A DNA stretch of 51,234 nt from Ruminococcus sp. (lineage in GTDB: Bacteria > Bacillota > Clostridia > Oscillospirales > Acutalibacteraceae), in contig JAFRBX010000012.1 of assembly GCA_017404665.1 (NCBI GenBank), positions 1-51,234 of the forward strand, given 5' to 3'. The position numbers were made by a program, and so were the translations under genes. Positions within the stretch are counted from its first letter, which is position 1; each line of letters begins with the position of its first letter. The notes below the pieces were generated by a model. The model did not search any database and was not told where the DNA came from. It was given only the letters and a program-made list of their open reading frames with translations. Below are positions 1 to 51,234 of the stretch, piece by piece.

Positions 1-1284
1 CGCTCCGGCAACAGCTACACCTATACCGTACGCTGCATTTCCGCCGACAGCGCAGATTTCACCAGCGATTACCGCGCCGGAAAGAAGATCAGCTATGTCG
101 CGGCGCCGCGCGTCACCTCCTTTGAGAATCTGGAAAACGGTGCAAAAATAAAGTGGGACGCCGTCAAAGGCGCCGATCTCTATCGCGTTTATTATAAGAA
201 TAACAGCGGCAGCTGGACCAGACTCGCCTCCATGAAGACGACTGAGTATACCGATACCTCCGTAAAACCGGGCGAGGTCCGCGTTTATACGATCCGCTGT
301 CTGAATAATAATGAAGACTTTGTATCTGATTTTGTGCATCAGGGCTTCGCAAATCTCTTCTACGCACCGCCCGAGATCAGCTCGGTCAGCGCCTCTCAGG
401 ACGGCAGCCTGGTCGAATGGAACGCGGGTGAGGGCGTCGCCGCCTACCGTCTCTATCGTAAGACGCTCGGCGGCTCATGGAGCAGGCTGTTCAACTCCAC
501 AGACGATACCTCCTATCTTGATACAGACATACGGGAAGGCGATATTTATGCGTACACGCTCCGCTATCTGGATGAAGACGGCAGCCTCATCAGCGCTTAC
601 CTCGACGACGTCAGGTATTATCAGGACGGAAATATCGTCAACGGAAAGGTTGAATACGGCAACAACACCTATTTCTTTGACGAAGGCTATCTGCGCAGCG
701 GACTCAAGCGCATCAACGGCAAGCTCTACTACTACAGCAGCAGCGGAAAGCTCAGCCGCGACACCATCGTCAAGAGCGGTACCGATTATTATTACGCCGA
801 CAAGGACGGCGTGTGCTGTGAAAGTGAGGAAATCCGTTTAGCCGCCGCCTTTATGGCTGAAAACTGCAAGGGAAGCACTATGAAGGAAAAGATGAAAAAC
901 GGTTTTATGTATCTGGCGAATAACTACCCCTATAAGCGCTACTACGATCCGCCTGCCAAGGCTTCCGATATTCCCGCTTTGGCTGTATCATGCTTCAAAA
1001 ACCATAACGGTAACTGCTACCGCTATGCCGCCGCTTTCTGCTGTCTTGCCCGCATGGCAGGCTATCGCGCCCGCGTCGGCGTCGGTATCACCGGCAGCCT
1101 GCCCCACGGATGGACCGAGGTATATGTCGACGGCAAATGGCTGATCTGCGACGTCGACGCGAACATCCCGACTTACAACGTTCCCGCGTATCACGCCTAT
1201 ATGATGAAAAGTCACTACTGGTCGCTGAAAACCTATTTCACGGCGGAGCTGACGATCGAGAACGGCAAAGCAGTTTGGAAATAA
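1..1284 (+). CDS. Surface protein with FN3, wall-binding-like repeats and transglutaminase domain (5' truncated)
   Basis: The frame is open from base 1, so the N-terminus lies outside the window; 427 residues are visible. Two fibronectin type III-like modules (about residues 36-110 and 120-200) follow the end of a third. Residues 203-273 are Tyr/Gly-rich repeats like choline/cell-wall-binding modules (GLKRINGKLYYYSSSGKLS). The C-terminus is a transglutaminase-like cysteine protease fold with the triad visible: Cys339 in GNCYRYAAAF, His369 in HGWTEVYVDG and Asp384 or Asp386 in ICDVDAN. The family acts on peptides or proteins at the cell surface; the substrate is unknown. A 113-nt gap separates it from the MBOAT operon. 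The domain reading is firm, the biological role is inference. Confidence 0.85.
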   Translation, partial: RSGNSYTYTVRCISADSADFTSDYRAGKKISYVAAPRVTSFENLENGAKIKWDAVKGADLYRVYYKNNSGSWTRLASMKTTEYTDTSVKPGEVRVYTIRCLNNNEDFVSDFVHQGFANLFYAPPEISSVSASQDGSLVEWNAGEGVAAYRLYRKTLGGSWSRLFNSTDDTSYLDTDIREGDIYAYTLRYLDEDGSLISAYLDDVRYYQDGNIVNGKVEYGNNTYFFDEGYLRSGLKRINGKLYYYSSSGKLSRDTIVKSGTDYYYADKDGVCCESEEIRLAAAFMAENCKGSTMKEKMKNGFMYLANNYPYKRYYDPPAKASDIPALAVSCFKNHNGNCYRYAAAFCCLARMAGYRARVGVGITGSLPHGWTEVYVDGKWLICDVDANIPTYNVPAYHAYMMKSHYWSLKTYFTAELTIENGKAVWK

Positions 1285-1397
1285 CACTCTGAAACAGAAA
1301 ATACCGTACTGTTCCCGGCGGCTTCGAATTTGTCCGCTGCCTATACCGGCATATATAGCCGAAAACAGATCGGTATTATCTGAAAGAAAGGCTGTTT

Positions 1398-2825
1398 ATG
1401 GTTTTTAGTTCTCTTACATTCTTGTGTATATTCTTACCGGCGGTATTTTTGATCTACTCGCTGATACCGAACCTGAGGTTCCGAAACGGGCTGCTGATCG
1501 CCGCCAGTCTGGTGTTTTACGCCTATGGCGAACCTGTCTATGTGCTGCTGATGATTTTCAGCTCCGTTCTCAACTATATCTGTGCCCGGCTGGTAAGATC
1601 ATCGGAAAACCGACAAAACAAGGCCGCTTTGATAACGGCTGTCATCATCAATCTCGGCATCCTCGGCGTGTTCAAGTATACCGGCTTTTTGGTCGGCACT
1701 CTCAACAGCGTTTTTTCGCTGTCCATCCCGGTGCCGCAGATCGCTCTGCCGGTCGGCATCTCCTTCTTCACCTTTCAGGCGCTGTCCTATGTGATCGACG
1801 TCTATCGGGGCGACGCCGCCGTGCAGAAGAACTATTTCAACGTCCTGCTGTATATCAGCTTCTTTCCGCAGCTGATCGCGGGTCCGATCGTCAAATACCG
1901 CGATATCGATCGTCAGATCACCAATCGCGCTCAAAATCTTGACAAGATCGCACGCGGGCTCAGGCGGTTTGTCTGCGGTCTCGGCAAAAAGGTGCTGATC
2001 GCCAACACGATGGGGCAGACGGCGGATATCATCTTCTCCGCCGACATGAGCGCATTATCGCTTCCCACCGCGTGGCTGGGAGCGATCGCCTATCTCTTCC
2101 AGATCTACTACGATTTCTGCGGCTACTCCGATATGGCGATCGGTCTGGGGCTGATGTTCGGCTTTGAGTTCAAGGAAAATTTCCTGTATCCCTACGGCGC
2201 CGTGGGTATTCAGGACTTTTGGCGCCGCTGGCATATCTCGCTGTCCACATGGTTCAAGGAATACCTGTATATCCCGCTGGGCGGCAACCGCAAGGGAAAG
2301 GCGCGCACTTATCTGAACAAGATGATCGTGTTTTTCTGCACCGGTCTGTGGCACGGCGCGAGCTGGACCTTTGTGCTTTGGGGCATTTATCACGGCTTAT
2401 TTCTGCTCTTTGAAGGAGCCGTGCCCTTTGTGAAAAAGCTGCCGCGATTCCTTGTGCGCATCTATACCGTGCTCGTGGTCACGGTCGGCTTTGTGCTGTT
2501 CCGCGCCGATACCATCGGACAGGGCTTTGCGATGATAGGAAAAATGTTTGCGGGCTTCGGCTTTTCCGACAGCTCGCTGAGTCTTGCGCTCACCCAACTG
2601 ACCCCGTGGTTCATCGCGATGCTCATTGCCGCAATCATCGGCTGCGCGCCGATCCGTCCGCTCGCCGACAGGATCAGAGCGAACCTTTACGGCGAAAAGG
2701 CGCTGAGCGGCAAATGGAAGGCGGTACAGATCATTCTGTATGTACTGGCGTTCGCACTGCTCCTTTGGTGCATCGTCAGACTGTCCGCCACCTCGTATAA
2801 TCCCTTTATTTACTTCAGATTCTAG
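1398..2825 (+). CDS. MBOAT family membrane O-acyltransferase (AlgI/PatA-like)
   Basis: A 475-residue multi-pass membrane protein. The signature block FWRRWHISLSTWFKEYLYIP and the invariant membrane histidine (His319 in GLWHGASW) are intact, so it should be active. The family moves acyl groups, usually acetyl, across the membrane onto extracytoplasmic polysaccharide or wall polymer. The next gene starts 12 nt downstream and encodes a DHHW/AlgX-like protein, the usual partner that completes acyl transfer outside the cell. It is about 45-50 percent alike by eye to the second MBOAT protein at 24605-25999, including the C-terminal SYNPF(I/L)YFRF ending. Start ATG follows GAAAGAAAGG. The acceptor polymer cannot be told from sequence. 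Confidence 0.93.
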   Translation: MVFSSLTFLCIFLPAVFLIYSLIPNLRFRNGLLIAASLVFYAYGEPVYVLLMIFSSVLNYICARLVRSSENRQNKAALITAVIINLGILGVFKYTGFLVGTLNSVFSLSIPVPQIALPVGISFFTFQALSYVIDVYRGDAAVQKNYFNVLLYISFFPQLIAGPIVKYRDIDRQITNRAQNLDKIARGLRRFVCGLGKKVLIANTMGQTADIIFSADMSALSLPTAWLGAIAYLFQIYYDFCGYSDMAIGLGLMFGFEFKENFLYPYGAVGIQDFWRRWHISLSTWFKEYLYIPLGGNRKGKARTYLNKMIVFFCTGLWHGASWTFVLWGIYHGLFLLFEGAVPFVKKLPRFLVRIYTVLVVTVGFVLFRADTIGQGFAMIGKMFAGFGFSDSSLSLALTQLTPWFIAMLIAAIIGCAPIRPLADRIRANLYGEKALSGKWKAVQIILYVLAFALLLWCIVRLSATSYNPFIYFRF

Positions 2826-2837
2826 AAAGGCGGCATA

Positions 2838-4265
2838 ATGATGAAAAAGAGTTTACCGCTGTTTTTCGTGATCCTGTGTATGGCGCTTTGTGTGGTCCCC
2901 TCGCTGGGAATGACCTTTTGGGCGACAAATGAGCGCATAGGCAACGAGCCGGAAACGCCATTCCCCGCCGTCAAAACCGATGAGGGCGGTTTCAACAGCA
3001 ATTATCTGCCGGAGCTGGGCTCCTATTTTGAAAAGCACCTTGCTTTTCGCCCCCAGCTGATCGACACAGACGCCCGGATACAGTCGACGCTCTTCAAAAC
3101 CTCCAATCTCGATACTGTCACAGTCGGCACGGACGGCTGGCTGTATTACTCCTCCACACTCGATGATTTTCTCGGCAGGAACACCCTTTCTCAGCACGAG
3201 GCAAACGGCATTGTCCGCAATCTGGAGCTGGTACAGGAATATGTCGAGTCGCAGGGATCAAAGTTCCTCTTAACCGTAGCTCCCAACAAGAATACTCTCT
3301 ATCCCGGGAATATGCCGTACTACTATCAAAAAAATGCATCGGATGAACACAACCGGGACAAGCTTCATCAAGCGCTGGCTGACAGCAGCGTCAACTATCT
3401 CGATCTGTTTTCACTGTTCCGGTCACAGGACGAGGTCATGTATCTGAAGCAGGATTCGCACTGGAACAACAAGGGCGCTCTGATGGTATATAACGCGGCG
3501 CTCGACGCGCTCGGCAAGAACCATAACGATTACAGCTCCGCTGAAGCAACGCGCGTCAAGGATTTTCACGGAGATCTTGCCAAGATGCTCTATCCCTCAT
3601 CCTCGCTGACAGAGTATAACTATCAATACGGCATCGACGAGGCTTTCTCATATGTTACACAGACGCAATCGGTGGAGGATCCCATTATCATCACCGAGAA
3701 CCCCTCTGCCTCCGGCTCGCTGTATATGTACCGCGATTCCTTCGGCAATTCGCTGCTCCCGTTCTTTGCGAATGCCTATGGCAACGCTCATTTTACCAAG
3801 TCAAAGCCTGTCAACGTCGCACTCGATAATATGAACGGCATGGCGGATACGGTCATATTTGAGATCGTCGAACGCAACATTTCATGGTTTTTAGAGAGTC
3901 CGCCTGTCATCCCGTCGCCCAAGCGTGTGTTGAATATCGACAGTACGATCGAGGGAGAAGCAACGGTAAGCGGCGAAATCTTGGAGGCGAACAGGATGTA
4001 TCTTGCGCTGAGCGCATCCGTTGACAGCGGTCTGTGCGGCGAGGACGCCGCGGTATATCTGCGGGTGACGCCCTCGGGCGGCAAAGCCGTCGATTACGAG
4101 GCGTTCATGCTGCCGAAAGATGACAACTGCGACAATTATGTCATTTATGTACCCGCGTCAGATTATGCGGACCGGGAGCTGGAGATCGACGTTATCATCG
4201 GTTCCGGCAGCAGCTTTACAAAGGTTTATCATGCTTCGGTTGATAAAATAGATTCTGTGAAATAA
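2838..4265 (+). CDS. DHHW/AlgX-like SGNH-type protein, partner of the MBOAT acyltransferase
   Basis: 475 residues with one N-terminal membrane segment (about residues 5-25) and an extracytoplasmic domain. The family motif is present as DSHW (residues 206-209, in LKQDSHWNNKGAL), and a YRDSFGNSLLPFF block near residue 300 matches the family's second conserved Asp/Ser region. AlgX/AlgJ/DltD-like proteins of this class take the acyl group from an MBOAT protein and place it on a glycan. A C-terminal beta-rich extension of roughly 120 residues is longer than in the other two DHHW proteins here. It is translationally close to the MBOAT gene upstream and the lipoprotein downstream. Start codon ATG 2838 has AAAGGCGG just upstream. 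Confidence 0.88.
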   Translation: MMKKSLPLFFVILCMALCVVPSLGMTFWATNERIGNEPETPFPAVKTDEGGFNSNYLPELGSYFEKHLAFRPQLIDTDARIQSTLFKTSNLDTVTVGTDGWLYYSSTLDDFLGRNTLSQHEANGIVRNLELVQEYVESQGSKFLLTVAPNKNTLYPGNMPYYYQKNASDEHNRDKLHQALADSSVNYLDLFSLFRSQDEVMYLKQDSHWNNKGALMVYNAALDALGKNHNDYSSAEATRVKDFHGDLAKMLYPSSSLTEYNYQYGIDEAFSYVTQTQSVEDPIIITENPSASGSLYMYRDSFGNSLLPFFANAYGNAHFTKSKPVNVALDNMNGMADTVIFEIVERNISWFLESPPVIPSPKRVLNIDSTIEGEATVSGEILEANRMYLALSASVDSGLCGEDAAVYLRVTPSGGKAVDYEAFMLPKDDNCDNYVIYVPASDYADRELEIDVIIGSGSSFTKVYHASVDKIDSVK

Positions 4266-4287
4266 ACAAATGGAAGGAGAAACCATT

Positions 4288-5328
4288 ATGCATTCAAAAA
4301 TGAAGTTTTCCAAGCTTGCGGCGCTGCTGACAGCAGTATGTCTGCTCATGGGGCTTTTGGTCGCCTGCGGCGGTCAGGAGGTAACACTGGAGATCAGTGA
4401 CATGGGCACAAAAACGCAGGTCACCACCTCTACCGACAAGACCGTAAAACAAACGCTTGAGGCGGCGGGAATCAGTCTCGGCGAGAAGGACGAGACCGAT
4501 CCTGCGCTGCAGACGAAAATAGCCGCCGATACCAAAGAGATCCTTGTCAAACGCTATGCCAAGGTCACCGTCGTATACGGCGATGAAAAGAAAGAAGTTG
4601 AGATCGTCGGCGGTACGGTTGCAGACGCTATTAAAAAGGCGGCGTTCAAAACGGAAGAGAACGTGACCTCCGACGTATCCGAAAGCAGTTATCTCAAAGA
4701 CGGTATGGTCATCAATCTCGTCAAGGGTATGCTGGTTGAACTGACCGTTGACGGCAAGACAGAAGAGATCGCCGCCAAGGAGGGCACTGTTCAGGATTTC
4801 CTGACCGATCAGAAAATCACCCTAGGCGAGGACGACGAGGTCAGCGAGAAGCTTGACGCAGCGATCACCGACGGTATGAAGCTCGTCATCAAGCGCGTTG
4901 AGTATAAAGAAGAGACAAAAACCGAAGAAATCGACTACACTACCGAAGAGAGATACAGCGATTCTATGGCGGCAGGCTCCAGCGAGGTAACGCAGGAGGG
5001 CGCCAAGGGCGAAAAAGAGGTTACCTACAAGGTCAAATATGTCGACGGCGAAGAGGACAGCCGCGAGGCGATCAGCGAAAAAATCACCAAAGCTGCTGTC
5101 AACAGGATCGTCACCTACGGTTCGGCTTCGAACAGCGGCTCCGATAACTCAGCCGGCTCCTACGACCCCGGCACTTCGAGCAGTTCCGGCTCCGACGGTC
5201 AGGGCGGCGACAGCCCCAATGAAGTTTATGAGGTATCCAGAACACAGTTCCCCGACTGCGACGGTTCCGGACACGGCTACTATCAGATCGTTTATTCCGA
5301 CGGTCACACCGAATATGTCGATTATTAA
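4288..5328 (+). CDS. Lipoprotein with DUF348 repeats and a G5 domain
   Basis: 346 residues from ATG 4288, chosen because GGAAGGAG sits 8 nt upstream; an earlier in-frame ATG at 4270 lacks a binding site. Signal peptide with lipobox LVAC, lipidated Cys27. Residues about 30-200 hold repeated ubiquitin-like DUF348 modules (for example VEIVGGTVADAIKKA and IAAKEGTVQDFL), then a G5 domain to about residue 275, then a Ser/Gly-rich tail. This order is that of YabE/Rpf-type wall remodelling factors, but the catalytic 3D or lysozyme-like domain is missing, so it is probably a wall- or glycan-binding lipoprotein. It lies 22 nt after the DHHW gene and likely belongs to the same operon. Confidence 0.85.
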   Translation: MHSKMKFSKLAALLTAVCLLMGLLVACGGQEVTLEISDMGTKTQVTTSTDKTVKQTLEAAGISLGEKDETDPALQTKIAADTKEILVKRYAKVTVVYGDEKKEVEIVGGTVADAIKKAAFKTEENVTSDVSESSYLKDGMVINLVKGMLVELTVDGKTEEIAAKEGTVQDFLTDQKITLGEDDEVSEKLDAAITDGMKLVIKRVEYKEETKTEEIDYTTEERYSDSMAAGSSEVTQEGAKGEKEVTYKVKYVDGEEDSREAISEKITKAAVNRIVTYGSASNSGSDNSAGSYDPGTSSSSGSDGQGGDSPNEVYEVSRTQFPDCDGSGHGYYQIVYSDGHTEYVDY

Positions 5329-5343
5329 ATACCTTCAGTTGAA

Positions 5344-5369
5344 AAGACCGGCTCACCCGAGCCGGTCTT
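5344..5369. terminator. Bidirectional hairpin terminator
   Basis: An 11-bp perfect stem (AAGACCGGCTC / GAGCCGGTCTT) with a 4-nt loop lies between two convergent genes and is followed by a T-rich stretch. It can end the MBOAT operon on the plus strand and the lipoprotein gene on the minus strand. Confidence 0.85.
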
Positions 5370-5387
5370 GATTATTTTCTGATGGTA

Positions 5388-6059
5388 TTACTGCGTTCTG
5401 GTCACAGTCTTCTCCAGCACCTCGATCTTCCCGCTCGAGGGCGTATATTTTATCTGGATATTATTGCGCTTATCCGCCGCGATATCGTTATTGAATCTGC
5501 CCGACGCAAGCGGTTCGCCCTTATCCTTGCTCTCGTTGTATTCGAACACCTTCACCTCGTATTCGCCGCCCGGCAAAAAGAAAGCGGCAACAGCGTATTC
5601 TTCTTCCTTTGTCGCATAGCTGCACGACGCGGAATAGGTCTTTTGGCTGTCGGAGGTATCGGTCAGGGTGACGGTGAAAGACGGCAGATCGCCGTCCTGA
5701 TAAGCCGGGTTGGGCGCGTGGGTCTCCTGAGCTGAGGAGGAAGCGTCCGAGGATGCGCTCGAAGCCGATGATGACGATGCTCCATCAGAAGAGGCATCCG
5801 AGGAAACGCTTGATGACGCGTCGGAAGAGTCGTCCGATGACGCTTCATCTCCTGCGGCAGACGTATCTTCTGCATCGCTTTTCCGATCACTGTCGATCGC
5901 CTGTGTGTCCTGCTGTATCGCAATGCTCCTGACAGCACCCTCCGTGGGCGGCGTCATCTTGGGCGAAGCGCCGTTATCCCTATCTCCGCAAGCTGTCAGC
6001 ACGCCGCTCAAAACCAGCGCGAGCGCCAATATCAATGGTACCAGTCTGTTTTTCATCAT
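5388..6059 (-). CDS. Lipoprotein with Ser/Asp/Ala-rich linker, unknown function
   Basis: 223 residues. Lipobox LTAC with Cys24. Residues about 65-115 are low-complexity, mostly Ser, Asp and Ala, as in a flexible linker that spans the wall. The remaining C-terminal part (about 120-223) alternates hydrophobic and polar residues as a beta-rich domain (FTVTLTDTSDSQKTYSASCS). I recognise no named family. A second ATG directly after the first could be the real start; GAAAGGA precedes both. It is convergent with the G5 lipoprotein and stands alone. The Ser/Asp tract is the kind of sequence that slips in length between strains. Confidence 0.75.
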   Translation of the reverse strand: MMKNRLVPLILALALVLSGVLTACGDRDNGASPKMTPPTEGAVRSIAIQQDTQAIDSDRKSDAEDTSAAGDEASSDDSSDASSSVSSDASSDGASSSSASSASSDASSSAQETHAPNPAYQDGDLPSFTVTLTDTSDSQKTYSASCSYATKEEEYAVAAFFLPGGEYEVKVFEYNESKDKGEPLASGRFNNDIAADKRNNIQIKYTPSSGKIEVLEKTVTRTQ

Positions 6060-6109
6060 TTAGTCCTTTCGTATCTCGCGGGATCGCTTTGTTATGATTC
6101 GGAACCGGT

Positions 6110-6387
6110 TAGGGTAACTGTAATAATCCAAACCGTGGTTTTGACGGGCATATTTCCGCCTGTCCTTTGTTAAAATCCGCGTGAACCCGTCAGGGTTCAC
6201 TGTGGTTTTGCCGCGGTCAGACAAAAATCTGCTCCGCCAAAACTCCCACAGGACTGAAAATGAGCAGGATTTTGAGCAAGTTGCGGTGCGGAGAGCGCCG
6301 GCAGGCTGGCGCCTGCCAAGCTTGACAAGCCGTAAATTGCTGAAATAATGCCATTTTCAGCAGGTTCGGATTGTTACAGTCACCCTA
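6110..6387. repeat. 278-bp non-coding element bounded by 25-nt inverted repeats
   Basis: The ends 6110-6134 and 6363-6387 are inverted copies matching at 22 of 25 positions (core CTGTAAYAATCCRAACC). The interior has no credible ORF but contains strong hairpins, including GTGAACCC-gtca-GGGTTCAC at 6181-6200 and GGCAGGC-tggc-GCCTGCC at 6300-6317. The right end overlaps the stop codon of the rhodanese gene. A related half-copy lies at 26056-26080. It looks like a miniature inverted-repeat element; no target duplication is evident. Confidence 0.6.
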
Positions 6388-6796
6388 TGATCTCTCCCGT
6401 CCAGTCGATGATGCCGCCGAACTCTTTGACGTTGGTATAGCCGAGATCGGCGAGCTTCTGCGCCGCCTCCTTGCTGCGCCGTCCGCTGCGGCAGTAGACC
6501 AGAATCAGCTGATCCTTATCGGGCAGCGCGGCGATCTCTTCGATCCCGATGCTCTCGTTCGGGATACATACGGCGCCCGGGATGTGTCCGCTCTCGTATT
6601 CCTCCTGAGTCCTGACGTCGAGCAGGATATAATCCTCCTCGCTTTCCATCAGCGACGCCGCCTCATCCTGACCGATCTGCATATAGGAAGCGCTTGCGGC
6701 AGGCGCTTCCGTTTTCCCGCATCCGCACAGCAGTGCGACGCACAGCGCCGCTGTCAAAACGACCGCGATCGCTTTCATCCTGTCATCACGTATCAT
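6380..6796 (-). CDS. Rhodanese-domain lipoprotein
   Basis: 138 residues from ATG 6796, preferred over a TTG at 6817 because AAGAAGAAGGG lies just upstream of the ATG. Signal peptide and lipobox LCGC (Cys26), then a single rhodanese domain with the active-site loop VYCRSGRRS (Cys102) and the LLDVRTQEEYESGHIPGA entry motif. Rhodaneses carry a persulfide on that cysteine; extracytoplasmic single-domain versions are common in Firmicutes with unclear substrates. The last two codons and the TGA stop lie inside the right inverted repeat of the 6110-6387 element, so the C-terminus may have been set by an insertion. Confidence 0.88.
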   Translation of the reverse strand: MIRDDRMKAIAVVLTAALCVALLCGCGKTEAPAASASYMQIGQDEAASLMESEEDYILLDVRTQEEYESGHIPGAVCIPNESIGIEEIAALPDKDQLILVYCRSGRRSKEAAQKLADLGYTNVKEFGGIIDWTGEIIG

Positions 6797-6880
6797 ACGA
6801 TCCCTTCTTCTTTTCAAAATCCAAACGCTTCTCCCGTGCCGACAAACAAACTTTCTCCGGCAGTCAGTCCTGATACATTG

Positions 6881-8593
6881 CTACTTAGTATGAGAAACAG
6901 GCGGAAAGGTGAGCTTCCGCGCACGGGCGACAGCCTCACGGCGGTTTTTGAGCGCGGACGCATATTCCTCGGGCAAGTCGCCGAGCACCAGCCAGTCGAT
7001 CAAGCGGTCGGAGCTGCCGGTATCCACATGATCGAAATACCGGGGGAGCATCTGTCCGACCTTTTCGACCTCATAATCCTCCCCGCGCATCGCGCTGAGC
7101 ACCTCGTCAAAGGTCATACAGATCTTGCCGGGAACGTTGGAATCATAATCGCGATGGAACCCGCGGGATACCGCATAGCGGTCCTTATCAAAGGCAAAAA
7201 ACAGCATCGGCTTTTTCATCATCATGAACTCATACATGCACGAGGAATAGTCGGTGATCAGCAGATCAGTGATATAAAACAGGTCGTTGATATCGGGGTA
7301 GGCGTTCATGGAAAAGAAGCGGTCGCGGAACCGTTCGCCGATCGGGACCTCCCCGGGGACCCACGGATGCATCTTGAAGAGCACCACCGCATCAGCATCC
7401 TCACAGTATCGGTACAACCCCTCAAAATCAATCAGATGATAGGGATAATACGCAGTTTTCCGGTTGCGCCCGCGGTAGGTCGGCGCAAAGAGGATGACTC
7501 TCTTTCCCTTGAGCGACGGAAAGCGCTCATAGAGCCGCTTCACCGTTTCGCGCCGATGCTCCTCGCTGAGAAAAGCATCCATGCGTGGCATGCCGGTCGG
7601 GATGACCTGCTCGTCAAGAATGCCGAACGGCTCTGAGAAAAAGTCGCGGATCGCATCGGAGTCGCAAATCGCAAAATCGCAGCGGCGGTGGGCAGAAAAA
7701 GGCGCAGGACAGCCGAAGTGCCCCCATCGGGCATAACCGACGCCCTTGAAGCCCGCTCCCGCGTGCCAGAGCTGGATCACCCTGACGCTGCCGGGGAGCC
7801 TGACGGTATTGAAGGCGGGAACATAGTCGTCGACGATGATGATATCCGCTTTTGCGATCTTGGCGATCACGGCACAGGTAGAAAGCTTGGAATAGTGAAA
7901 GCTCTCCGTGTTGCGCAGCGAATGTTTGATGACAAAACGCCGATCGAGCCCGCGTTCTTTCATCCGCTCGTATACAGCCGCCATGTTCGGGGCGAGTACA
8001 TCCCGCTTTTCATCGAGAAAGAGAATACGGGGTCTGCGCAGGAAGCGAAAAGCCCTGACGCACGCGTAAACGGCGCGCTGAGAAAACACGTTAAGCGCGT
8101 CGGCAAACCGTTTGACAGCCTGTTTCAGCCGCGCGGAGAAACGTCTTTTGCGGTAGGGGTCGTCCTTGTCCGCAGCAGTCTTCTTCGCGTCCAGAACGAT
8201 CAGCCTCAGCTCGGGCTCGTCACAGAATTCGTCGGTCATGAAGCTGACGGTATAGACGCCGTTCCCGGCACCGTAGACAAAGCTCCTGCCAAAGCGGGAG
8301 AGCGTCTCGAACGAGCCGTCAAACAGCACGGCGGACGGTTCTGATCTGCCGTCGGATGCGAGGATGCGGTAGGTACCGCTTCCCACGCAGCGGTCAAGAC
8401 CGTTGTTCGTTACATTCAGCGAAAGACGGACAATATTTCCGTCAACGCCCGCAAGGTGAAATTCCGCTTCGGTCCTGCCCGACAGCGCGACAAGATAGAA
8501 GCGGAGAGAATGCAATCTTTCCGCTTCTTCGTCTGCTGTTAATGTCAGGTTCAGGTGGATTCTCTCCCATGAGACATCCTTCAGATAAATCAC
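6881..8593 (-). CDS. CDP-glycerol/alditol glycerophosphotransferase (TagB/TagF family)
   Basis: 570 residues. The C-terminal catalytic domain (about 190-560) has the family hallmarks LWHAGAGFKGVGYARWG, VILFAPTYRGRNRK, FKMHPW, DLLITDYSSCMYEF and FFAFDKDRY. These enzymes polymerise or add polyol-phosphate units from CDP-glycerol or CDP-ribitol onto teichoic acid or a capsule at the inner membrane face. An N-terminal domain of about 150 residues precedes it, as in several TagF proteins. The start is GTG, 9 nt after the stop of the SDR gene. With the cytidylyltransferase upstream it forms a compact CDP-polyol pathway. The polyol is not determined. Confidence 0.9.
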   Translation of the reverse strand: MIYLKDVSWERIHLNLTLTADEEAERLHSLRFYLVALSGRTEAEFHLAGVDGNIVRLSLNVTNNGLDRCVGSGTYRILASDGRSEPSAVLFDGSFETLSRFGRSFVYGAGNGVYTVSFMTDEFCDEPELRLIVLDAKKTAADKDDPYRKRRFSARLKQAVKRFADALNVFSQRAVYACVRAFRFLRRPRILFLDEKRDVLAPNMAAVYERMKERGLDRRFVIKHSLRNTESFHYSKLSTCAVIAKIAKADIIIVDDYVPAFNTVRLPGSVRVIQLWHAGAGFKGVGYARWGHFGCPAPFSAHRRCDFAICDSDAIRDFFSEPFGILDEQVIPTGMPRMDAFLSEEHRRETVKRLYERFPSLKGKRVILFAPTYRGRNRKTAYYPYHLIDFEGLYRYCEDADAVVLFKMHPWVPGEVPIGERFRDRFFSMNAYPDINDLFYITDLLITDYSSCMYEFMMMKKPMLFFAFDKDRYAVSRGFHRDYDSNVPGKICMTFDEVLSAMRGEDYEVEKVGQMLPRYFDHVDTGSSDRLIDWLVLGDLPEEYASALKNRREAVARARKLTFPPVSHTK

Positions 8594-8602
8594 AAAACCA
8601 TC

Positions 8603-9676
8603 TCAATCTTCTTCTAAAATGGCGACCGCTCTGCGGATGCCCTCCTTCAGGTCGACCCTCGGCTCCCAGCCGATGGAGCGGATGCGCTTGTTGTCCATGA
8701 TTTCGGGAGTCGGAGCATCCGGCGAGGGCTCGGGCATGACCTCGTCCTCGGGGTTCGCGAACGCGAGCTTCATATTGCGCTCGGGGAACACCTCGCATGC
8801 CGCCTGCGCAAAGCCGCGGATGGTGGTGTTGGATGCTTCGTTAGAGATATTGTACGGCACACAGTTCTCGCCGTCGAGCAGCACGTGCAGCATGGCGGTC
8901 ACGGTGTCAGTCACATAGCAGAAGGAGCGGTTGGTCGCGCCGTTGCTCTTTAACAAGATGCTCTCTCCGCGGACGATATTTGCGATGAACTGCGCCCATA
9001 CGCGGTCGTCATCAAGCCTGCTCGCGCCGAAGATATAGCTCGGACGCACAATGCGGATATTCATCCCGTACTGCTTTGAGTAGCTCGCCGCCAGCGTTTC
9101 CGCCGCGCGCTTGCCGATCGCGTAGCAGCTCTTGTACGAGGTAAAGTCGACATAACCGTTGTCGTCCTCCTCGATATACGGCTTTCCGGTGTGCAGCGTA
9201 CCGTAAACTTTTAAAGAGGAGACGATAAGAGAAGCTTCGCTGCCGCTTTCTCTTGCAAAGTTCAGCGCGTTCTCGGTGCCGCTGAGGTTGGCGCTGATGG
9301 TGCCTACGGGATCGCGCTCGAATTCGATGTTGCTCGCCTGCGAAGCGGCATGAATCACAAAGTCGGCACGCTCCGCCTTGATCGGCTCGGTGATATCCTG
9401 TACGATCAGCTCGACGTCGTCACGCTCCAGAAGCCTGCCGAATTTTTTCTTCGCGAAATCGCCGAAGCGCTCCAGCGCCAGCACCTTGATGTTGTCGCCG
9501 GTAAGGTCGTTATGCAGCAGGATGCCGCAGGTCATATAGTAGCCGATGAAGCCGCCTGCGCCGGTCAGCAGCAGGGTTTTGCCTTTCAGCTTGTCCCATG
9601 AGATCGGGGCGTTCGCGATATCCAAAAGATTGGTATAGATACTTTTCTTGACGCAGTCTTTCACTTTATAAGCCAT
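8603..9676 (-). CDS. NAD-dependent epimerase/dehydratase (extended SDR)
   Basis: 357 residues. Rossmann motif TGAGGFIG at 38-45, catalytic Ser153/154 in SSLKVYG and the YxxxK pair Tyr185/Lys189 in SCYAIGKRA, so the active site is intact. The overall pattern resembles UDP-glucuronate decarboxylase or dTDP-glucose 4,6-dehydratase-type enzymes. It overlaps the upstream cytidylyltransferase gene by 11 nt and ends 9 nt before the glycerophosphotransferase. In known ribitol teichoic acid operons the partner of the cytidylyltransferase is an alcohol dehydrogenase (TarJ) or a classical SDR; here an extended nucleotide-sugar SDR takes that place, so it may act on a CDP-linked sugar. That step is inference. 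Confidence 0.85.
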   Translation of the reverse strand: MAYKVKDCVKKSIYTNLLDIANAPISWDKLKGKTLLLTGAGGFIGYYMTCGILLHNDLTGDNIKVLALERFGDFAKKKFGRLLERDDVELIVQDITEPIKAERADFVIHAASQASNIEFERDPVGTISANLSGTENALNFARESGSEASLIVSSLKVYGTLHTGKPYIEEDDNGYVDFTSYKSCYAIGKRAAETLAASYSKQYGMNIRIVRPSYIFGASRLDDDRVWAQFIANIVRGESILLKSNGATNRSFCYVTDTVTAMLHVLLDGENCVPYNISNEASNTTIRGFAQAACEVFPERNMKLAFANPEDEVMPEPSPDAPTPEIMDNKRIRSIGWEPRVDLKEGIRRAVAILEED

Positions 9677-10406
9677 ACGCTAATTCCTCCTTGGCGAATT
9701 TCTTGTAATTCTCATAGTAATACTGCGCGCGCAGCGTGGCAAGATCCTCAGGCGTGGTCACCTTGATGTTAAAGCGCTCGCCGAGAAAGATATGCACCGG
9801 CTCACCCAGCTCGATAAACAGCTCGCTGGAGGATACGGGCTCTAATATACCGCGCTTATACGCCTGATCATGCGCCCAGAGGATGCGTTCCATGGTATAG
9901 CCCTGCGGCGCCTGCGTGATGTACATCGTCGAGCGCTGATAGCTCTTTTGGCAGGTCTTGCCGTCCTCGCTGTACAACAGCGAGTCGATCGACGGGGTCA
10001 CGGGCACGGCGGTCTTATATTTCTTGGTCTCTAAGATGCAGTCGGTGATCAGCTTTTCCGACAGCATCGGGCGAACGCCGTCGCAGATCAGGATGATATC
10101 TTCGGGATCGCGGGAGAATTCATGCGTCGCCACCACGCCGTTGTGGATGGAACCGAAGCCGTTTTCGCCGCCGGGTACAATGGCTTTGACCTTCTGCACG
10201 TTGAAATCATCGATCAGCTTTTCCAGATGGGGGATCCAGTCCTCCTTGCAGGCGACCACGATATGGTCGACCATCGCATGGCGCGCAAAATGCTCCATCG
10301 TGTGGATAATGATAGGCTTGCCGCCCACCTCTAAAAACTGCTTAGGCAAATCGACGGACTTCATACGCGCGCCGATACCGCCCGCAAATAACATCGCTGT
10401 GATCAT
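9666..10406 (-). CDS. IspD/TarI family cytidylyltransferase
   Basis: 246 residues. N-terminal nucleotide-binding signature LFAGGIGARMKSVDLPKQFL and the second block ICDGVRPML are those of 4-diphosphocytidyl-methylerythritol/ribitol-5-phosphate cytidylyltransferases. It uses CTP to make a CDP-alcohol. Context with a TagF-type transferase favours TarI-like ribitol- or other polyol-phosphate activation over isoprenoid IspD. ATG follows AAGGAAAGG. It is first in the operon and is preceded by a good promoter at 10518-10546 and a leader that carries a palindromic repeat. Confidence 0.85.
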   Translation of the reverse strand: MITAMLFAGGIGARMKSVDLPKQFLEVGGKPIIIHTMEHFARHAMVDHIVVACKEDWIPHLEKLIDDFNVQKVKAIVPGGENGFGSIHNGVVATHEFSRDPEDIILICDGVRPMLSEKLITDCILETKKYKTAVPVTPSIDSLLYSEDGKTCQKSYQRSTMYITQAPQGYTMERILWAHDQAYKRGILEPVSSSELFIELGEPVHIFLGERFNIKVTTPEDLATLRAQYYYENYKKFAKEELAYGL

Positions 10407-10432
10407 AGCTGTTTTCCTTTCCTTATCAAACG

Positions 10433-10477
10433 GTCATTGCGTACGCTCGCCCCGAAAGGGCAGGTGTGGCAATCTCC
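10433..10477. repeat. Palindromic repeat, family A copy 1
   Basis: Begins GTCATTGCG and ends GTGGCAATCTCC, with an inner GCCC-cgaa-GGGC hairpin. It lies in the 5' leader of the cytidylyltransferase operon. One of seven related elements between 10.4 and 32.5 kb. Confidence 0.75.
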
Positions 10478-10517
10478 ACCGAATTATATAACTCAGAGGG
10501 CATAGATATACATGGTT

Positions 10518-10546
10518 ATTTTACCATCTGCGATCAGCGTTGTCAA
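10518..10546 (-). promoter_or_regulatory. Sigma-A promoter of the CDP-polyol operon
   Basis: On the minus strand TTGACA (10541-10546), a 17-bp spacer and TAAAAT (10518-10523). It sits directly behind the mntP terminator hairpin and reads into the cytidylyltransferase gene about 110 nt away. Confidence 0.8.
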
Positions 10547-10551
10547 CAGAT

Positions 10552-10573
10552 AAGCCGCCCCTCGGGGCGGCTT
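10552..10573 (-). terminator. Hairpin terminator after mntP
   Basis: A 9-10-bp GC-rich stem (AAGCCGCCC / GGGCGGCTT) with a tight loop, 12 nt after the mntP stop. The T-run on the minus strand is weak, so efficiency is uncertain. Confidence 0.65.
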
Positions 10574-10584
10574 AAAAATAAACA

Positions 10585-11157
10585 TTATGTAAAGAATACA
10601 TTTTTGACAAATATCTCGATCCCGATGCCGATCAGGATGACGCCGCCGACCACCTCGGCACGCTTGAAGATCTTGCCGAATCGCTTGCCGATCCACAGAC
10701 CCGCGATACATATGAAAAACGTCACGGCGCCGATGATCAGCGACGCCGCCAGCGCCCGCTTCACCCCGTATCCGGCGATCGTGAAGCCGACAGACAGCGC
10801 GTCGATCGAGGTTGCGATACCCTGCAGCAGCAGCACCGGAGCGGTCAGGCGGCGGGCTTCCTCCTCCTTGCCATTGAGGCACTCGACGATCATCTTGATA
10901 CCGACGAACAGGAGAAGTCCCAGCGCGATATAGGGGATGAACCTTTCAAACACATGAAACCAGCCGACCACTGTGGTAACGAGAAACCAGCCGATCATCG
11001 GCATCATGAACTGAAAGAGCCCATAGGTCCCCGCTACGGCGGCACACTTATACGAACGCATTTTCGGCTCTGAGAGACCGTTCGCGATCGACACCGAAAA
11101 AGCGTCCATCGCCAAACCTACGCCCAATAGGATAGAATTAAAGATAAATAACCACAT
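10585..11157 (-). CDS. mntP: Manganese efflux pump MntP
   Basis: 190 residues from ATG 11157, which has CAGGTGAA 8 nt upstream; longer starts would run into the preceding gene. Six hydrophobic segments and the two internal family motifs, AMDAFSVSIANG near the N-terminus and SIDALSVGFTI in the second half, with the paired aspartates expected for Mn(II) export. Length matches the family (about 185-190). It is the last gene of the bioY operon, 8 nt after the DUF1284 gene. Confidence 0.92.
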   Translation of the reverse strand: MWLFIFNSILLGVGLAMDAFSVSIANGLSEPKMRSYKCAAVAGTYGLFQFMMPMIGWFLVTTVVGWFHVFERFIPYIALGLLLFVGIKMIVECLNGKEEEARRLTAPVLLLQGIATSIDALSVGFTIAGYGVKRALAASLIIGAVTFFICIAGLWIGKRFGKIFKRAEVVGGVILIGIGIEIFVKNVFFT

Positions 11158-11165
11158 AGAATATT

Positions 11166-11540
11166 TCACCTGTTGCAGATCATCAGCCATTGGCAGCCGC
11201 GGCATACCCCGGACAGCTTGGAACACCCGATGATTCTATCATATGCGCGGGCGGATAATTCATGCCACCGCAGGGTGTCGCCGAAGCGCAGCCCCAAGAG
11301 CGCGAGCGTTCTTTCATCGATCGCCGACGCTTTACCGTCTGTCTCGCAAACGCCGCCGAGATTGTGCGGGCATTTCTCACACAGCACATCACAGCCATCG
11401 CAGAGCATAACAGCGGGATCGCTGCTTTGCAAAGCTCCTATGACCGCACGCATATGGCTGACAAATTCTTCGCTGTAGCCTTTGCCCTCAAAAAACTGTA
11501 TACACAGTGCGTGGTGAGGGCGCAGATAAACCTGACTCAA
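11166..11540 (-). CDS. DUF1284 family cysteine-rich protein
   Basis: 124 residues. Opens with LRPHHALCIQFFEGKGYS, the signature of DUF1284, and carries a dense cysteine set (CDGCDVLCEKCPHN, then CRGCQWLMIC) suited to an iron-sulfur or zinc site. Its start overlaps the bioY stop by 4 nt (ATGA), so the two are translationally coupled. The family has no established function; the link to a biotin importer and a manganese exporter gives no clear clue. Confidence 0.85.
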   Translation of the reverse strand: MSQVYLRPHHALCIQFFEGKGYSEEFVSHMRAVIGALQSSDPAVMLCDGCDVLCEKCPHNLGGVCETDGKASAIDERTLALLGLRFGDTLRWHELSARAYDRIIGCSKLSGVCRGCQWLMICNR

Positions 11541-12097
11541 AGGGCGATCACCTTCGACAGACGGTTCGAAAGGATCATCGCCAGCGCGATCTTCACACCG
11601 TCAGGGATCAGGAACGGCGCCACGCACAGCATGAGCGATTCGCCGAGGTTCATGCCCGTCACGACCATAAACCAGACGGTGCCGATCATATAGCATACAA
11701 GTACGCCGAGCAACATAGAGACCGTCAGCGGCAGAGCCTTTCTTTGCCACTGATCTGCGGCGATACCGATGATCAGCGCACAGGGGATGAAGCCGATGAT
11801 ATAGCCGCCTGTCGGACCGGCTAGGATCCCGACGCCGCCGGACATCCCCGCGAACACAGGTACGCCTACCGCACCGAGCAGTACATAGACAAACACGCTC
11901 AGCGTCCCGCGCTTCCAGCCCAGCATCGCTGCGGATAGGCACACGGCGAAGGTCTGCAGCGTGATCGGCACCTCGCCGATAGGGATGCTCAGGATGGAAC
12001 ACACCGCGATCAGCGCCGCGAACATGGCGGTAAAGACCATATCCTTTACCGCGGTCTTTGAACGGTTTTTCTCTTTGTCATGGAAATATGCGGACAT
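11537..12097 (-). CDS. bioY: Biotin transporter substrate-binding component BioY
   Basis: 186 residues, six membrane segments. The block GPTGGYIIGFIPCALIIG and the N-terminal IPIGEVPITLQTFAV are those of BioY, the S-component that binds biotin and docks on the ECF energy-coupling module; no ecfA or ecfT genes are nearby, as expected for shared modules. ATG follows AGAGGT. It heads a three-gene operon with the DUF1284 gene and mntP. I looked for a BirA operator over the promoter and saw none. Confidence 0.93.
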   Translation of the reverse strand: MSAYFHDKEKNRSKTAVKDMVFTAMFAALIAVCSILSIPIGEVPITLQTFAVCLSAAMLGWKRGTLSVFVYVLLGAVGVPVFAGMSGGVGILAGPTGGYIIGFIPCALIIGIAADQWQRKALPLTVSMLLGVLVCYMIGTVWFMVVTGMNLGESLMLCVAPFLIPDGVKIALAMILSNRLSKVIAL

Positions 12098-12127
12098 CGT
12101 TAAACCTCTTTTCTGAATATCAACACG

Positions 12128-12156
12128 ATTATACTACCAACTGCCGGACAAGTCAA
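12128..12156 (-). promoter_or_regulatory. Sigma-A promoter of the bioY operon
   Basis: Minus strand TTGACT (12151-12156), 17-bp spacer, consensus TATAAT (12128-12133), about 30 nt before the bioY start codon. Confidence 0.85.
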
Positions 12157-12304
12157 TGATGCGCCTATCCGAGACGTCGGGCTTGACTGAATTTGACCGA
12201 CTTTTGTGTATTATGAATAGAAACAGTCTCAAAAAATAGGTAATTGGCGAATTGCCTTTTCTCACATTCTATGTTATTATTTATAATGTATAAAAATATC
12301 AAAT

Positions 12305-12334
12305 GGTTAACAGCAGTTTTTTCACAGTTTAACC
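12305..12334. promoter_or_regulatory. Imperfect dyad upstream of the alpha-galactoside locus
   Basis: GGTTAA and TTTAACC face each other over 17 nt, just before the GGAGG of the next gene and downstream of an AT-rich stretch with TATAAT near 12281. A possible operator; weak. Confidence 0.3.
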
Positions 12335-12351
12335 ACACAAGGAGGCTCGCG

Positions 12352-13818
12352 ATGGAAGATAGAAGCAAAATCATCTTCGGGAACCGGATCAACGCCAAGG
12401 ACTATAAAAAGGCGCTGAGCTCGAAGAAAAAGTATCTGAAAAAATACGGCGACGACTCGGGGAAGGCATACGCCGCGAAGCTGGTCGAAAACGCCACGCT
12501 CAGCGAACCGCTCGGCGTGCTGGATATCCGCGTAAACGAGGGCGAGGGCGAGATTCCCTTCGACCGTGACAAGGGTATCATCGTCGGCAACATCCGCATG
12601 GGCTTCGGTCACTACCGAATCTCTATCGCCATGGCGAGCGCGGCTCACGCACTGGGCTACACGCCCTACTGGATGGACCTGAACTCTTACAAGGACACCA
12701 CCTGCACCAAGGTCATCGGCGCGCAGAACGATCTGTACAGCCTCGGCTCGCGCCTGAGCCAAAAGAGCAAGCTATTCAACAAAATCGTATGGGAGCCGAT
12801 GAACTATGAGGGCTTCCGGCAGCTTTCCTACAACGCTTCTGACCAGAAGAACGCAGAGCTGATGGCTCCCGTGTTCCGCAGCGTGCCGAAGGATATCCCG
12901 CTGATCGGCACCCATGTATGGCCCGCGCAGGCGGCGCTGCACGCGGGGATGAAGCACGTCGTCAACGCCATTCCCGACAACTGGCCGATGGCGCTGCACC
13001 TTGCCGAGGGTGCGACCCACACCATCCAGACCCACCAGAGCTACATGGGCTACCGCATCCTCAACGGCTTTGCAAAGAAAAAGGTGCTCAATCCCATGCC
13101 GGCAAAGGATCTGGTTTATACCGGTCACTATATCGACCACGAGCTGGTTGCGAATCTCGAAAAGGACTGTGACGCGAGATTACAGCGCAAGCAGAACGGC
13201 GAGCCAATGCGCTTTCTGCTGACCATCGGCGGCGCAGGCGCGCAGAGAGAGCTGTTCGCGGCGGTCATCAAATACCTGCTCCCCGCCGTCAGGGAGAAAA
13301 AAGCCGCGCTCTATGTCAACGTCGGCGACTACAAGGCGGTATGGGAGGAGCTCGTCAGAGATATCCCGGGGCTTGACGCCGTCAGTTCCACCCATTTCAA
13401 CGACTGGACGGACACCAACGCCTTTGCGCAGAGCGCGATCGACGGCGCTGTCGAAGGCGTGCATGCCTTCTGGCACGAGAACATCTTCGAGGCGGTTTAC
13501 TGTACTAACCTTTTGATGCGCTCGGCGGACGTTCTGCTGACCAAGCCCAGCGAGCTTGCCTTCTATCCCATCCCCAAGCTCTTCCTGAAGCGCATCGGCG
13601 GTCACGAGAAGTGGGGCGCGATCCACTCCGCCGAAATGGGCGACGGCACCCTCGAATGTGAGGATATTCCGCACACCTTACAGATGGTCAGTCTATTCCT
13701 GAATGAGGATGCGACGCTTGAGTACATGTGCGGCCGCATCAAGGCAAACAAGCTCGCCGGACTCTATGACGGCGCGTATGAGGTCGTCAAGCTCGCGATG
13801 GCAAAGAAAACAAAATAG
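12352..13818 (+). CDS. Uncharacterised GT-B-like glycosyltransferase/phosphorylase-type protein
   Basis: 488 residues from ATG 12352, set by GGAGG 6 nt upstream; an in-frame TTG/ATG extension upstream lies in AT-rich non-coding sequence. No signal peptide or membrane segment. The N-terminal glycine/histidine loop GNIRMGFGHYR (79-89) and the later TIGGAGAQ block resemble the nucleotide-sugar binding folds of MurG/MGDG-synthase-like GT-B enzymes, but I cannot name a family with a known reaction. A long conserved-looking C-terminal part includes TKPSELAFYPIPKL, reminiscent of GT-B donor-site TKPGG motifs. It is the first gene before a sugar symporter and a GH36 alpha-galactosidase, so it probably handles a galactoside or a product of it. 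Function is open. Confidence 0.7.
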   Translation: MEDRSKIIFGNRINAKDYKKALSSKKKYLKKYGDDSGKAYAAKLVENATLSEPLGVLDIRVNEGEGEIPFDRDKGIIVGNIRMGFGHYRISIAMASAAHALGYTPYWMDLNSYKDTTCTKVIGAQNDLYSLGSRLSQKSKLFNKIVWEPMNYEGFRQLSYNASDQKNAELMAPVFRSVPKDIPLIGTHVWPAQAALHAGMKHVVNAIPDNWPMALHLAEGATHTIQTHQSYMGYRILNGFAKKKVLNPMPAKDLVYTGHYIDHELVANLEKDCDARLQRKQNGEPMRFLLTIGGAGAQRELFAAVIKYLLPAVREKKAALYVNVGDYKAVWEELVRDIPGLDAVSSTHFNDWTDTNAFAQSAIDGAVEGVHAFWHENIFEAVYCTNLLMRSADVLLTKPSELAFYPIPKLFLKRIGGHEKWGAIHSAEMGDGTLECEDIPHTLQMVSLFLNEDATLEYMCGRIKANKLAGLYDGAYEVVKLAMAKKTK

Positions 13819-13822
13819 TGCT

Positions 13823-13926
13823 GTCATTCCGAGGAGGGTCAAAGACCCGACGTGGGAATCCCACAAAGAGGAGAACAGCTTTTATATCAAGGGGATTGCC
13901 ACGTCGCTGGCGCTCCTCGCAATGAC
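13823..13926. repeat. Palindromic repeat, family A copy 2 (compound)
   Basis: Starts GTCATTCCGAGG and ends CTCCTCGCAATGAC, with an internal GATTGCCACGTC block and a CGTGGGAATCCCAC hairpin. It fills almost the whole gap between the GT-B-like gene and the symporter gene and would be in their joint transcript. Confidence 0.75.
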
Positions 13927-13946
13927 GATCAATAATGGAGGAAATC

Positions 13947-15347
13947 ATGAAACGTTTATCTAAAAGACAAATGAGAATCTTCGCGGTGGGTCAGCTCGGC
14001 TGGTCGACTCTCAGCGGCATTATCAGCGCGTGGTTCGTCACCTTCTACCTGCCCACACAGGTCGACATCGACGGCGGCGCGATACAGTACATCGTACCCG
14101 GTCTGGTGATCGGCGGCTTTCTGACCGTGCTGGGTCTGATTACCGCCCTGTCCAGAATTTTTGACGCGGTCACCGACCCGTGGATCGCTTCGCTGTCCGA
14201 CCGCAGCAAGAATCCGCGCGGCAGACGCATCCCCTTCATGCAGTACGCGGCGATCCCTCTGTCTGTTGTCACCGTTCTGCTGTTCTGCGCACCGGTCAAC
14301 ATGATCAGCGGCTGGAACGTTGCGTGGATCTCGGTCTTCATCGTGCTGTTCTACCTGTTCATGACCATGTACTGCACGCCGTACAACGCCCTGATTTCAG
14401 AATTCGGCAAAACACAGGATGACCGCATGTATATCTCCACCGCGATCTCCCTGACCTTCTTCGCGGGCACCATGCTCGCTTATACGCCGTTCGTTTTCGC
14501 GGGCATGCTGCGCGGCAGCGTGGGCTTTGCGTGGAGCTACCGCATCTGCTTCATCGTGCTGGCGGTCATCTCCTGCATCTGCATGCTGATCCCCACCTTC
14601 TTCCTCAAGGAAAAGGAGTTTGTCGACACCAAGCCCTCAGAGGTCAACATGCTCAAATCCCTCGGGGCGACCTTCAAAAACAAAAACTTCCGCACCTTCG
14701 TCGGCTCCGACATCATGTACTGGGTCGGACTGACCCTGTTCCAGACGGGTCTGCCGTTCTTCGTCAAAGTTTCCATGAAGCTGGACGAGAGCTTCACCAT
14801 GTACTTCCTCGGCGGCATGACGGTTCTTTCCGCATGCTTCTACCCCTTTGTATCCAAGCTGGTCAAAAAGTTCGGCAAGAAGAAGCTGGTCATCACCGGC
14901 TTTTTGGGACTGGCGCTCGCCTATGTGATCGCGGGTCTGATCGGTATCATCGGCGTCACCGTGATCCCCGGCGTAGTCTACGGCGTGCTGATCTGCCTGA
15001 TCGCAGCGTTCCCGATGGCGCTCTTGGGCATTATCCCGCAGAGTATCGTCGCGGACGTTGCCGAGGCTGACGGCTACGAGACCGGCGAGAACCGCGAGGG
15101 CATGTTCTTCGCGGCGCGTACCTTCGCCATGAAGTTCGGTCAGTCGCTCGCGATGCTGGTGTTCACTTCGCTGGCGATCATCGGCACCACCCAGAACGAA
15201 AGCTCCAACGATATCACCGCCTCCGTCACCGGCATGATATTAGTCGGCTTTGTCGCGGTCGCATTCTGCACGCTGGGCGCGATCCTGCTGGGCTTCTATA
15301 ACGAGAAGAAGATCATGGCGACCATCGAAAAGAACAAACAGCAATAA
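13947..15347 (+). CDS. GPH-family sugar:cation symporter (MelB-like MFS)
   Basis: 466 residues with twelve hydrophobic segments. The loop SRIFDAVTDPWIASLSDRS and the following NPRGRRIPFM are the classic glycoside-pentoside-hexuronide symporter signature (MelB loop 2-3). ATG 13947 is preceded by GGAGG with 5-nt spacing; an ATG 12 nt earlier is part of that site. The alpha-galactosidase gene begins 11 nt downstream, so melibiose-, raffinose- or galactoside-type uptake is likely, with cleavage inside the cell. Confidence 0.92.
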   Translation: MKRLSKRQMRIFAVGQLGWSTLSGIISAWFVTFYLPTQVDIDGGAIQYIVPGLVIGGFLTVLGLITALSRIFDAVTDPWIASLSDRSKNPRGRRIPFMQYAAIPLSVVTVLLFCAPVNMISGWNVAWISVFIVLFYLFMTMYCTPYNALISEFGKTQDDRMYISTAISLTFFAGTMLAYTPFVFAGMLRGSVGFAWSYRICFIVLAVISCICMLIPTFFLKEKEFVDTKPSEVNMLKSLGATFKNKNFRTFVGSDIMYWVGLTLFQTGLPFFVKVSMKLDESFTMYFLGGMTVLSACFYPFVSKLVKKFGKKKLVITGFLGLALAYVIAGLIGIIGVTVIPGVVYGVLICLIAAFPMALLGIIPQSIVADVAEADGYETGENREGMFFAARTFAMKFGQSLAMLVFTSLAIIGTTQNESSNDITASVTGMILVGFVAVAFCTLGAILLGFYNEKKIMATIEKNKQQ

Positions 15348-15358
15348 GGTGATTCATT

Positions 15359-17710
15359 ATGATCAAACAACTGACCGGCGGGCAGGACGCTTTCCTCCTG
15401 CTCACCGACAACACCGCCTACGCGTTTATGATAGAGCCCTCGGGACATCCCGAGCATCTATACTACGGCTCCAAGATCGAAGCCGATGCACTTGACGAGC
15501 TGTTCGCGCTCCGTCAAAAGCGCGAATTCGAGCCCGGCAACGTCATTGTCTATTCCGAGGAGCATAACACCACCTCCCTCGAGGATATCTGTCTCGAATT
15601 TTCGGGCGAAGGTCACGGCGACGTCCGCGAGCCTTTCATCGAGCTTGTCCGCGCAAACGGCTCCCGCACAACGGATTTTCAGTATAAAAGCTATGAGATC
15701 ACCGACGTAAAACCCGAATTCGACTCCCTTCCCGGCTCTTACAGCAAGGACGGCAGGGTCGAGCACCTATGCCTGACCTTCGAAGAGGACGGCATGATCC
15801 TCGAACTGCACTACTATGTCTATCCCGCGTGCGACGTCATCACCCGCTCCGCGAAGTTCTTTAATAACAGCGAAGAAGAGATCCGGCTCGAACGTCTGCT
15901 CTCCACTCAGCTCGATCTTCCCGACAACGGCTGGGCGGTCACCTCTTTCCACGGCGCGTGGGCGCGGGAAATGGACAAGAGCACTGTTATCCCCGACCGC
16001 GGCAAGTACATCATCGAAAGCCGAACGGGATGTTCCTCCAACCGAACCAACCCCTTCTTCATGCTCCACCGTCCCGACACGGACGAGAACATCGGCGCCG
16101 TCTACGGCTTCAACCTCATTTACAGCGGCAACCACTATGCCTGCGCGCAGGTCAGCGCGTTTTTCAAGACCCGCGTCGTTCAGGGCGTGAATCCCTCCGG
16201 CTTCCGCTATATTCTGGAGCCTGGCGAGACCTTTGAAGCACCCGAGGCGGTCATGACCTACTCTGATCACGGCTTCGGAGGACAGACCCGCAACATGCAC
16301 CGCTTTGTCCGCAATCACATCCTGCGCGGCGAGTGGGGCAGCAAGGAGCGTCCCGTTCTCCTCAACTCATGGGAGGCGTCCTATTTCAATATCAGCGAAA
16401 ACAATCTCGTGTCGCTTGCCAAGGCAGGCCGCGACCTCGGCGTCGAGCTGTTCGTTATGGATGACGGCTGGTTCGGCGACCGCAGCGACGACTTCCGTGC
16501 CTTAGGCGACTGGGACTATAATCCCAAGAAGCTCCCCGGCGGACTCAGCCGGCTCTCCAAAAAGGTCACCGACCTGGGTATCGGTTTCGGTCTGTGGGTC
16601 GAGCCTGAAATGATCAACGTCAATTCGCGCCTGTACGAGGCGCACCCCGACTGGGCAATGGCGATCGAGGGCAAGCTCCACAGCGAGGGCCGTCACCAGC
16701 GCATCCTCGACCTGAGCAATCCGGCAGTCTCTGATTGGATGATCGACAAAATGAGCGAGGTCTTTTCCTCAGGCAGCATCACCTACGTCAAGTGGGACAT
16801 GAACCGTATTTTCTCCGACGTCTACTCCCCCTATCTGCCCCCGAAGCGTCAGGGCGAGACCGCTCACCGCTACATGCTCGGTCTGTACAAGGTGATGAAG
16901 GCGCTGACCGAGCGCTTCCCGCACATTCTCTTTGAAGGCTGCGCCTCAGGCGGCTGCCGCTTTGATCTCGGCATCCTTTCTTACTTCCCGCAGATTTGGG
17001 GCAGCGACAACACTGACGCCCTCTGCCGCTCTCATATCCAGGAGGGCTACAGCTACGGCTATCCGCAATGCTGTATCGGCGCGCACGTTTCCGCCTGTCC
17101 GAACCACCAGACGCTCCGCACCACTCCGCTTGAGACCCGCTTCAACATTGCCGCCTTCGGCGCGCTGGGCTATGAGCTGAACGCGGGCGATATGACCGCC
17201 GAGGACAAGGAGCACACCCGCCTGCAGATTACGCTCTACAAGGTATGGCGCGACGTCCTGCAATACGGCGATTTCTATCGTATCCGTACAGGAGGAAACC
17301 ATCATGAATGGATCGCCGTCAGCGAGGATAAAAGCCGCGCCGTCGGTATGCTCATGCAGGAGCTGGTTCAGCCCGATCTGCAATCCCACCGCTTTGTCTG
17401 CATGGGACTCGACCCCGACCGTACCTACCGCTTCCATAACATCTCGGGCAAGGTCAATATCAAGCTCTTCGGCTCGCTGATTAACACGATGACCCCGATC
17501 CATGTCCGTCAGGACGGCATCCTGCACAACCTGATCGCCCGCTTTGTCAAGATGGGCGGCGAGGTGGAGGACTACACCGCCAAGGGCTCGGTTTTGATGG
17601 GCGCGGGTGTAGCGCTGCGGCAGCAATTCTCAGGCACCGGCTACAACGAAAGCGTCCGCCTCTTCCCCGATTTCGCTTCCCGGATGTATTTCATCGAAGC
17701 GATCGATTGA
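15359..17710 (+). CDS. Alpha-galactosidase, glycoside hydrolase family 36
   Basis: 783 residues, slightly longer than usual GH36 enzymes (about 730). The nucleophile Asp480 lies in KWDMNR and the acid/base Asp550 in WGSDNTDA; ELFVMDDGWFG, LWVEPEMINVNS and CASGGCRFDLG complete the active-site frame. No signal peptide, so cytoplasmic, consistent with the symporter directly upstream. It releases terminal alpha-galactose from oligosaccharides such as melibiose and raffinose. The RBS (AAGGTG) begins at the symporter stop, implying coupling. Confidence 0.95.
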   Translation: MIKQLTGGQDAFLLLTDNTAYAFMIEPSGHPEHLYYGSKIEADALDELFALRQKREFEPGNVIVYSEEHNTTSLEDICLEFSGEGHGDVREPFIELVRANGSRTTDFQYKSYEITDVKPEFDSLPGSYSKDGRVEHLCLTFEEDGMILELHYYVYPACDVITRSAKFFNNSEEEIRLERLLSTQLDLPDNGWAVTSFHGAWAREMDKSTVIPDRGKYIIESRTGCSSNRTNPFFMLHRPDTDENIGAVYGFNLIYSGNHYACAQVSAFFKTRVVQGVNPSGFRYILEPGETFEAPEAVMTYSDHGFGGQTRNMHRFVRNHILRGEWGSKERPVLLNSWEASYFNISENNLVSLAKAGRDLGVELFVMDDGWFGDRSDDFRALGDWDYNPKKLPGGLSRLSKKVTDLGIGFGLWVEPEMINVNSRLYEAHPDWAMAIEGKLHSEGRHQRILDLSNPAVSDWMIDKMSEVFSSGSITYVKWDMNRIFSDVYSPYLPPKRQGETAHRYMLGLYKVMKALTERFPHILFEGCASGGCRFDLGILSYFPQIWGSDNTDALCRSHIQEGYSYGYPQCCIGAHVSACPNHQTLRTTPLETRFNIAAFGALGYELNAGDMTAEDKEHTRLQITLYKVWRDVLQYGDFYRIRTGGNHHEWIAVSEDKSRAVGMLMQELVQPDLQSHRFVCMGLDPDRTYRFHNISGKVNIKLFGSLINTMTPIHVRQDGILHNLIARFVKMGGEVEDYTAKGSVLMGAGVALRQQFSGTGYNESVRLFPDFASRMYFIEAID

Positions 17711-17713
17711 TTC

Positions 17714-17861
17714 AGTGACAAGTGACCAGTGATTAGTGACCGGTCGTTATATTCTTAATAATATATATTGGTACAATATTCTAACAACAGCGGCACGGAG
17801 TTATCCGTGCCGCTCAAATATTTTATCCAACTTGTCACTAATCACTAACCACTGGCCACTT
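17714..17861. repeat. AGTGAC-type degenerate repeat, inverted pair (family B)
   Basis: Left arm 17714-17745 is built from AGTGAC/TAGTGA units; right arm 17831-17861 is the complementary form (TCACTAATCACTAACCACT). The two arms flank the terminator at 17789-17814, giving a long potential stem between convergent genes. Confidence 0.7.
17789..17814. terminator. Hairpin terminator between galactosidase and trpS
   Basis: A perfect 10-bp stem (AGCGGCACGG / CCGTGCCGCT) with a 6-nt loop, followed by an AT-rich stretch (CAAATATTTT). The two genes converge here. Confidence 0.8.
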
Positions 17862-17864
17862 ATT

Positions 17865-18884
17865 TCAGTGCTTCGGCAGGATGTAGCCGATCTTCTTCAT
17901 CGCCTTTTCAACGGTGCGGTGACTGAAGCGCTGTACGAACTCGACGCTCTTGGTGTAGCATTCCTCAAGATACGCCTTGTCCTTGAGATACTCCTGATAA
18001 CGACGGCGCACCGGCGCGATCTGCGCCACGACCGCCTCGCCGACGGCGGTCTTGAAATCGCCGTAGCCCTTGCCGTCAAAGTCGCGCTCGATCTGCTCAA
18101 ACGAAAGCCCCGTAACCGCCGAGTAAATGGACATCAGGTTGTTGATGCCGTCCTTGCCCTCGGCATAGCGCACCTTCGCTTCACTGTCGGTAATCGCGCG
18201 CTTAAACTTCTTCATAATCACATTATCGTCATCGGTAAGCAGCACATAGCTGTTGACGTTCTCGTCCGACTTGCTCATCTTCGCGGTCGGATTCTGCAGA
18301 CTCATCACGCGCGCGCCGTTCTTCGGGATGAAGCCCTCGGGGATCTTGAACACATTACCGTATACGCCGTTGAAGCGGTTGGCGATATCGCGCGCAAGCT
18401 CGATATGCTGTAGCTGGTCGTGACCGACCGGCACCTTGTCCGTCTGATACAGCAGAATATCGCCCGCCATCAAAGTCGGGTAAGTGAACAGCCCCGCGTT
18501 GATATTGTCGGCATGCTTCGCGCTCTTATCCTTGAACTGCGTCATGCGGGACAGCTCGCCGAACTGGGTATAGCAGTTGAGGATCCACGCCATCGCCGCG
18601 TGATCGGGGTTGTGGCTCTGGATGAAAAAGGGAGCCTTCTCCACATCTACGCCGCACGCCAGAACGGACGCATACATATCGAGGGTGTTTTTGCGAAAAT
18701 CAGCCGGATTCTGGCGCACGGTGATCGTGTGCAGATCCGCCAGCGCATAAATGCAGTTGTATGCGGGATCCTCCTGCATCGCGACCCAGTTTTTGATCGC
18801 CCCCAGATAGTTGCCGAGCGTGAGCGAGCCGCTGGGCTGGATCGCAGAGAATACGATTTGTTTCTTTTCGGTGGTGTTTTCCAT
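17865..18884 (-). CDS. trpS: Tryptophanyl-tRNA synthetase
   Basis: 339 residues, class I synthetase of normal bacterial length. The HIGH-equivalent is in PSGSLTLGNYLGA near the N-terminus, the KMSKS loop is AKMSKSDEN, and GDILLYQTDKVPVGHDQLQH carries the tryptophan/adenylate pocket. It charges tRNA-Trp. ATG has AAAGGA 8 nt upstream. Many Firmicutes trpS genes carry a T-box leader; I looked for the conserved T-box sequence in the 340 nt upstream and found only palindromic repeats. Confidence 0.97.
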   Translation of the reverse strand: MENTTEKKQIVFSAIQPSGSLTLGNYLGAIKNWVAMQEDPAYNCIYALADLHTITVRQNPADFRKNTLDMYASVLACGVDVEKAPFFIQSHNPDHAAMAWILNCYTQFGELSRMTQFKDKSAKHADNINAGLFTYPTLMAGDILLYQTDKVPVGHDQLQHIELARDIANRFNGVYGNVFKIPEGFIPKNGARVMSLQNPTAKMSKSDENVNSYVLLTDDDNVIMKKFKRAITDSEAKVRYAEGKDGINNLMSIYSAVTGLSFEQIERDFDGKGYGDFKTAVGEAVVAQIAPVRRRYQEYLKDKAYLEECYTKSVEFVQRFSHRTVEKAMKKIGYILPKH

Positions 18885-18916
18885 AATGATCTTTCCTTTA
18901 ATATTGGTAGCGCGTT

Positions 18917-19213
18917 TTCTCGGCTCCCTCTGTCGTCGCCCGCTCTACTCGGCAGGCGTATCGGTTGTTACGCCTTGACCTCGTTTCGCGGCTCCTCCTC
19001 TCCCCACCGCGCAGGGTCGCGTCGGGGTCCCCTAATGGGAGCTGTCACCGTCAGGTGACTGAGGGAGAGATAACGAAACGTCATAACAGACTGAAAACGA
19101 CTGACTCAATACCGTGAGAAATGATACTTCTGCGGCGGCTTAAGTCAAAAGTCAACGTGTAATTGTAAAGCTGCGTTATCTCTCCCCCAACCCCCTCGTC
19201 AGAGGGGGCGGTT
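18917..19213. repeat. Palindromic repeat cluster upstream of trpS (family C)
   Basis: Contains the pieces GGGAGCTGTCACC-gtca-GGTGACTGAGGGAG near 19040-19070 and CCCCCTC-gtca-GAGGGGG near 19195-19210, separated by unique sequence. The same CTCAGnCAC..GTGACAGCTCCC theme recurs at 47482-47631. No gene is visible in this 340-nt gap. Confidence 0.65.
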
Positions 19214-19227
19214 CAACGTTTTCTTAA

Positions 19228-20418
19228 TCAGATAACTTCCTTCGCCAGCTGACCGATCTGCTTGATGCCCTCGGTCAAATCCTCATCGGTCGGGGTGGAA
19301 AAGTTGATACGGAAGCTGTGGCACTCAAGCTCGCTGTCGGTCAAAAAGGCGTTGCCGGGCACGACGCAGACCTTGCGCTCCGTGAGCTTCCTGCAGAAGT
19401 CGAGCATATCAACACAGGCAGGCAGCTCGCACCAGATGAATAAACCGCCGTCGATCTTATTATAGGTAATCCCGTTCGGCACGACATACTCGTCGAGCAG
19501 CTTCATGCACAAAGCCGCCTTGCCGCGGTAAAGATCTCTCAGAAAGCCGAGATGACCGTCAAAATCATACTTCGTCATGAATTCATTGCAGATCATCTGC
19601 GACCACATGGTTGTGTGGACGTCCTGACCCTGCTTGCAGATAATCATCTTCGCCATCGCCGCCTTGGGCGCACACATAAAGCCGACGCGGATGCCCGGGG
19701 AGATAACCTTACTGAACGAGCCGGAGTAGATCACGATTCCTTCCGTATCGAAGCTCTTGATCGACGGGATATCCTCGCCGTAGTATCTGAGATCGCCGTA
19801 GGGATTATCCTCGATGATCAGACAGTTGTGGGAGAGCGCGAGCTCATAGAGCTTCTTTCTTTTTCCGAGCGACATAGTCACGCCTGAAGGATTCTGGAAA
19901 TTCGGGATGGTGTAGATCATCTTCGCGCTCTCATTCGCGTCCAGCGCCTTTTCCAGCTCCTCCATGCTCATGCCGTCGGACTCGACGGGAACGCCGACCA
20001 GCCGCGTATTATAGCTGCGGAAGGTATTCAGCGAGCCGATAAAGCTGGGCGCTTCGCAAATCAGCACGTCGTGCTCGTTCAAAAAGCTCTTGCCCGCGAG
20101 GTCCATGACCTGCTGAGCGCCGGAAACAACGATCAGCTCATCGTCATCGGTACCGATGCCGTGCTTTTCTTTCAGATACGCTTTCAGGGTGTCGCGCAAA
20201 GGCTGATAGCCCTCGCTCACCCCGTACTGCAGGACGCCGATGGGATTGTCGGCGAGGATCCGCGCCGAGATCTCACGGATCGCGTCGACCGGGAACGCGT
20301 CGGGGGCGGGATTGCCCGCAGACAGAGAAATGACGCCGGGATCGGATGCGCTCTTGAGAATCTCGCGGATTGCGTTGGGCTTGAGCGCCAGAACCTTATC
20401 GGAAAAACGGTAATTCAT
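19228..20418 (-). CDS. PLP-dependent aminotransferase, class I/II (2-aminoadipate/aromatic type)
   Basis: 396 residues. The Schiff-base lysine is Lys237 in YSGSFSKVISPGIRVGF; YTIPNFQNPSGVTMS and EDNPYGDLRY are typical of the LysN/ARO8-like subgroup that accepts 2-aminoadipate, aromatic or branched-chain amino acids. It lacks the GntR-type DNA-binding domain of MocR proteins. It stands alone with its own promoter at 20460-20488, back to back with a DHHW gene. The exact substrate cannot be read from sequence. Confidence 0.92.
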   Translation of the reverse strand: MNYRFSDKVLALKPNAIREILKSASDPGVISLSAGNPAPDAFPVDAIREISARILADNPIGVLQYGVSEGYQPLRDTLKAYLKEKHGIGTDDDELIVVSGAQQVMDLAGKSFLNEHDVLICEAPSFIGSLNTFRSYNTRLVGVPVESDGMSMEELEKALDANESAKMIYTIPNFQNPSGVTMSLGKRKKLYELALSHNCLIIEDNPYGDLRYYGEDIPSIKSFDTEGIVIYSGSFSKVISPGIRVGFMCAPKAAMAKMIICKQGQDVHTTMWSQMICNEFMTKYDFDGHLGFLRDLYRGKAALCMKLLDEYVVPNGITYNKIDGGLFIWCELPACVDMLDFCRKLTERKVCVVPGNAFLTDSELECHSFRINFSTPTDEDLTEGIKQIGQLAKEVI

Positions 20419-20459
20419 TTTATCACACTTTCTGTTTATTTTGAATTCGTACAGTAGCT

Positions 20460-20488
20460 ATCATAGCACAAGTTTTGCGTTAGTGCAA
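20460..20488 (-). promoter_or_regulatory. Sigma-A promoter of the aminotransferase gene
   Basis: Minus strand TTGCAC (20483-20488), 17-bp spacer, TATGAT (20460-20465), about 42 nt before the start codon. Confidence 0.75.
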
Positions 20489-20674
20489 GAAAAATACCGA
20501 AAATCTCTGTCGTATGGCTTTTTGGGAGCTTTTATTTGCGTTTTTATCGGCTTTTTGCGTTTTTTATCAGCGAAACTGCTGCGGACAGAACCTGCTTCTC
20601 GCTCTCTCAATGACCGCTTTTCTTGAAACTGCATAAAAATTGATAGTTTTTATTGAAAAAATCCTGTTTTTTTG

Positions 20675-20703
20675 TTGTATCCAAGCAGATTTTGGTGTAT
20701 AAT
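20675..20703 (+). promoter_or_regulatory. Promoter of the DHHW-Nudix operon
   Basis: TTGTAT (20675-20680), 17-bp spacer, consensus TATAAT (20698-20703), about 65 nt before the DHHW start. The -35 is poor but the -10 is perfect. The rest of 20419-20768 shows no gene. Confidence 0.65.
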
Positions 20704-20768
20704 ATAAAAGAATATAACCTATAGTTCGAGGGTGCTGAAAAATACGCCGAACCGGAGCGGAGGAACCC

Positions 20769-21902
20769 ATGAGAAAAAAACAAAAAAGAAAATACGCCGC
20801 GCGACGCGGCTCGCCGCCTGCGCGAAAAGCGTTGTGCGCTGTCTTATGCCTGCTGACGGCAGCGGTCATGCTCATCTGCACACAGTGTAAAGCCGTCGTT
20901 GACCGTCAAAATGCCACCGAAGCGGAAACCGCCGCTCCCGCGGTCGAAGAAACGACCGTAGAAGTATCCGCCGACCCGCTGAACTTTTTAACGCCGGATA
21001 TCCCCGACGACGGCACGGACGGCTATTTTTCATACGCTAATTCAGGCGTGTACATCTACAACCACATGGCGTTTGAGCTGAGCGGCGCGAACGACCCGGC
21101 AGCGGAAGACTACGCTTCGGCGATCTCCGAATTCAAGAAGAGCGCGCCGGAATTCACCGTCTACAATATGGTGGTGCCGACCCACACCGAATACGGACTT
21201 CCCCCTCGCCTGTGCGAAGAGACCTATACCGCCTCACAGTCGCAGAACATCAAGAAAATCTATTCGAGCTACACGGAGGACGTCAAGCCCATCAACTGCT
21301 ATAACGCCCTATGCGAGCACATGAGCGAGTATCTGTACTTCAGCACCGACCACCACTGGACGGGTCTGGGTTCCTACTATGCGTATCAGGCATTCTGCGA
21401 GCAGACAGGTCAGACGCCGCTGCAGCTGAGCGACTGTACGGAAAACAAAAAAGAAGGCTTTACAGGCACATTCTCCGACTATGCCGACGATTTGAACGCC
21501 GATTATGTTTCCTACTGGACCTTCCCCTACGCGACCCATGCGATGCGTCAGGAGGAAAGCGGAATGGACCTGTATGAGATGGATATCTACTACGATTACA
21601 TCGAGGACAGCTCGAGTCTTTACAGCACCTTCATCTGCGGCGATTCCTCGCTGTTCATCGAGTATAACGACGACAATCAAAGCGGCAGAAAGATCGCCGT
21701 CGTCAAGGAAAGCTACGGCAACGCGTTCGTTCCTTATCTGACCTATAACTACGAAGAGGTCCACATCATCGACTCGCGCTACTTCTCGGGCAGCGTGAAG
21801 GAATACATGGAGGAAAACGGCATCACCGAGATCCTGTTCCTCAACAACATCATGTCCGCCAACAACCCGTTCATGGTAGACGGCATCAGAGAGATCAGCT
21901 GA
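20769..21902 (+). CDS. DHHW family extracytoplasmic protein
   Basis: 377 residues. A very basic N-terminus (RKKQKRKYAARR) leads into a membrane segment at about 21-38, then a Glu/Ala/Thr-rich linker to residue 70. The family motif is complete: DHHW at 194-197 in YFSTDHHWTGLGSYYAY, followed by the conserved KESYGNAFVPYL block. Unlike the other two DHHW proteins in this window it has no MBOAT gene beside it; its operon partner is a Nudix hydrolase 15 nt downstream. It may work with one of the two MBOAT proteins encoded elsewhere here. GCGGAGG precedes the ATG. Confidence 0.85.
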   Translation: MRKKQKRKYAARRGSPPARKALCAVLCLLTAAVMLICTQCKAVVDRQNATEAETAAPAVEETTVEVSADPLNFLTPDIPDDGTDGYFSYANSGVYIYNHMAFELSGANDPAAEDYASAISEFKKSAPEFTVYNMVVPTHTEYGLPPRLCEETYTASQSQNIKKIYSSYTEDVKPINCYNALCEHMSEYLYFSTDHHWTGLGSYYAYQAFCEQTGQTPLQLSDCTENKKEGFTGTFSDYADDLNADYVSYWTFPYATHAMRQEESGMDLYEMDIYYDYIEDSSSLYSTFICGDSSLFIEYNDDNQSGRKIAVVKESYGNAFVPYLTYNYEEVHIIDSRYFSGSVKEYMEENGITEILFLNNIMSANNPFMVDGIREIS

Positions 21903-21917
21903 CGGGGGTGTAACGGA

Positions 21918-22607
21918 ATGATCGGAAAGAAAGTCAAAGTAAACGTCTACGGTATGCTGGCCGATAACCTGTATTCGGGCTATGCGAATGCCGATACCGT
22001 CAAAAACCGCAGCTCCTATATCCTCTCGAAAAAGCCGCCGCGTGACTTTATGTTCGGCGTCGTCATCGCCGTCGCGGCCGTCAAGGGCGCCGGTGAAAAG
22101 CTGATTATCGCCCCCGAGGGCGAGATCTACTATGAGCCTGCGATCCGCGAACACCTGAGCCGTCTGCACAATGTGCATATCGAAAATCTCAGCTGTCTGT
22201 ATGAAAAAAGCTGCGGCGCCATCGTCATCTACAAAAAAGGCGACCGCTGCAAGATCCTGCTGGTCAGGAACCACAACGGCAGGAACTACAGCTTCCCCAA
22301 GGGTCATGTAGAACTAGGCGAGACCGAGGAAGAGACCGCGATCCGCGAGGTCAAGGAAGAGACCGGTCTCGATATCAGCATCATCCCCTCCTTCCGCGAG
22401 GTTGCGGACTACTGCCCCTTCGGCAAAATCCGCAAGCGCGTGGTGTTCTTCATGGCGCAGACCATGAGCGACAGGGTACATATCCAGGAGGAGGAGATCG
22501 ACTCCTTCATCTGGGTCGATCTGGAAGAAGCGCACCACCGCTGTACCTACGACAACGACCTGCGCGTCATCCGCAAGGCGCGGGAAAACATTGACAAACT
22601 GAAATGA
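21918..22607 (+). CDS. Nudix hydrolase with an N-terminal extension
   Basis: 229 residues. A complete Nudix box GHVELGETEEETAIREVKEE..G lies at 129-151 (written here in part), so it should hydrolyse a nucleoside diphosphate linked to another moiety; the SFPKGHVE form is common in diadenosine-polyphosphate hydrolases. Residues 1-95 form a separate region (DFMFGVVIAVAAVKGAGEKL, then IIAPEG) that reminds me of the small inorganic-pyrophosphatase-like proteins of Firmicutes; this is an impression, not a proven match. It follows the DHHW gene by 15 nt. The region 22608-22820 downstream holds hairpins but no gene. Confidence 0.85.
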   Translation: MIGKKVKVNVYGMLADNLYSGYANADTVKNRSSYILSKKPPRDFMFGVVIAVAAVKGAGEKLIIAPEGEIYYEPAIREHLSRLHNVHIENLSCLYEKSCGAIVIYKKGDRCKILLVRNHNGRNYSFPKGHVELGETEEETAIREVKEETGLDISIIPSFREVADYCPFGKIRKRVVFFMAQTMSDRVHIQEEEIDSFIWVDLEEAHHRCTYDNDLRVIRKARENIDKLK

Positions 22608-22676
22608 TCCCTTGTTTTTCATTTGCGCGACGATCCATGATCGATCGTAACACCTGAAAAAACGCATATAAACAAG

Positions 22677-22744
22677 AGCGGCGTCCAAGGAGCCGCTTTA
22701 CCGAAGCCCAAGCCGAACCGCACGGAAATTTTTCCGCGCGGTTC
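22677..22744 (+). terminator. Two tandem hairpins after the Nudix gene
   Basis: First: AGCGGC and GCCGCT arms at 22677-22697 with a bulge. Second: GAACCGCACGGAAA paired with TTCCGCGCGGTTC at 22715-22744 (one mismatch), followed by GTGCTTTTG. Probably the operon terminator. Confidence 0.6.
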
Positions 22745-22823
22745 GTGCTTTTGACAATCATCATATGCCTATCGTTTTCATGTTTTTGTTAAAAAATTAA
22801 CTAATTAATATTTTGAATTTCCG

Positions 22824-22852
22824 TTGACTATTTCCATTTTTTATATTATAAT
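22824..22852 (+). promoter_or_regulatory. Sigma-A promoter of the BlaI-type regulator
   Basis: TTGACT (22824-22829), 17-bp spacer, TATAAT (22847-22852), inside a strongly AT-rich stretch; start codon 75 nt downstream. No BlaI-type TACA/TGTA dyad was obvious. Confidence 0.85.
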
Positions 22853-22926
22853 TACTTCATAAATATACAGTTTTTACATTTCTTTTCGAATTGACCTTCG
22901 CGCAAATACAAAGAAAGGGGAATTGT

Positions 22927-23301
22927 ATGTTGACAAGAAGCGAAAAACAAATTATGGATCTGCTCTGGAGGGTCAACGAACCGCTGTCCTGTACAGAGAT
23001 CGTAGAGCTCTCGGGCGACAAAACATGGAAGGACAGCTATGTCCATTCACTCATCAAATCGCTGATGAAGAAGGACATGGTGGAGATCGCGGCGTTTGAG
23101 CTGATTTCCCGCAGCTACGCGCGCAAGTTCAAGCCGAAGCTGACTAAGGAGCAGTACTGCATCAGGGAATATCTGGCAGAGGATCCCGCGAACAGTTTTT
23201 CCAAGCTGTTTGCCGCCTACGCCGAGCAATCGGACAGCGCAGAGGAAATGAACAAGATCGAGGAGATCATCCGACAGTGGAAAAAAGATCATAGCATCTG
23301 A
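22927..23301 (+). CDS. BlaI/MecI/CopY family transcriptional regulator (orphan)
   Basis: 124 residues from ATG 22927, with AAAGGGG 6 nt upstream; an upstream in-frame TTG has no binding site. The N-terminal winged helix (LTRSEKQIMDLLWRVNEPLS, then VHSLIKSLMKKDMVE) is typical of BlaI; the C-terminal helices mediate dimerisation. BlaI repressors are usually released by cleavage from the sensor protease BlaR1/MecR1, but no blaR1 gene is next to it. It is monocistronic, ending in a strong terminator. Target genes are unknown; autoregulation is possible. Confidence 0.9.
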   Translation: MLTRSEKQIMDLLWRVNEPLSCTEIVELSGDKTWKDSYVHSLIKSLMKKDMVEIAAFELISRSYARKFKPKLTKEQYCIREYLAEDPANSFSKLFAAYAEQSDSAEEMNKIEEIIRQWKKDHSI

Positions 23302-23321
23302 TGTGCATATTGTATGATGAA

Positions 23322-23356
23322 AGGGAGGGGCAGTACGCTCCTCCCTGTTTTTTTTG
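23322..23356 (+). terminator. Intrinsic terminator of the BlaI-type gene
   Basis: Stem AGGGAGG / CCTCCCT (23322-23346) followed by GTTTTTTTTG, a textbook rho-independent terminator. Confidence 0.9.
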
Positions 23357-23368
23357 ATCTTTTTTTCA

Positions 23369-23406
23369 GTTGAGATTGCCGCGCCCTAGAGGGCTCGCAA
23401 TGACAA
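23369..23406. repeat. Palindromic repeat, family A copy 3
   Basis: GTTGAGATTGCCGCG at one end, GCTCGCAATGACAA at the other, and an inner GCCC-taga-GGGC stem. It is immediately downstream of a DHHW gene stop. Confidence 0.8.
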
Positions 23407-23415
23407 TATAAATAG

Positions 23416-24555
23416 TTACTGCAGCCAGCCGAGGTTGGTATCCGTCGCGAGATTGTCGATGGAATACAGCACCAGCACACGGTCGATCCCCTCGCTTTCG
23501 ATCAGCGCGCTGACAGAGCTTGTATAATAGCGCAGGTCGACCATGATGATCTCGCTGAAATGATCCGCAAGGAAAGGCACCAGTGAATGGGCAAAGCTGT
23601 CCTTGACGACCAGCAGCTTTTCATCCGACGACGCCGCAAAGTTTTTGATCACGGTGTAAGGATGGTTGCCGTCAAGATAGATGGGATATTTGTCGTCCTC
23701 TTCCAGATGATCGTAAAAGAACATCCCGCCCTGCTCGATCACCTCGTCCCCATCGGTGATGGTGACGGTAACAGGGCTTTTTTCATCATTCGCATGGCTG
23801 TCCCACACCTCGACAGTATCGGGAGCAGTCATCCAGAAGCCGGAGGAAGAATAGGTTGTACCGTAAAAATCGGGATACTCCGTAACCTTATAATCGCTCT
23901 CGGGCTTTGCCGTAAAGCCGAGCGGCTGAGCAAGCGCGGAATAGGCGGTGTAGGCGCCCTTTGCCGTCCAGTGATGATCGGTTTTGTAGTAAATCTGATT
24001 TGCGCCGTTATCATAGGTACTCTTGAACAGCTCGCGGATATCGACGAAATCGACAGACGGCAGCGCCGCCTTCATATCTTCAAACTCTGCATCATCCGTG
24101 TACTCCCGGTGTACGGCAGGCAAAATATCCTCACAGACATAGCCGGTGGAGGGTGCGATCAGCACTACGGGCTTCACAGAGGTTTTTTCGGCAAATTCTT
24201 CGATGAAGCCGATGTTGCGGTCAAGTCCGCTCATATCCTCGGGATCGTTAACCAGATAGCCGTCTTTACACAGATATATGCCGTTAGAGCCGTTGTTGCC
24301 GATCGCATAATTATAATAGGAAGACAGTCCTACCCAAAAGTTTCGTCCCGCAGTCTGGTCGGACAGGTATTTTTCAAAATCCTTGCCGAAGTCACCGGAC
24401 AACAAACGGCTGAATGTGAACGCGGGCGCCTGCTGGAGATAGCGCTTCTCAGAGGAGCTGTATTCTTTTTTCGGCAAAACAAGGAACAATACCAGCATCG
24501 CGACGATGAAGCAGGCAAAAATGATCGCCGGCAAATTTTTGTATAGCTTTTTCAT
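23416..24555 (-). CDS. DHHW family extracytoplasmic protein, partner of MBOAT 2
   Basis: 379 residues from ATG 24555; the AGGAGG 5 nt upstream overlaps a spurious earlier ATG. One N-terminal membrane anchor (about 8-28), then the periplasm-facing domain with DHHW at 193-196 (YYKTDHHWTAKGAY) and the second block VKDSFAHSLVPFL. With the MBOAT gene 49 nt upstream it forms the second MBOAT/DHHW acylation pair of this window. Close in length and motif spacing to the 20769-21902 protein. Confidence 0.88.
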   Translation of the reverse strand: MKKLYKNLPAIIFACFIVAMLVLFLVLPKKEYSSSEKRYLQQAPAFTFSRLLSGDFGKDFEKYLSDQTAGRNFWVGLSSYYNYAIGNNGSNGIYLCKDGYLVNDPEDMSGLDRNIGFIEEFAEKTSVKPVVLIAPSTGYVCEDILPAVHREYTDDAEFEDMKAALPSVDFVDIRELFKSTYDNGANQIYYKTDHHWTAKGAYTAYSALAQPLGFTAKPESDYKVTEYPDFYGTTYSSSGFWMTAPDTVEVWDSHANDEKSPVTVTITDGDEVIEQGGMFFYDHLEEDDKYPIYLDGNHPYTVIKNFAASSDEKLLVVKDSFAHSLVPFLADHFSEIIMVDLRYYTSSVSALIESEGIDRVLVLYSIDNLATDTNLGWLQ

Positions 24556-24577
24556 TACAGTCCTCCTGTTCATTTTT

Positions 24578-24599
24578 GCCTTCCCCTCAGGGGGAAGGC
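24578..24599. terminator. Hairpin between MBOAT 2 and its DHHW gene
   Basis: GCCTTCCCC and GGGGAAGGC form a 9-bp stem with a 4-nt loop. The T-run lies on the plus-strand side, opposite to the local genes, so it may be a repeat-derived hairpin that only dampens read-through. A similar hairpin occurs at 49872-49894. Confidence 0.5.
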
Positions 24600-24604
24600 T
24601 TTTC

Positions 24605-25999
24605 TTAAAATCTAAAGTACAGGAACGGATTATAGCTGCTCGATACCAGCAGTGCGGTAGAGATCCCCAGCACCGCGATGCAGAAAGCGGTTTTCAGCAG
24701 CGGAGCCGCCTTGCAGTTCTCGATCTTACGGTACAGGTCGGTCATCACCGGCGTCGATGCGAACGCCGCTACCGCCAGCATCGGCAGGTAGGACAGCGCA
24801 AGCGCCCCGGCGTCCGCTGTAATCACCGTTCCGCCGAAGCCGAACATGGACGCGAAGAAAGCGCCCATTTCGGACAGGTCGCTGAAGTAGAACAGCACCC
24901 AGCCGAGGATGATGAAGAACAGCGCGTAGATATGCTGTACGACAGCGGGAGCTTTGTCCAGCCATTTTTTCAGGATGAACTTTTCGAGTATCAGCAGCAA
25001 GCCGAAGTACAGACCCCAGAAAATGAAGTTGAAGTCGGCGCCGTGCCAGAAGCCGGTCAGGAACCATACGATCAGCAGATTGAGGATCTGACGCGGGATA
25101 CCCTTGCGGTTGCCGCCCAGCGGGATATAAACATATTCGCGGAACCATGTGCCGAGCGAGATGTGCCAGCGGCGCCAGAACTCGGTGATACTCTTGGAAA
25201 TATAAGGATAGTTGAAGTTCTTGAGGAACTCAAAGCCGAACATATTGCCCAGACCGCACGCCATATCCGAGTAGCCGGAAAAGTCAAAGTAGATCTGGAA
25301 GGTATAGGCGATGATGCCGACCCACGAGCCCAGCCAGCCCGTCTCCCCCGTCGCGCGGATGTTGTCCCACAAAGCGCCCATCTGGTTGGCGATCAGCACC
25401 TTTTTGGCAAGACCGACGCAAAAGAGGCACACTCCCTTGGTGAAGTCGTCGAGCGTTTCTTTGCGGTGATCGAGCTGATAGGCGACGTCCTTATAGCGGA
25501 CGATGGGACCCGCGATCAGCTGCGGGAACAGCGATACATAGGTGCCGAAGGTGATGATGTTCTTCTGCACCGGCGCGTCGCCGCGATAAACGTCGATCGA
25601 GTAGGACATCGTCTGGAAGGTGTAGAAGCTGATGCCGATCGGCAGCGGCACCTTCAGGCTCGGGATGTTCAGGAACGGCAGGTAGTTGAGCGTATCGGTC
25701 AGGAAGCCCGCATACTTGAAGAAGCCCAGCAGACTGAGGTTGATCACCATGGAGGCGACCAGAAAAACCTTTGCCTTTTTATCATTGACATGACGGTATT
25801 TATTGATGAAATATCCGCAGGTATAATCGACGATCGTGGAGAAGATCATCAGCGTCACATAGACCGGCTCGCCCCAGCCGTAAAACACGAGGTTGACGAT
25901 GAATAACAGGAGGTTGCGCCAGCGGCGCGGGCATATATAATAGAGTATCAGCACAACCGGCAGATACATAAAGAGAAATAATAACGATGAAAATACCAT
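24605..25999 (-). CDS. MBOAT family membrane O-acyltransferase (second copy)
   Basis: 464 residues from ATG 25999, set by GGAGG; an in-frame TTG two codons earlier is part of the spacer. The signature block FWRRWHISLGTWFREYVYIP and active-site His319 (GFWHGADF) match the first copy residue for residue in position, and both end in SYNPFxYFRF. Multi-pass membrane protein for acyl transfer to an extracytoplasmic polymer, working with the DHHW gene downstream. The CaCA antiporter gene lies 78 nt upstream on the same strand, with a repeat between them. Confidence 0.93.
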   Translation of the reverse strand: MVFSSLLFLFMYLPVVLILYYICPRRWRNLLLFIVNLVFYGWGEPVYVTLMIFSTIVDYTCGYFINKYRHVNDKKAKVFLVASMVINLSLLGFFKYAGFLTDTLNYLPFLNIPSLKVPLPIGISFYTFQTMSYSIDVYRGDAPVQKNIITFGTYVSLFPQLIAGPIVRYKDVAYQLDHRKETLDDFTKGVCLFCVGLAKKVLIANQMGALWDNIRATGETGWLGSWVGIIAYTFQIYFDFSGYSDMACGLGNMFGFEFLKNFNYPYISKSITEFWRRWHISLGTWFREYVYIPLGGNRKGIPRQILNLLIVWFLTGFWHGADFNFIFWGLYFGLLLILEKFILKKWLDKAPAVVQHIYALFFIILGWVLFYFSDLSEMGAFFASMFGFGGTVITADAGALALSYLPMLAVAAFASTPVMTDLYRKIENCKAAPLLKTAFCIAVLGISTALLVSSSYNPFLYFRF

Positions 26000-26020
26000 A
26001 TGCAAGCCTCCTTTCCATTT

Positions 26021-26080
26021 AAGTGAAGGGTGAAGAGTAAAGAATGAAGAGTTACGGTTCGGATTATTACAGATGTCCTA
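26021..26080. repeat. Degenerate GTGAAG-type repeat plus a copy of the CTGTAATAATCC repeat
   Basis: 26021-26055 is a run of AAGAGTGAA-like units. 26056-26080 matches the right inverted repeat of the 6110-6387 element (GGTTCGGATTATTACAG is shared except one base) and supplies the TAG stop codon of the CaCA gene. Confidence 0.65.
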
Positions 26081-27055
26081 CCTTACAACGGCAAATACGA
26101 CGGTCGCCGCATACATCAGGATCATTACAGCGCCTTCGAGCCTGCTGATCTTCTTCGTCAGTGAAAAGACAAGCGTAACGATCGACGCCGCGGTCAGGAT
26201 CAGCAGATCGATCACCGAAGCATAGTTGACGGCGATAGGATGGATGGTCGCCGATACGCCGAGAATAAATAAAATGTTGAAGATGTTAGAGCCGACCACG
26301 TTGCCGACGGCAAGACCGTTCTCGCCCTTGCGGGCAGCCACGATCGACGTCACCAGCTCAGGCAGGGACGTCCCTATCGCGACGACGGTCAAGCCGATCA
26401 GGGTCTCTGACATACCCAGCGCGGCAGCTATACTCTTTGCGCTCTCAACGACCAGCTGTCCGCCGATCACGATGCATGCAAGACCGACGACGATCAGCAG
26501 AATGCTTTTCCATACAGGCATATTCTCGCCTGCCTCTTCCTCGACCTTATTCCTGCGGGCAAGGATGATCAGCGTCACGATATATGCGGCGAATATGATT
26601 AGCAGAGCGATACTGATCGGGCGGCTGATCAAGCCGACGTTTTCGAGCATCGGCGTTCCGAAGAAATCAAATCCCGAGAAAAGTCCGATCCCGACAGCGA
26701 TCGTCAAGCCGATCGTAATAATGATGGAGAACGGAAAATCCCGTCTGACGATCTCTTTGTCTATCGGAATGGGGCAAATCAGCGCGCAGACGCCGAGTAC
26801 ACCGAGCAGGTTGAAGATATTGGAGCCGACCACGTTGCTCAGCGCTATCTCATTTGCGCCTTTGAGCGCCGCTGAGGTGCTGACTGCCAGTTCGGGAGCG
26901 CTTGTCCCCATTGCCACGATCGTCAGACCGATAATAACGCCGGGGACCTTGAGCGTGCGGGCAAGGGCGGAGCTGCCGTCTACAAAGAAATCAGCTCCCT
27001 TGATTAATCCGGCAAAACCGATCGCCAATAATAATATGTTCCAAAAAATACTCAT
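26078..27055 (-). CDS. Calcium/sodium antiporter, CaCA superfamily (YrbG-like)
   Basis: 325 residues, ten hydrophobic segments. Both alpha repeats are present: GTSAPELAVSTSAALKG with SNVVGSNIFNLLGVLG in the first half, and GTSLPELVTSIVAARKG with GNVVGSNIFNILFILG in the second, carrying the acidic ion-binding residues. Exchanges Na+ (or H+) for Ca2+ at the cytoplasmic membrane. It follows the zinc-ribbon gene by 15 nt. Its stop codon TAG is the first three bases of a dispersed repeat. Confidence 0.93.
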   Translation of the reverse strand: MSIFWNILLLAIGFAGLIKGADFFVDGSSALARTLKVPGVIIGLTIVAMGTSAPELAVSTSAALKGANEIALSNVVGSNIFNLLGVLGVCALICPIPIDKEIVRRDFPFSIIITIGLTIAVGIGLFSGFDFFGTPMLENVGLISRPISIALLIIFAAYIVTLIILARRNKVEEEAGENMPVWKSILLIVVGLACIVIGGQLVVESAKSIAAALGMSETLIGLTVVAIGTSLPELVTSIVAARKGENGLAVGNVVGSNIFNILFILGVSATIHPIAVNYASVIDLLILTAASIVTLVFSLTKKISRLEGAVMILMYAATVVFAVVR

Positions 27056-27070
27056 AAGATTACTTCATCA

Positions 27071-27481
27071 TCAGAACAGAATGTTCTTCTTAAAATCCTG
27101 ACCGCAGCGGGGACAGTGGATATGCTGGACGCCGGTCCGCTTTTTCAGCCTCAGCTGCGCCTTGCAGTGAGGGCAGCGCAAATAACGATGGGTCTTGAAA
27201 TCCCTGATCTTCATATACTGGCGCTTAAAAAAATCCGCGACAGCACTGTAAATGCTGACGAAGCGGTTGTTCTCATACAAACGCCGGTTGATGTTGGTAG
27301 ACAGCGAGCGGAACACCGCCAGCGCGCCCACCAGCAGGATCACGATCACTAAAATCGGACTGCGGACAAACAGGTTAACCGTATACAGCACCGCGGCGAC
27401 GATCCAGATAAAGGTATTCAGTTTATCGTGTCCGTAGCGGCCCTGCATGAATTCTGCCGCCTTCTTCAGTAAATTACGCAA
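27071..27481 (-). CDS. Small membrane protein with C-terminal zinc ribbon
   Basis: About 136 residues. Two adjacent hydrophobic segments (FIWIVAAVLYTVNLFV and ILVIVILLVGALAVF) are followed by a basic stretch and a CPHC...CPRCG zinc ribbon close to the C-terminus. Longer reading upstream runs through a palindromic repeat and is not real. TTG 27481 has GGTGA 5 nt upstream and keeps an amphipathic N-terminus; ATG 27448 is the alternative start. No known function. A promoter at 27571-27599 could serve this gene and the antiporter, MBOAT and DHHW genes after it. Confidence 0.7.
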   Translation of the reverse strand: MRNLLKKAAEFMQGRYGHDKLNTFIWIVAAVLYTVNLFVRSPILVIVILLVGALAVFRSLSTNINRRLYENNRFVSIYSAVADFFKRQYMKIRDFKTHRYLRCPHCKAQLRLKKRTGVQHIHCPRCGQDFKKNILF

Positions 27482-27504
27482 TATATCACCGTGACCTTTG
27501 ATCG

Positions 27505-27544
27505 GTTGAGATTGGCACGGCTCCAAAAGGAGCCTCGCAATGAC
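27505..27544. repeat. Palindromic repeat, family A copy 4
   Basis: GTTGAGATTGGCACG and CCTCGCAATGAC ends with an inner GGCTCC-aaaa-GGAGCC stem, in the leader of the zinc-ribbon gene. Confidence 0.8.
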
Positions 27545-27570
27545 ATATACTAATGATTGATAGCTATTTA

Positions 27571-27599
27571 ATACTAACATACGACACGAGGATTTTCAA
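27571..27599 (-). promoter_or_regulatory. Candidate promoter of the zinc-ribbon gene
   Basis: Minus strand TTGAAA (27594-27599), 17-bp spacer, TAGTAT (27571-27576). Moderate match. Confidence 0.5.
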
Positions 27600-27620
27600 G
27601 AAATTTATTCCTCCTGACTA

Positions 27621-27649
27621 TTGAATATTACCGAAGGAAAGGGTATACT
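27621..27649 (+). promoter_or_regulatory. Promoter of the CLC gene
   Basis: TTGAAT (27621-27626), 17-bp spacer, TATACT (27644-27649). The transcript would include the AGTGGT-type repeat at 27671-27704. Confidence 0.65.
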
Positions 27650-27670
27650 TTTATGCAGAATGACAGTTTT

Positions 27671-27704
27671 AGTGGCTAGTGGTCAGTGACCAGTGGTTAG
27701 TTGT
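27671..27704. repeat. AGTGAC-type degenerate repeat (family B)
   Basis: AGTGGCTAGTGGTCAGTGAC followed by CAGTGGTTAGTTGTC, built from 6-8-nt AGTG-containing units, in the leader of the CLC gene. Confidence 0.65.
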
Positions 27705-27724
27705 CTCGCACAACAGAGGTAAAT

Positions 27725-28993
27725 ATGGAACACTTCAAACAAACTGTACGGCATGACGCGGTGCGGGTCAGACAATACATCATATCCTTCTTCAAATGGA
27801 CGCTGATTGCGCTGGTGACAGGCGGGATCGGCGGCGCTTTGGGCGCAGCGTTCCGCTGCGCGATCACCTATGTCACCGATTTTCGGCTGCAAAATCCGTG
27901 GCTGTGCTATCTGCTTCCTTTGGGCGGCGTGATGATCGCCTTTTTGTACCGCGTCACCAAGCTCAGCGGTCACGCGGACACTAACCTCATCATCAACTCG
28001 GTGCGCACGGATGAAAAGGTGCCCATCCTGCTCGCGCCCGTGATCTTCGTCTCCACCGTCGTCACCCACCTCTTCGGCGGCTCGGCAGGCAGAGAAGGCG
28101 CAGCGTTACAGCTGGGAGGCTGTATCGGCAGCTTTATCGGCAGGGCTTCGCGCCTGAACGAAAAGGACATGCCTATCGCCGTGATGTGCGGCATGAGCGG
28201 GCTGTTCTCCGCCCTGTTCGGCACGCCGCTGACGGCGACGGTGTTCGCGATGGAGGTCATCTCGGTCGGCGTCATCTACTACAGCGCCTTTCTGCCGTGC
28301 ATCGTCGCGGCGCTGGCGGCTTACGGCGTCACCACGTGGTTCGGGCTCGCTCCGGCAAGCTACGCGTTAAGTGAAATCCCGAAACTGAATCTGCTGAGTA
28401 TCCTGACCGTCGCCGTCATCGGTATTGCGGCGGCGGTAATCAGCATTGTGTTCTGCGTCTCGCTGGAAAAGACACACGAGCTCGCGAAAAAATATTTCCG
28501 CAACGAATACCTGCGCACTGCTGTCGGCGGTACGGCGATCGCGGCGCTGACCCTGCTGATCGGCACACGCTACAACGGTATCGGCGGCGAAGCGATCACG
28601 GCGGCTGTGGAGCACGGCGAGGCGCTGCCCTATGACTTCATCCTCAAGATGCTGTTCACCGTCATCACGATCGGCTTCGGGTACAAGGGCGGCGAGATCA
28701 TCCCCACGTTCTTCATCGGGGCAACGATGGGTGCGACGCTGGCTCCGCTTCTCGGACTTCCCGCATCCTTCGGCGCGGCGGTCGGACTGGTGGCGCTGTT
28801 CTGCGCGGTGGTCAACTGCCCCATCGCCTCCGTCATCCTCTCGATCGAGCTGTTCGGGAGCCGCGGGCTGATCTTCTTTGCCGTGGCTCTGTGCGTGAGC
28901 TATATGCTCTCGGGCTACTACAGCCTGTACTCGGGTCAGAAGATCATGTACTCAAAGCGCAGGGCGAGATTCATCAATAGAAACGCAAAATAA
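27725..28993 (+). CDS. CLC-family anion transporter, fluoride-exporter-like branch
   Basis: 422 residues from ATG 27725 (AGAGGT upstream). Ten or more hydrophobic segments. The block THLFGGSAGREGAALQLGG contains the gating glutamate Glu124, and YKGGEIIPTFFIGATMG the third anion-site motif. The THLFGGSAGREG form and the lack of a GSGIP motif in the first part are features I associate with the CLC-F fluoride/proton antiporters, whose loop usually reads GREGT; here it is GREGA. No fluoride riboswitch is visible upstream. So a CLC transporter for certain, fluoride specificity only suspected. Confidence 0.85.
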   Translation: MEHFKQTVRHDAVRVRQYIISFFKWTLIALVTGGIGGALGAAFRCAITYVTDFRLQNPWLCYLLPLGGVMIAFLYRVTKLSGHADTNLIINSVRTDEKVPILLAPVIFVSTVVTHLFGGSAGREGAALQLGGCIGSFIGRASRLNEKDMPIAVMCGMSGLFSALFGTPLTATVFAMEVISVGVIYYSAFLPCIVAALAAYGVTTWFGLAPASYALSEIPKLNLLSILTVAVIGIAAAVISIVFCVSLEKTHELAKKYFRNEYLRTAVGGTAIAALTLLIGTRYNGIGGEAITAAVEHGEALPYDFILKMLFTVITIGFGYKGGEIIPTFFIGATMGATLAPLLGLPASFGAAVGLVALFCAVVNCPIASVILSIELFGSRGLIFFAVALCVSYMLSGYYSLYSGQKIMYSKRRARFINRNAK

Positions 28994-28997
28994 AACG

Positions 28998-29029
28998 AAC
29001 TCCCTTTGTCATTCATGACAGAGGGAGTT
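28998..29029. terminator. Bidirectional terminator between CLC and mgtE
   Basis: A 14-bp stem with one wobble (AACTCCCTTTGTCA / TGACAGAGGGAGTT) and a 4-nt loop, between convergent genes. Confidence 0.85.
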
Positions 29030-29033
29030 AATC

Positions 29034-30425
29034 TTACACATGTACATTCAGCATATAGGTTGCAAACTGGAAATAAACAAACAGCGAGATCGCATCGACG
29101 ATCGTGGTGATAAAGGGCGACGCCATCACGGCAGGGTCAAAGCCGATCTTCTTTGCGATCATCGGCAGGGTACATCCGACAAGCTTCGCGATAAAGATGG
29201 TAACAACCATCGTTAAACAAACTACCAGCGCTACCCACGGGGTAACATCGGTATTGTGCAGGATTATACCGTCAAACAGCGTCAGCTTGGCAAAATTGAC
29301 CGCCGCAAGCGCAACGCCGCACAAGAGCGCAACACGACATTCCTTAAAGATGACTTTAAAAATATCCTTGAATTCGATTTCGCCTAAGCTCAGCGCGCGG
29401 ATGATGGTAACGCTCGACTGTGAACCGGAGTTACCGCCGGTATCCATCAGCATCGGAATGAATGCCGTCAGATACACAGCGCTGGAGTTTGTCAGCGCAT
29501 CCTCATATCCGGTGATGATCATGCCGGTGAAGGTCGCGGAGATCATCAGGATCAGCAGCCACGGGATACGAGCAAGAAACGTTTCGAACACACCGATACG
29601 GTCATAGGGCTTATCGGTGGTCGGGGTGATAGCCGCCATCTTCTGGATATCCTCGGTAGCCTCTTCCTCCATGACGTCGATCGCGTCGTCAACCGTAACG
29701 ATGCCGACCAGACGGTTTTCGCCGTCGACGACAGGCAGCGCGAGGAAATTATACTTGTTGAACATCTGGGCGACGACCTCCTGGTCGTCCAGCGTATTGA
29801 CGGAGATCACGTGGGTCTCCATGATATTTTCGATGACCTCGTCGTCCTCACACAGCAGCAGCGTCTTGATGGTGACGATACCGATCAGCGTGGAGGATGA
29901 ATCCGACACATAGCAGGTGTAGATGGTTTCCTTATCGATACCGGTGCGGCGGATGCGCTTGATCGCCTCCTCGGCGGTCATCTTCGGCCGCAGGATCACG
30001 CACTCGGTGGTCATGATCGAGCCGGCGCTGTCCTCGGGGTATTTTAAGATCTCATTGATCTCTTTTCTGGTTTCGGGGTCTGCCTGACGAAGGATTCTCT
30101 TGACCACATTGGCGGGCATCTCCTCGATCAGGTCGACCGCGTCGTCGACGTACATCTCGTCGATCAGTTCCTTCAGCTCTGAATCCGAAAAGCCGTGGAT
30201 CAGAATTTCCTGCGTTTCCTCGTCCATCTCGACAAAGGTCTCCGCCGCGGTCTCCTTAGGCAGCAGCCGGAACAGCAGCGCGGTCTTTTCACTCTGCAGA
30301 TCCTCAAAGACCGCCGCGATATCGACAGGATTCATGGTGTTGAGGATATCGCGAAGGGTGGTATAGCGCTTTTGCTCAAGAAGGGTCTTGATCGTCTTAA
30401 ACAAAGTCGCGGGATCTCTTTCCAT
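29034..30425 (-). CDS. mgtE: Magnesium transporter MgtE
   Basis: 463 residues with the complete MgtE layout: N-terminal helical domain (about 1-130), two CBS domains (about 135-255, starting EDSAGSIMTTECV), then five membrane helices with the pore sequence FIPMLMDTGGNSGSQSSVT. A homodimeric Mg2+ channel closed by Mg2+ bound at the CBS/N domains. ATG follows AAGGAGG. The transcript has an unusually long leader (promoter at 30780-30808), suggesting RNA-level control. Confidence 0.96.
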   Translation of the reverse strand: MERDPATLFKTIKTLLEQKRYTTLRDILNTMNPVDIAAVFEDLQSEKTALLFRLLPKETAAETFVEMDEETQEILIHGFSDSELKELIDEMYVDDAVDLIEEMPANVVKRILRQADPETRKEINEILKYPEDSAGSIMTTECVILRPKMTAEEAIKRIRRTGIDKETIYTCYVSDSSSTLIGIVTIKTLLLCEDDEVIENIMETHVISVNTLDDQEVVAQMFNKYNFLALPVVDGENRLVGIVTVDDAIDVMEEEATEDIQKMAAITPTTDKPYDRIGVFETFLARIPWLLILMISATFTGMIITGYEDALTNSSAVYLTAFIPMLMDTGGNSGSQSSVTIIRALSLGEIEFKDIFKVIFKECRVALLCGVALAAVNFAKLTLFDGIILHNTDVTPWVALVVCLTMVVTIFIAKLVGCTLPMIAKKIGFDPAVMASPFITTIVDAISLFVYFQFATYMLNVHV

Positions 30426-30775
30426 AAAAAATTACCTCCTTATCCTTGTTAACAGTCGGTGCGGGCTGCGCCCACACCCGATTTGCCGCGGGAGGGGGCA
30501 TGCCCCTGCCCTGCTGTTATGAGGGTTTCGGGAGGCACTGTGGAAGGGTACATGATGAAGCAAATCAACATAACTGATCCTTGATGAAACGCAGACCGAT
30601 GGTCGGCTTTTCATCAGTGATCAGTTCAATAGCGGAAGCGGACGCCGTAACGCGCACTGCCGCTGTATACAGTTGACCGGCATCGTCGCCCTCCGGCAGC
30701 GCCGCTCGTACTACCTGCGTCCATCTTCTCGCCTCTTTTCACGGTAAAAATCTGACGGAGCATATCCGACAGTAC
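30426..30775 (-). promoter_or_regulatory. Long structured 5' leader of mgtE
   Basis: About 345 nt between the promoter and the mgtE start. Visible structure: CTGTCGGA/TCCGTCAG hairpin next to the start, and a 15-bp imperfect stem (TGATCACTGATGAAA with TTTCATCAAGGATCA, 30566-30614) with an inner GACC/GGTC pair. A magnesium riboswitch (M-box) would be expected here but I cannot align its conserved core. A 45-codon ORF (ATG 30763) and an overlapping open frame ending at 30565 also fall here. Confidence 0.45.
30450..30519. repeat. Palindromic repeat inside the mgtE leader
   Basis: Outer ends AACAG / CTGTTAT, then GGTGCGGGC..GCCCACACC and GGGGCATGCCCC stems. Related in its outer ends and GGTGCGG core to the repeats at 37192-37325 and 48516-48630 (family D). 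Confidence 0.55.
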
Positions 30776-30779
30776 TATT

Positions 30780-30808
30780 ATTTTACTCTCCTGTCACTCA
30801 TAAGTCAA
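30780..30808 (-). promoter_or_regulatory. Sigma-A promoter of mgtE
   Basis: Minus strand TTGACT (30803-30808), 17-bp spacer, TAAAAT (30780-30785). Confidence 0.8.
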
Positions 30809-30950
30809 TCAGAATCTGAAACAAATTTATATATATTTTATCTTGATTTTATGCTAATGTTACTCTATAATAATAGCTGCTGCATCGGAGAAACCGTTTC
30901 CATCGCGGACTCCCTTATGACAATCGGCGAATATCCAGCTTTCATAATCT

Positions 30951-31010
30951 GTTGAGATTGCCGCGGGCAGACATGCGTGGAATACGCGTATTCGAGCCCT
31001 CGCAGCGACA
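30951..31010. repeat. Palindromic repeat, family A copy 5
   Basis: GTTGAGATTGCCGCGGGCA start and CCCTCGCAGCGACA end, a more diverged copy with an ACGCGTATTC centre; it lies in front of a small membrane protein gene. Confidence 0.6.
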
Positions 31011-31059
31011 AAATATACGCGGTCTGCTGTACATACCGCATAACCGCATGGAGCGAAAA

Positions 31060-31605
31060 ATGGACGATAAATTTCAAAAGACGCTCAAGGAGCTTATCCC
31101 CTACATCATCATCTCCGGCATCCTGTTCCTGCTTCTGCCTCTGTTCATGGGAAAGGATACGGGATTTGCCACCTACTTTATCGAGCTGGGACTATTTCCG
31201 CTGACAGCGCTGGTATGCGGCGCTGTTTATAAGGTCAGGAATAAAAAGAACAGCTTGTATCTGTGCTTGATCGCGCCGCTGTTTTTCGCGCTGACGGCGC
31301 TGCTGTACGGGATGTGGAGCAGCTCGTGGTACACGGTGCTGATCTACATCGCCGCCTACTTTCTGTGCGGTTATCTGGGGCTGATCCTCGGCGACGTTCT
31401 GCCAATCAACAAAAAGGGCGTTTCCGTGCGCGATATGATCAAAAAGCCCGCGCGCAGTCCGCACAGGGTCAATGTGGAAGAGGACCTCTCTGATGAGCCG
31501 TTCGAAGCAAAGGATCCGGCGCAGGATGATGAGCTGGATATCTCTACCACCGAGGACGACATCGCGGCGATCCTCAACGATATCCACAACCGCAAATCAC
31601 AGTAA
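31060..31605 (+). CDS. Small integral membrane protein with acidic tail
   Basis: 181 residues from ATG 31060 (GGAG 6 nt upstream; an in-frame ATG at 31048 is possible, and a longer reading passes through a repeat). Four hydrophobic segments between about residues 15 and 120, including IIISGILFLLLPLFMG and LIYIAAYFLCGYLGLILG, then a soluble acidic C-terminus (AQDDELDISTTEDDIAAIL). No family recognised. It is a single gene with its own terminator. Confidence 0.75.
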   Translation: MDDKFQKTLKELIPYIIISGILFLLLPLFMGKDTGFATYFIELGLFPLTALVCGAVYKVRNKKNSLYLCLIAPLFFALTALLYGMWSSSWYTVLIYIAAYFLCGYLGLILGDVLPINKKGVSVRDMIKKPARSPHRVNVEEDLSDEPFEAKDPAQDDELDISTTEDDIAAILNDIHNRKSQ

Positions 31606-31689
31606 CCGGTTGCCTGCAGTATCTAAAACTTTATCAGCATTCCTGTGTATATTAATCAGATATCAACTTTTAGGTGTTACAGGCTGCAA

Positions 31690-31716
31690 GGCTCCCGCGA
31701 GGGAGCCATTTTCTTT
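31690..31716 (+). terminator. Intrinsic terminator
   Basis: GGCTCCC-gcga-GGGAGCC followed by ATTTTCTTT, 85 nt after the membrane protein stop. Confidence 0.8.
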
Positions 31717-31736
31717 GGAAATCTTTATGCGAAATA

Positions 31737-31766
31737 TTGACACCGTTCTCGGTTATCATATATAAT
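31737..31766 (+). promoter_or_regulatory. Promoter of the PAP2 gene
   Basis: Perfect TTGACA (31737-31742), 18-bp spacer, perfect TATAAT (31761-31766). Confidence 0.85.
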
Positions 31767-31784
31767 ATACAAGAGTAATAATCT

Positions 31785-31826
31785 GTTAAGATTGCCGCAG
31801 CTCCCAAAGGAGCTGTGCAATGACAA
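31785..31826. repeat. Palindromic repeat, family A copy 6
   Basis: GTTAAGATTGCCGC and TGTGCAATGACAA ends with an inner AGCTCC-caaa-GGAGCT stem, inside the leader of the PAP2 gene and 20 nt before its start codon. Confidence 0.8.
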
Positions 31827-31846
31827 TTGATAAAACGGAGCGAAGT

Positions 31847-32389
31847 ATGTTTCAAAAACTGCGACAGATGGACGAGCGCGTCGTCAAGCGCATGTCCGCG
31901 ATACACCGCCCCGTACTGGACAGGGTGATGGTGCTGTTTACCTATGCGGGTACGGGAGCGTTCGTCTGGTGGATCGCCTTTGTGATCCCGATGCTGATCA
32001 CCCGCCGCTTCAGGGAAACCAGCGCGATCATGACCGCCGCCTTAGGGATCAACTATCTGCTCGGCGAGATCATCATCAAAAAATCGGTCGGCCGCGATCG
32101 ACCCTCCGCACGGATATCGGACGAAGACATGAAGATCAATAAGCCCAAGGACCATTCCTTTCCCTCGGGACACAGCGCATCCTCCTTCTGCGCCTTTACG
32201 GTGACGGCATGGTGCTGCCCGCTCTGGATCTGGCTTCCGGCGCTGGCGCTGGCGGGCACCATCGCGTTTTCGCGCATGTATCTGAGAGTACACTACCTGA
32301 CGGACGTCATGGGCGGTATCGTGCTGGGCGTGCTTGACGGCAGTCTCGTTACGCTGGTATTCCGGTTATTCATATTCAAACAAAGCTGA
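31847..32389 (+). CDS. PAP2-family membrane phosphatase
   Basis: 180 residues from ATG 31847 (GGAG upstream). The three phosphatase motifs are complete: KKSVGRDRPSAR, PSGHSASS and SRMYLRVHYLTDV, the last with the nucleophilic histidine partner. Five to six membrane segments. Such enzymes dephosphorylate undecaprenyl pyrophosphate or other lipid phosphates at the outer membrane leaflet; undecaprenyl-pyrophosphate recycling would fit the wall-polymer genes in this window, but that is inference. Confidence 0.92.
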   Translation: MFQKLRQMDERVVKRMSAIHRPVLDRVMVLFTYAGTGAFVWWIAFVIPMLITRRFRETSAIMTAALGINYLLGEIIIKKSVGRDRPSARISDEDMKINKPKDHSFPSGHSASSFCAFTVTAWCCPLWIWLPALALAGTIAFSRMYLRVHYLTDVMGGIVLGVLDGSLVTLVFRLFIFKQS

Positions 32390-32420
32390 CATCCTGTGCG
32401 ATTGCGCGGGATGTTTTTTC
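32389..32420 (+). terminator. Intrinsic terminator of the PAP2 gene
   Basis: ACATCC / GGATGT stem with inner TGCG-CGCG pairing followed by TTTTTTC. The stem begins at the stop codon. Confidence 0.8.
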
Positions 32421-32433
32421 GGCTTTTTCTTAG

Positions 32434-32536
32434 GTTGAGATTGCCGCGGGACGCATTTCAGATTGTCATTGCGAGGAGGAACAATGTTCCGACGTGGCAA
32501 TCTCAACCTTAACCATTGCGCCCCTCGCCATGACAA
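32434..32536. repeat. Palindromic repeat, family A copy 7 (double)
   Basis: GTTGAGATTGCCGCGGGA, then a full inverted element starting GATTGTCATTGCGAGG with a GGAAC-aat-GTTCC centre and ending GTGGCAATCTCAAC, then CCATTGCGCCCCTCGCCATG. Two elements appear nested or fused. Confidence 0.8.
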
Positions 32537-32850
32537 TTAATAAAAATTTTTGTAATTTTCATTTTTGCAATTGACAAGCGTTATATTACAAATTGTATAA
32601 TAATTTTTATTATTTTCATCAAAAGAAGATAGGATAATTCTGTTAAAAAAATTATGGAAAACTATGAAAAGTGTAAAATCACAAAAAATCAGCGGTATAT
32701 ATGGCGTGCTTCCGTTTGAGTTATTCCACTTATCCACAGAGTTATCAACATTTTTATTGAAAAATACGAATAATACAGATCGTATAATTTCTTCATGATA
32801 ATTATTTTTTGAAATAATAGACAAGCGCCGGTTCATATAATCCTAGGGGA
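32537..32850. other. AT-rich island with tandem DnaA boxes
   Basis: About 310 nt of strongly AT-rich sequence with no credible gene. At 32721-32750 three 9-mers lie head to tail: TTATTCCAC, the perfect DnaA box TTATCCACA (32730-32738) and TTATCAACA (32742-32750). TTGACA at 32571 and TATAAT-like blocks could also form a promoter for the next gene. No dnaA, dnaN or rpmH gene is near, so this is probably not the main origin. Confidence 0.55.
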
Positions 32851-32862
32851 ACGAGGGATGAT

Positions 32863-33420
32863 ATGAACAAGAAAACGATCGCTGCATCAGAGGCGGCGGG
32901 AGCTGTCGTGATCTACTGCGCGGCGGTTTTTCTGCACTTTGTATACCCGCTCAGCTCGGGCGCGGCGCTGAGCATCCTGTTCGGCGCGGTCAACGAAAGC
33001 GTCTGGGAGCACACCAAGATCTTTTCCGCCGCGTATATCGGCTGGTCGCTGCTGCAGCTGTGCTGGCTGAAGGTTCGATTCAGGCAATATGTCGCGTCGA
33101 AATGCATCGGTCTGTATACGCTGATGGGGCTGATCATCGGCGTTTTTTACGCTTATACAGCCTTAACGGGTCACAACATCGTCTGGGTCGATGTCCTCTC
33201 TTCCCTGCTGTCGGTGATGCTGGTACAGTGGATGACCTATCGTCTTGAAACAGGTGCTAACCGTCTGGGAGATTACTTCGCACCGGCACTGATGCTGCTG
33301 ATGCTGTACTACCTGATGTTTTTCTCCTTCACGGTTTTCCCGCCGAAGGCGGACCTGTTCCGTGATCCTGTCAGCGGAGGTTACGGGGTGATCGGCCGTA
33401 TCGCCGCGAAAAAGCGCTGA
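32863..33420 (+). CDS. DUF6512-like integral membrane protein
   Basis: 185 residues with five to six hydrophobic segments. The motif FGAVNESVWEHTKIFSAAYI early in the protein is one I associate with the DUF6512 family of gut Clostridia; the function of that family is unknown. It starts after the AT-rich island with GAGGGATG before the ATG. No operon partner. The next 184 nt (33421-33604) hold an AGTGAC-type repeat and AT-rich sequence but no gene. Confidence 0.75.
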   Translation: MNKKTIAASEAAGAVVIYCAAVFLHFVYPLSSGAALSILFGAVNESVWEHTKIFSAAYIGWSLLQLCWLKVRFRQYVASKCIGLYTLMGLIIGVFYAYTALTGHNIVWVDVLSSLLSVMLVQWMTYRLETGANRLGDYFAPALMLLMLYYLMFFSFTVFPPKADLFRDPVSGGYGVIGRIAAKKR

Positions 33421-33533
33421 GACCGATCGGATATCGTCTTTTTTCTGCTTCAAAATTCGCTTTATTTCTTGCTAAGAAGCAAAGCAGTACACTATATATG
33501 GTATACTATATTGGTATAGGTATGATTATATAG

Positions 33534-33565
33534 GTTAGTGACTAGTGGCTAGTGAACAGTGATTA
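33534..33565. repeat. AGTGAC-type degenerate repeat (family B)
   Basis: GTTAGTGACTAGTGGCTAGT followed by GAACAGTGATTA, in front of rlmB. Confidence 0.65.
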
Positions 33566-33604
33566 CAATAATAATCTTTCATCAAAAATGATTCAGGTGC
33601 ATAT

Positions 33605-34360
33605 ATGAAAGACAATAGGCAACAACCGTATGAAAACGACGAGCTGCTGATCGGACGCAACCCCATCACCGAAGCGCTCAGCGCGGGACGCTCCATCATC
33701 AAGATCATGATCGCCAAGGGCAGTACGACCGGTGCGGCGGTGGAGATCGCCGCCAAAGCCAAAAAAGCGGGTATCCCCGTGCAGGAGGTCGAACGCAAAA
33801 AGCTCGATTTCATGACGGGCGGCGCTGCGCATCAGGGAGTCGCGGCGCTGTGCGCAGTGAAGGATTACGCGTCCGTAGAGGATATCCTTTTGCTTGCCGA
33901 GAAGCGGGAGGAAGCGCCCTTTATCATTATCCTCGACGAAATCGAGGATCCGCATAACTTAGGCGCGATCATCCGCTCGGCGGAATGTGCGGGTGCGCAC
34001 GGCGTGATCATTAAAAAGCGCCGGTCGGCAGGACTGACCTACACCGCGTACAAGGCGTCGGCAGGCGCGCTGGAATACCTGCCTGTCGCGCGGGTAACCA
34101 ACATCGCCGATACCATCGACGAGCTGAAAAGCCGCAATATCTGGATATACGGAGCCGATATGAACGGCGAGGATTACCGAAAAACCGATTTTTCGGGCGG
34201 GGTCGCGCTGGTAATCGGCAACGAGGGCAAGGGACTCTCGCGCCTTGTCAGAGAAAAATGCGACGTCATCGTTTCGCTGCCGCTCAAAGGCAACATCAAT
34301 TCGCTGAACGCCTCCGTAGCCGCGGGTATCCTGATGTATAAGGTCGCAGAGACCCGATAG
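33605..34360 (+). CDS. rlmB: 23S rRNA 2'-O-methyltransferase RlmB/TrmH family (SPOUT)
   Basis: 251 residues. N-terminal substrate-binding domain (GRNPITEALSAG, HQGVAA) and the SpoU catalytic domain with its three motifs: DPHNLGAIIRSAECAG, ALVIGNEGKGLSRLV and LPLKGNINSLNASVAAGIL, which build the knotted AdoMet site. RlmB methylates G2251 of 23S rRNA; related family members act on other sites, so the exact target is inferred. AGGTG precedes the ATG. The 134-nt gap after it has two small hairpins. Confidence 0.9.
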   Translation: MKDNRQQPYENDELLIGRNPITEALSAGRSIIKIMIAKGSTTGAAVEIAAKAKKAGIPVQEVERKKLDFMTGGAAHQGVAALCAVKDYASVEDILLLAEKREEAPFIIILDEIEDPHNLGAIIRSAECAGAHGVIIKKRRSAGLTYTAYKASAGALEYLPVARVTNIADTIDELKSRNIWIYGADMNGEDYRKTDFSGGVALVIGNEGKGLSRLVREKCDVIVSLPLKGNINSLNASVAAGILMYKVAETR

Positions 34361-34494
34361 GAGCCCCAATATCTACCGCAGCCTCCCGAAACTTGCAGTC
34401 AGACAACCATCATTTCATCACGCATACCGTTTTGCCGTAAAGCGGCAAAGCATCACTGTCACACTCCTGTGTGACCGGAAAGGAGATGAGAGCC

Positions 34495-37191
34495 ATGAGC
34501 TTGTTCCGCAGAGATAAAGACAAGGATAATAACGAACAAAAAGACAAGACCCGGGAGATCAGATTCCGTCGGGAAGACAATCTCCCGCCTGCCGACGAGT
34601 CCGAGGACGACTATACCGATATCAGCGAAGCGGCAGGCGACTCATCCTCAGAGCCTCAAAGCAATAAGATGGAGGAGATCTACTCCACAAGAGATAAACA
34701 GGTCAAATTCCGCCGCCAGGAACCGCTGGAGGAAGAAGCGGCGGCTAAGCGTAAGGAAGCCGCCAAGGACGACCTGATCCGCGGTAAGCTGGAATTCAAC
34801 TCAGCGGAAGACGAGGACGCGCCCGAGGTCAAGCTCGAAGCGGAGTTGGATCCCAACGCCATCGTGTCCGACGAGATCATCGAGGACGTCGTAGACGTCA
34901 AAAAGCTGAGAAATATCTATGTACAGGATATCGACGACATTGACGTGAGCCTCGATCCCATGGAAAGCGTCGAGCAGTATGAAAAGCAGGCGCAGAACAA
35001 AGAGCGCCACGACGCGCGCGCCGCAAAGAAAGCGCCGCAGGAGCCTTATGTACCCTCCGGCGATACCGTTGTGGCAAAGGTGCCTGTCTATCAGCACGAG
35101 GGTCGCGTGGAAAAGCTCTACCTCAAGGCAGGGCGCTTCACGGACGTCGTCGAAAGCGAATATGACGAATACCTCAAATCCACGGACCCGACCATCTCCA
35201 AAAATTACCACACCACCAAGCCGATGGTCAAGCCTCATCAAAGCCTGCTGTATACCCTCAGTCAGGTCGCCGCGCGCCGCCGCAGCGAATCCGAGCAAAA
35301 GCAGAAAAGCAAGGAGATCATGCGCAACAACTTTGATGAGGACGCGCCGAAAACGAAAAAGAAAAAGAAGCGTTCCCGCGTCGGAAAATTCTTCCGTGTG
35401 CTGGGCGCGGTCATCACGTCGGGCTTTACCGACCCGTCCGAGGACGAGCAGGACCGCGCGATGGCATACAACTCCCGCGAGGATGAAAACTACATACGAG
35501 AAAAAACGAACGGGAACATCAAGCGTCAGGTAATCCATCTGACGCTCTATCTCCTGATCGCCGCCGCAATCCTCGCGCTAGTCATCTGGGAGCGCGGCTT
35601 CGGCGCCGCGGCTGTCGCCGCGAGAGGCGCGGGCGCCGCATTCACCTGCTGCGCACTCAATCTGATCCTGACGGTCGCGCTGGCTGTCGTCGGGCGGCAC
35701 ACTCTGATCGACGGTCTCAAGCCGCTGAGGCACATTAAATCCAACTGCGGCACGGTACTCTCGCTCGCGTATCTCGCGTGTCTTCTTCAGGGACTCGTAT
35801 CGCTGTTCACCTGCACCTCATTCGTCGGCAGCGACCATCACCTGTACAGCTTCATCGTCGCCTTTGCGCTGGCGCTGAGCACGCTGGGCAGGCTGATGAT
35901 GGCGTTAAGGGTCAAGAGCAACCTGAATTTTATCAGCGACCGCTCCCCCGCATACGCGGCTAAAATTTACGATGACGAGGAATCTGCACGGCGTATGGTC
36001 AGCGGCACCACAACCTCAAAGGGGGTAATCGCCTACCAGCATGTCACCCGTTTCCTCTCTGATTTTCTGAAAATATCCTACGCGCCCGACCCCAGCGAGG
36101 AGCTCAGCGGCAAGATGGCGCCGATCGCCGTCATCAGCGCGCTGTTCGTCACGATCCTGTACTCGATCATCTTCAAGAGCGTGCAGGGCGCCGTATCGGC
36201 GCTGACGGTCATGCTGTGTGTCGGCATTCCCTTCACGGGCATGCTCGCGGGCAATCTGCCGCTGCTGCTTTTCAGCCGCAGGATGCTGAAAGAAGACGCC
36301 ATGATCGCGGGTTATCCGTCGGTGCGCCAGTTCTGCGATACCTCCGCCGTCATGATGAGCGCGTGCGACCTCTTCCCCTCGGGCTGCGTCACCGTCAAGG
36401 AGCTGCTGCCCCTGCAGCAATATCGCGTCAGCGAGAACCTTTTGATGGCGGCGGCGGTTCTGCGCGAGGCGCAGTCGCCCATCGCCCCCGCCTTTGATGA
36501 GCTGGTCATGGAAAACAACAACGTCCTGCCCGCTGTCGAAAGTGTGATGTTCGAGGACAAAAGCGGCGTTGTCGGCTGGATCAATAAAGAGCGCGTGCTC
36601 GTCGGCAACATGAAGCTGATGAACCGCTACCATATCACCATCCCGCCCGAGGTCATTTCCATGAAGCGCAAGAACAGCCGGCTTGAAACAGCCTATGTCG
36701 CGGTTGCCGGACAGGCTGTCGCGGTGCTGGGGCTGTCCTATGAAGCCCACAAGACAACGAAGGAACAGATCCGTCAAGCGGAGCGCAGCGGGCTGGCGCT
36801 GATCGTCAGCACCACCGACGCGAATATCACGGCGGAGCTGATCGCCGACCGCTATGAGGTCTTCTTCCGTTCGGTCAAGGTCACTGCTCCGGGCTACTCC
36901 AACGTCATCGACGAGGCAACCGGCAAGGTCGAGGAAACCTCCCGCGCCTATGTCGCCACCCGCGGCCGCATCGGCTCGCTGGCGCGCGCCGTCGGCGGCT
37001 GTATCGGAATCAAGTCCAACATCAGTCTCGGCATCATGATCGAGATCTTCGGCATGATATTGGGCATCCTGCTGTGTGCGACGCTGGCGCTGTACGCATC
37101 CGTCGCGCGGCTGTCCATCGTGGAAATGATGATCTACATCGGCTTTTGGGTGATCGCGACGATCGTCGCCGAGCTGATCAAGAGACCGTAA
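34495..37191 (+). CDS. Degenerate P1B-type ATPase-like membrane protein (predicted pseudoenzyme)
   Basis: 898 residues from ATG 34495 (AGGAG 9 nt upstream; ATG 34486 possible). Residues 1-340 are charged and disordered-looking, ending in a KTKKKKKRSR patch. Then eight membrane segments in P1B order: four at about 345-460, two at about 540-595, two at about 845-895. Where the metal-site CPC should be is CVGIP; where the phosphorylation motif DKTGTLT should be is DLFPSGCVT (Asp625); the TGD hinge reads TTD (775); the GDGxND motif is absent; the short A-like domain has no TGE. Yet N-domain-like traces remain (RVLVGNMKLMNRY at 701-713, AVAVLGLSYEAHKTTKEQI). This reads as an ancestral metal pump that has lost catalysis and gained a long cytosolic head. 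Function unknown, possibly sensing or scaffolding. Confidence 0.7.
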   Translation: MSLFRRDKDKDNNEQKDKTREIRFRREDNLPPADESEDDYTDISEAAGDSSSEPQSNKMEEIYSTRDKQVKFRRQEPLEEEAAAKRKEAAKDDLIRGKLEFNSAEDEDAPEVKLEAELDPNAIVSDEIIEDVVDVKKLRNIYVQDIDDIDVSLDPMESVEQYEKQAQNKERHDARAAKKAPQEPYVPSGDTVVAKVPVYQHEGRVEKLYLKAGRFTDVVESEYDEYLKSTDPTISKNYHTTKPMVKPHQSLLYTLSQVAARRRSESEQKQKSKEIMRNNFDEDAPKTKKKKKRSRVGKFFRVLGAVITSGFTDPSEDEQDRAMAYNSREDENYIREKTNGNIKRQVIHLTLYLLIAAAILALVIWERGFGAAAVAARGAGAAFTCCALNLILTVALAVVGRHTLIDGLKPLRHIKSNCGTVLSLAYLACLLQGLVSLFTCTSFVGSDHHLYSFIVAFALALSTLGRLMMALRVKSNLNFISDRSPAYAAKIYDDEESARRMVSGTTTSKGVIAYQHVTRFLSDFLKISYAPDPSEELSGKMAPIAVISALFVTILYSIIFKSVQGAVSALTVMLCVGIPFTGMLAGNLPLLLFSRRMLKEDAMIAGYPSVRQFCDTSAVMMSACDLFPSGCVTVKELLPLQQYRVSENLLMAAAVLREAQSPIAPAFDELVMENNNVLPAVESVMFEDKSGVVGWINKERVLVGNMKLMNRYHITIPPEVISMKRKNSRLETAYVAVAGQAVAVLGLSYEAHKTTKEQIRQAERSGLALIVSTTDANITAELIADRYEVFFRSVKVTAPGYSNVIDEATGKVEETSRAYVATRGRIGSLARAVGGCIGIKSNISLGIMIEIFGMILGILLCATLALYASVARLSIVEMMIYIGFWVIATIVAELIKRP

Positions 37192-37325
37192 GAATAGATA
37201 ACAGAGATAAGAGAATAGATAACAGTTGTCGGAGGGCTCCGCCCTCACCCATTTATATAAGAATCCAAAACGCGAAGCGTTTCCCTTCACTGTTATCTGA
37301 TATCTATTATCTGTTATCTATTGTC
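37192..37325. repeat. GATAACAG-type inverted repeat (family D)
   Basis: Left arm of AGATAACAG units, right arm CTGTTATCTGATATC and CTGTTATCTATTGTC, with a GGAGGGC-tcc-GCCCTC hairpin between. It fills the gap before rpe. A second copy lies at 48516-48630. Confidence 0.7.
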
Positions 37326-37360
37326 ACAAAATGCTTTGACAAAAAGGAGTTATCACTTAT

Positions 37361-38011
37361 ATGCTGATTGCACCATCCCTTTTATCCTGTGATTTTTCCG
37401 TCTTTCGCGACGAGATCATCCGCGTCGATCAGGCAGGCGCGGACATCATGCATCTGGACGTCATGGACGGGCACTTTGTCCCGAACCTCACCTTCGGCGC
37501 GCCGGTCATCAAAAAGTTGAGATCGGCGACCGAAAAGCCCTTTGACGTGCACCTGATGATCAGCGAGCCGCACCGCTATGCGGGTGATTTTGCCGACGCG
37601 GGCGCGGACATCATCTCTTTCCACACCGAAAGCGACAGCGATATCGACGAGACCCTGAAGCTGATCGAAGCTCGCGGCGTCAAGCCCGCCCTCGCGATTA
37701 AGCCGGGCACCTCGCCCGCGGTCGTCCTGCCGTATCTTGACAGGCTGTACATGGTGCTGGTGATGACGGTGGAGCCGGGCTTCGGCGGTCAGAGCTTCAT
37801 GCCGGATATGATGGACAAGGTCACGTATTTGCGCAAAGAGATCGCCCGACGCGGACTTGATACGCTGATCGAGGTCGACGGCGGTATCGCGAAGGATACC
37901 ATCGCAACAGCAGCAAATGCAGGCGTGGATATCTGTGTCGCGGGGACGGCGGTGTTCGGCGCACCGGATGCGAAAGAAGCTATTGACGAACTCAGAGCGT
38001 TATGTGAATAA
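37361..38011 (+). CDS. rpe: Ribulose-phosphate 3-epimerase
   Basis: 216 residues, TIM-barrel. All family motifs are present: IAPSLLSCDF at the start, HLDVMDGHFVPNLTFG, FDVHLMI, MTVEPGFGGQSFMP and IEVDGGI, with the two catalytic aspartates in LDVMDG and EVDGG. Interconverts ribulose-5-phosphate and xylulose-5-phosphate in the pentose phosphate pathway. AAAAGGAG lies 11 nt upstream. In many Firmicutes rpe sits near rsgA and prkC; that context is absent here. Confidence 0.96.
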   Translation: MLIAPSLLSCDFSVFRDEIIRVDQAGADIMHLDVMDGHFVPNLTFGAPVIKKLRSATEKPFDVHLMISEPHRYAGDFADAGADIISFHTESDSDIDETLKLIEARGVKPALAIKPGTSPAVVLPYLDRLYMVLVMTVEPGFGGQSFMPDMMDKVTYLRKEIARRGLDTLIEVDGGIAKDTIATAANAGVDICVAGTAVFGAPDAKEAIDELRALCE

Positions 38012-38035
38012 TATCATAATAATCGGACACAATAA

Positions 38036-38066
38036 AAGCAGGAGTACGGGCTCCTGCTTCTTTTTT
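38036..38066. terminator. Bidirectional terminator between rpe and a lipoprotein gene
   Basis: Stem AAGCAGGAG / CTCCTGCTT with a 6-nt loop followed by CTTTTTT on the plus strand; on the minus strand TTTTATTG follows. Confidence 0.88.
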
Positions 38067-38071
38067 GTTCC

Positions 38072-38554
38072 TTATTCGCTTTCGATGACGTTGCCGTCGG
38101 CGTCGTACTTGGTTCTGTAGGTATTGCCGTCATCACCGAGCTCAGTCACGATGACAAAGGTGATGTTGCCTTGCGCATCCAGCTCGGTACGCTTGGTTTC
38201 AAGCCCGTCCTCGTTGCGCTCATACTGCACCTGAGAGGTGATATCACCCTGCGCGTTATAGCGGATATCCTTAATGATAAAGCCGTTCTCATCATATTCG
38301 TGACCGATCGAGCCCTGCAGGTTACCGAGCGAATCATAGGTGTAGTCGCGGGTGATCTGACCTTCTTCGTTTTTCTCAAACTTGGAATAGCCGGTGACGC
38401 TGCCGTCGCCGTTCTGTCCGATCGGGGTAAGATCATCGGGGATGGAGGACGCAGCGGTCGGGGCTTCTGTGCTCTCATCCTTTTTGCAGCCGGTCAGAGC
38501 GATCGCGGAAAACATGAGCAATAAAACAAGCAATAATGCGATAATATGTTTCAT
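38072..38554 (-). CDS. Lipoprotein with YD-repeat-like units
   Basis: 160 residues. Signal peptide and lipobox LTGC (Cys23). After a short linker, about five imperfect units of the form Y-(D/N)-x-x-G-(N/D) follow (YDSLGNLQG, YDENGFIIKD, YNAQGDITSQ, LDAQGNITF, YDADGNVIE), like the YD repeats of RHS proteins, here as a short beta-sheet stack. Surface-anchored; ligand unknown. Controlled by a clear promoter overlapped by a 9-bp dyad (38580-38622). AGGAGA precedes the ATG. Confidence 0.82.
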   Translation of the reverse strand: MKHIIALLLVLLLMFSAIALTGCKKDESTEAPTAASSIPDDLTPIGQNGDGSVTGYSKFEKNEEGQITRDYTYDSLGNLQGSIGHEYDENGFIIKDIRYNAQGDITSQVQYERNEDGLETKRTELDAQGNITFVIVTELGDDGNTYRTKYDADGNVIESE

Positions 38555-38579
38555 AATACTTCTCCTGAAATCAATCTAC

Positions 38580-38599
38580 ATAATAACAGTTGTTATTAT
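38580..38599. promoter_or_regulatory. Operator-like palindrome overlapping the lipoprotein promoter
   Basis: ATAATAACA and TGTTATTAT form perfect 9-bp arms with a 2-nt centre. The dyad covers most of the -10 box at 38595-38600 and the expected transcription start. Confidence 0.5.
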
Positions 38600-38622
38600 A
38601 ACACTTTTTGCGATTAAGTCAA
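38595..38622 (-). promoter_or_regulatory. Sigma-A promoter of the YD-repeat lipoprotein gene
   Basis: Minus strand TTGACT (38617-38622), 16-bp spacer, TATAAT (38595-38600). Confidence 0.8.
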
Positions 38623-38644
38623 CCGCTGAAAACGGAGTGGTATC

Positions 38645-39760
38645 ATGGCAGTCAAAACAAAGAAAAAAGAATACGATCTGCGGTATCCGATCTCGGACGC
38701 GCCGCGCAAAACCGCACTGAGCCGCATCATGGCGGAGGATGATTTTTTGCCGTCGAACAGCCTGTTCTTCAGCAAAATCGCCGCCGAGACCGCCGCCGCG
38801 CTGAGCATGAGCGCTGCGGATGAAAAGCTGCTCAGAGATAATCTTAAGGAGCTGGGCTTTTCCGATATCCTCACAGCCGCCTTTTTGCAAACCGACCGCG
38901 GCAAGATCGGCGTATGCATCGCGAGCCGCGTCAGGGAAAACCGTTTGCAGCTCGCTGTCGTCCTGCGCGGCACCACCGGCGACGAGTGGTACTCAAACTT
39001 TGACGTCGGCTACACGGCGGAGCACAGCGGCTTTGCCAAGGCTGCGGACTATGCGGAGCAAAAGATCGGCGACTATGTTTTTACCCGCGCTATCGGGATG
39101 GAGCCGGAGTTTTTTATCACCGGCTACAGCCGCGGCGGCGCGGTCGCCAACATTCTCGCGAAACGCCTGTGCGATCGCTACGGGCTCGAACACGTCTGCG
39201 CCTACACCTTCGCTTCTCCCTGTACCACCATCAGCCGCCGCACAAACAGCTACGCCTGCATTTTCAATCTGGTCCGGCAGGAGGATTTCTTCACTCGACT
39301 TCCCTTGGAGAATTGGGGCTACACGCGATACGGGAAGACTGTCTCGCTGTCGGACGTCGGCGATATCACAAAGCTGTTTTATCAGCTCACGGGAGATGAA
39401 TACATCGGCTTTACGCGTCAGGGTCCGGTGGACGGCTTTCTGTGCGCGGTGCAGAAGCTGGCGCCGAACGTGAACGCCTACTATCGGCGGCGCAGAGATG
39501 TCGGCGGACAGAAGCTGAGCATGAATGAATTGATGAACGCTGTTGCAGATATGCTGTCGCGGCAAATGGACGAGGCGGCAGCAGACGTCTTCTTCTCGGC
39601 GATGCTGTCGGATTATGCCGATCTGATCAGCTTTTTGTCGAGCGGCACGGATCTGAGCGAGATCATCGGCTCAGCATCCGCCGTCCCGCGATGCAGCGTC
39701 GCGGACAGTCACAGCCCTGCTGCGTATATGGCGGCGCTGGGCGTTTTTCTCCATCAGTAA
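38645..39760 (+). CDS. Class-3 lipase-like alpha/beta hydrolase
   Basis: 371 residues, no signal peptide. The nucleophile elbow is GYSRGG (Ser162) in FFITGYSRGGAVANILAKRL, and VVLRGTTGDEWYSNF upstream is the oxyanion-side RGT motif of class-3 lipases/Mbeg1-like proteins; TFASPC and the later acidic and His residues complete the frame. Acts on lipid or ester substrates in the cytoplasm or at the membrane; natural substrate unknown. GGAG precedes the ATG. Its last 90 nt overlap the end of the minus-strand MecA-like gene. Confidence 0.85.
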   Translation: MAVKTKKKEYDLRYPISDAPRKTALSRIMAEDDFLPSNSLFFSKIAAETAAALSMSAADEKLLRDNLKELGFSDILTAAFLQTDRGKIGVCIASRVRENRLQLAVVLRGTTGDEWYSNFDVGYTAEHSGFAKAADYAEQKIGDYVFTRAIGMEPEFFITGYSRGGAVANILAKRLCDRYGLEHVCAYTFASPCTTISRRTNSYACIFNLVRQEDFFTRLPLENWGYTRYGKTVSLSDVGDITKLFYQLTGDEYIGFTRQGPVDGFLCAVQKLAPNVNAYYRRRRDVGGQKLSMNELMNAVADMLSRQMDEAAADVFFSAMLSDYADLISFLSSGTDLSEIIGSASAVPRCSVADSHSPAAYMAALGVFLHQ

Positions 39761-40255
39761 GCTGCCGTATTCGCGCACGCGCGCCAGCGCCGCCGGTGAG
39801 GCGGGATACAGCTCGCCGTACTCGCTCAGACGCGCCAAAACGCTGTCGGACGCCGTCAGCGGGGGCAGCAGTACAAAGCGTCCATCATACCGATACAGCA
39901 TAAAATCTTCCGAATCCTTTGCGGCGGACAAATAATCGAGCATCGCATCCGCGTCGAAGAAGATGCATATTTTGCGGTCGGCGCTGCGTTTGATGCGGTA
40001 TTTTCTGCGGTATTTTGCCGCGTGAACGGAAATGATCAGCAGACAGCCGTCCTTGGCGGGCAGCGCCTCGATCAAGTAGCTTTTGCCGCGGCTCCGAGTA
40101 CCGCACAGCTCTCCCAACTGACCCAGCAGCTTTTTCAGCCCGTTTTCGGCATAGCCGACGCCTTTATCAAAGCGCAGCGAATACGCCCGCATATCCTCGA
40201 CGCCGAGCGACACCAGTATCGTTTCTCTATCCAATAAATCGATCGTCATACGCAC
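39671..40255 (-). CDS. MecA-like ClpCP adaptor protein
   Basis: 194 residues. The pattern fits MecA: an N-terminal substrate-binding region (MRMTIDLLDRETILVSLG) with LIEALPAKDGCLLIISV, a middle linker, and the C-terminal ClpC-binding domain with DFMLYRYDGRFVLLPPL and SEYGELYPASPAALARVREY. Homologues deliver regulators to the ClpCP protease. The domain normally ends about at MEKNAQRR; here 18 further residues (HIRSRAVTVRDAASRDGG and one more) are coded in the stretch that overlaps the lipase gene, so the tail may be a by-product of that overlap. Assignment from motif pattern, moderately sure. Confidence 0.75.
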   Translation of the reverse strand: MRMTIDLLDRETILVSLGVEDMRAYSLRFDKGVGYAENGLKKLLGQLGELCGTRSRGKSYLIEALPAKDGCLLIISVHAAKYRRKYRIKRSADRKICIFFDADAMLDYLSAAKDSEDFMLYRYDGRFVLLPPLTASDSVLARLSEYGELYPASPAALARVREYGSLLMEKNAQRRHIRSRAVTVRDAASRDGGC

Positions 40256-40394
40256 ACCTCAACTCTTTTTCCATCATATACGACCGGGCGGCCGTAAGCA
40301 ACTGAATGTTGCTGGATGGTAAAAACTGGCTGAGATATTCTATGATTTCAGCGGAATGACGTTACATTTTCTCTAAGATATTTTAATGATTTCA

Positions 40395-40423
40395 TTGACA
40401 GTCAATGTAGCATAATGTAATAT
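40395..40423 (+). promoter_or_regulatory. Promoter of the GH13 glucosidase gene
   Basis: TTGACA (40395-40400), 17-bp spacer, TAATAT (40418-40423). A short AGTGAC-type repeat (TCACTGGTCACTAAC) follows at 40441-40455. The remaining gap from 40256 shows nothing else. Confidence 0.65.
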
Positions 40424-40474
40424 TTTAGTATAAATACCGGTCACTGGTCACTAACATACATAGGAGGAAACGAC

Positions 40475-42037
40475 ATGAGTACAGAATGGCTGAAAAATTC
40501 GGTATTTTACGAGATCTATCCCCAGAGCTTCTGCGACAGTAATTCCGACGGGATCGGCGATCTGCGCGGCATCACCATCAAGCTCGATTACATCAAAAAC
40601 CTCGGCTGCAACGCGATCTGGATCAACCCGATCTATGATTCGCCGTTCATGGACGCGGGCTACGATGTGCGCGATTACAAAAAGATCGCCGCCCGCTACG
40701 GTACGATGGACGATTTTGAGCACCTGCTGGATGAAGCGCACAAGCGGGATATGAAGATACTGCTGGATCTCGTACCCGGTCATACCAGCGACACGAACGA
40801 GTGGTTCCAAAGCGCGAAAACGGGCTTTCCCAGCGAATATGACAACCGCTACATCTTCACCAAATGCGTGTGGGACGCGCCCGCAGAGTACCGCATGATG
40901 TGCGGCATCTGCGACCGCGACGGCAACTACATGGTCAACTACTTTTCCTCTCAGCCGGCGTTGAACTACGGCTTTTATGAGATCACCCACCCCGAATGGC
41001 AGTTCTCGTCCGACTCGCCCGAGGCGTGGGCGACTGTGGACGCACTGAAGGATATCATGCGCTTCTGGCTCGATAAGGGCATCGACGGCTTCCGCGTCGA
41101 CATGGCGGATTCGCTGGTCAAAAATGACGACGACAAGGTCGCGACCGCCAAGATCTGGCGCAATATCCGCGAAATGATGGACAGCGACTATCCCGACGCG
41201 GTGCTGGTGTCCGAGTGGAGCAACCCCCTGCGCGCGATCGTCAACGCGGGCTTCCACGCGGACTTCTACCTCGATCATCCCGGCAACGGCTATAACGAGC
41301 TGTTCCGCAAGAGAGCCACCCCCGACGGCGACAACCTGAGCTTCTTTGCCGACGGGGCGCACGGCGACATCACCGCCTTTCTGGCGGACTATGTACCGGC
41401 GTATCTGTGCAGTAAGGATCATGGCTATATCAGCTTCATCACCAACAACCACGATATGCCCCGCGCGCCGTTCTACATGAGCGAATGGATGGTGCGGCTG
41501 TCCCACGCCTTCATCATGACGATGCCGGGCGTGCCGTTTGTCTACTACGGCGATGAGATCGGCATGCGCTACCGCACCGACCTGATTTCCAAAGAAGGCG
41601 GCTTCTCGCGCACCGGCTCGCGCACCCCGATGCAGTGGAGCCATGAGAAGAACCTCGGCTTCTCCGACGCGGACGAGGACATGCTGTATCTGCCGCTCGA
41701 CTACAGCGAGGGTTATCCGACCGTGGAGGATCAGCAGGGCGTCGGCGGCAGCATCTACGAGAATCTGAAATCGCTGATCGCCCTGCGCAAGGCGAATCCG
41801 GAGCTGATGAACGAAAGCGACTTTGAGATCGTCTATGCCAAGGAAAAGGAATACCCCTTTGTCTACAAAAGGGGCAGCTTCACCGCGTTCATCAACCCGT
41901 CCGATGAGGACAAGGTCGTCGAATATGATCCGGACGGAATGAAGGAATACTACTTCCTCGGCGGGTATGAGCTGGGAGAGAATACCGTCACGATCAGGAG
42001 CAGGAGCTTTCTGCTCTTAAGGCACGAACCGGTATAA
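40475..42037 (+). CDS. Alpha-glucosidase/alpha-amylase family GH13 enzyme
   Basis: 520 residues, no signal peptide. Catalytic set intact: nucleophile Asp209 in GFRVDMAD, acid/base Glu247 in VLVSEWS, transition-state Asp327 in FITNNHDMPR; region I reads LDLVPGHTSD. FSRTGSRTPMQW is typical of oligosaccharide-cleaving alpha-glucosidases. Likely acts inside the cell on malto- or isomalto-oligosaccharides; the replacement of the usual VNH by VPGH in region I suggests a distinct subgroup. AGGAGG upstream of ATG. Followed by a short hairpin. Confidence 0.92.
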   Translation: MSTEWLKNSVFYEIYPQSFCDSNSDGIGDLRGITIKLDYIKNLGCNAIWINPIYDSPFMDAGYDVRDYKKIAARYGTMDDFEHLLDEAHKRDMKILLDLVPGHTSDTNEWFQSAKTGFPSEYDNRYIFTKCVWDAPAEYRMMCGICDRDGNYMVNYFSSQPALNYGFYEITHPEWQFSSDSPEAWATVDALKDIMRFWLDKGIDGFRVDMADSLVKNDDDKVATAKIWRNIREMMDSDYPDAVLVSEWSNPLRAIVNAGFHADFYLDHPGNGYNELFRKRATPDGDNLSFFADGAHGDITAFLADYVPAYLCSKDHGYISFITNNHDMPRAPFYMSEWMVRLSHAFIMTMPGVPFVYYGDEIGMRYRTDLISKEGGFSRTGSRTPMQWSHEKNLGFSDADEDMLYLPLDYSEGYPTVEDQQGVGGSIYENLKSLIALRKANPELMNESDFEIVYAKEKEYPFVYKRGSFTAFINPSDEDKVVEYDPDGMKEYYFLGGYELGENTVTIRSRSFLLLRHEPV

Positions 42038-42069
42038 ACAAGAACAAAGAAAGAAAAATATAACAGTTT

Positions 42070-42098
42070 TTATGCGCTTCTTAAACGGAAACGCATAA
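42070..42098 (+). terminator. Weak hairpin after the GH13 gene
   Basis: TTATGCG / CGCATAA stem with a 15-nt loop, 33 nt after the stop codon and no good T-run. Low efficiency or leader structure of the GNAT gene. Confidence 0.4.
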
Positions 42099-42119
42099 AT
42101 CCTTTCAGGAGGTATGATG

Positions 42120-42680
42120 ATGGACCACAAAGGCACCGTAACACTTGAGACCGAACGGCTGATCCTGCGGCGCTTCACGCCGGAAGACGCACAGGACGCC
42201 TTTTGTAACTGGATGTCAAGCAAGGTCGTAACAAAATATCTTACATGGCAGCCGCATCAATCGGTTGAGGAATCAAAAGAATACATACAGAGTGTCATCA
42301 GCAGCTGTGAAAATCCCGATCATTATAACTGGGCAATCGAATTCAGGGAACTGGGACAGGTGATTGGCGCGATCGGAGTCAACGAGATTTTTGAAACCGT
42401 CGCCGCCTGTGAGATCGGCTACTGTCTGGGCGATCGCTTCTGGGGCAGGGGCATCATGCCCGAAGCGCTGAGAGAGGTCATCCGCTTTCTGTTCGAGGAA
42501 GTAGGCATGAACCGCATCCAAGCGACCCACGACGTGAACAATCCCCAATCGGGCAGGGTCATGGAGAAGTGCGGTCTGCGGTATGAGGGTACCATGCGGC
42601 AGGCGGGCAAAAACAATCAGGGCATCTGCGACAGCGTCATGCGGGCGATCCTCAAGTCGGATTGGCTGTCCGATCATTGA
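42120..42680 (+). CDS. GNAT acetyltransferase (RimJ/RimL type)
   Basis: 186 residues. Three ATG codons lie in a row; ATG 42120 is best placed behind AGGAGG (7-nt spacing). ETERLILRRFTPEDAQDAF is the usual RimJ/RimL opening; the acetyl-CoA loop is GDRFWGRGIMPEALREVI, and NNPQSGRVMEKCGLRYEG is the conserved motif B region. Acetylates a protein N-terminus or a small-molecule amine; the substrate is unknown. Confidence 0.9.
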   Translation: MDHKGTVTLETERLILRRFTPEDAQDAFCNWMSSKVVTKYLTWQPHQSVEESKEYIQSVISSCENPDHYNWAIEFRELGQVIGAIGVNEIFETVAACEIGYCLGDRFWGRGIMPEALREVIRFLFEEVGMNRIQATHDVNNPQSGRVMEKCGLRYEGTMRQAGKNNQGICDSVMRAILKSDWLSDH

Positions 42681-42696
42681 ACCGTATCGATCGGGT

Positions 42697-42754
42697 GCGG
42701 GCGTCCCGCCCTCACTATTCACTATTTGCTATTTACTATTCACTATTCACTAAA
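42697..42754. repeat. GC hairpin plus tandem ACTATTC repeat
   Basis: GCGGG-cgt-CCCGC is followed by about five near-tandem (T)ACTATTC/ACTATTTG units up to the spoIIE stop codon. Similar in style to the AGTGAC repeats. The hairpin may serve as terminator for both converging genes. Confidence 0.6.
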
Positions 42755-45094
42755 CTACGCGTTCTCCACCACCTTCATCGCGATCGCGGTGATATCGTCA
42801 TCGTGGTCGTTCATGCGGCGCTTTCTCGCCTCCTCCACGATCTGAGCGGCAAGCTGTTCGGCGCTGCCCTCGCGCCAGCTCATGATCAGCTTTTCGATCC
42901 GGTCGGGCGAGCCGATCATCACCCCGTCCGACACCATCACAATGATATCTCCCTTTGTCAAGGTAACGTCCTCCTTCACGAATCGGGCTTCATTCAGGAT
43001 CCCGAGCGGCAGGGAGGGCATTTCTTTTTTATAGAGCTTGCTGTTCTTCTTGACATAGGTCGTACAGGCGCCCGCCTTCATCAGCGACGCTTTGCCCGTA
43101 AAGCAGTTGAAATCAACAAGGTCGAGGGTGGCGAGCGACTCTTCCTCGCTTTTGATCATCAGGGACGAGTTGGTCACCGCTAAGGAACAGTCGTAGCTCA
43201 GCCCCGCCTTGCAGAGCTTTGTCATGATGCTGACCGCCATGTTCGCGTCCACCGCCGCTCTGCCGCCCGAGCCCATCCCGTCGGAGATCATCGCGATCAT
43301 GCTGCCCGAGCCGCTCTGAAAATAGTTGAGACAGTCGCCGCAGAGCTCGCCGTCGTCGCACACATGCTGACACGAGCCGATCTCCAAATCGAACAACGGC
43401 ATTTCGCACATCACGACACGCGCCCGGTCGCCCTCAAAGCTCAGCACAGGGCTTTCGAAAGCCCTCCCGCAGGCGAGGCTGACCTCGCGGTAGAGCAGTG
43501 ATTTGGACAGCACGGTCTTTCTGCCGACCGCGATCTCAATCTCCACCGTCATACCGCCGACGAAGCTCGTCCGGCAGGAGCAATCCACCACCGTCAGCCC
43601 CTGTGCTGCAAGCGCTTCGATCACCCTTTCGGCACAAGCCTCGTCATAACCCTCGATCATCGAGAATTCTTCGCTCAGATCGTGCAGGATATCGCTCAGC
43701 CCTGCGAACTGTCCCGCGACGACAGAACGCACGCCCGTGATCCTGCGGCGCGCCGCCTCCAGCGACAGATATTCTTTATAGGCGCGGTTAACGCTGCGCG
43801 CCAGCTCGGCGTTTTTGCAGCAGCGCTTAAGAAAATTGTCTGCGATATCCGACTCTTTGACAAAGCCGCGCTCTTTCAGCGGTTCGGTCAGGCGGTGGAA
43901 GTCGTCCATCGTCATGCCGCGCTCCCGTTCCCAGCAGTAGGCGCGCAGACCGCAGTTTTTGCAGGTATATTCGGCGGCGCGGTCATAGATCCAGTTCGCG
44001 TTCGGCTCATAGAGCTTACCTAAGCGGTCGGACACGGCGTTGACGCAGGAGCTGACGTTCTCAAGCGCCTTGGAGCAGTGCTCCAGCCTCATCGTGACGC
44101 TGCGGCGGATCGCCTCCTCGGAGGTGCGCGCTGCGCCGTCGCTGAATACCGCCGACAGGAAGTTTCCCGCGTCCTTGGGTATCAGGAGAAAAAGGCATGA
44201 AGCAACGCCGCATTCGATCGCGGTCGAAAGCACCATCGCCCGATCGGGCGAAGCAAAGGCAAACATCGTGCCGCTGATCAGCACAGAGAAAATAACGGCG
44301 ACCTTACCCATCGGCGCCAAAAGCCCGCCGGTCAGCCCCGCCAGCGAATAGCCTGCCGCCAGAAACAGTGTCTTGGTGTCGGCAAGGGCGAATACCGTGC
44401 CGGTCGCGATACCGGCGATGCTCCCGCCCTTGATCATGCCGTAACGAGAAAACAACAGAATCAGCAGCACCGCCAGCACCCTGCCGACCGACACCGCGCC
44501 GATCATCACGCGCGACAGCGACAGCAGCAGGATACAGCCGGTCATCGACAGACATGCCAGCTCCTGCTGAGAAAAGCCCGACAAAGCGCGGCGCGACGCA
44601 AACAGCAGGGCGGTTCGGCTCATAAAGTAGGCTCCCGCCGCGGCGAGCAGCGCCTCGATCACACATTCGTACACGTCACTAAGCTCGCTTTGGGCGGAAA
44701 AGCGCAGGGCGATCCCCGTCGCGACCACCGGGATAAAAGCGACAACCGGGGCGAAAAAGCGGCTGTCGGAGAGCTTCTTCAGCTCGTTCAGCACCCAGCG
44801 GATCGCGCCGATGGCAATCACCACGGCGATATAGCGGAACGACGATACCGGCGACGAGAACAGATAGCTCAGCGCCGCACCGAGCATCCCGGCGGGCATG
44901 TAGGCAAACGGCACCGCCGCCGCTACTGACGCGCCGAACGGAGACAGATCCCCCAGTGTCGCTCCCCGCGACACGATCCCTCCGACGAGAAAGCAGGAGA
45001 TATGCAAAACGACTTCTCGCGCTATCCTGCGCGTACCGCTCTCTCCCGAAAAGGTTCTCGATCCCTTTCTTTGCATTGCTTGTATCACAGACAT
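42755..45094 (-). CDS. spoIIE: Stage II sporulation protein E (SpoIIE phosphatase)
   Basis: 779 residues from ATG 45094 (AAAGGA upstream); a longer frame extends upstream but has no start signal. Residues about 25-320 are a ten-helix membrane region, followed by a coiled, Cys-containing regulatory part (YTCKNCGLRAYC), then a C-terminal PP2C phosphatase domain with ISDGMGSGGRAAVDA (Asp605) and the final NDHDDDITAIAMKV. It dephosphorylates SpoIIAA to free sigma-F in the forespore and helps polar septation. Marks the organism as sporulation-capable, at least by descent. Confidence 0.95.
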   Translation of the reverse strand: MSVIQAMQRKGSRTFSGESGTRRIAREVVLHISCFLVGGIVSRGATLGDLSPFGASVAAAVPFAYMPAGMLGAALSYLFSSPVSSFRYIAVVIAIGAIRWVLNELKKLSDSRFFAPVVAFIPVVATGIALRFSAQSELSDVYECVIEALLAAAGAYFMSRTALLFASRRALSGFSQQELACLSMTGCILLLSLSRVMIGAVSVGRVLAVLLILLFSRYGMIKGGSIAGIATGTVFALADTKTLFLAAGYSLAGLTGGLLAPMGKVAVIFSVLISGTMFAFASPDRAMVLSTAIECGVASCLFLLIPKDAGNFLSAVFSDGAARTSEEAIRRSVTMRLEHCSKALENVSSCVNAVSDRLGKLYEPNANWIYDRAAEYTCKNCGLRAYCWERERGMTMDDFHRLTEPLKERGFVKESDIADNFLKRCCKNAELARSVNRAYKEYLSLEAARRRITGVRSVVAGQFAGLSDILHDLSEEFSMIEGYDEACAERVIEALAAQGLTVVDCSCRTSFVGGMTVEIEIAVGRKTVLSKSLLYREVSLACGRAFESPVLSFEGDRARVVMCEMPLFDLEIGSCQHVCDDGELCGDCLNYFQSGSGSMIAMISDGMGSGGRAAVDANMAVSIMTKLCKAGLSYDCSLAVTNSSLMIKSEEESLATLDLVDFNCFTGKASLMKAGACTTYVKKNSKLYKKEMPSLPLGILNEARFVKEDVTLTKGDIIVMVSDGVMIGSPDRIEKLIMSWREGSAEQLAAQIVEEARKRRMNDHDDDITAIAMKVVENA

Positions 45095-45135
45095 AACAAC
45101 AATCCTTTCGCCATACAATATCATGAGGTAGTACC

Positions 45136-45169
45136 AGTATAGCGGATAACGCCGCGCCGTTTTGTCGGG
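45136..45169 (-). promoter_or_regulatory. spoIIE promoter with candidate Spo0A box
   Basis: TATACT -10 at 45136-45141 on the minus strand. The -35 position (45159-45164) is poor (CAAAAC) but overlaps TTTGTCGGG at 45161-45169, seven of nine bases of the Spo0A box TTTGTCGAA. This arrangement is usual for Spo0A-activated promoters. Confidence 0.45.
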
Positions 45170-45261
45170 GTATGGATGGAAATTCCGATAACCTTTTCGG
45201 ATTTCGGGTAAGGTTACACAGGGAAACGGGAGGATTTGCAAAACGCCGTAGAGAAACAAAA

Positions 45262-45291
45262 CAAAAAGAACCTCTCCGCTCGGAAAGGCTC
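45262..45291 (-). terminator. Terminator at the end of the arginine operon
   Basis: On the minus strand GAGCCTTTCC-gagc-GGAGAGGTTC followed by TTTTTG, 20 nt after the argF stop. Confidence 0.85.
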
Positions 45292-45310
45292 TCAAAATGT
45301 AGTTATTTAG

Positions 45311-46297
45311 TTATGAAAGAGTCGCCGCAATGACCGCCTTGATGGTGTGCATGCGGTTCTCCGCTTCGTCAAAGACGATGGAGCGTTCGCTCTCGAAAAC
45401 CTCATCAGTAACCTCCATGCAGTCGATACCGAATTTTTCGTGGATCTCTTTGCCGATGGTGGTGTTGAGGTCGTGGAACGCGGGCAGACAGTGCATGAAG
45501 CGGCACTGCGCTCCTGCGTTATCCATCAACGCCGTTGTGACGCGGTAGGGAGTCAGGGCGCGGATGCGCTCCTCCCAGACCTCGTCCGGCTCGCCCATGC
45601 TGACCCATACGTCAGTATAGATGACGTCAGCATCTTTGGTCGCCGCCATCGGGTCCTCGATGAATTCGAGGGTCGCGCCGGTCTCTGCGGCGATCGCCTG
45701 ATACTGCGCGACCAGCTCGGCGTTCGGAAAATACTTTTTGGGGGCGCAGGCGACGAAATGCATGCCCATCTTCGCACAGCCGACCATCAGGGAGTTGCCC
45801 ATGTTGTAGCGCGCGTCGCCCATGTAAACGAGCTTTCTGCCCGTAAGAGAGCCGAAATGCTCACGGATGGTTAGAAAGTCGGCGAGGATCTGTGTCGGGT
45901 GGAACTCGTTGGTCAAGCCGTTGTAGACAGGCACGCCCGCGTGTTTTGCAAGCTCCTCGACGATCGTCTGACCAAAGCCGCGGTACTCGATGGCGTCATA
46001 CATCCTACCCAGCACCCGCGCAGTATCGGCGATAGACTCTTTCTTGCCGATCTGGGAGCCGAAGGGGTCAAGATAGGTGGGGTGCATGCCGAGATCGGCA
46101 GCCGCGACCTCAAAGGCACAGCGGGTGCGGGTAGAGGTCTTTTCAAAGATCAGGGCGATGCTTTTGCCCTCGCACAGGCGGTGGGGAATCCCTGCCTTTT
46201 TCTTCGCTTTCAGTTCAGCAGCGAGATCTAATAATCCCGCGATCTCGTCGGGCGTGAAATCCAGCAGTTTTAAGAAATGTTTGTTTTTCAGGTTCAT
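45311..46297 (-). CDS. argF: Ornithine carbamoyltransferase
   Basis: 328 residues. Carbamoyl-phosphate loop [12 protein letters not shown], the [12 protein letters not shown] segment, and the ornithine-site [10 protein letters not shown] are intact. Converts ornithine and carbamoyl phosphate to citrulline. Last gene of the arg operon, 14 nt after argD; AGAGGTG before the ATG. Because carbamate kinase and arginine deiminase genes are absent, the anabolic role is the natural reading. Confidence 0.96.
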
Positions 46298-46311
46298 ATG
46301 TTACACCTCTT

Positions 46312-47466
46312 TTATCCTAACGCTTCGATGATTTTATCCACCGCTTCTTCCAGTAAGTCCATCGGGATGTTCAGCGGCGGGAGCAATCTCAGCTTTTCCT
46401 TGGCGGACAGGCACAGAACGCCTTTCTCGATACAGGCGGCAAGCACCTCGGACACGGGCTTCTTCGTCTTGATACCGATCATCAGACCCAATCCGCTGAC
46501 GGGATAGCACGCGGCTTCGATACGCTCTTTGATATACTTGCCTTTTTCGGTGACTTCCGCCAAAAACGCTTCGTCCATGCGGTTCATCACCGAAACAGCG
46601 GCGGCGGCGCAAACGGGATTGCCGCCGAAGGTGGAACCGTGATCGCCGTAAGAGAGCACATCGGCGACCTTTTCGCTCATCAGCGTCGCGCCCATCGGCA
46701 AGCCTGCCGCGAGACCCTTTGCGGTAGATACCACGTCGGGCTGTACGCCGAAATGCATATAGGAATAGAGCTTGCCGGTGCGTCCGTTGCCGGTCTGTAC
46801 CTCGTCGACCATGAAGACAATATCATTCTCTTTGCAGATCATATCGACCGCTTTGACGAAATCCGCGTCGAGCGCATTGACGCCGCCCTCGCCCTGTACG
46901 GTCTCGATCAGGATACCGGCAATCTTATTCTCATTGACCAGCTTTTTCAGCCCGTCGATATCGTTCGGCTCGGCGTAAAGAAAGCCGTCGGTCAGCGGCA
47001 AAAAGGTATGGTGAAAGCTGTCCTGACCGGTCGCCGCGAGGGTAGTCAGCGTTCTGCCGTGGAAGCTCTTGTTCAGGGTGATGATGTTGTAATATTCCGC
47101 ACCCTTGTGTTCAGCGGCATATTTGCGGGCGACCTTCACGGCGCACTCGTTCGCCTCGGCGCCGGAGTTCGAGAAAAACACGCGGCTCATACCGGTGCGG
47201 GTGCAGAGGATCTCGGCAAGCTCGGCACAGGGAGCGGTGTAATACAGGTTGGAGGTATGCTGTAAGGTTTTTGCCTGATCAGCGACCGCCTGCGCCCATA
47301 CGGGATCGGCATAGCCGAAGGCGTTGACGCCGATGCCGGAGGTCATATCGATATACTCTTTGCCGTTATCGTCATAGCAAAGGCAGCCATCGCCCTTGAC
47401 GATGGCGACGTCAAAACGTTTATAGGTATGCGCCACATAGCGCGAATCAGTTTGTTTGATGTTCAT
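46312..47466 (-). CDS. argD: Acetylornithine aminotransferase
   Basis: 384 residues, class III PLP enzyme. The Schiff-base lysine is in VVSTAKGLAAGLPMGATL, preceded by FMVDEVQTGNGRTGKL, and the SNSGAEANECAVKVAR block binds the cofactor phosphate. Transfers the amino group to N-acetylglutamate semialdehyde. GGAGAAAAC before the ATG. Separated from argB by a 165-nt palindromic repeat. Confidence 0.96.
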   Translation of the reverse strand: MNIKQTDSRYVAHTYKRFDVAIVKGDGCLCYDDNGKEYIDMTSGIGVNAFGYADPVWAQAVADQAKTLQHTSNLYYTAPCAELAEILCTRTGMSRVFFSNSGAEANECAVKVARKYAAEHKGAEYYNIITLNKSFHGRTLTTLAATGQDSFHHTFLPLTDGFLYAEPNDIDGLKKLVNENKIAGILIETVQGEGGVNALDADFVKAVDMICKENDIVFMVDEVQTGNGRTGKLYSYMHFGVQPDVVSTAKGLAAGLPMGATLMSEKVADVLSYGDHGSTFGGNPVCAAAAVSVMNRMDEAFLAEVTEKGKYIKERIEAACYPVSGLGLMIGIKTKKPVSEVLAACIEKGVLCLSAKEKLRLLPPLNIPMDLLEEAVDKIIEALG

Positions 47467-47481
47467 GTTTTCTCCTTATAG

Positions 47482-47631
47482 CCTCCCTTTCCTAAGGGAG
47501 GTGGGCTCGCCGCAAGGCGAGGTCGGAGGGTTGCCGCATTGGATACCGATGCCGGTTTCAATAGGCCGTTCTCTAATCATGTATCAACCCTCAGCCACTT
47601 CGTGACAGCTCCCTTAGGAAAGGGAGTCTAT
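47482..47631. repeat. Palindromic repeat (family C) inside the arg operon
   Basis: Outer arms CCTCCCTTTCCTAAGGGAGG and CTCCCTTAGGAAAGGGAG, next GGTCGGAGGGTTG against CAACCCTCAGCC, plus CTCGCCGCAAGGCGAG. Nested hairpins of about 150 nt lie between argB and argD and so within the transcript. Confidence 0.8.
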
Positions 47632-48500
47632 TATTTCTCGTCCGCAAGCACCATGGTGCCGGCGCCTTCGTCGGTCATTAGCTCCATCAAAATCGAGTGC
47701 GGCACGCGTCCGTCCATGATGATGACCTTATGCACACCCTTGTAGATCGCCTCGATACAGCAGCCAACCTTGGGGATCATACCGTCGGAAATGATGCCGT
47801 CGCGGCGCAGGTTTTGCGCCTGAGAGACGGTGATCTGCGGGATCAGGCTGGAGGGGTCGTCTTTGTCTTTTAAAATGCCGGCGATATCGGTCATCATGAT
47901 CAGTCTTTCAGCATTGATCGCCCCCGCGATATACGCGGCGGCGGTATCGCCGTTGATGTTGTAGGCGTTGCCGTCCTTATCACAGCCGATGGTGGATACG
48001 ACGGGGATGTAGCCCTTCTCGAGCAGATCCATGATCGGCTCGGGACGGATGTTCACGATGTTGCCAACATAGCCGAGACGGGGATCCTTCATCTTCGCTT
48101 CGATCAGTCTGCCGTCCATGCCGGATATGCCCATCGCCTTGCCGCCCTTCGATTCAAGCAGGTTGACAAGCGTCTTGTTGACCTTGCCGGACAGCACCAT
48201 CTGGACGATATCGATAGTCTCCTTATCCGTCACGCGCAGACCGTCCACAAACTCGGGCTTTTTGCCGACGCGCTCCATGATCTCGTTGATGGCAGGACCG
48301 CCGCCGTGCACCAGCACGACCTTGACGCCGATCAGCCACAAGAGGACGATGTCCTGCATGACCTGCTCCTTGAGTTCTTCGTTGATCATCGCATTGCCGC
48401 CGTATTTGACGACGACGATTTTGCCGTTATATTTTTTGATGTACGGCAGAGCGGCACAAAGCACCTCCGCCCTGTCAGCGTTGGAAAAAGTGGTATCCAT
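47631..48500 (-). CDS. argB: Acetylglutamate kinase
   Basis: 289 residues, amino-acid kinase fold. VVVKYGGNAMINEELKEQ and VLVHGGGPAINEIMERVG are the ATP/NAG loops; GDTAAAYIAGAINAERLIMM and GGMIPKV-type segment (DGMIPKVGCCIEAIYKGV) complete the site. Phosphorylates N-acetylglutamate. It has an N-terminal helix as in arginine-inhibited hexameric forms. GGAGGAC before the ATG. Its stop codon abuts the family C repeat. Confidence 0.96.
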   Translation of the reverse strand: MDTTFSNADRAEVLCAALPYIKKYNGKIVVVKYGGNAMINEELKEQVMQDIVLLWLIGVKVVLVHGGGPAINEIMERVGKKPEFVDGLRVTDKETIDIVQMVLSGKVNKTLVNLLESKGGKAMGISGMDGRLIEAKMKDPRLGYVGNIVNIRPEPIMDLLEKGYIPVVSTIGCDKDGNAYNINGDTAAAYIAGAINAERLIMMTDIAGILKDKDDPSSLIPQITVSQAQNLRRDGIISDGMIPKVGCCIEAIYKGVHKVIIMDGRVPHSILMELMTDEGAGTMVLADEK

Positions 48501-48515
48501 AATATGTCCTCCGGA

Positions 48516-48630
48516 CAGATAACAGAGAATAGAGAACTGTTCTCGCTGCGCTCGGTCAATCCTATTATTCGGGTGCGGACAGCGCCCGACCTCAACTGTT
48601 ATCTGTTATCTGATATCTGTTCTCTGTTAC
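48516..48630. repeat. GATAACAG-type inverted repeat (family D), second copy
   Basis: AGATAACAGAGAATAGAG at one end and CTGTTATCTGATATCTG at the other, around a GGGTGCGG..GCGCCCG hairpin. Lies between argJ and argB; the last bases contribute the argJ stop codon TAA. Confidence 0.7.
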
Positions 48631-49841
48631 GTCCGATAATCTCCGTTGATCTTGACGTAATCATAGGTGAGGTCACAGCCCCACGCGGTAGAGCTGTAAT
48701 CGCCGTCGTTGAGCTTGACGATGATCCCGATCTCTTTTTCAAGCAGGATCTCCTTCGCTTTCTCTTCACTGAATTCAACGCCCGCGCCGTTCTGACAGAC
48801 CAAAATCTCGCCCTTTGCGCTTTTAAAGCTGACGTCGATCTTAGCGACATCCACGGGAGCGCCGGAGTAACCGATCGCGCAGAGTACGCGTCCCCAGTTG
48901 GCGTCCGCGCCGAACATCGCCGCCTTCAAAAGGCTGGAGCAGATGACGGACTTCGCGACGGTTTTTGCGATATCGAGCGTTTTCGCGCCGCTGACATGAC
49001 ATTCGAGCAGCTTGGTCGCGCCCTCGCCGTCGCCCGCGATCATGCGGCATAAGCTGACGGTCACGGTGTTAAGCGCCTGCATGAAGGCGGTGAAGTCCTC
49101 GCCGTCGCAGGTGATCTCGGCGTTGCCCGCCATACCGTTCGCGAGCACCGTTACCATATCGTTGGTGGAGGTATCTCCATCGATCGAGATCATGTTAATG
49201 GTATTTTGTATATCGCCCGACAGCGCCTTTTGTAGCATCGCGGAGCTGATGGAAACGTCGGTGGTGATAAACACCAGCATGGTTGCCATGTTCGGATGGA
49301 TCATGCCGCTGCCCTTGGCGATACCGCCGATGCGGCAGACCTTGCCGCCGCAGGTGAATTCCACAGCGACCTCTTTCGCAACGGTGTCGGTGGTCATGAT
49401 ACCCAGAGCCGCTTCGTGACTGCCGTCCTCAGAGAGCTTTGCGACCAGCTCGTCCATGCCGTTTTTGATCGGCTCAAGGCTCAGGGGCTGACCGATGACG
49501 CCCGTAGACGCGACGACCACGTCGGACGCGTCGATACCGAGCTTATCGGATACCAATGCCGCCATGCCCTCGGCGATCTCGATACCGTCGGCGTTGCAGG
49601 TGTTGGCGTTGCCGGAGTTGCAGATGACTGCCTGCGCCCTGCCGTCGGCGATATGCGCCTTAGTAACAGTCAGGGGAGCGCCCTTGACGAGGTTGGTGGT
49701 ATAAACCGCCGCCGCGGACGCGGGAATCTCGCTGACGATCAGCGAGAGGTCATTTTTGGATGTATTTCTGCGGATGCCGCAGTGGACGCCCGAGGCTCTG
49801 AAGCCCTGAGCCGCGGTCACGCCGCCGTTGATGATTTTCAT
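48627..49841 (-). CDS. argJ: Bifunctional ornithine acetyltransferase/N-acetylglutamate synthase
   Basis: 404 residues from ATG 49841, chosen because GGAAG is 7 nt upstream; ATG 49847 is only 1-2 nt from that site. The self-cleavage site is Ala-Thr187 in HPNMATMLVF, giving alpha and beta chains, with Thr187 as nucleophile. GGIAKGSGMI and GADANWGRVLCAIGYSGA are conserved blocks. Recycles the acetyl group from acetylornithine to glutamate; the bifunctional form is likely since no separate argA is seen. Confidence 0.95.
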   Translation of the reverse strand: MKIINGGVTAAQGFRASGVHCGIRRNTSKNDLSLIVSEIPASAAAVYTTNLVKGAPLTVTKAHIADGRAQAVICNSGNANTCNADGIEIAEGMAALVSDKLGIDASDVVVASTGVIGQPLSLEPIKNGMDELVAKLSEDGSHEAALGIMTTDTVAKEVAVEFTCGGKVCRIGGIAKGSGMIHPNMATMLVFITTDVSISSAMLQKALSGDIQNTINMISIDGDTSTNDMVTVLANGMAGNAEITCDGEDFTAFMQALNTVTVSLCRMIAGDGEGATKLLECHVSGAKTLDIAKTVAKSVICSSLLKAAMFGADANWGRVLCAIGYSGAPVDVAKIDVSFKSAKGEILVCQNGAGVEFSEEKAKEILLEKEIGIIVKLNDGDYSSTAWGCDLTYDYVKINGDYRT

Positions 49842-49871
49842 ATACATTCTTCCTTTCAGAGAAGCACATAA

Positions 49872-49918
49872 GCCTTCCCCTCAAGGGTAAGGCTTTTTTA
49901 TCCCTTTACCAAAGGGAG
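49872..49918. repeat. Short hairpins between argC and argJ
   Basis: GCCTTCCCC-tcaa-GGGTAAGGC with a TTTTTTA run on the plus strand, then GGATAAA and CCCTTTACCAAAGGG. It resembles the 24578-24599 hairpin. Confidence 0.5.
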
Positions 49919-49919
49919 C

Positions 49920-50840
49920 CTACACGATCAATCCCGTCGCTTCATCCAGTCCCATACGGATATTCATGTTCTGGATCGCCGCACCGGACGCGCCTTTGCC
50001 GAGGTTATCAAAGCGGGAAACAAGGGTGATGCGCTCGTCGTTTCCGAACGCCGCGACGGTCATATCGTCGCGGCCGCTGAAGGACGCCGCGCTGATAAAG
50101 CCGCCCTCGGCAGCATCGTCATAGCGGATCAAGCCGCCTTTGTAATAATCCCGATAGGCGGTCTTGATATCCTCCAAAGAGCAGGAGATATCATTCTTGA
50201 AAAGTGAAACGCTGACCTCCATGCCGCTGTAATAAGAAGCGACGATGGGGCTGAAAACAGGCTCACGTGTCAGCCCGCAGAGCTTCGCCATTTCGGGCAG
50301 GTGCTTGTGCGCCTGACCTAAAGCGTAGATCCGCGGCGCGTCGAGCAGCGGATCGCGATCCTGCGCTTCATACTCGGCGATCATCTTCTTGCCGCCGCCG
50401 GAATAACCCGTCAGCGAGAAACAGGACAGCGCGCTGTCTTTTTGGATGATCCCCAACTCAACAAGCGGGCGGACCAGCGCGATAAAGCCGCTTGCGTGAC
50501 AGCCGGGGTTCGCGATACGGGTCGCGGTTCTGATCTCTTCCCGCAGTCCCGTCAGCTCGGGCATGCCGTAGGTCCAGCCATCTGCCGTACGGTGAGCGGT
50601 CGAGGTGTCGATCACTACCGTGTCGGGGTTTTCTATCAAGGATACCGCTTCCATCGCCGCCTGATCAGGCAGGCAGAGGAAGCTGATATCGCTGTTGTTG
50701 AGCATTTCGGCGCGCGCCGCAGGGTCCTTGCGGAGTTCTTCGGACAGGATCATCAGCTCGATGTCCCTGCGCTCGCTGAGTCTCTCGCGAATCCTCAGAC
50801 CCGTTGTGCCCGCACTGCCGTCGATAAATATTTTATGCAT
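49920..50840 (-). CDS. argC: N-acetyl-gamma-glutamyl-phosphate reductase (short type 2 form)
   Basis: 306 residues, the short variant. NAD(P)-binding opening IFIDGSAGTTGLRIRERL, catalytic Cys114 in ANPGCHASGFIALVRPL, and HKHLPEMAKL with the substrate-binding histidine. Reduces N-acetylglutamyl phosphate to the semialdehyde. AAAGGA before the ATG. First gene of argC-J-B-D-F; I see no ArgR box or T-box in the 390 nt upstream, which are repeat-rich. Confidence 0.95.
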   Translation of the reverse strand: MHKIFIDGSAGTTGLRIRERLSERRDIELMILSEELRKDPAARAEMLNNSDISFLCLPDQAAMEAVSLIENPDTVVIDTSTAHRTADGWTYGMPELTGLREEIRTATRIANPGCHASGFIALVRPLVELGIIQKDSALSCFSLTGYSGGGKKMIAEYEAQDRDPLLDAPRIYALGQAHKHLPEMAKLCGLTREPVFSPIVASYYSGMEVSVSLFKNDISCSLEDIKTAYRDYYKGGLIRYDDAAEGGFISAASFSGRDDMTVAAFGNDERITLVSRFDNLGKGASGAAIQNMNIRMGLDEATGLIV

Positions 50841-50893
50841 TATTATTATCCTTTTTAGGTTCTATTGTCTTTCTAAAGCGGAAATGCCTTTTT

Positions 50894-51234
50894 CCGTAGG
50901 GACGACCATTGGTCGTCCGCTTGCAAAAACGCTTCATCCCTATCTAAGGTTTCATTTGTCATACATGCCCGTCCTTCTGCGGACGAGCAATGGGATCTCC
51001 CCCCCGTTGGGCAATGTCGTCAACTTAAGAAATTGCAGCGCTAAGTCTCCCCTGCGTAAGGTACCCCCGTTGGGGGAATGTCCGCAGGACAAGGGGGGGA
51101 GCCGTCTCCGGCGAGGAAAGATACAGAGGGGTCGCCCCGGCTGAAACGAAAGACATAGATGATATTGATTCGTTTCTACCATGTCGACCCTCCCGCCCTT
51201 ACGGGCACCCTCCGCAAACGCTGTGAGGGCTGTA
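50894..51234. repeat. Repeat-rich end of the window (family C and GGACGACCATTGGTCGTCC)
   Basis: GGACGACCA-t-TGGTCGTCC at 50901-50919 is a perfect hairpin. From about 50965 on, fragments such as CTCCCCCCCGTTGGGC, GTACCCCCGTTGGGGGAATG and GTCCGCAGGACAAGGGGG form overlapping hairpins, then TACCATGTCGACCCTCCCGCC and an ACGGGC/GCCCTT pair. No gene is visible in this 390-nt stretch. Confidence 0.7.

Follow-up and report, generated by a model that had tools for sequence, protein, structure and literature searches.

A putative P1B-derived pseudo-ATPase encoded directly behind rlmB in Ruminococcus sp. and across its order

The sequence analyzed here, referred to as the window, is the whole 51,234-nucleotide stretch of Ruminococcus sp. 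contig JAFRBX010000012.1. The gene under study and its neighbours are listed in Table 1. Its reading frame is open on the plus strand as a single ORF from position 34471 (GTG) or 34495 (ATG) to 37191, and the start chosen in the preliminary description, the ATG at 34495, is sound because an AAGGAG sequence sits approximately 10 nt upstream. A promoter scan around the gene found 4 promoters with 3.8 expected, and a PADLOC scan for defence systems gave no match at E ≤ 0.1. The first 300 residues of the encoded protein contain 57 Lys or Arg, 67 Asp or Glu, and no Cys. Hydrophobic segments were located by a Kyte-Doolittle scan and not by a trained predictor, with peaks that start at residues 346, 381, 420 and 453, at 542 and 566, and at 843 and 873. 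This is the 4+2+2 membrane plan of P1B-type ATPases, and since the profile alignment described below agrees with it, the eight-segment spacing that had been read from the letters alone was confirmed.

Table 1. Features of the pseudo-ATPase gene and its surroundings (positions in the window)
Feature	Position	Strand	Basis or remark
PAP2 phosphatase gene	31820-32389		Upstream of rlmB; cluster members in 8/27 loci
DUF6512 membrane protein gene	32863-33420		Upstream of rlmB; cluster members in 12/27 loci
rlmB-type 23S rRNA 2'-O-methyltransferase gene (SpoU methylase and substrate-binding domain)	33605..34360	+	Fixed upstream neighbour of the pseudo-ATPase gene
Ribosome-binding region, AAGGAG about 10 nt 5' of the ATG	34478..34494	+	Read in the sequence
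Pseudo-ATPase gene, 898 codons and stop	34495..37191	+	ORF listing, profile alignment
Residues 1-345, charged head, predicted cytosolic, no HMA domain	34495..35529	+	Pfam, composition, relatives
Residues 346-471, four hydrophobic segments (346-364, 381-399, 420-438, 453-471) corresponding to MA, MB, M1 and M2	35530..35907	+	Alignment with P1B pumps, hydropathy
Residues 472-541, actuator domain remnant; about 66 residues including TGE missing	35908..36117	+	Alignment, spacing
Residues 542-584, M3 and M4	36118..36246	+	Alignment, hydropathy
I578-P579-F580, where the CPC metal site belongs	36226..36234	+	Alignment of 86 members
S622-ACDLF-P628, where DKTGTLT belongs	36358..36378	+	Alignment
Residues 641-750, N-domain remnant	36415..36744	+	Alignment
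T773-T-D775-A-N777-I-T779, where the TGDN loop belongs	36811..36831	+	Alignment
Residues 819/820, approximate site of the loss of about 35 residues including GDGxND	36949..36954	+	Alignment, spacing
Residues 843-891, M5 and M6 (peaks 843-861, 873-891)	37021..37167	+	Hydropathy, conservation
rpe, ribulose-phosphate 3-epimerase gene	37361..38011	+	Next gene in 18/27 loci, not conserved beyond

Profile comparison indicates that the window protein descends from P1B metal pumps. Against a profile of ten canonical P1B proteins (A4), a broad family profile of 29 sequences (A2), built with loci from 20 further family groups, was matched by hhalign at 99.9% (E 5.8e-32), the 536 aligned columns running from the opening helix to the final one, and an alignment of 24 core sequences alone (A1) was matched at 99.4% (E 1.9e-21). 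In the same program, ABC exporters reached 0.5% (E 0.12), and two other P-type ATPases of the window's genome, assumed to be P2-type and each entered twice in a small alignment, reached 95.6% (E 1.2e-8). Because of these two controls, the match is one to P-type ATPases, and best to the P1B group, and common ancestry extends over the full P1B pump core. The P1B origin proposed in the preliminary description was thus upheld, the family-like traces that it had pointed out fall at their proper places in canonical P1B proteins, and neither a lack of P-type similarity nor unrelated homologues over residues 600-840 was encountered at the sequence level. Single searches with the window protein gave a match to LpCopA (3rfu) at E 1.2e-9 and a match to the heavy-metal P-type ATPase model TIGR01525 at residues 535-789 (E 9.2e-12), for which the score of 44.6 bits is far under the 346-bit cut-off. 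The Pfam scan of this protein yielded nothing over cut-off, E1-E2_ATPase scoring 8 bits where 28.1 are required, so the scores of both curated families lie below their thresholds.

To describe the motifs, 86 family members were counted against 26 canonical rows. The members differ from one another within the last 200 residues but are not independent, and one of them (L081) is the fragment past the in-frame TGA of genome G221; two of the canonical rows are cuts of the CopA from the window's own genome. DKTGT is present in none of the 86 members and in all 26 canonical rows, and at the column of the phosphorylated Asp the window has Ser, with D in 55 members, S in 9, N in 6, and other residues in the rest. 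The loss of this motif had been recognized correctly, but its assignment to DLFPSGCVT was not: the aligned heptad is S622-A-C-D-L-F-P628, and the Asp of DLFP stands three residues off. Within the heptad, P628 is found in 77 members and F or Y at position 627 in 84. Similarly, Cys-Pro-Cys is gone from its columns in all 86 members, which hold I/V/A-P-F/V and others, as had been claimed, but the proposed replacement CVGIP straddles the aligned triplet I578-P579-F580, in which the M4 proline P579 is kept (73/86). The change of TGD to TTD, in contrast, was located as described, at T773-T-D775; across the members this site has T in 63, D (D775) in 82, and no G, with N777 in 70. As for the nucleotide site, the SEHP His is found in no member and in 25 of 26 canonical rows, and the second G of GxG is present in all 86 and the first in 32. 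G691 and G704 of the N-domain remnant are invariant (86/86).

Two further motifs are absent through deletion. The distance from M2 to M3 is 87 residues in the 86 members and 153 in the 26 canonical rows, which corresponds to the loss of approximately 66 actuator residues and bears out the earlier remark that TGE is missing; the letters TGE, counted wherever they fall in the protein, occur in 15 members. The median distance from T.D to M5 is 71 residues in the 86 members and 106 in 25 canonical rows, and GDG.ND, the Mg-binding loop, is present in no member and in all 26 canonical rows. This loop was rightly called gone; it was deleted with approximately 35 residues and is not an altered motif. 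These sizes were taken from hydropathy spacing because hmmalign misplaced some canonical rows outside the motifs. Two other spacings are unchanged compared to the pumps, with medians of 42 residues from the CPC proline to the phosphorylated Asp and 152 from this Asp to TGD, and because two shortened spacings stand beside two unchanged ones, the loss is specific. Judged by alignment and spacing, the protein has lost the core of the actuator domain, with its TGE, together with the end of the P domain that binds Mg, and the N domain keeps its size.

The protein therefore resembles the P1B Cu+-ATPases (CopA; LpCopA 3rfu; TIGR01525) in its 4+2+2 helices, its M4 proline, the order of its N and P domains, and two spacings. 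In contrast to them, its family lacks CPC, DKTGT, TGE, TGD and GDGxND at the proper sites, and the window protein has two deletions, a charged head, no HMA domain, and a TIGR01525 score under the cut-off. It is a P1B protein by descent and not by function, as nearly every defining catalytic feature that was looked for is missing from the alignment. A protein that lacks the Mg-binding loop, TGE, KTGT and the N-domain His cannot credibly go through a Post-Albers cycle, and because the phosphorylation, Mg-binding and dephosphorylation signatures are lost, ATP-driven pumping is very unlikely; we are highly confident that the window protein performs no ATP-driven transport. The preliminary description had likewise held that no P-type cycle is possible, and the loss of DKTGT and GDGxND in 86 of 86 members across the order, with two family-wide deletions, agrees with this view. 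That the protein instead serves as a binding platform or receptor is the reading that we consider reasonably probable, and the other readings were weighed against it as follows.

The genomic context offers one constant feature. All 47 loci examined, drawn from 21 family groups, have rlmB as the immediately preceding gene in the same orientation (the window, L001-L006, L047-L066 and L097-L116; five confirmed by a separate check of the interval). The gap to the pseudo-ATPase gene has a median of 24 nt (42 loci) and ranges from -29 to 189, so that some pairs overlap, and among the loci of the order that were examined no rlmB was found with a different gene behind it. Ten sampled flanking genes of other groups were mostly different (TsaD, RicT, DnaX, EF-G, MetG, acetolactate synthase, and others), and because of this only rlmB is regarded as fixed; a conserved wider operon was rejected, as the flanking genes vary between groups. 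Because the pair stays together while the other neighbours change, rlmB and the pseudo-ATPase gene are probably transcribed as one mRNA. Their adjacency does not prove a common function. Among the 18 genomes of the order that lack the pseudo-ATPase gene, rlmB was found in 3 (1 of five good genomes, searched at E ≤ 1e-40, and 2 of thirteen poor ones, at E ≤ 1e-30) and gave no match in the other 15; in all three the contig stops 0.2-0.5 kb past rlmB. In a 60-genome class sample, rlmB was found in 50 of the 50 good genomes. The four otherwise good genomes that lack both genes reflect either joint loss or an assembly gap, and since the genes are adjacent, assembly gaps alone could account for their shared absence. 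Two small genes near the pair were also observed. A short conserved gene of approximately 87 aa, of the 'MIRGINHQVIEI' type (L047:1769-2044), precedes rlmB in 5 of 27 loci and has no Pfam match, and a small lipoprotein-like gene on the minus strand of the window (38075-38554) has a weak RHS-repeat match (22.7 bits, cut-off 22).

This context bears on the possibility that the dead copy regulates or dampens a working copper pump by binding canonical CopA or the metallochaperone of that pump. In each of the 20 relatives searched, a P1B ATPase scoring above the family cut-off is also encoded; the window's genome, one of the 20, has two, and the P1B ancestry makes hetero-association conceivable. 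However, the protein lacks both Cys-Pro-Cys and an HMA domain, residues 1-300 of its head are free of Cys, and the fixed neighbour is rlmB and not a copper gene. We consider such a regulator unlikely, although it is the strongest of the alternatives.

Mean conservation is highest in P1 (1.88) and N (1.82), followed by M5-M6 (1.41), M3-M4 (1.38), and TM1-4, which is the lowest (1.28). The most conserved single column is nevertheless W885 in the last helix (75 of 86 members), and G407, P579 and P589 also rank high among the membrane columns. Because W885, G407 and P579 are so highly conserved, the helices cannot be regarded simply as anchors throughout. These columns, together with the retained eight-helix plan and M4 proline, would be consistent with a passive channel or carrier that uses the old P1B membrane domain and is not ATP-driven. 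The low average conservation of the membrane stretches compared to P1 and N and the loss of the metal-site cysteines argue against it, and we regard this alternative as distinctly improbable.

The distribution of the gene was examined at the levels of family, order and class. In the window's family, 187 of 200 genomes match at E ≤ 1e-3 in a protein search, a number that may include some canonical pumps, and six named MAG loci that are 65-85% identical are labelled Ruminococcus (five) or Clostridia bacterium (one). Across 245 genomes of the order, 224 match the A1 profile at E ≤ 1e-10 and 227 match A2 at E ≤ 1e-45, including 180 of the 185 of good quality; 226 carriers have a single match, and G261 has two. 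Of 245 genomes sampled from the class, nine belong to the order and match at full length with 293-687 bits, and the 236 outside the order gave no full-length match, the best reaching 132 bits over model positions 198-468 only. The three best out-of-order matches carry DKTGT, as do the copies of f43, a group in another order of the class, and the remainder are assumed to be canonical by coverage and score. Within the sampled class, profile matches thus place the pseudo-ATPase family in one order only.

The head varies in length. The stretch before the model ranges from 28 (L108) to 1125 residues, with a median of 376.5 including the L081 fragment, all based on unrefined ORF starts. Seven proteins scanned for extra domains in the longest heads gave none over the Pfam cut-off, and in the window's family the head ends with a semi-conserved stretch before the first helix. 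In the f10 group, which includes L108 (genome G265), the ORFs are 541-596 aa and the head is nearly absent; several f10 genomes also lack SpoIVA.

Of the 245 genomes of the order, 215 have SpoIVA, which makes most carriers likely spore formers and would fit a sporulation or spore-envelope protein. However, 21 of the 30 SpoIVA-negative genomes (ten of the 30 inferred from gaps in the list of positives) carry the pseudo-ATPase gene, as do 9 of 10 among those at least 90% complete, with the lack of SpoIVA being a proxy only, and the neighbours are not sporulation genes. Sporulation was rejected as a general explanation of the distribution, and even as a narrower role it appears very improbable.

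Purifying selection acts on the core of the protein. The dN/dS values of the window against six relatives are 0.118-0.179 and differ little between the P/N loop and the membrane part, which supports the earlier view of an intact 898-codon gene that is not decaying. Retention of the Asp in the phosphorylation column and of the second Asp, in T.D, exceeds what drift alone would suggest and counts against the pseudo-ATPase reading. New signatures have formed at the old sites, namely [DE][LIV][FY]P where DKTGTLT belongs, T-x-D-x-N-[IV]-[TS] where TGDN belongs, and a Trp after the N-domain glycine; a further conserved pattern is YED..G..GW...R.L.GN. The DKTGT and TGD loops are adjacent in known P-type structures, and the residues conserved here would therefore form the wall of the former active site.

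Such conservation might also be expected of an enzyme with altered chemistry in which the retained Asp and T-x-D still accept phosphate. In its favor are the Asp in the nucleophile column (39/52 in the window's family, 16/34 elsewhere) and the T.D Asp, kept by 82 of the 86 members. However, the nucleophile column holds S, N or G in the window's own clade, and S, G, N or K in the window and its eight nearest relatives but one (L013); moreover, the Mg-binding segment is deleted in all 86 members and the SEHP His is absent. An active phosphate-accepting enzyme is therefore judged highly improbable, slightly more so than a role in sporulation. A decaying gene or sequencing artefact, to which the lost catalytic motifs and the in-frame TGA of one relative (G221) might point, was rejected as practically negligible, since the frame is open in nearly all listed members and the gene is retained across the order under low dN/dS. 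The TGA itself (L098:4164-6560; G221:C38) splits that gene into ORFs of 363 and 430 residues and may be an assembly error, decay or recoding.

The reading that we favor, with somewhat better than even confidence, is that of a membrane-anchored, P1B-derived pseudo-ATPase whose cytosolic N/P module would act as a binding platform co-expressed with RlmB. The eight helices would anchor the protein in the membrane, and the old P/N module would bind a protein or small ligand. The binding surface would lie around the former active site, where [DE]-[LIV]-[FY]-P may face T-x-D-x-N-[IV]-[TS], with YED..G..GW...R.L.GN as a further part, and the disordered head may serve as a variable tether. Since rlmB alone is constant among the neighbours, RlmB or the ribosome would be the first candidate partner, and a role in ribosome maturation or membrane-side translation may be offered as a first functional guess. 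A functional link with RlmB or ribosomes is only a tentative suggestion, held with much less confidence than the binding platform. The sensor, scaffold or regulator put forward in the preliminary description is likewise no more than a suggested role.

The origin of the gene may be connected with the f43 group. In 5 of 14 f43 rlmB loci (L161, L176, L187, L188 and L192; full loci L179, L180, L184 and L185), a canonical copA lies directly behind rlmB, and all five motifs are intact in the four full-length copies. In G456 of this group, copA is succeeded by an ACT-domain gene and then by DUF711, and in the nine loci without copA an ORF of 89-90 aa, the size of the ACT gene, lies directly behind rlmB in seven. 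Because most of the loci lack copA and an ORF of ACT size follows rlmB, insertion within f43 is as likely as descent in place; the arrangement might be ancestral, or an unrelated insertion or coincidence. Among 28 out-of-order loci that were fetched, a P1B ORF beside rlmB was seen only in two, both from f43. In a tree of 42 rows made by a quick method, the pseudo-ATPases group together at 100 on long branches and are not placed among any canonical group, and because of these long branches the tree does not decide the origin. That a copA gene behind rlmB was rebuilt in place into an order-specific membrane receptor for the ribosome or RlmB thus seems unlikely. If it were true, the phosphorylation pocket of an ion pump would now serve translation at the membrane.

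Pseudoenzymes are well known among kinases and proteases. The class is thus not new, and its P-type, bacterial and order-wide form is new as far as the open-access literature shows. No title pointing to this family was found in the open-access full text, which leaves subscription journals and preprints mostly outside, and the sole P-type pseudoenzyme example found there was human TMEM94 (ERMA), the status of which is disputed. TMEM94 has P-type-like A, P and N domains and a membrane plan of this kind and lacks TGES, and the cryo-EM letter reports that the proposed phosphorylation site held no nucleotide and that Post-Albers conformations were not seen (PMC12134183). It is a eukaryotic ten-helix ER protein that is structurally most like SPCA (PMC12134183), and another paper argues that it is an active Mg2+ ATPase (PMC13322241). 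TMEM94 may be considered the nearest analogue found, with a likeness by description and not by sequence or structure comparison.

A dead P1B ATPase that is kept in 227 of 245 genomes of an order would provide a natural case in which the P-type scaffold is used without its cycle. Such proteins can be taken for metal pumps in annotation, and the fixed rlmB neighbour gives a concrete, testable partner.
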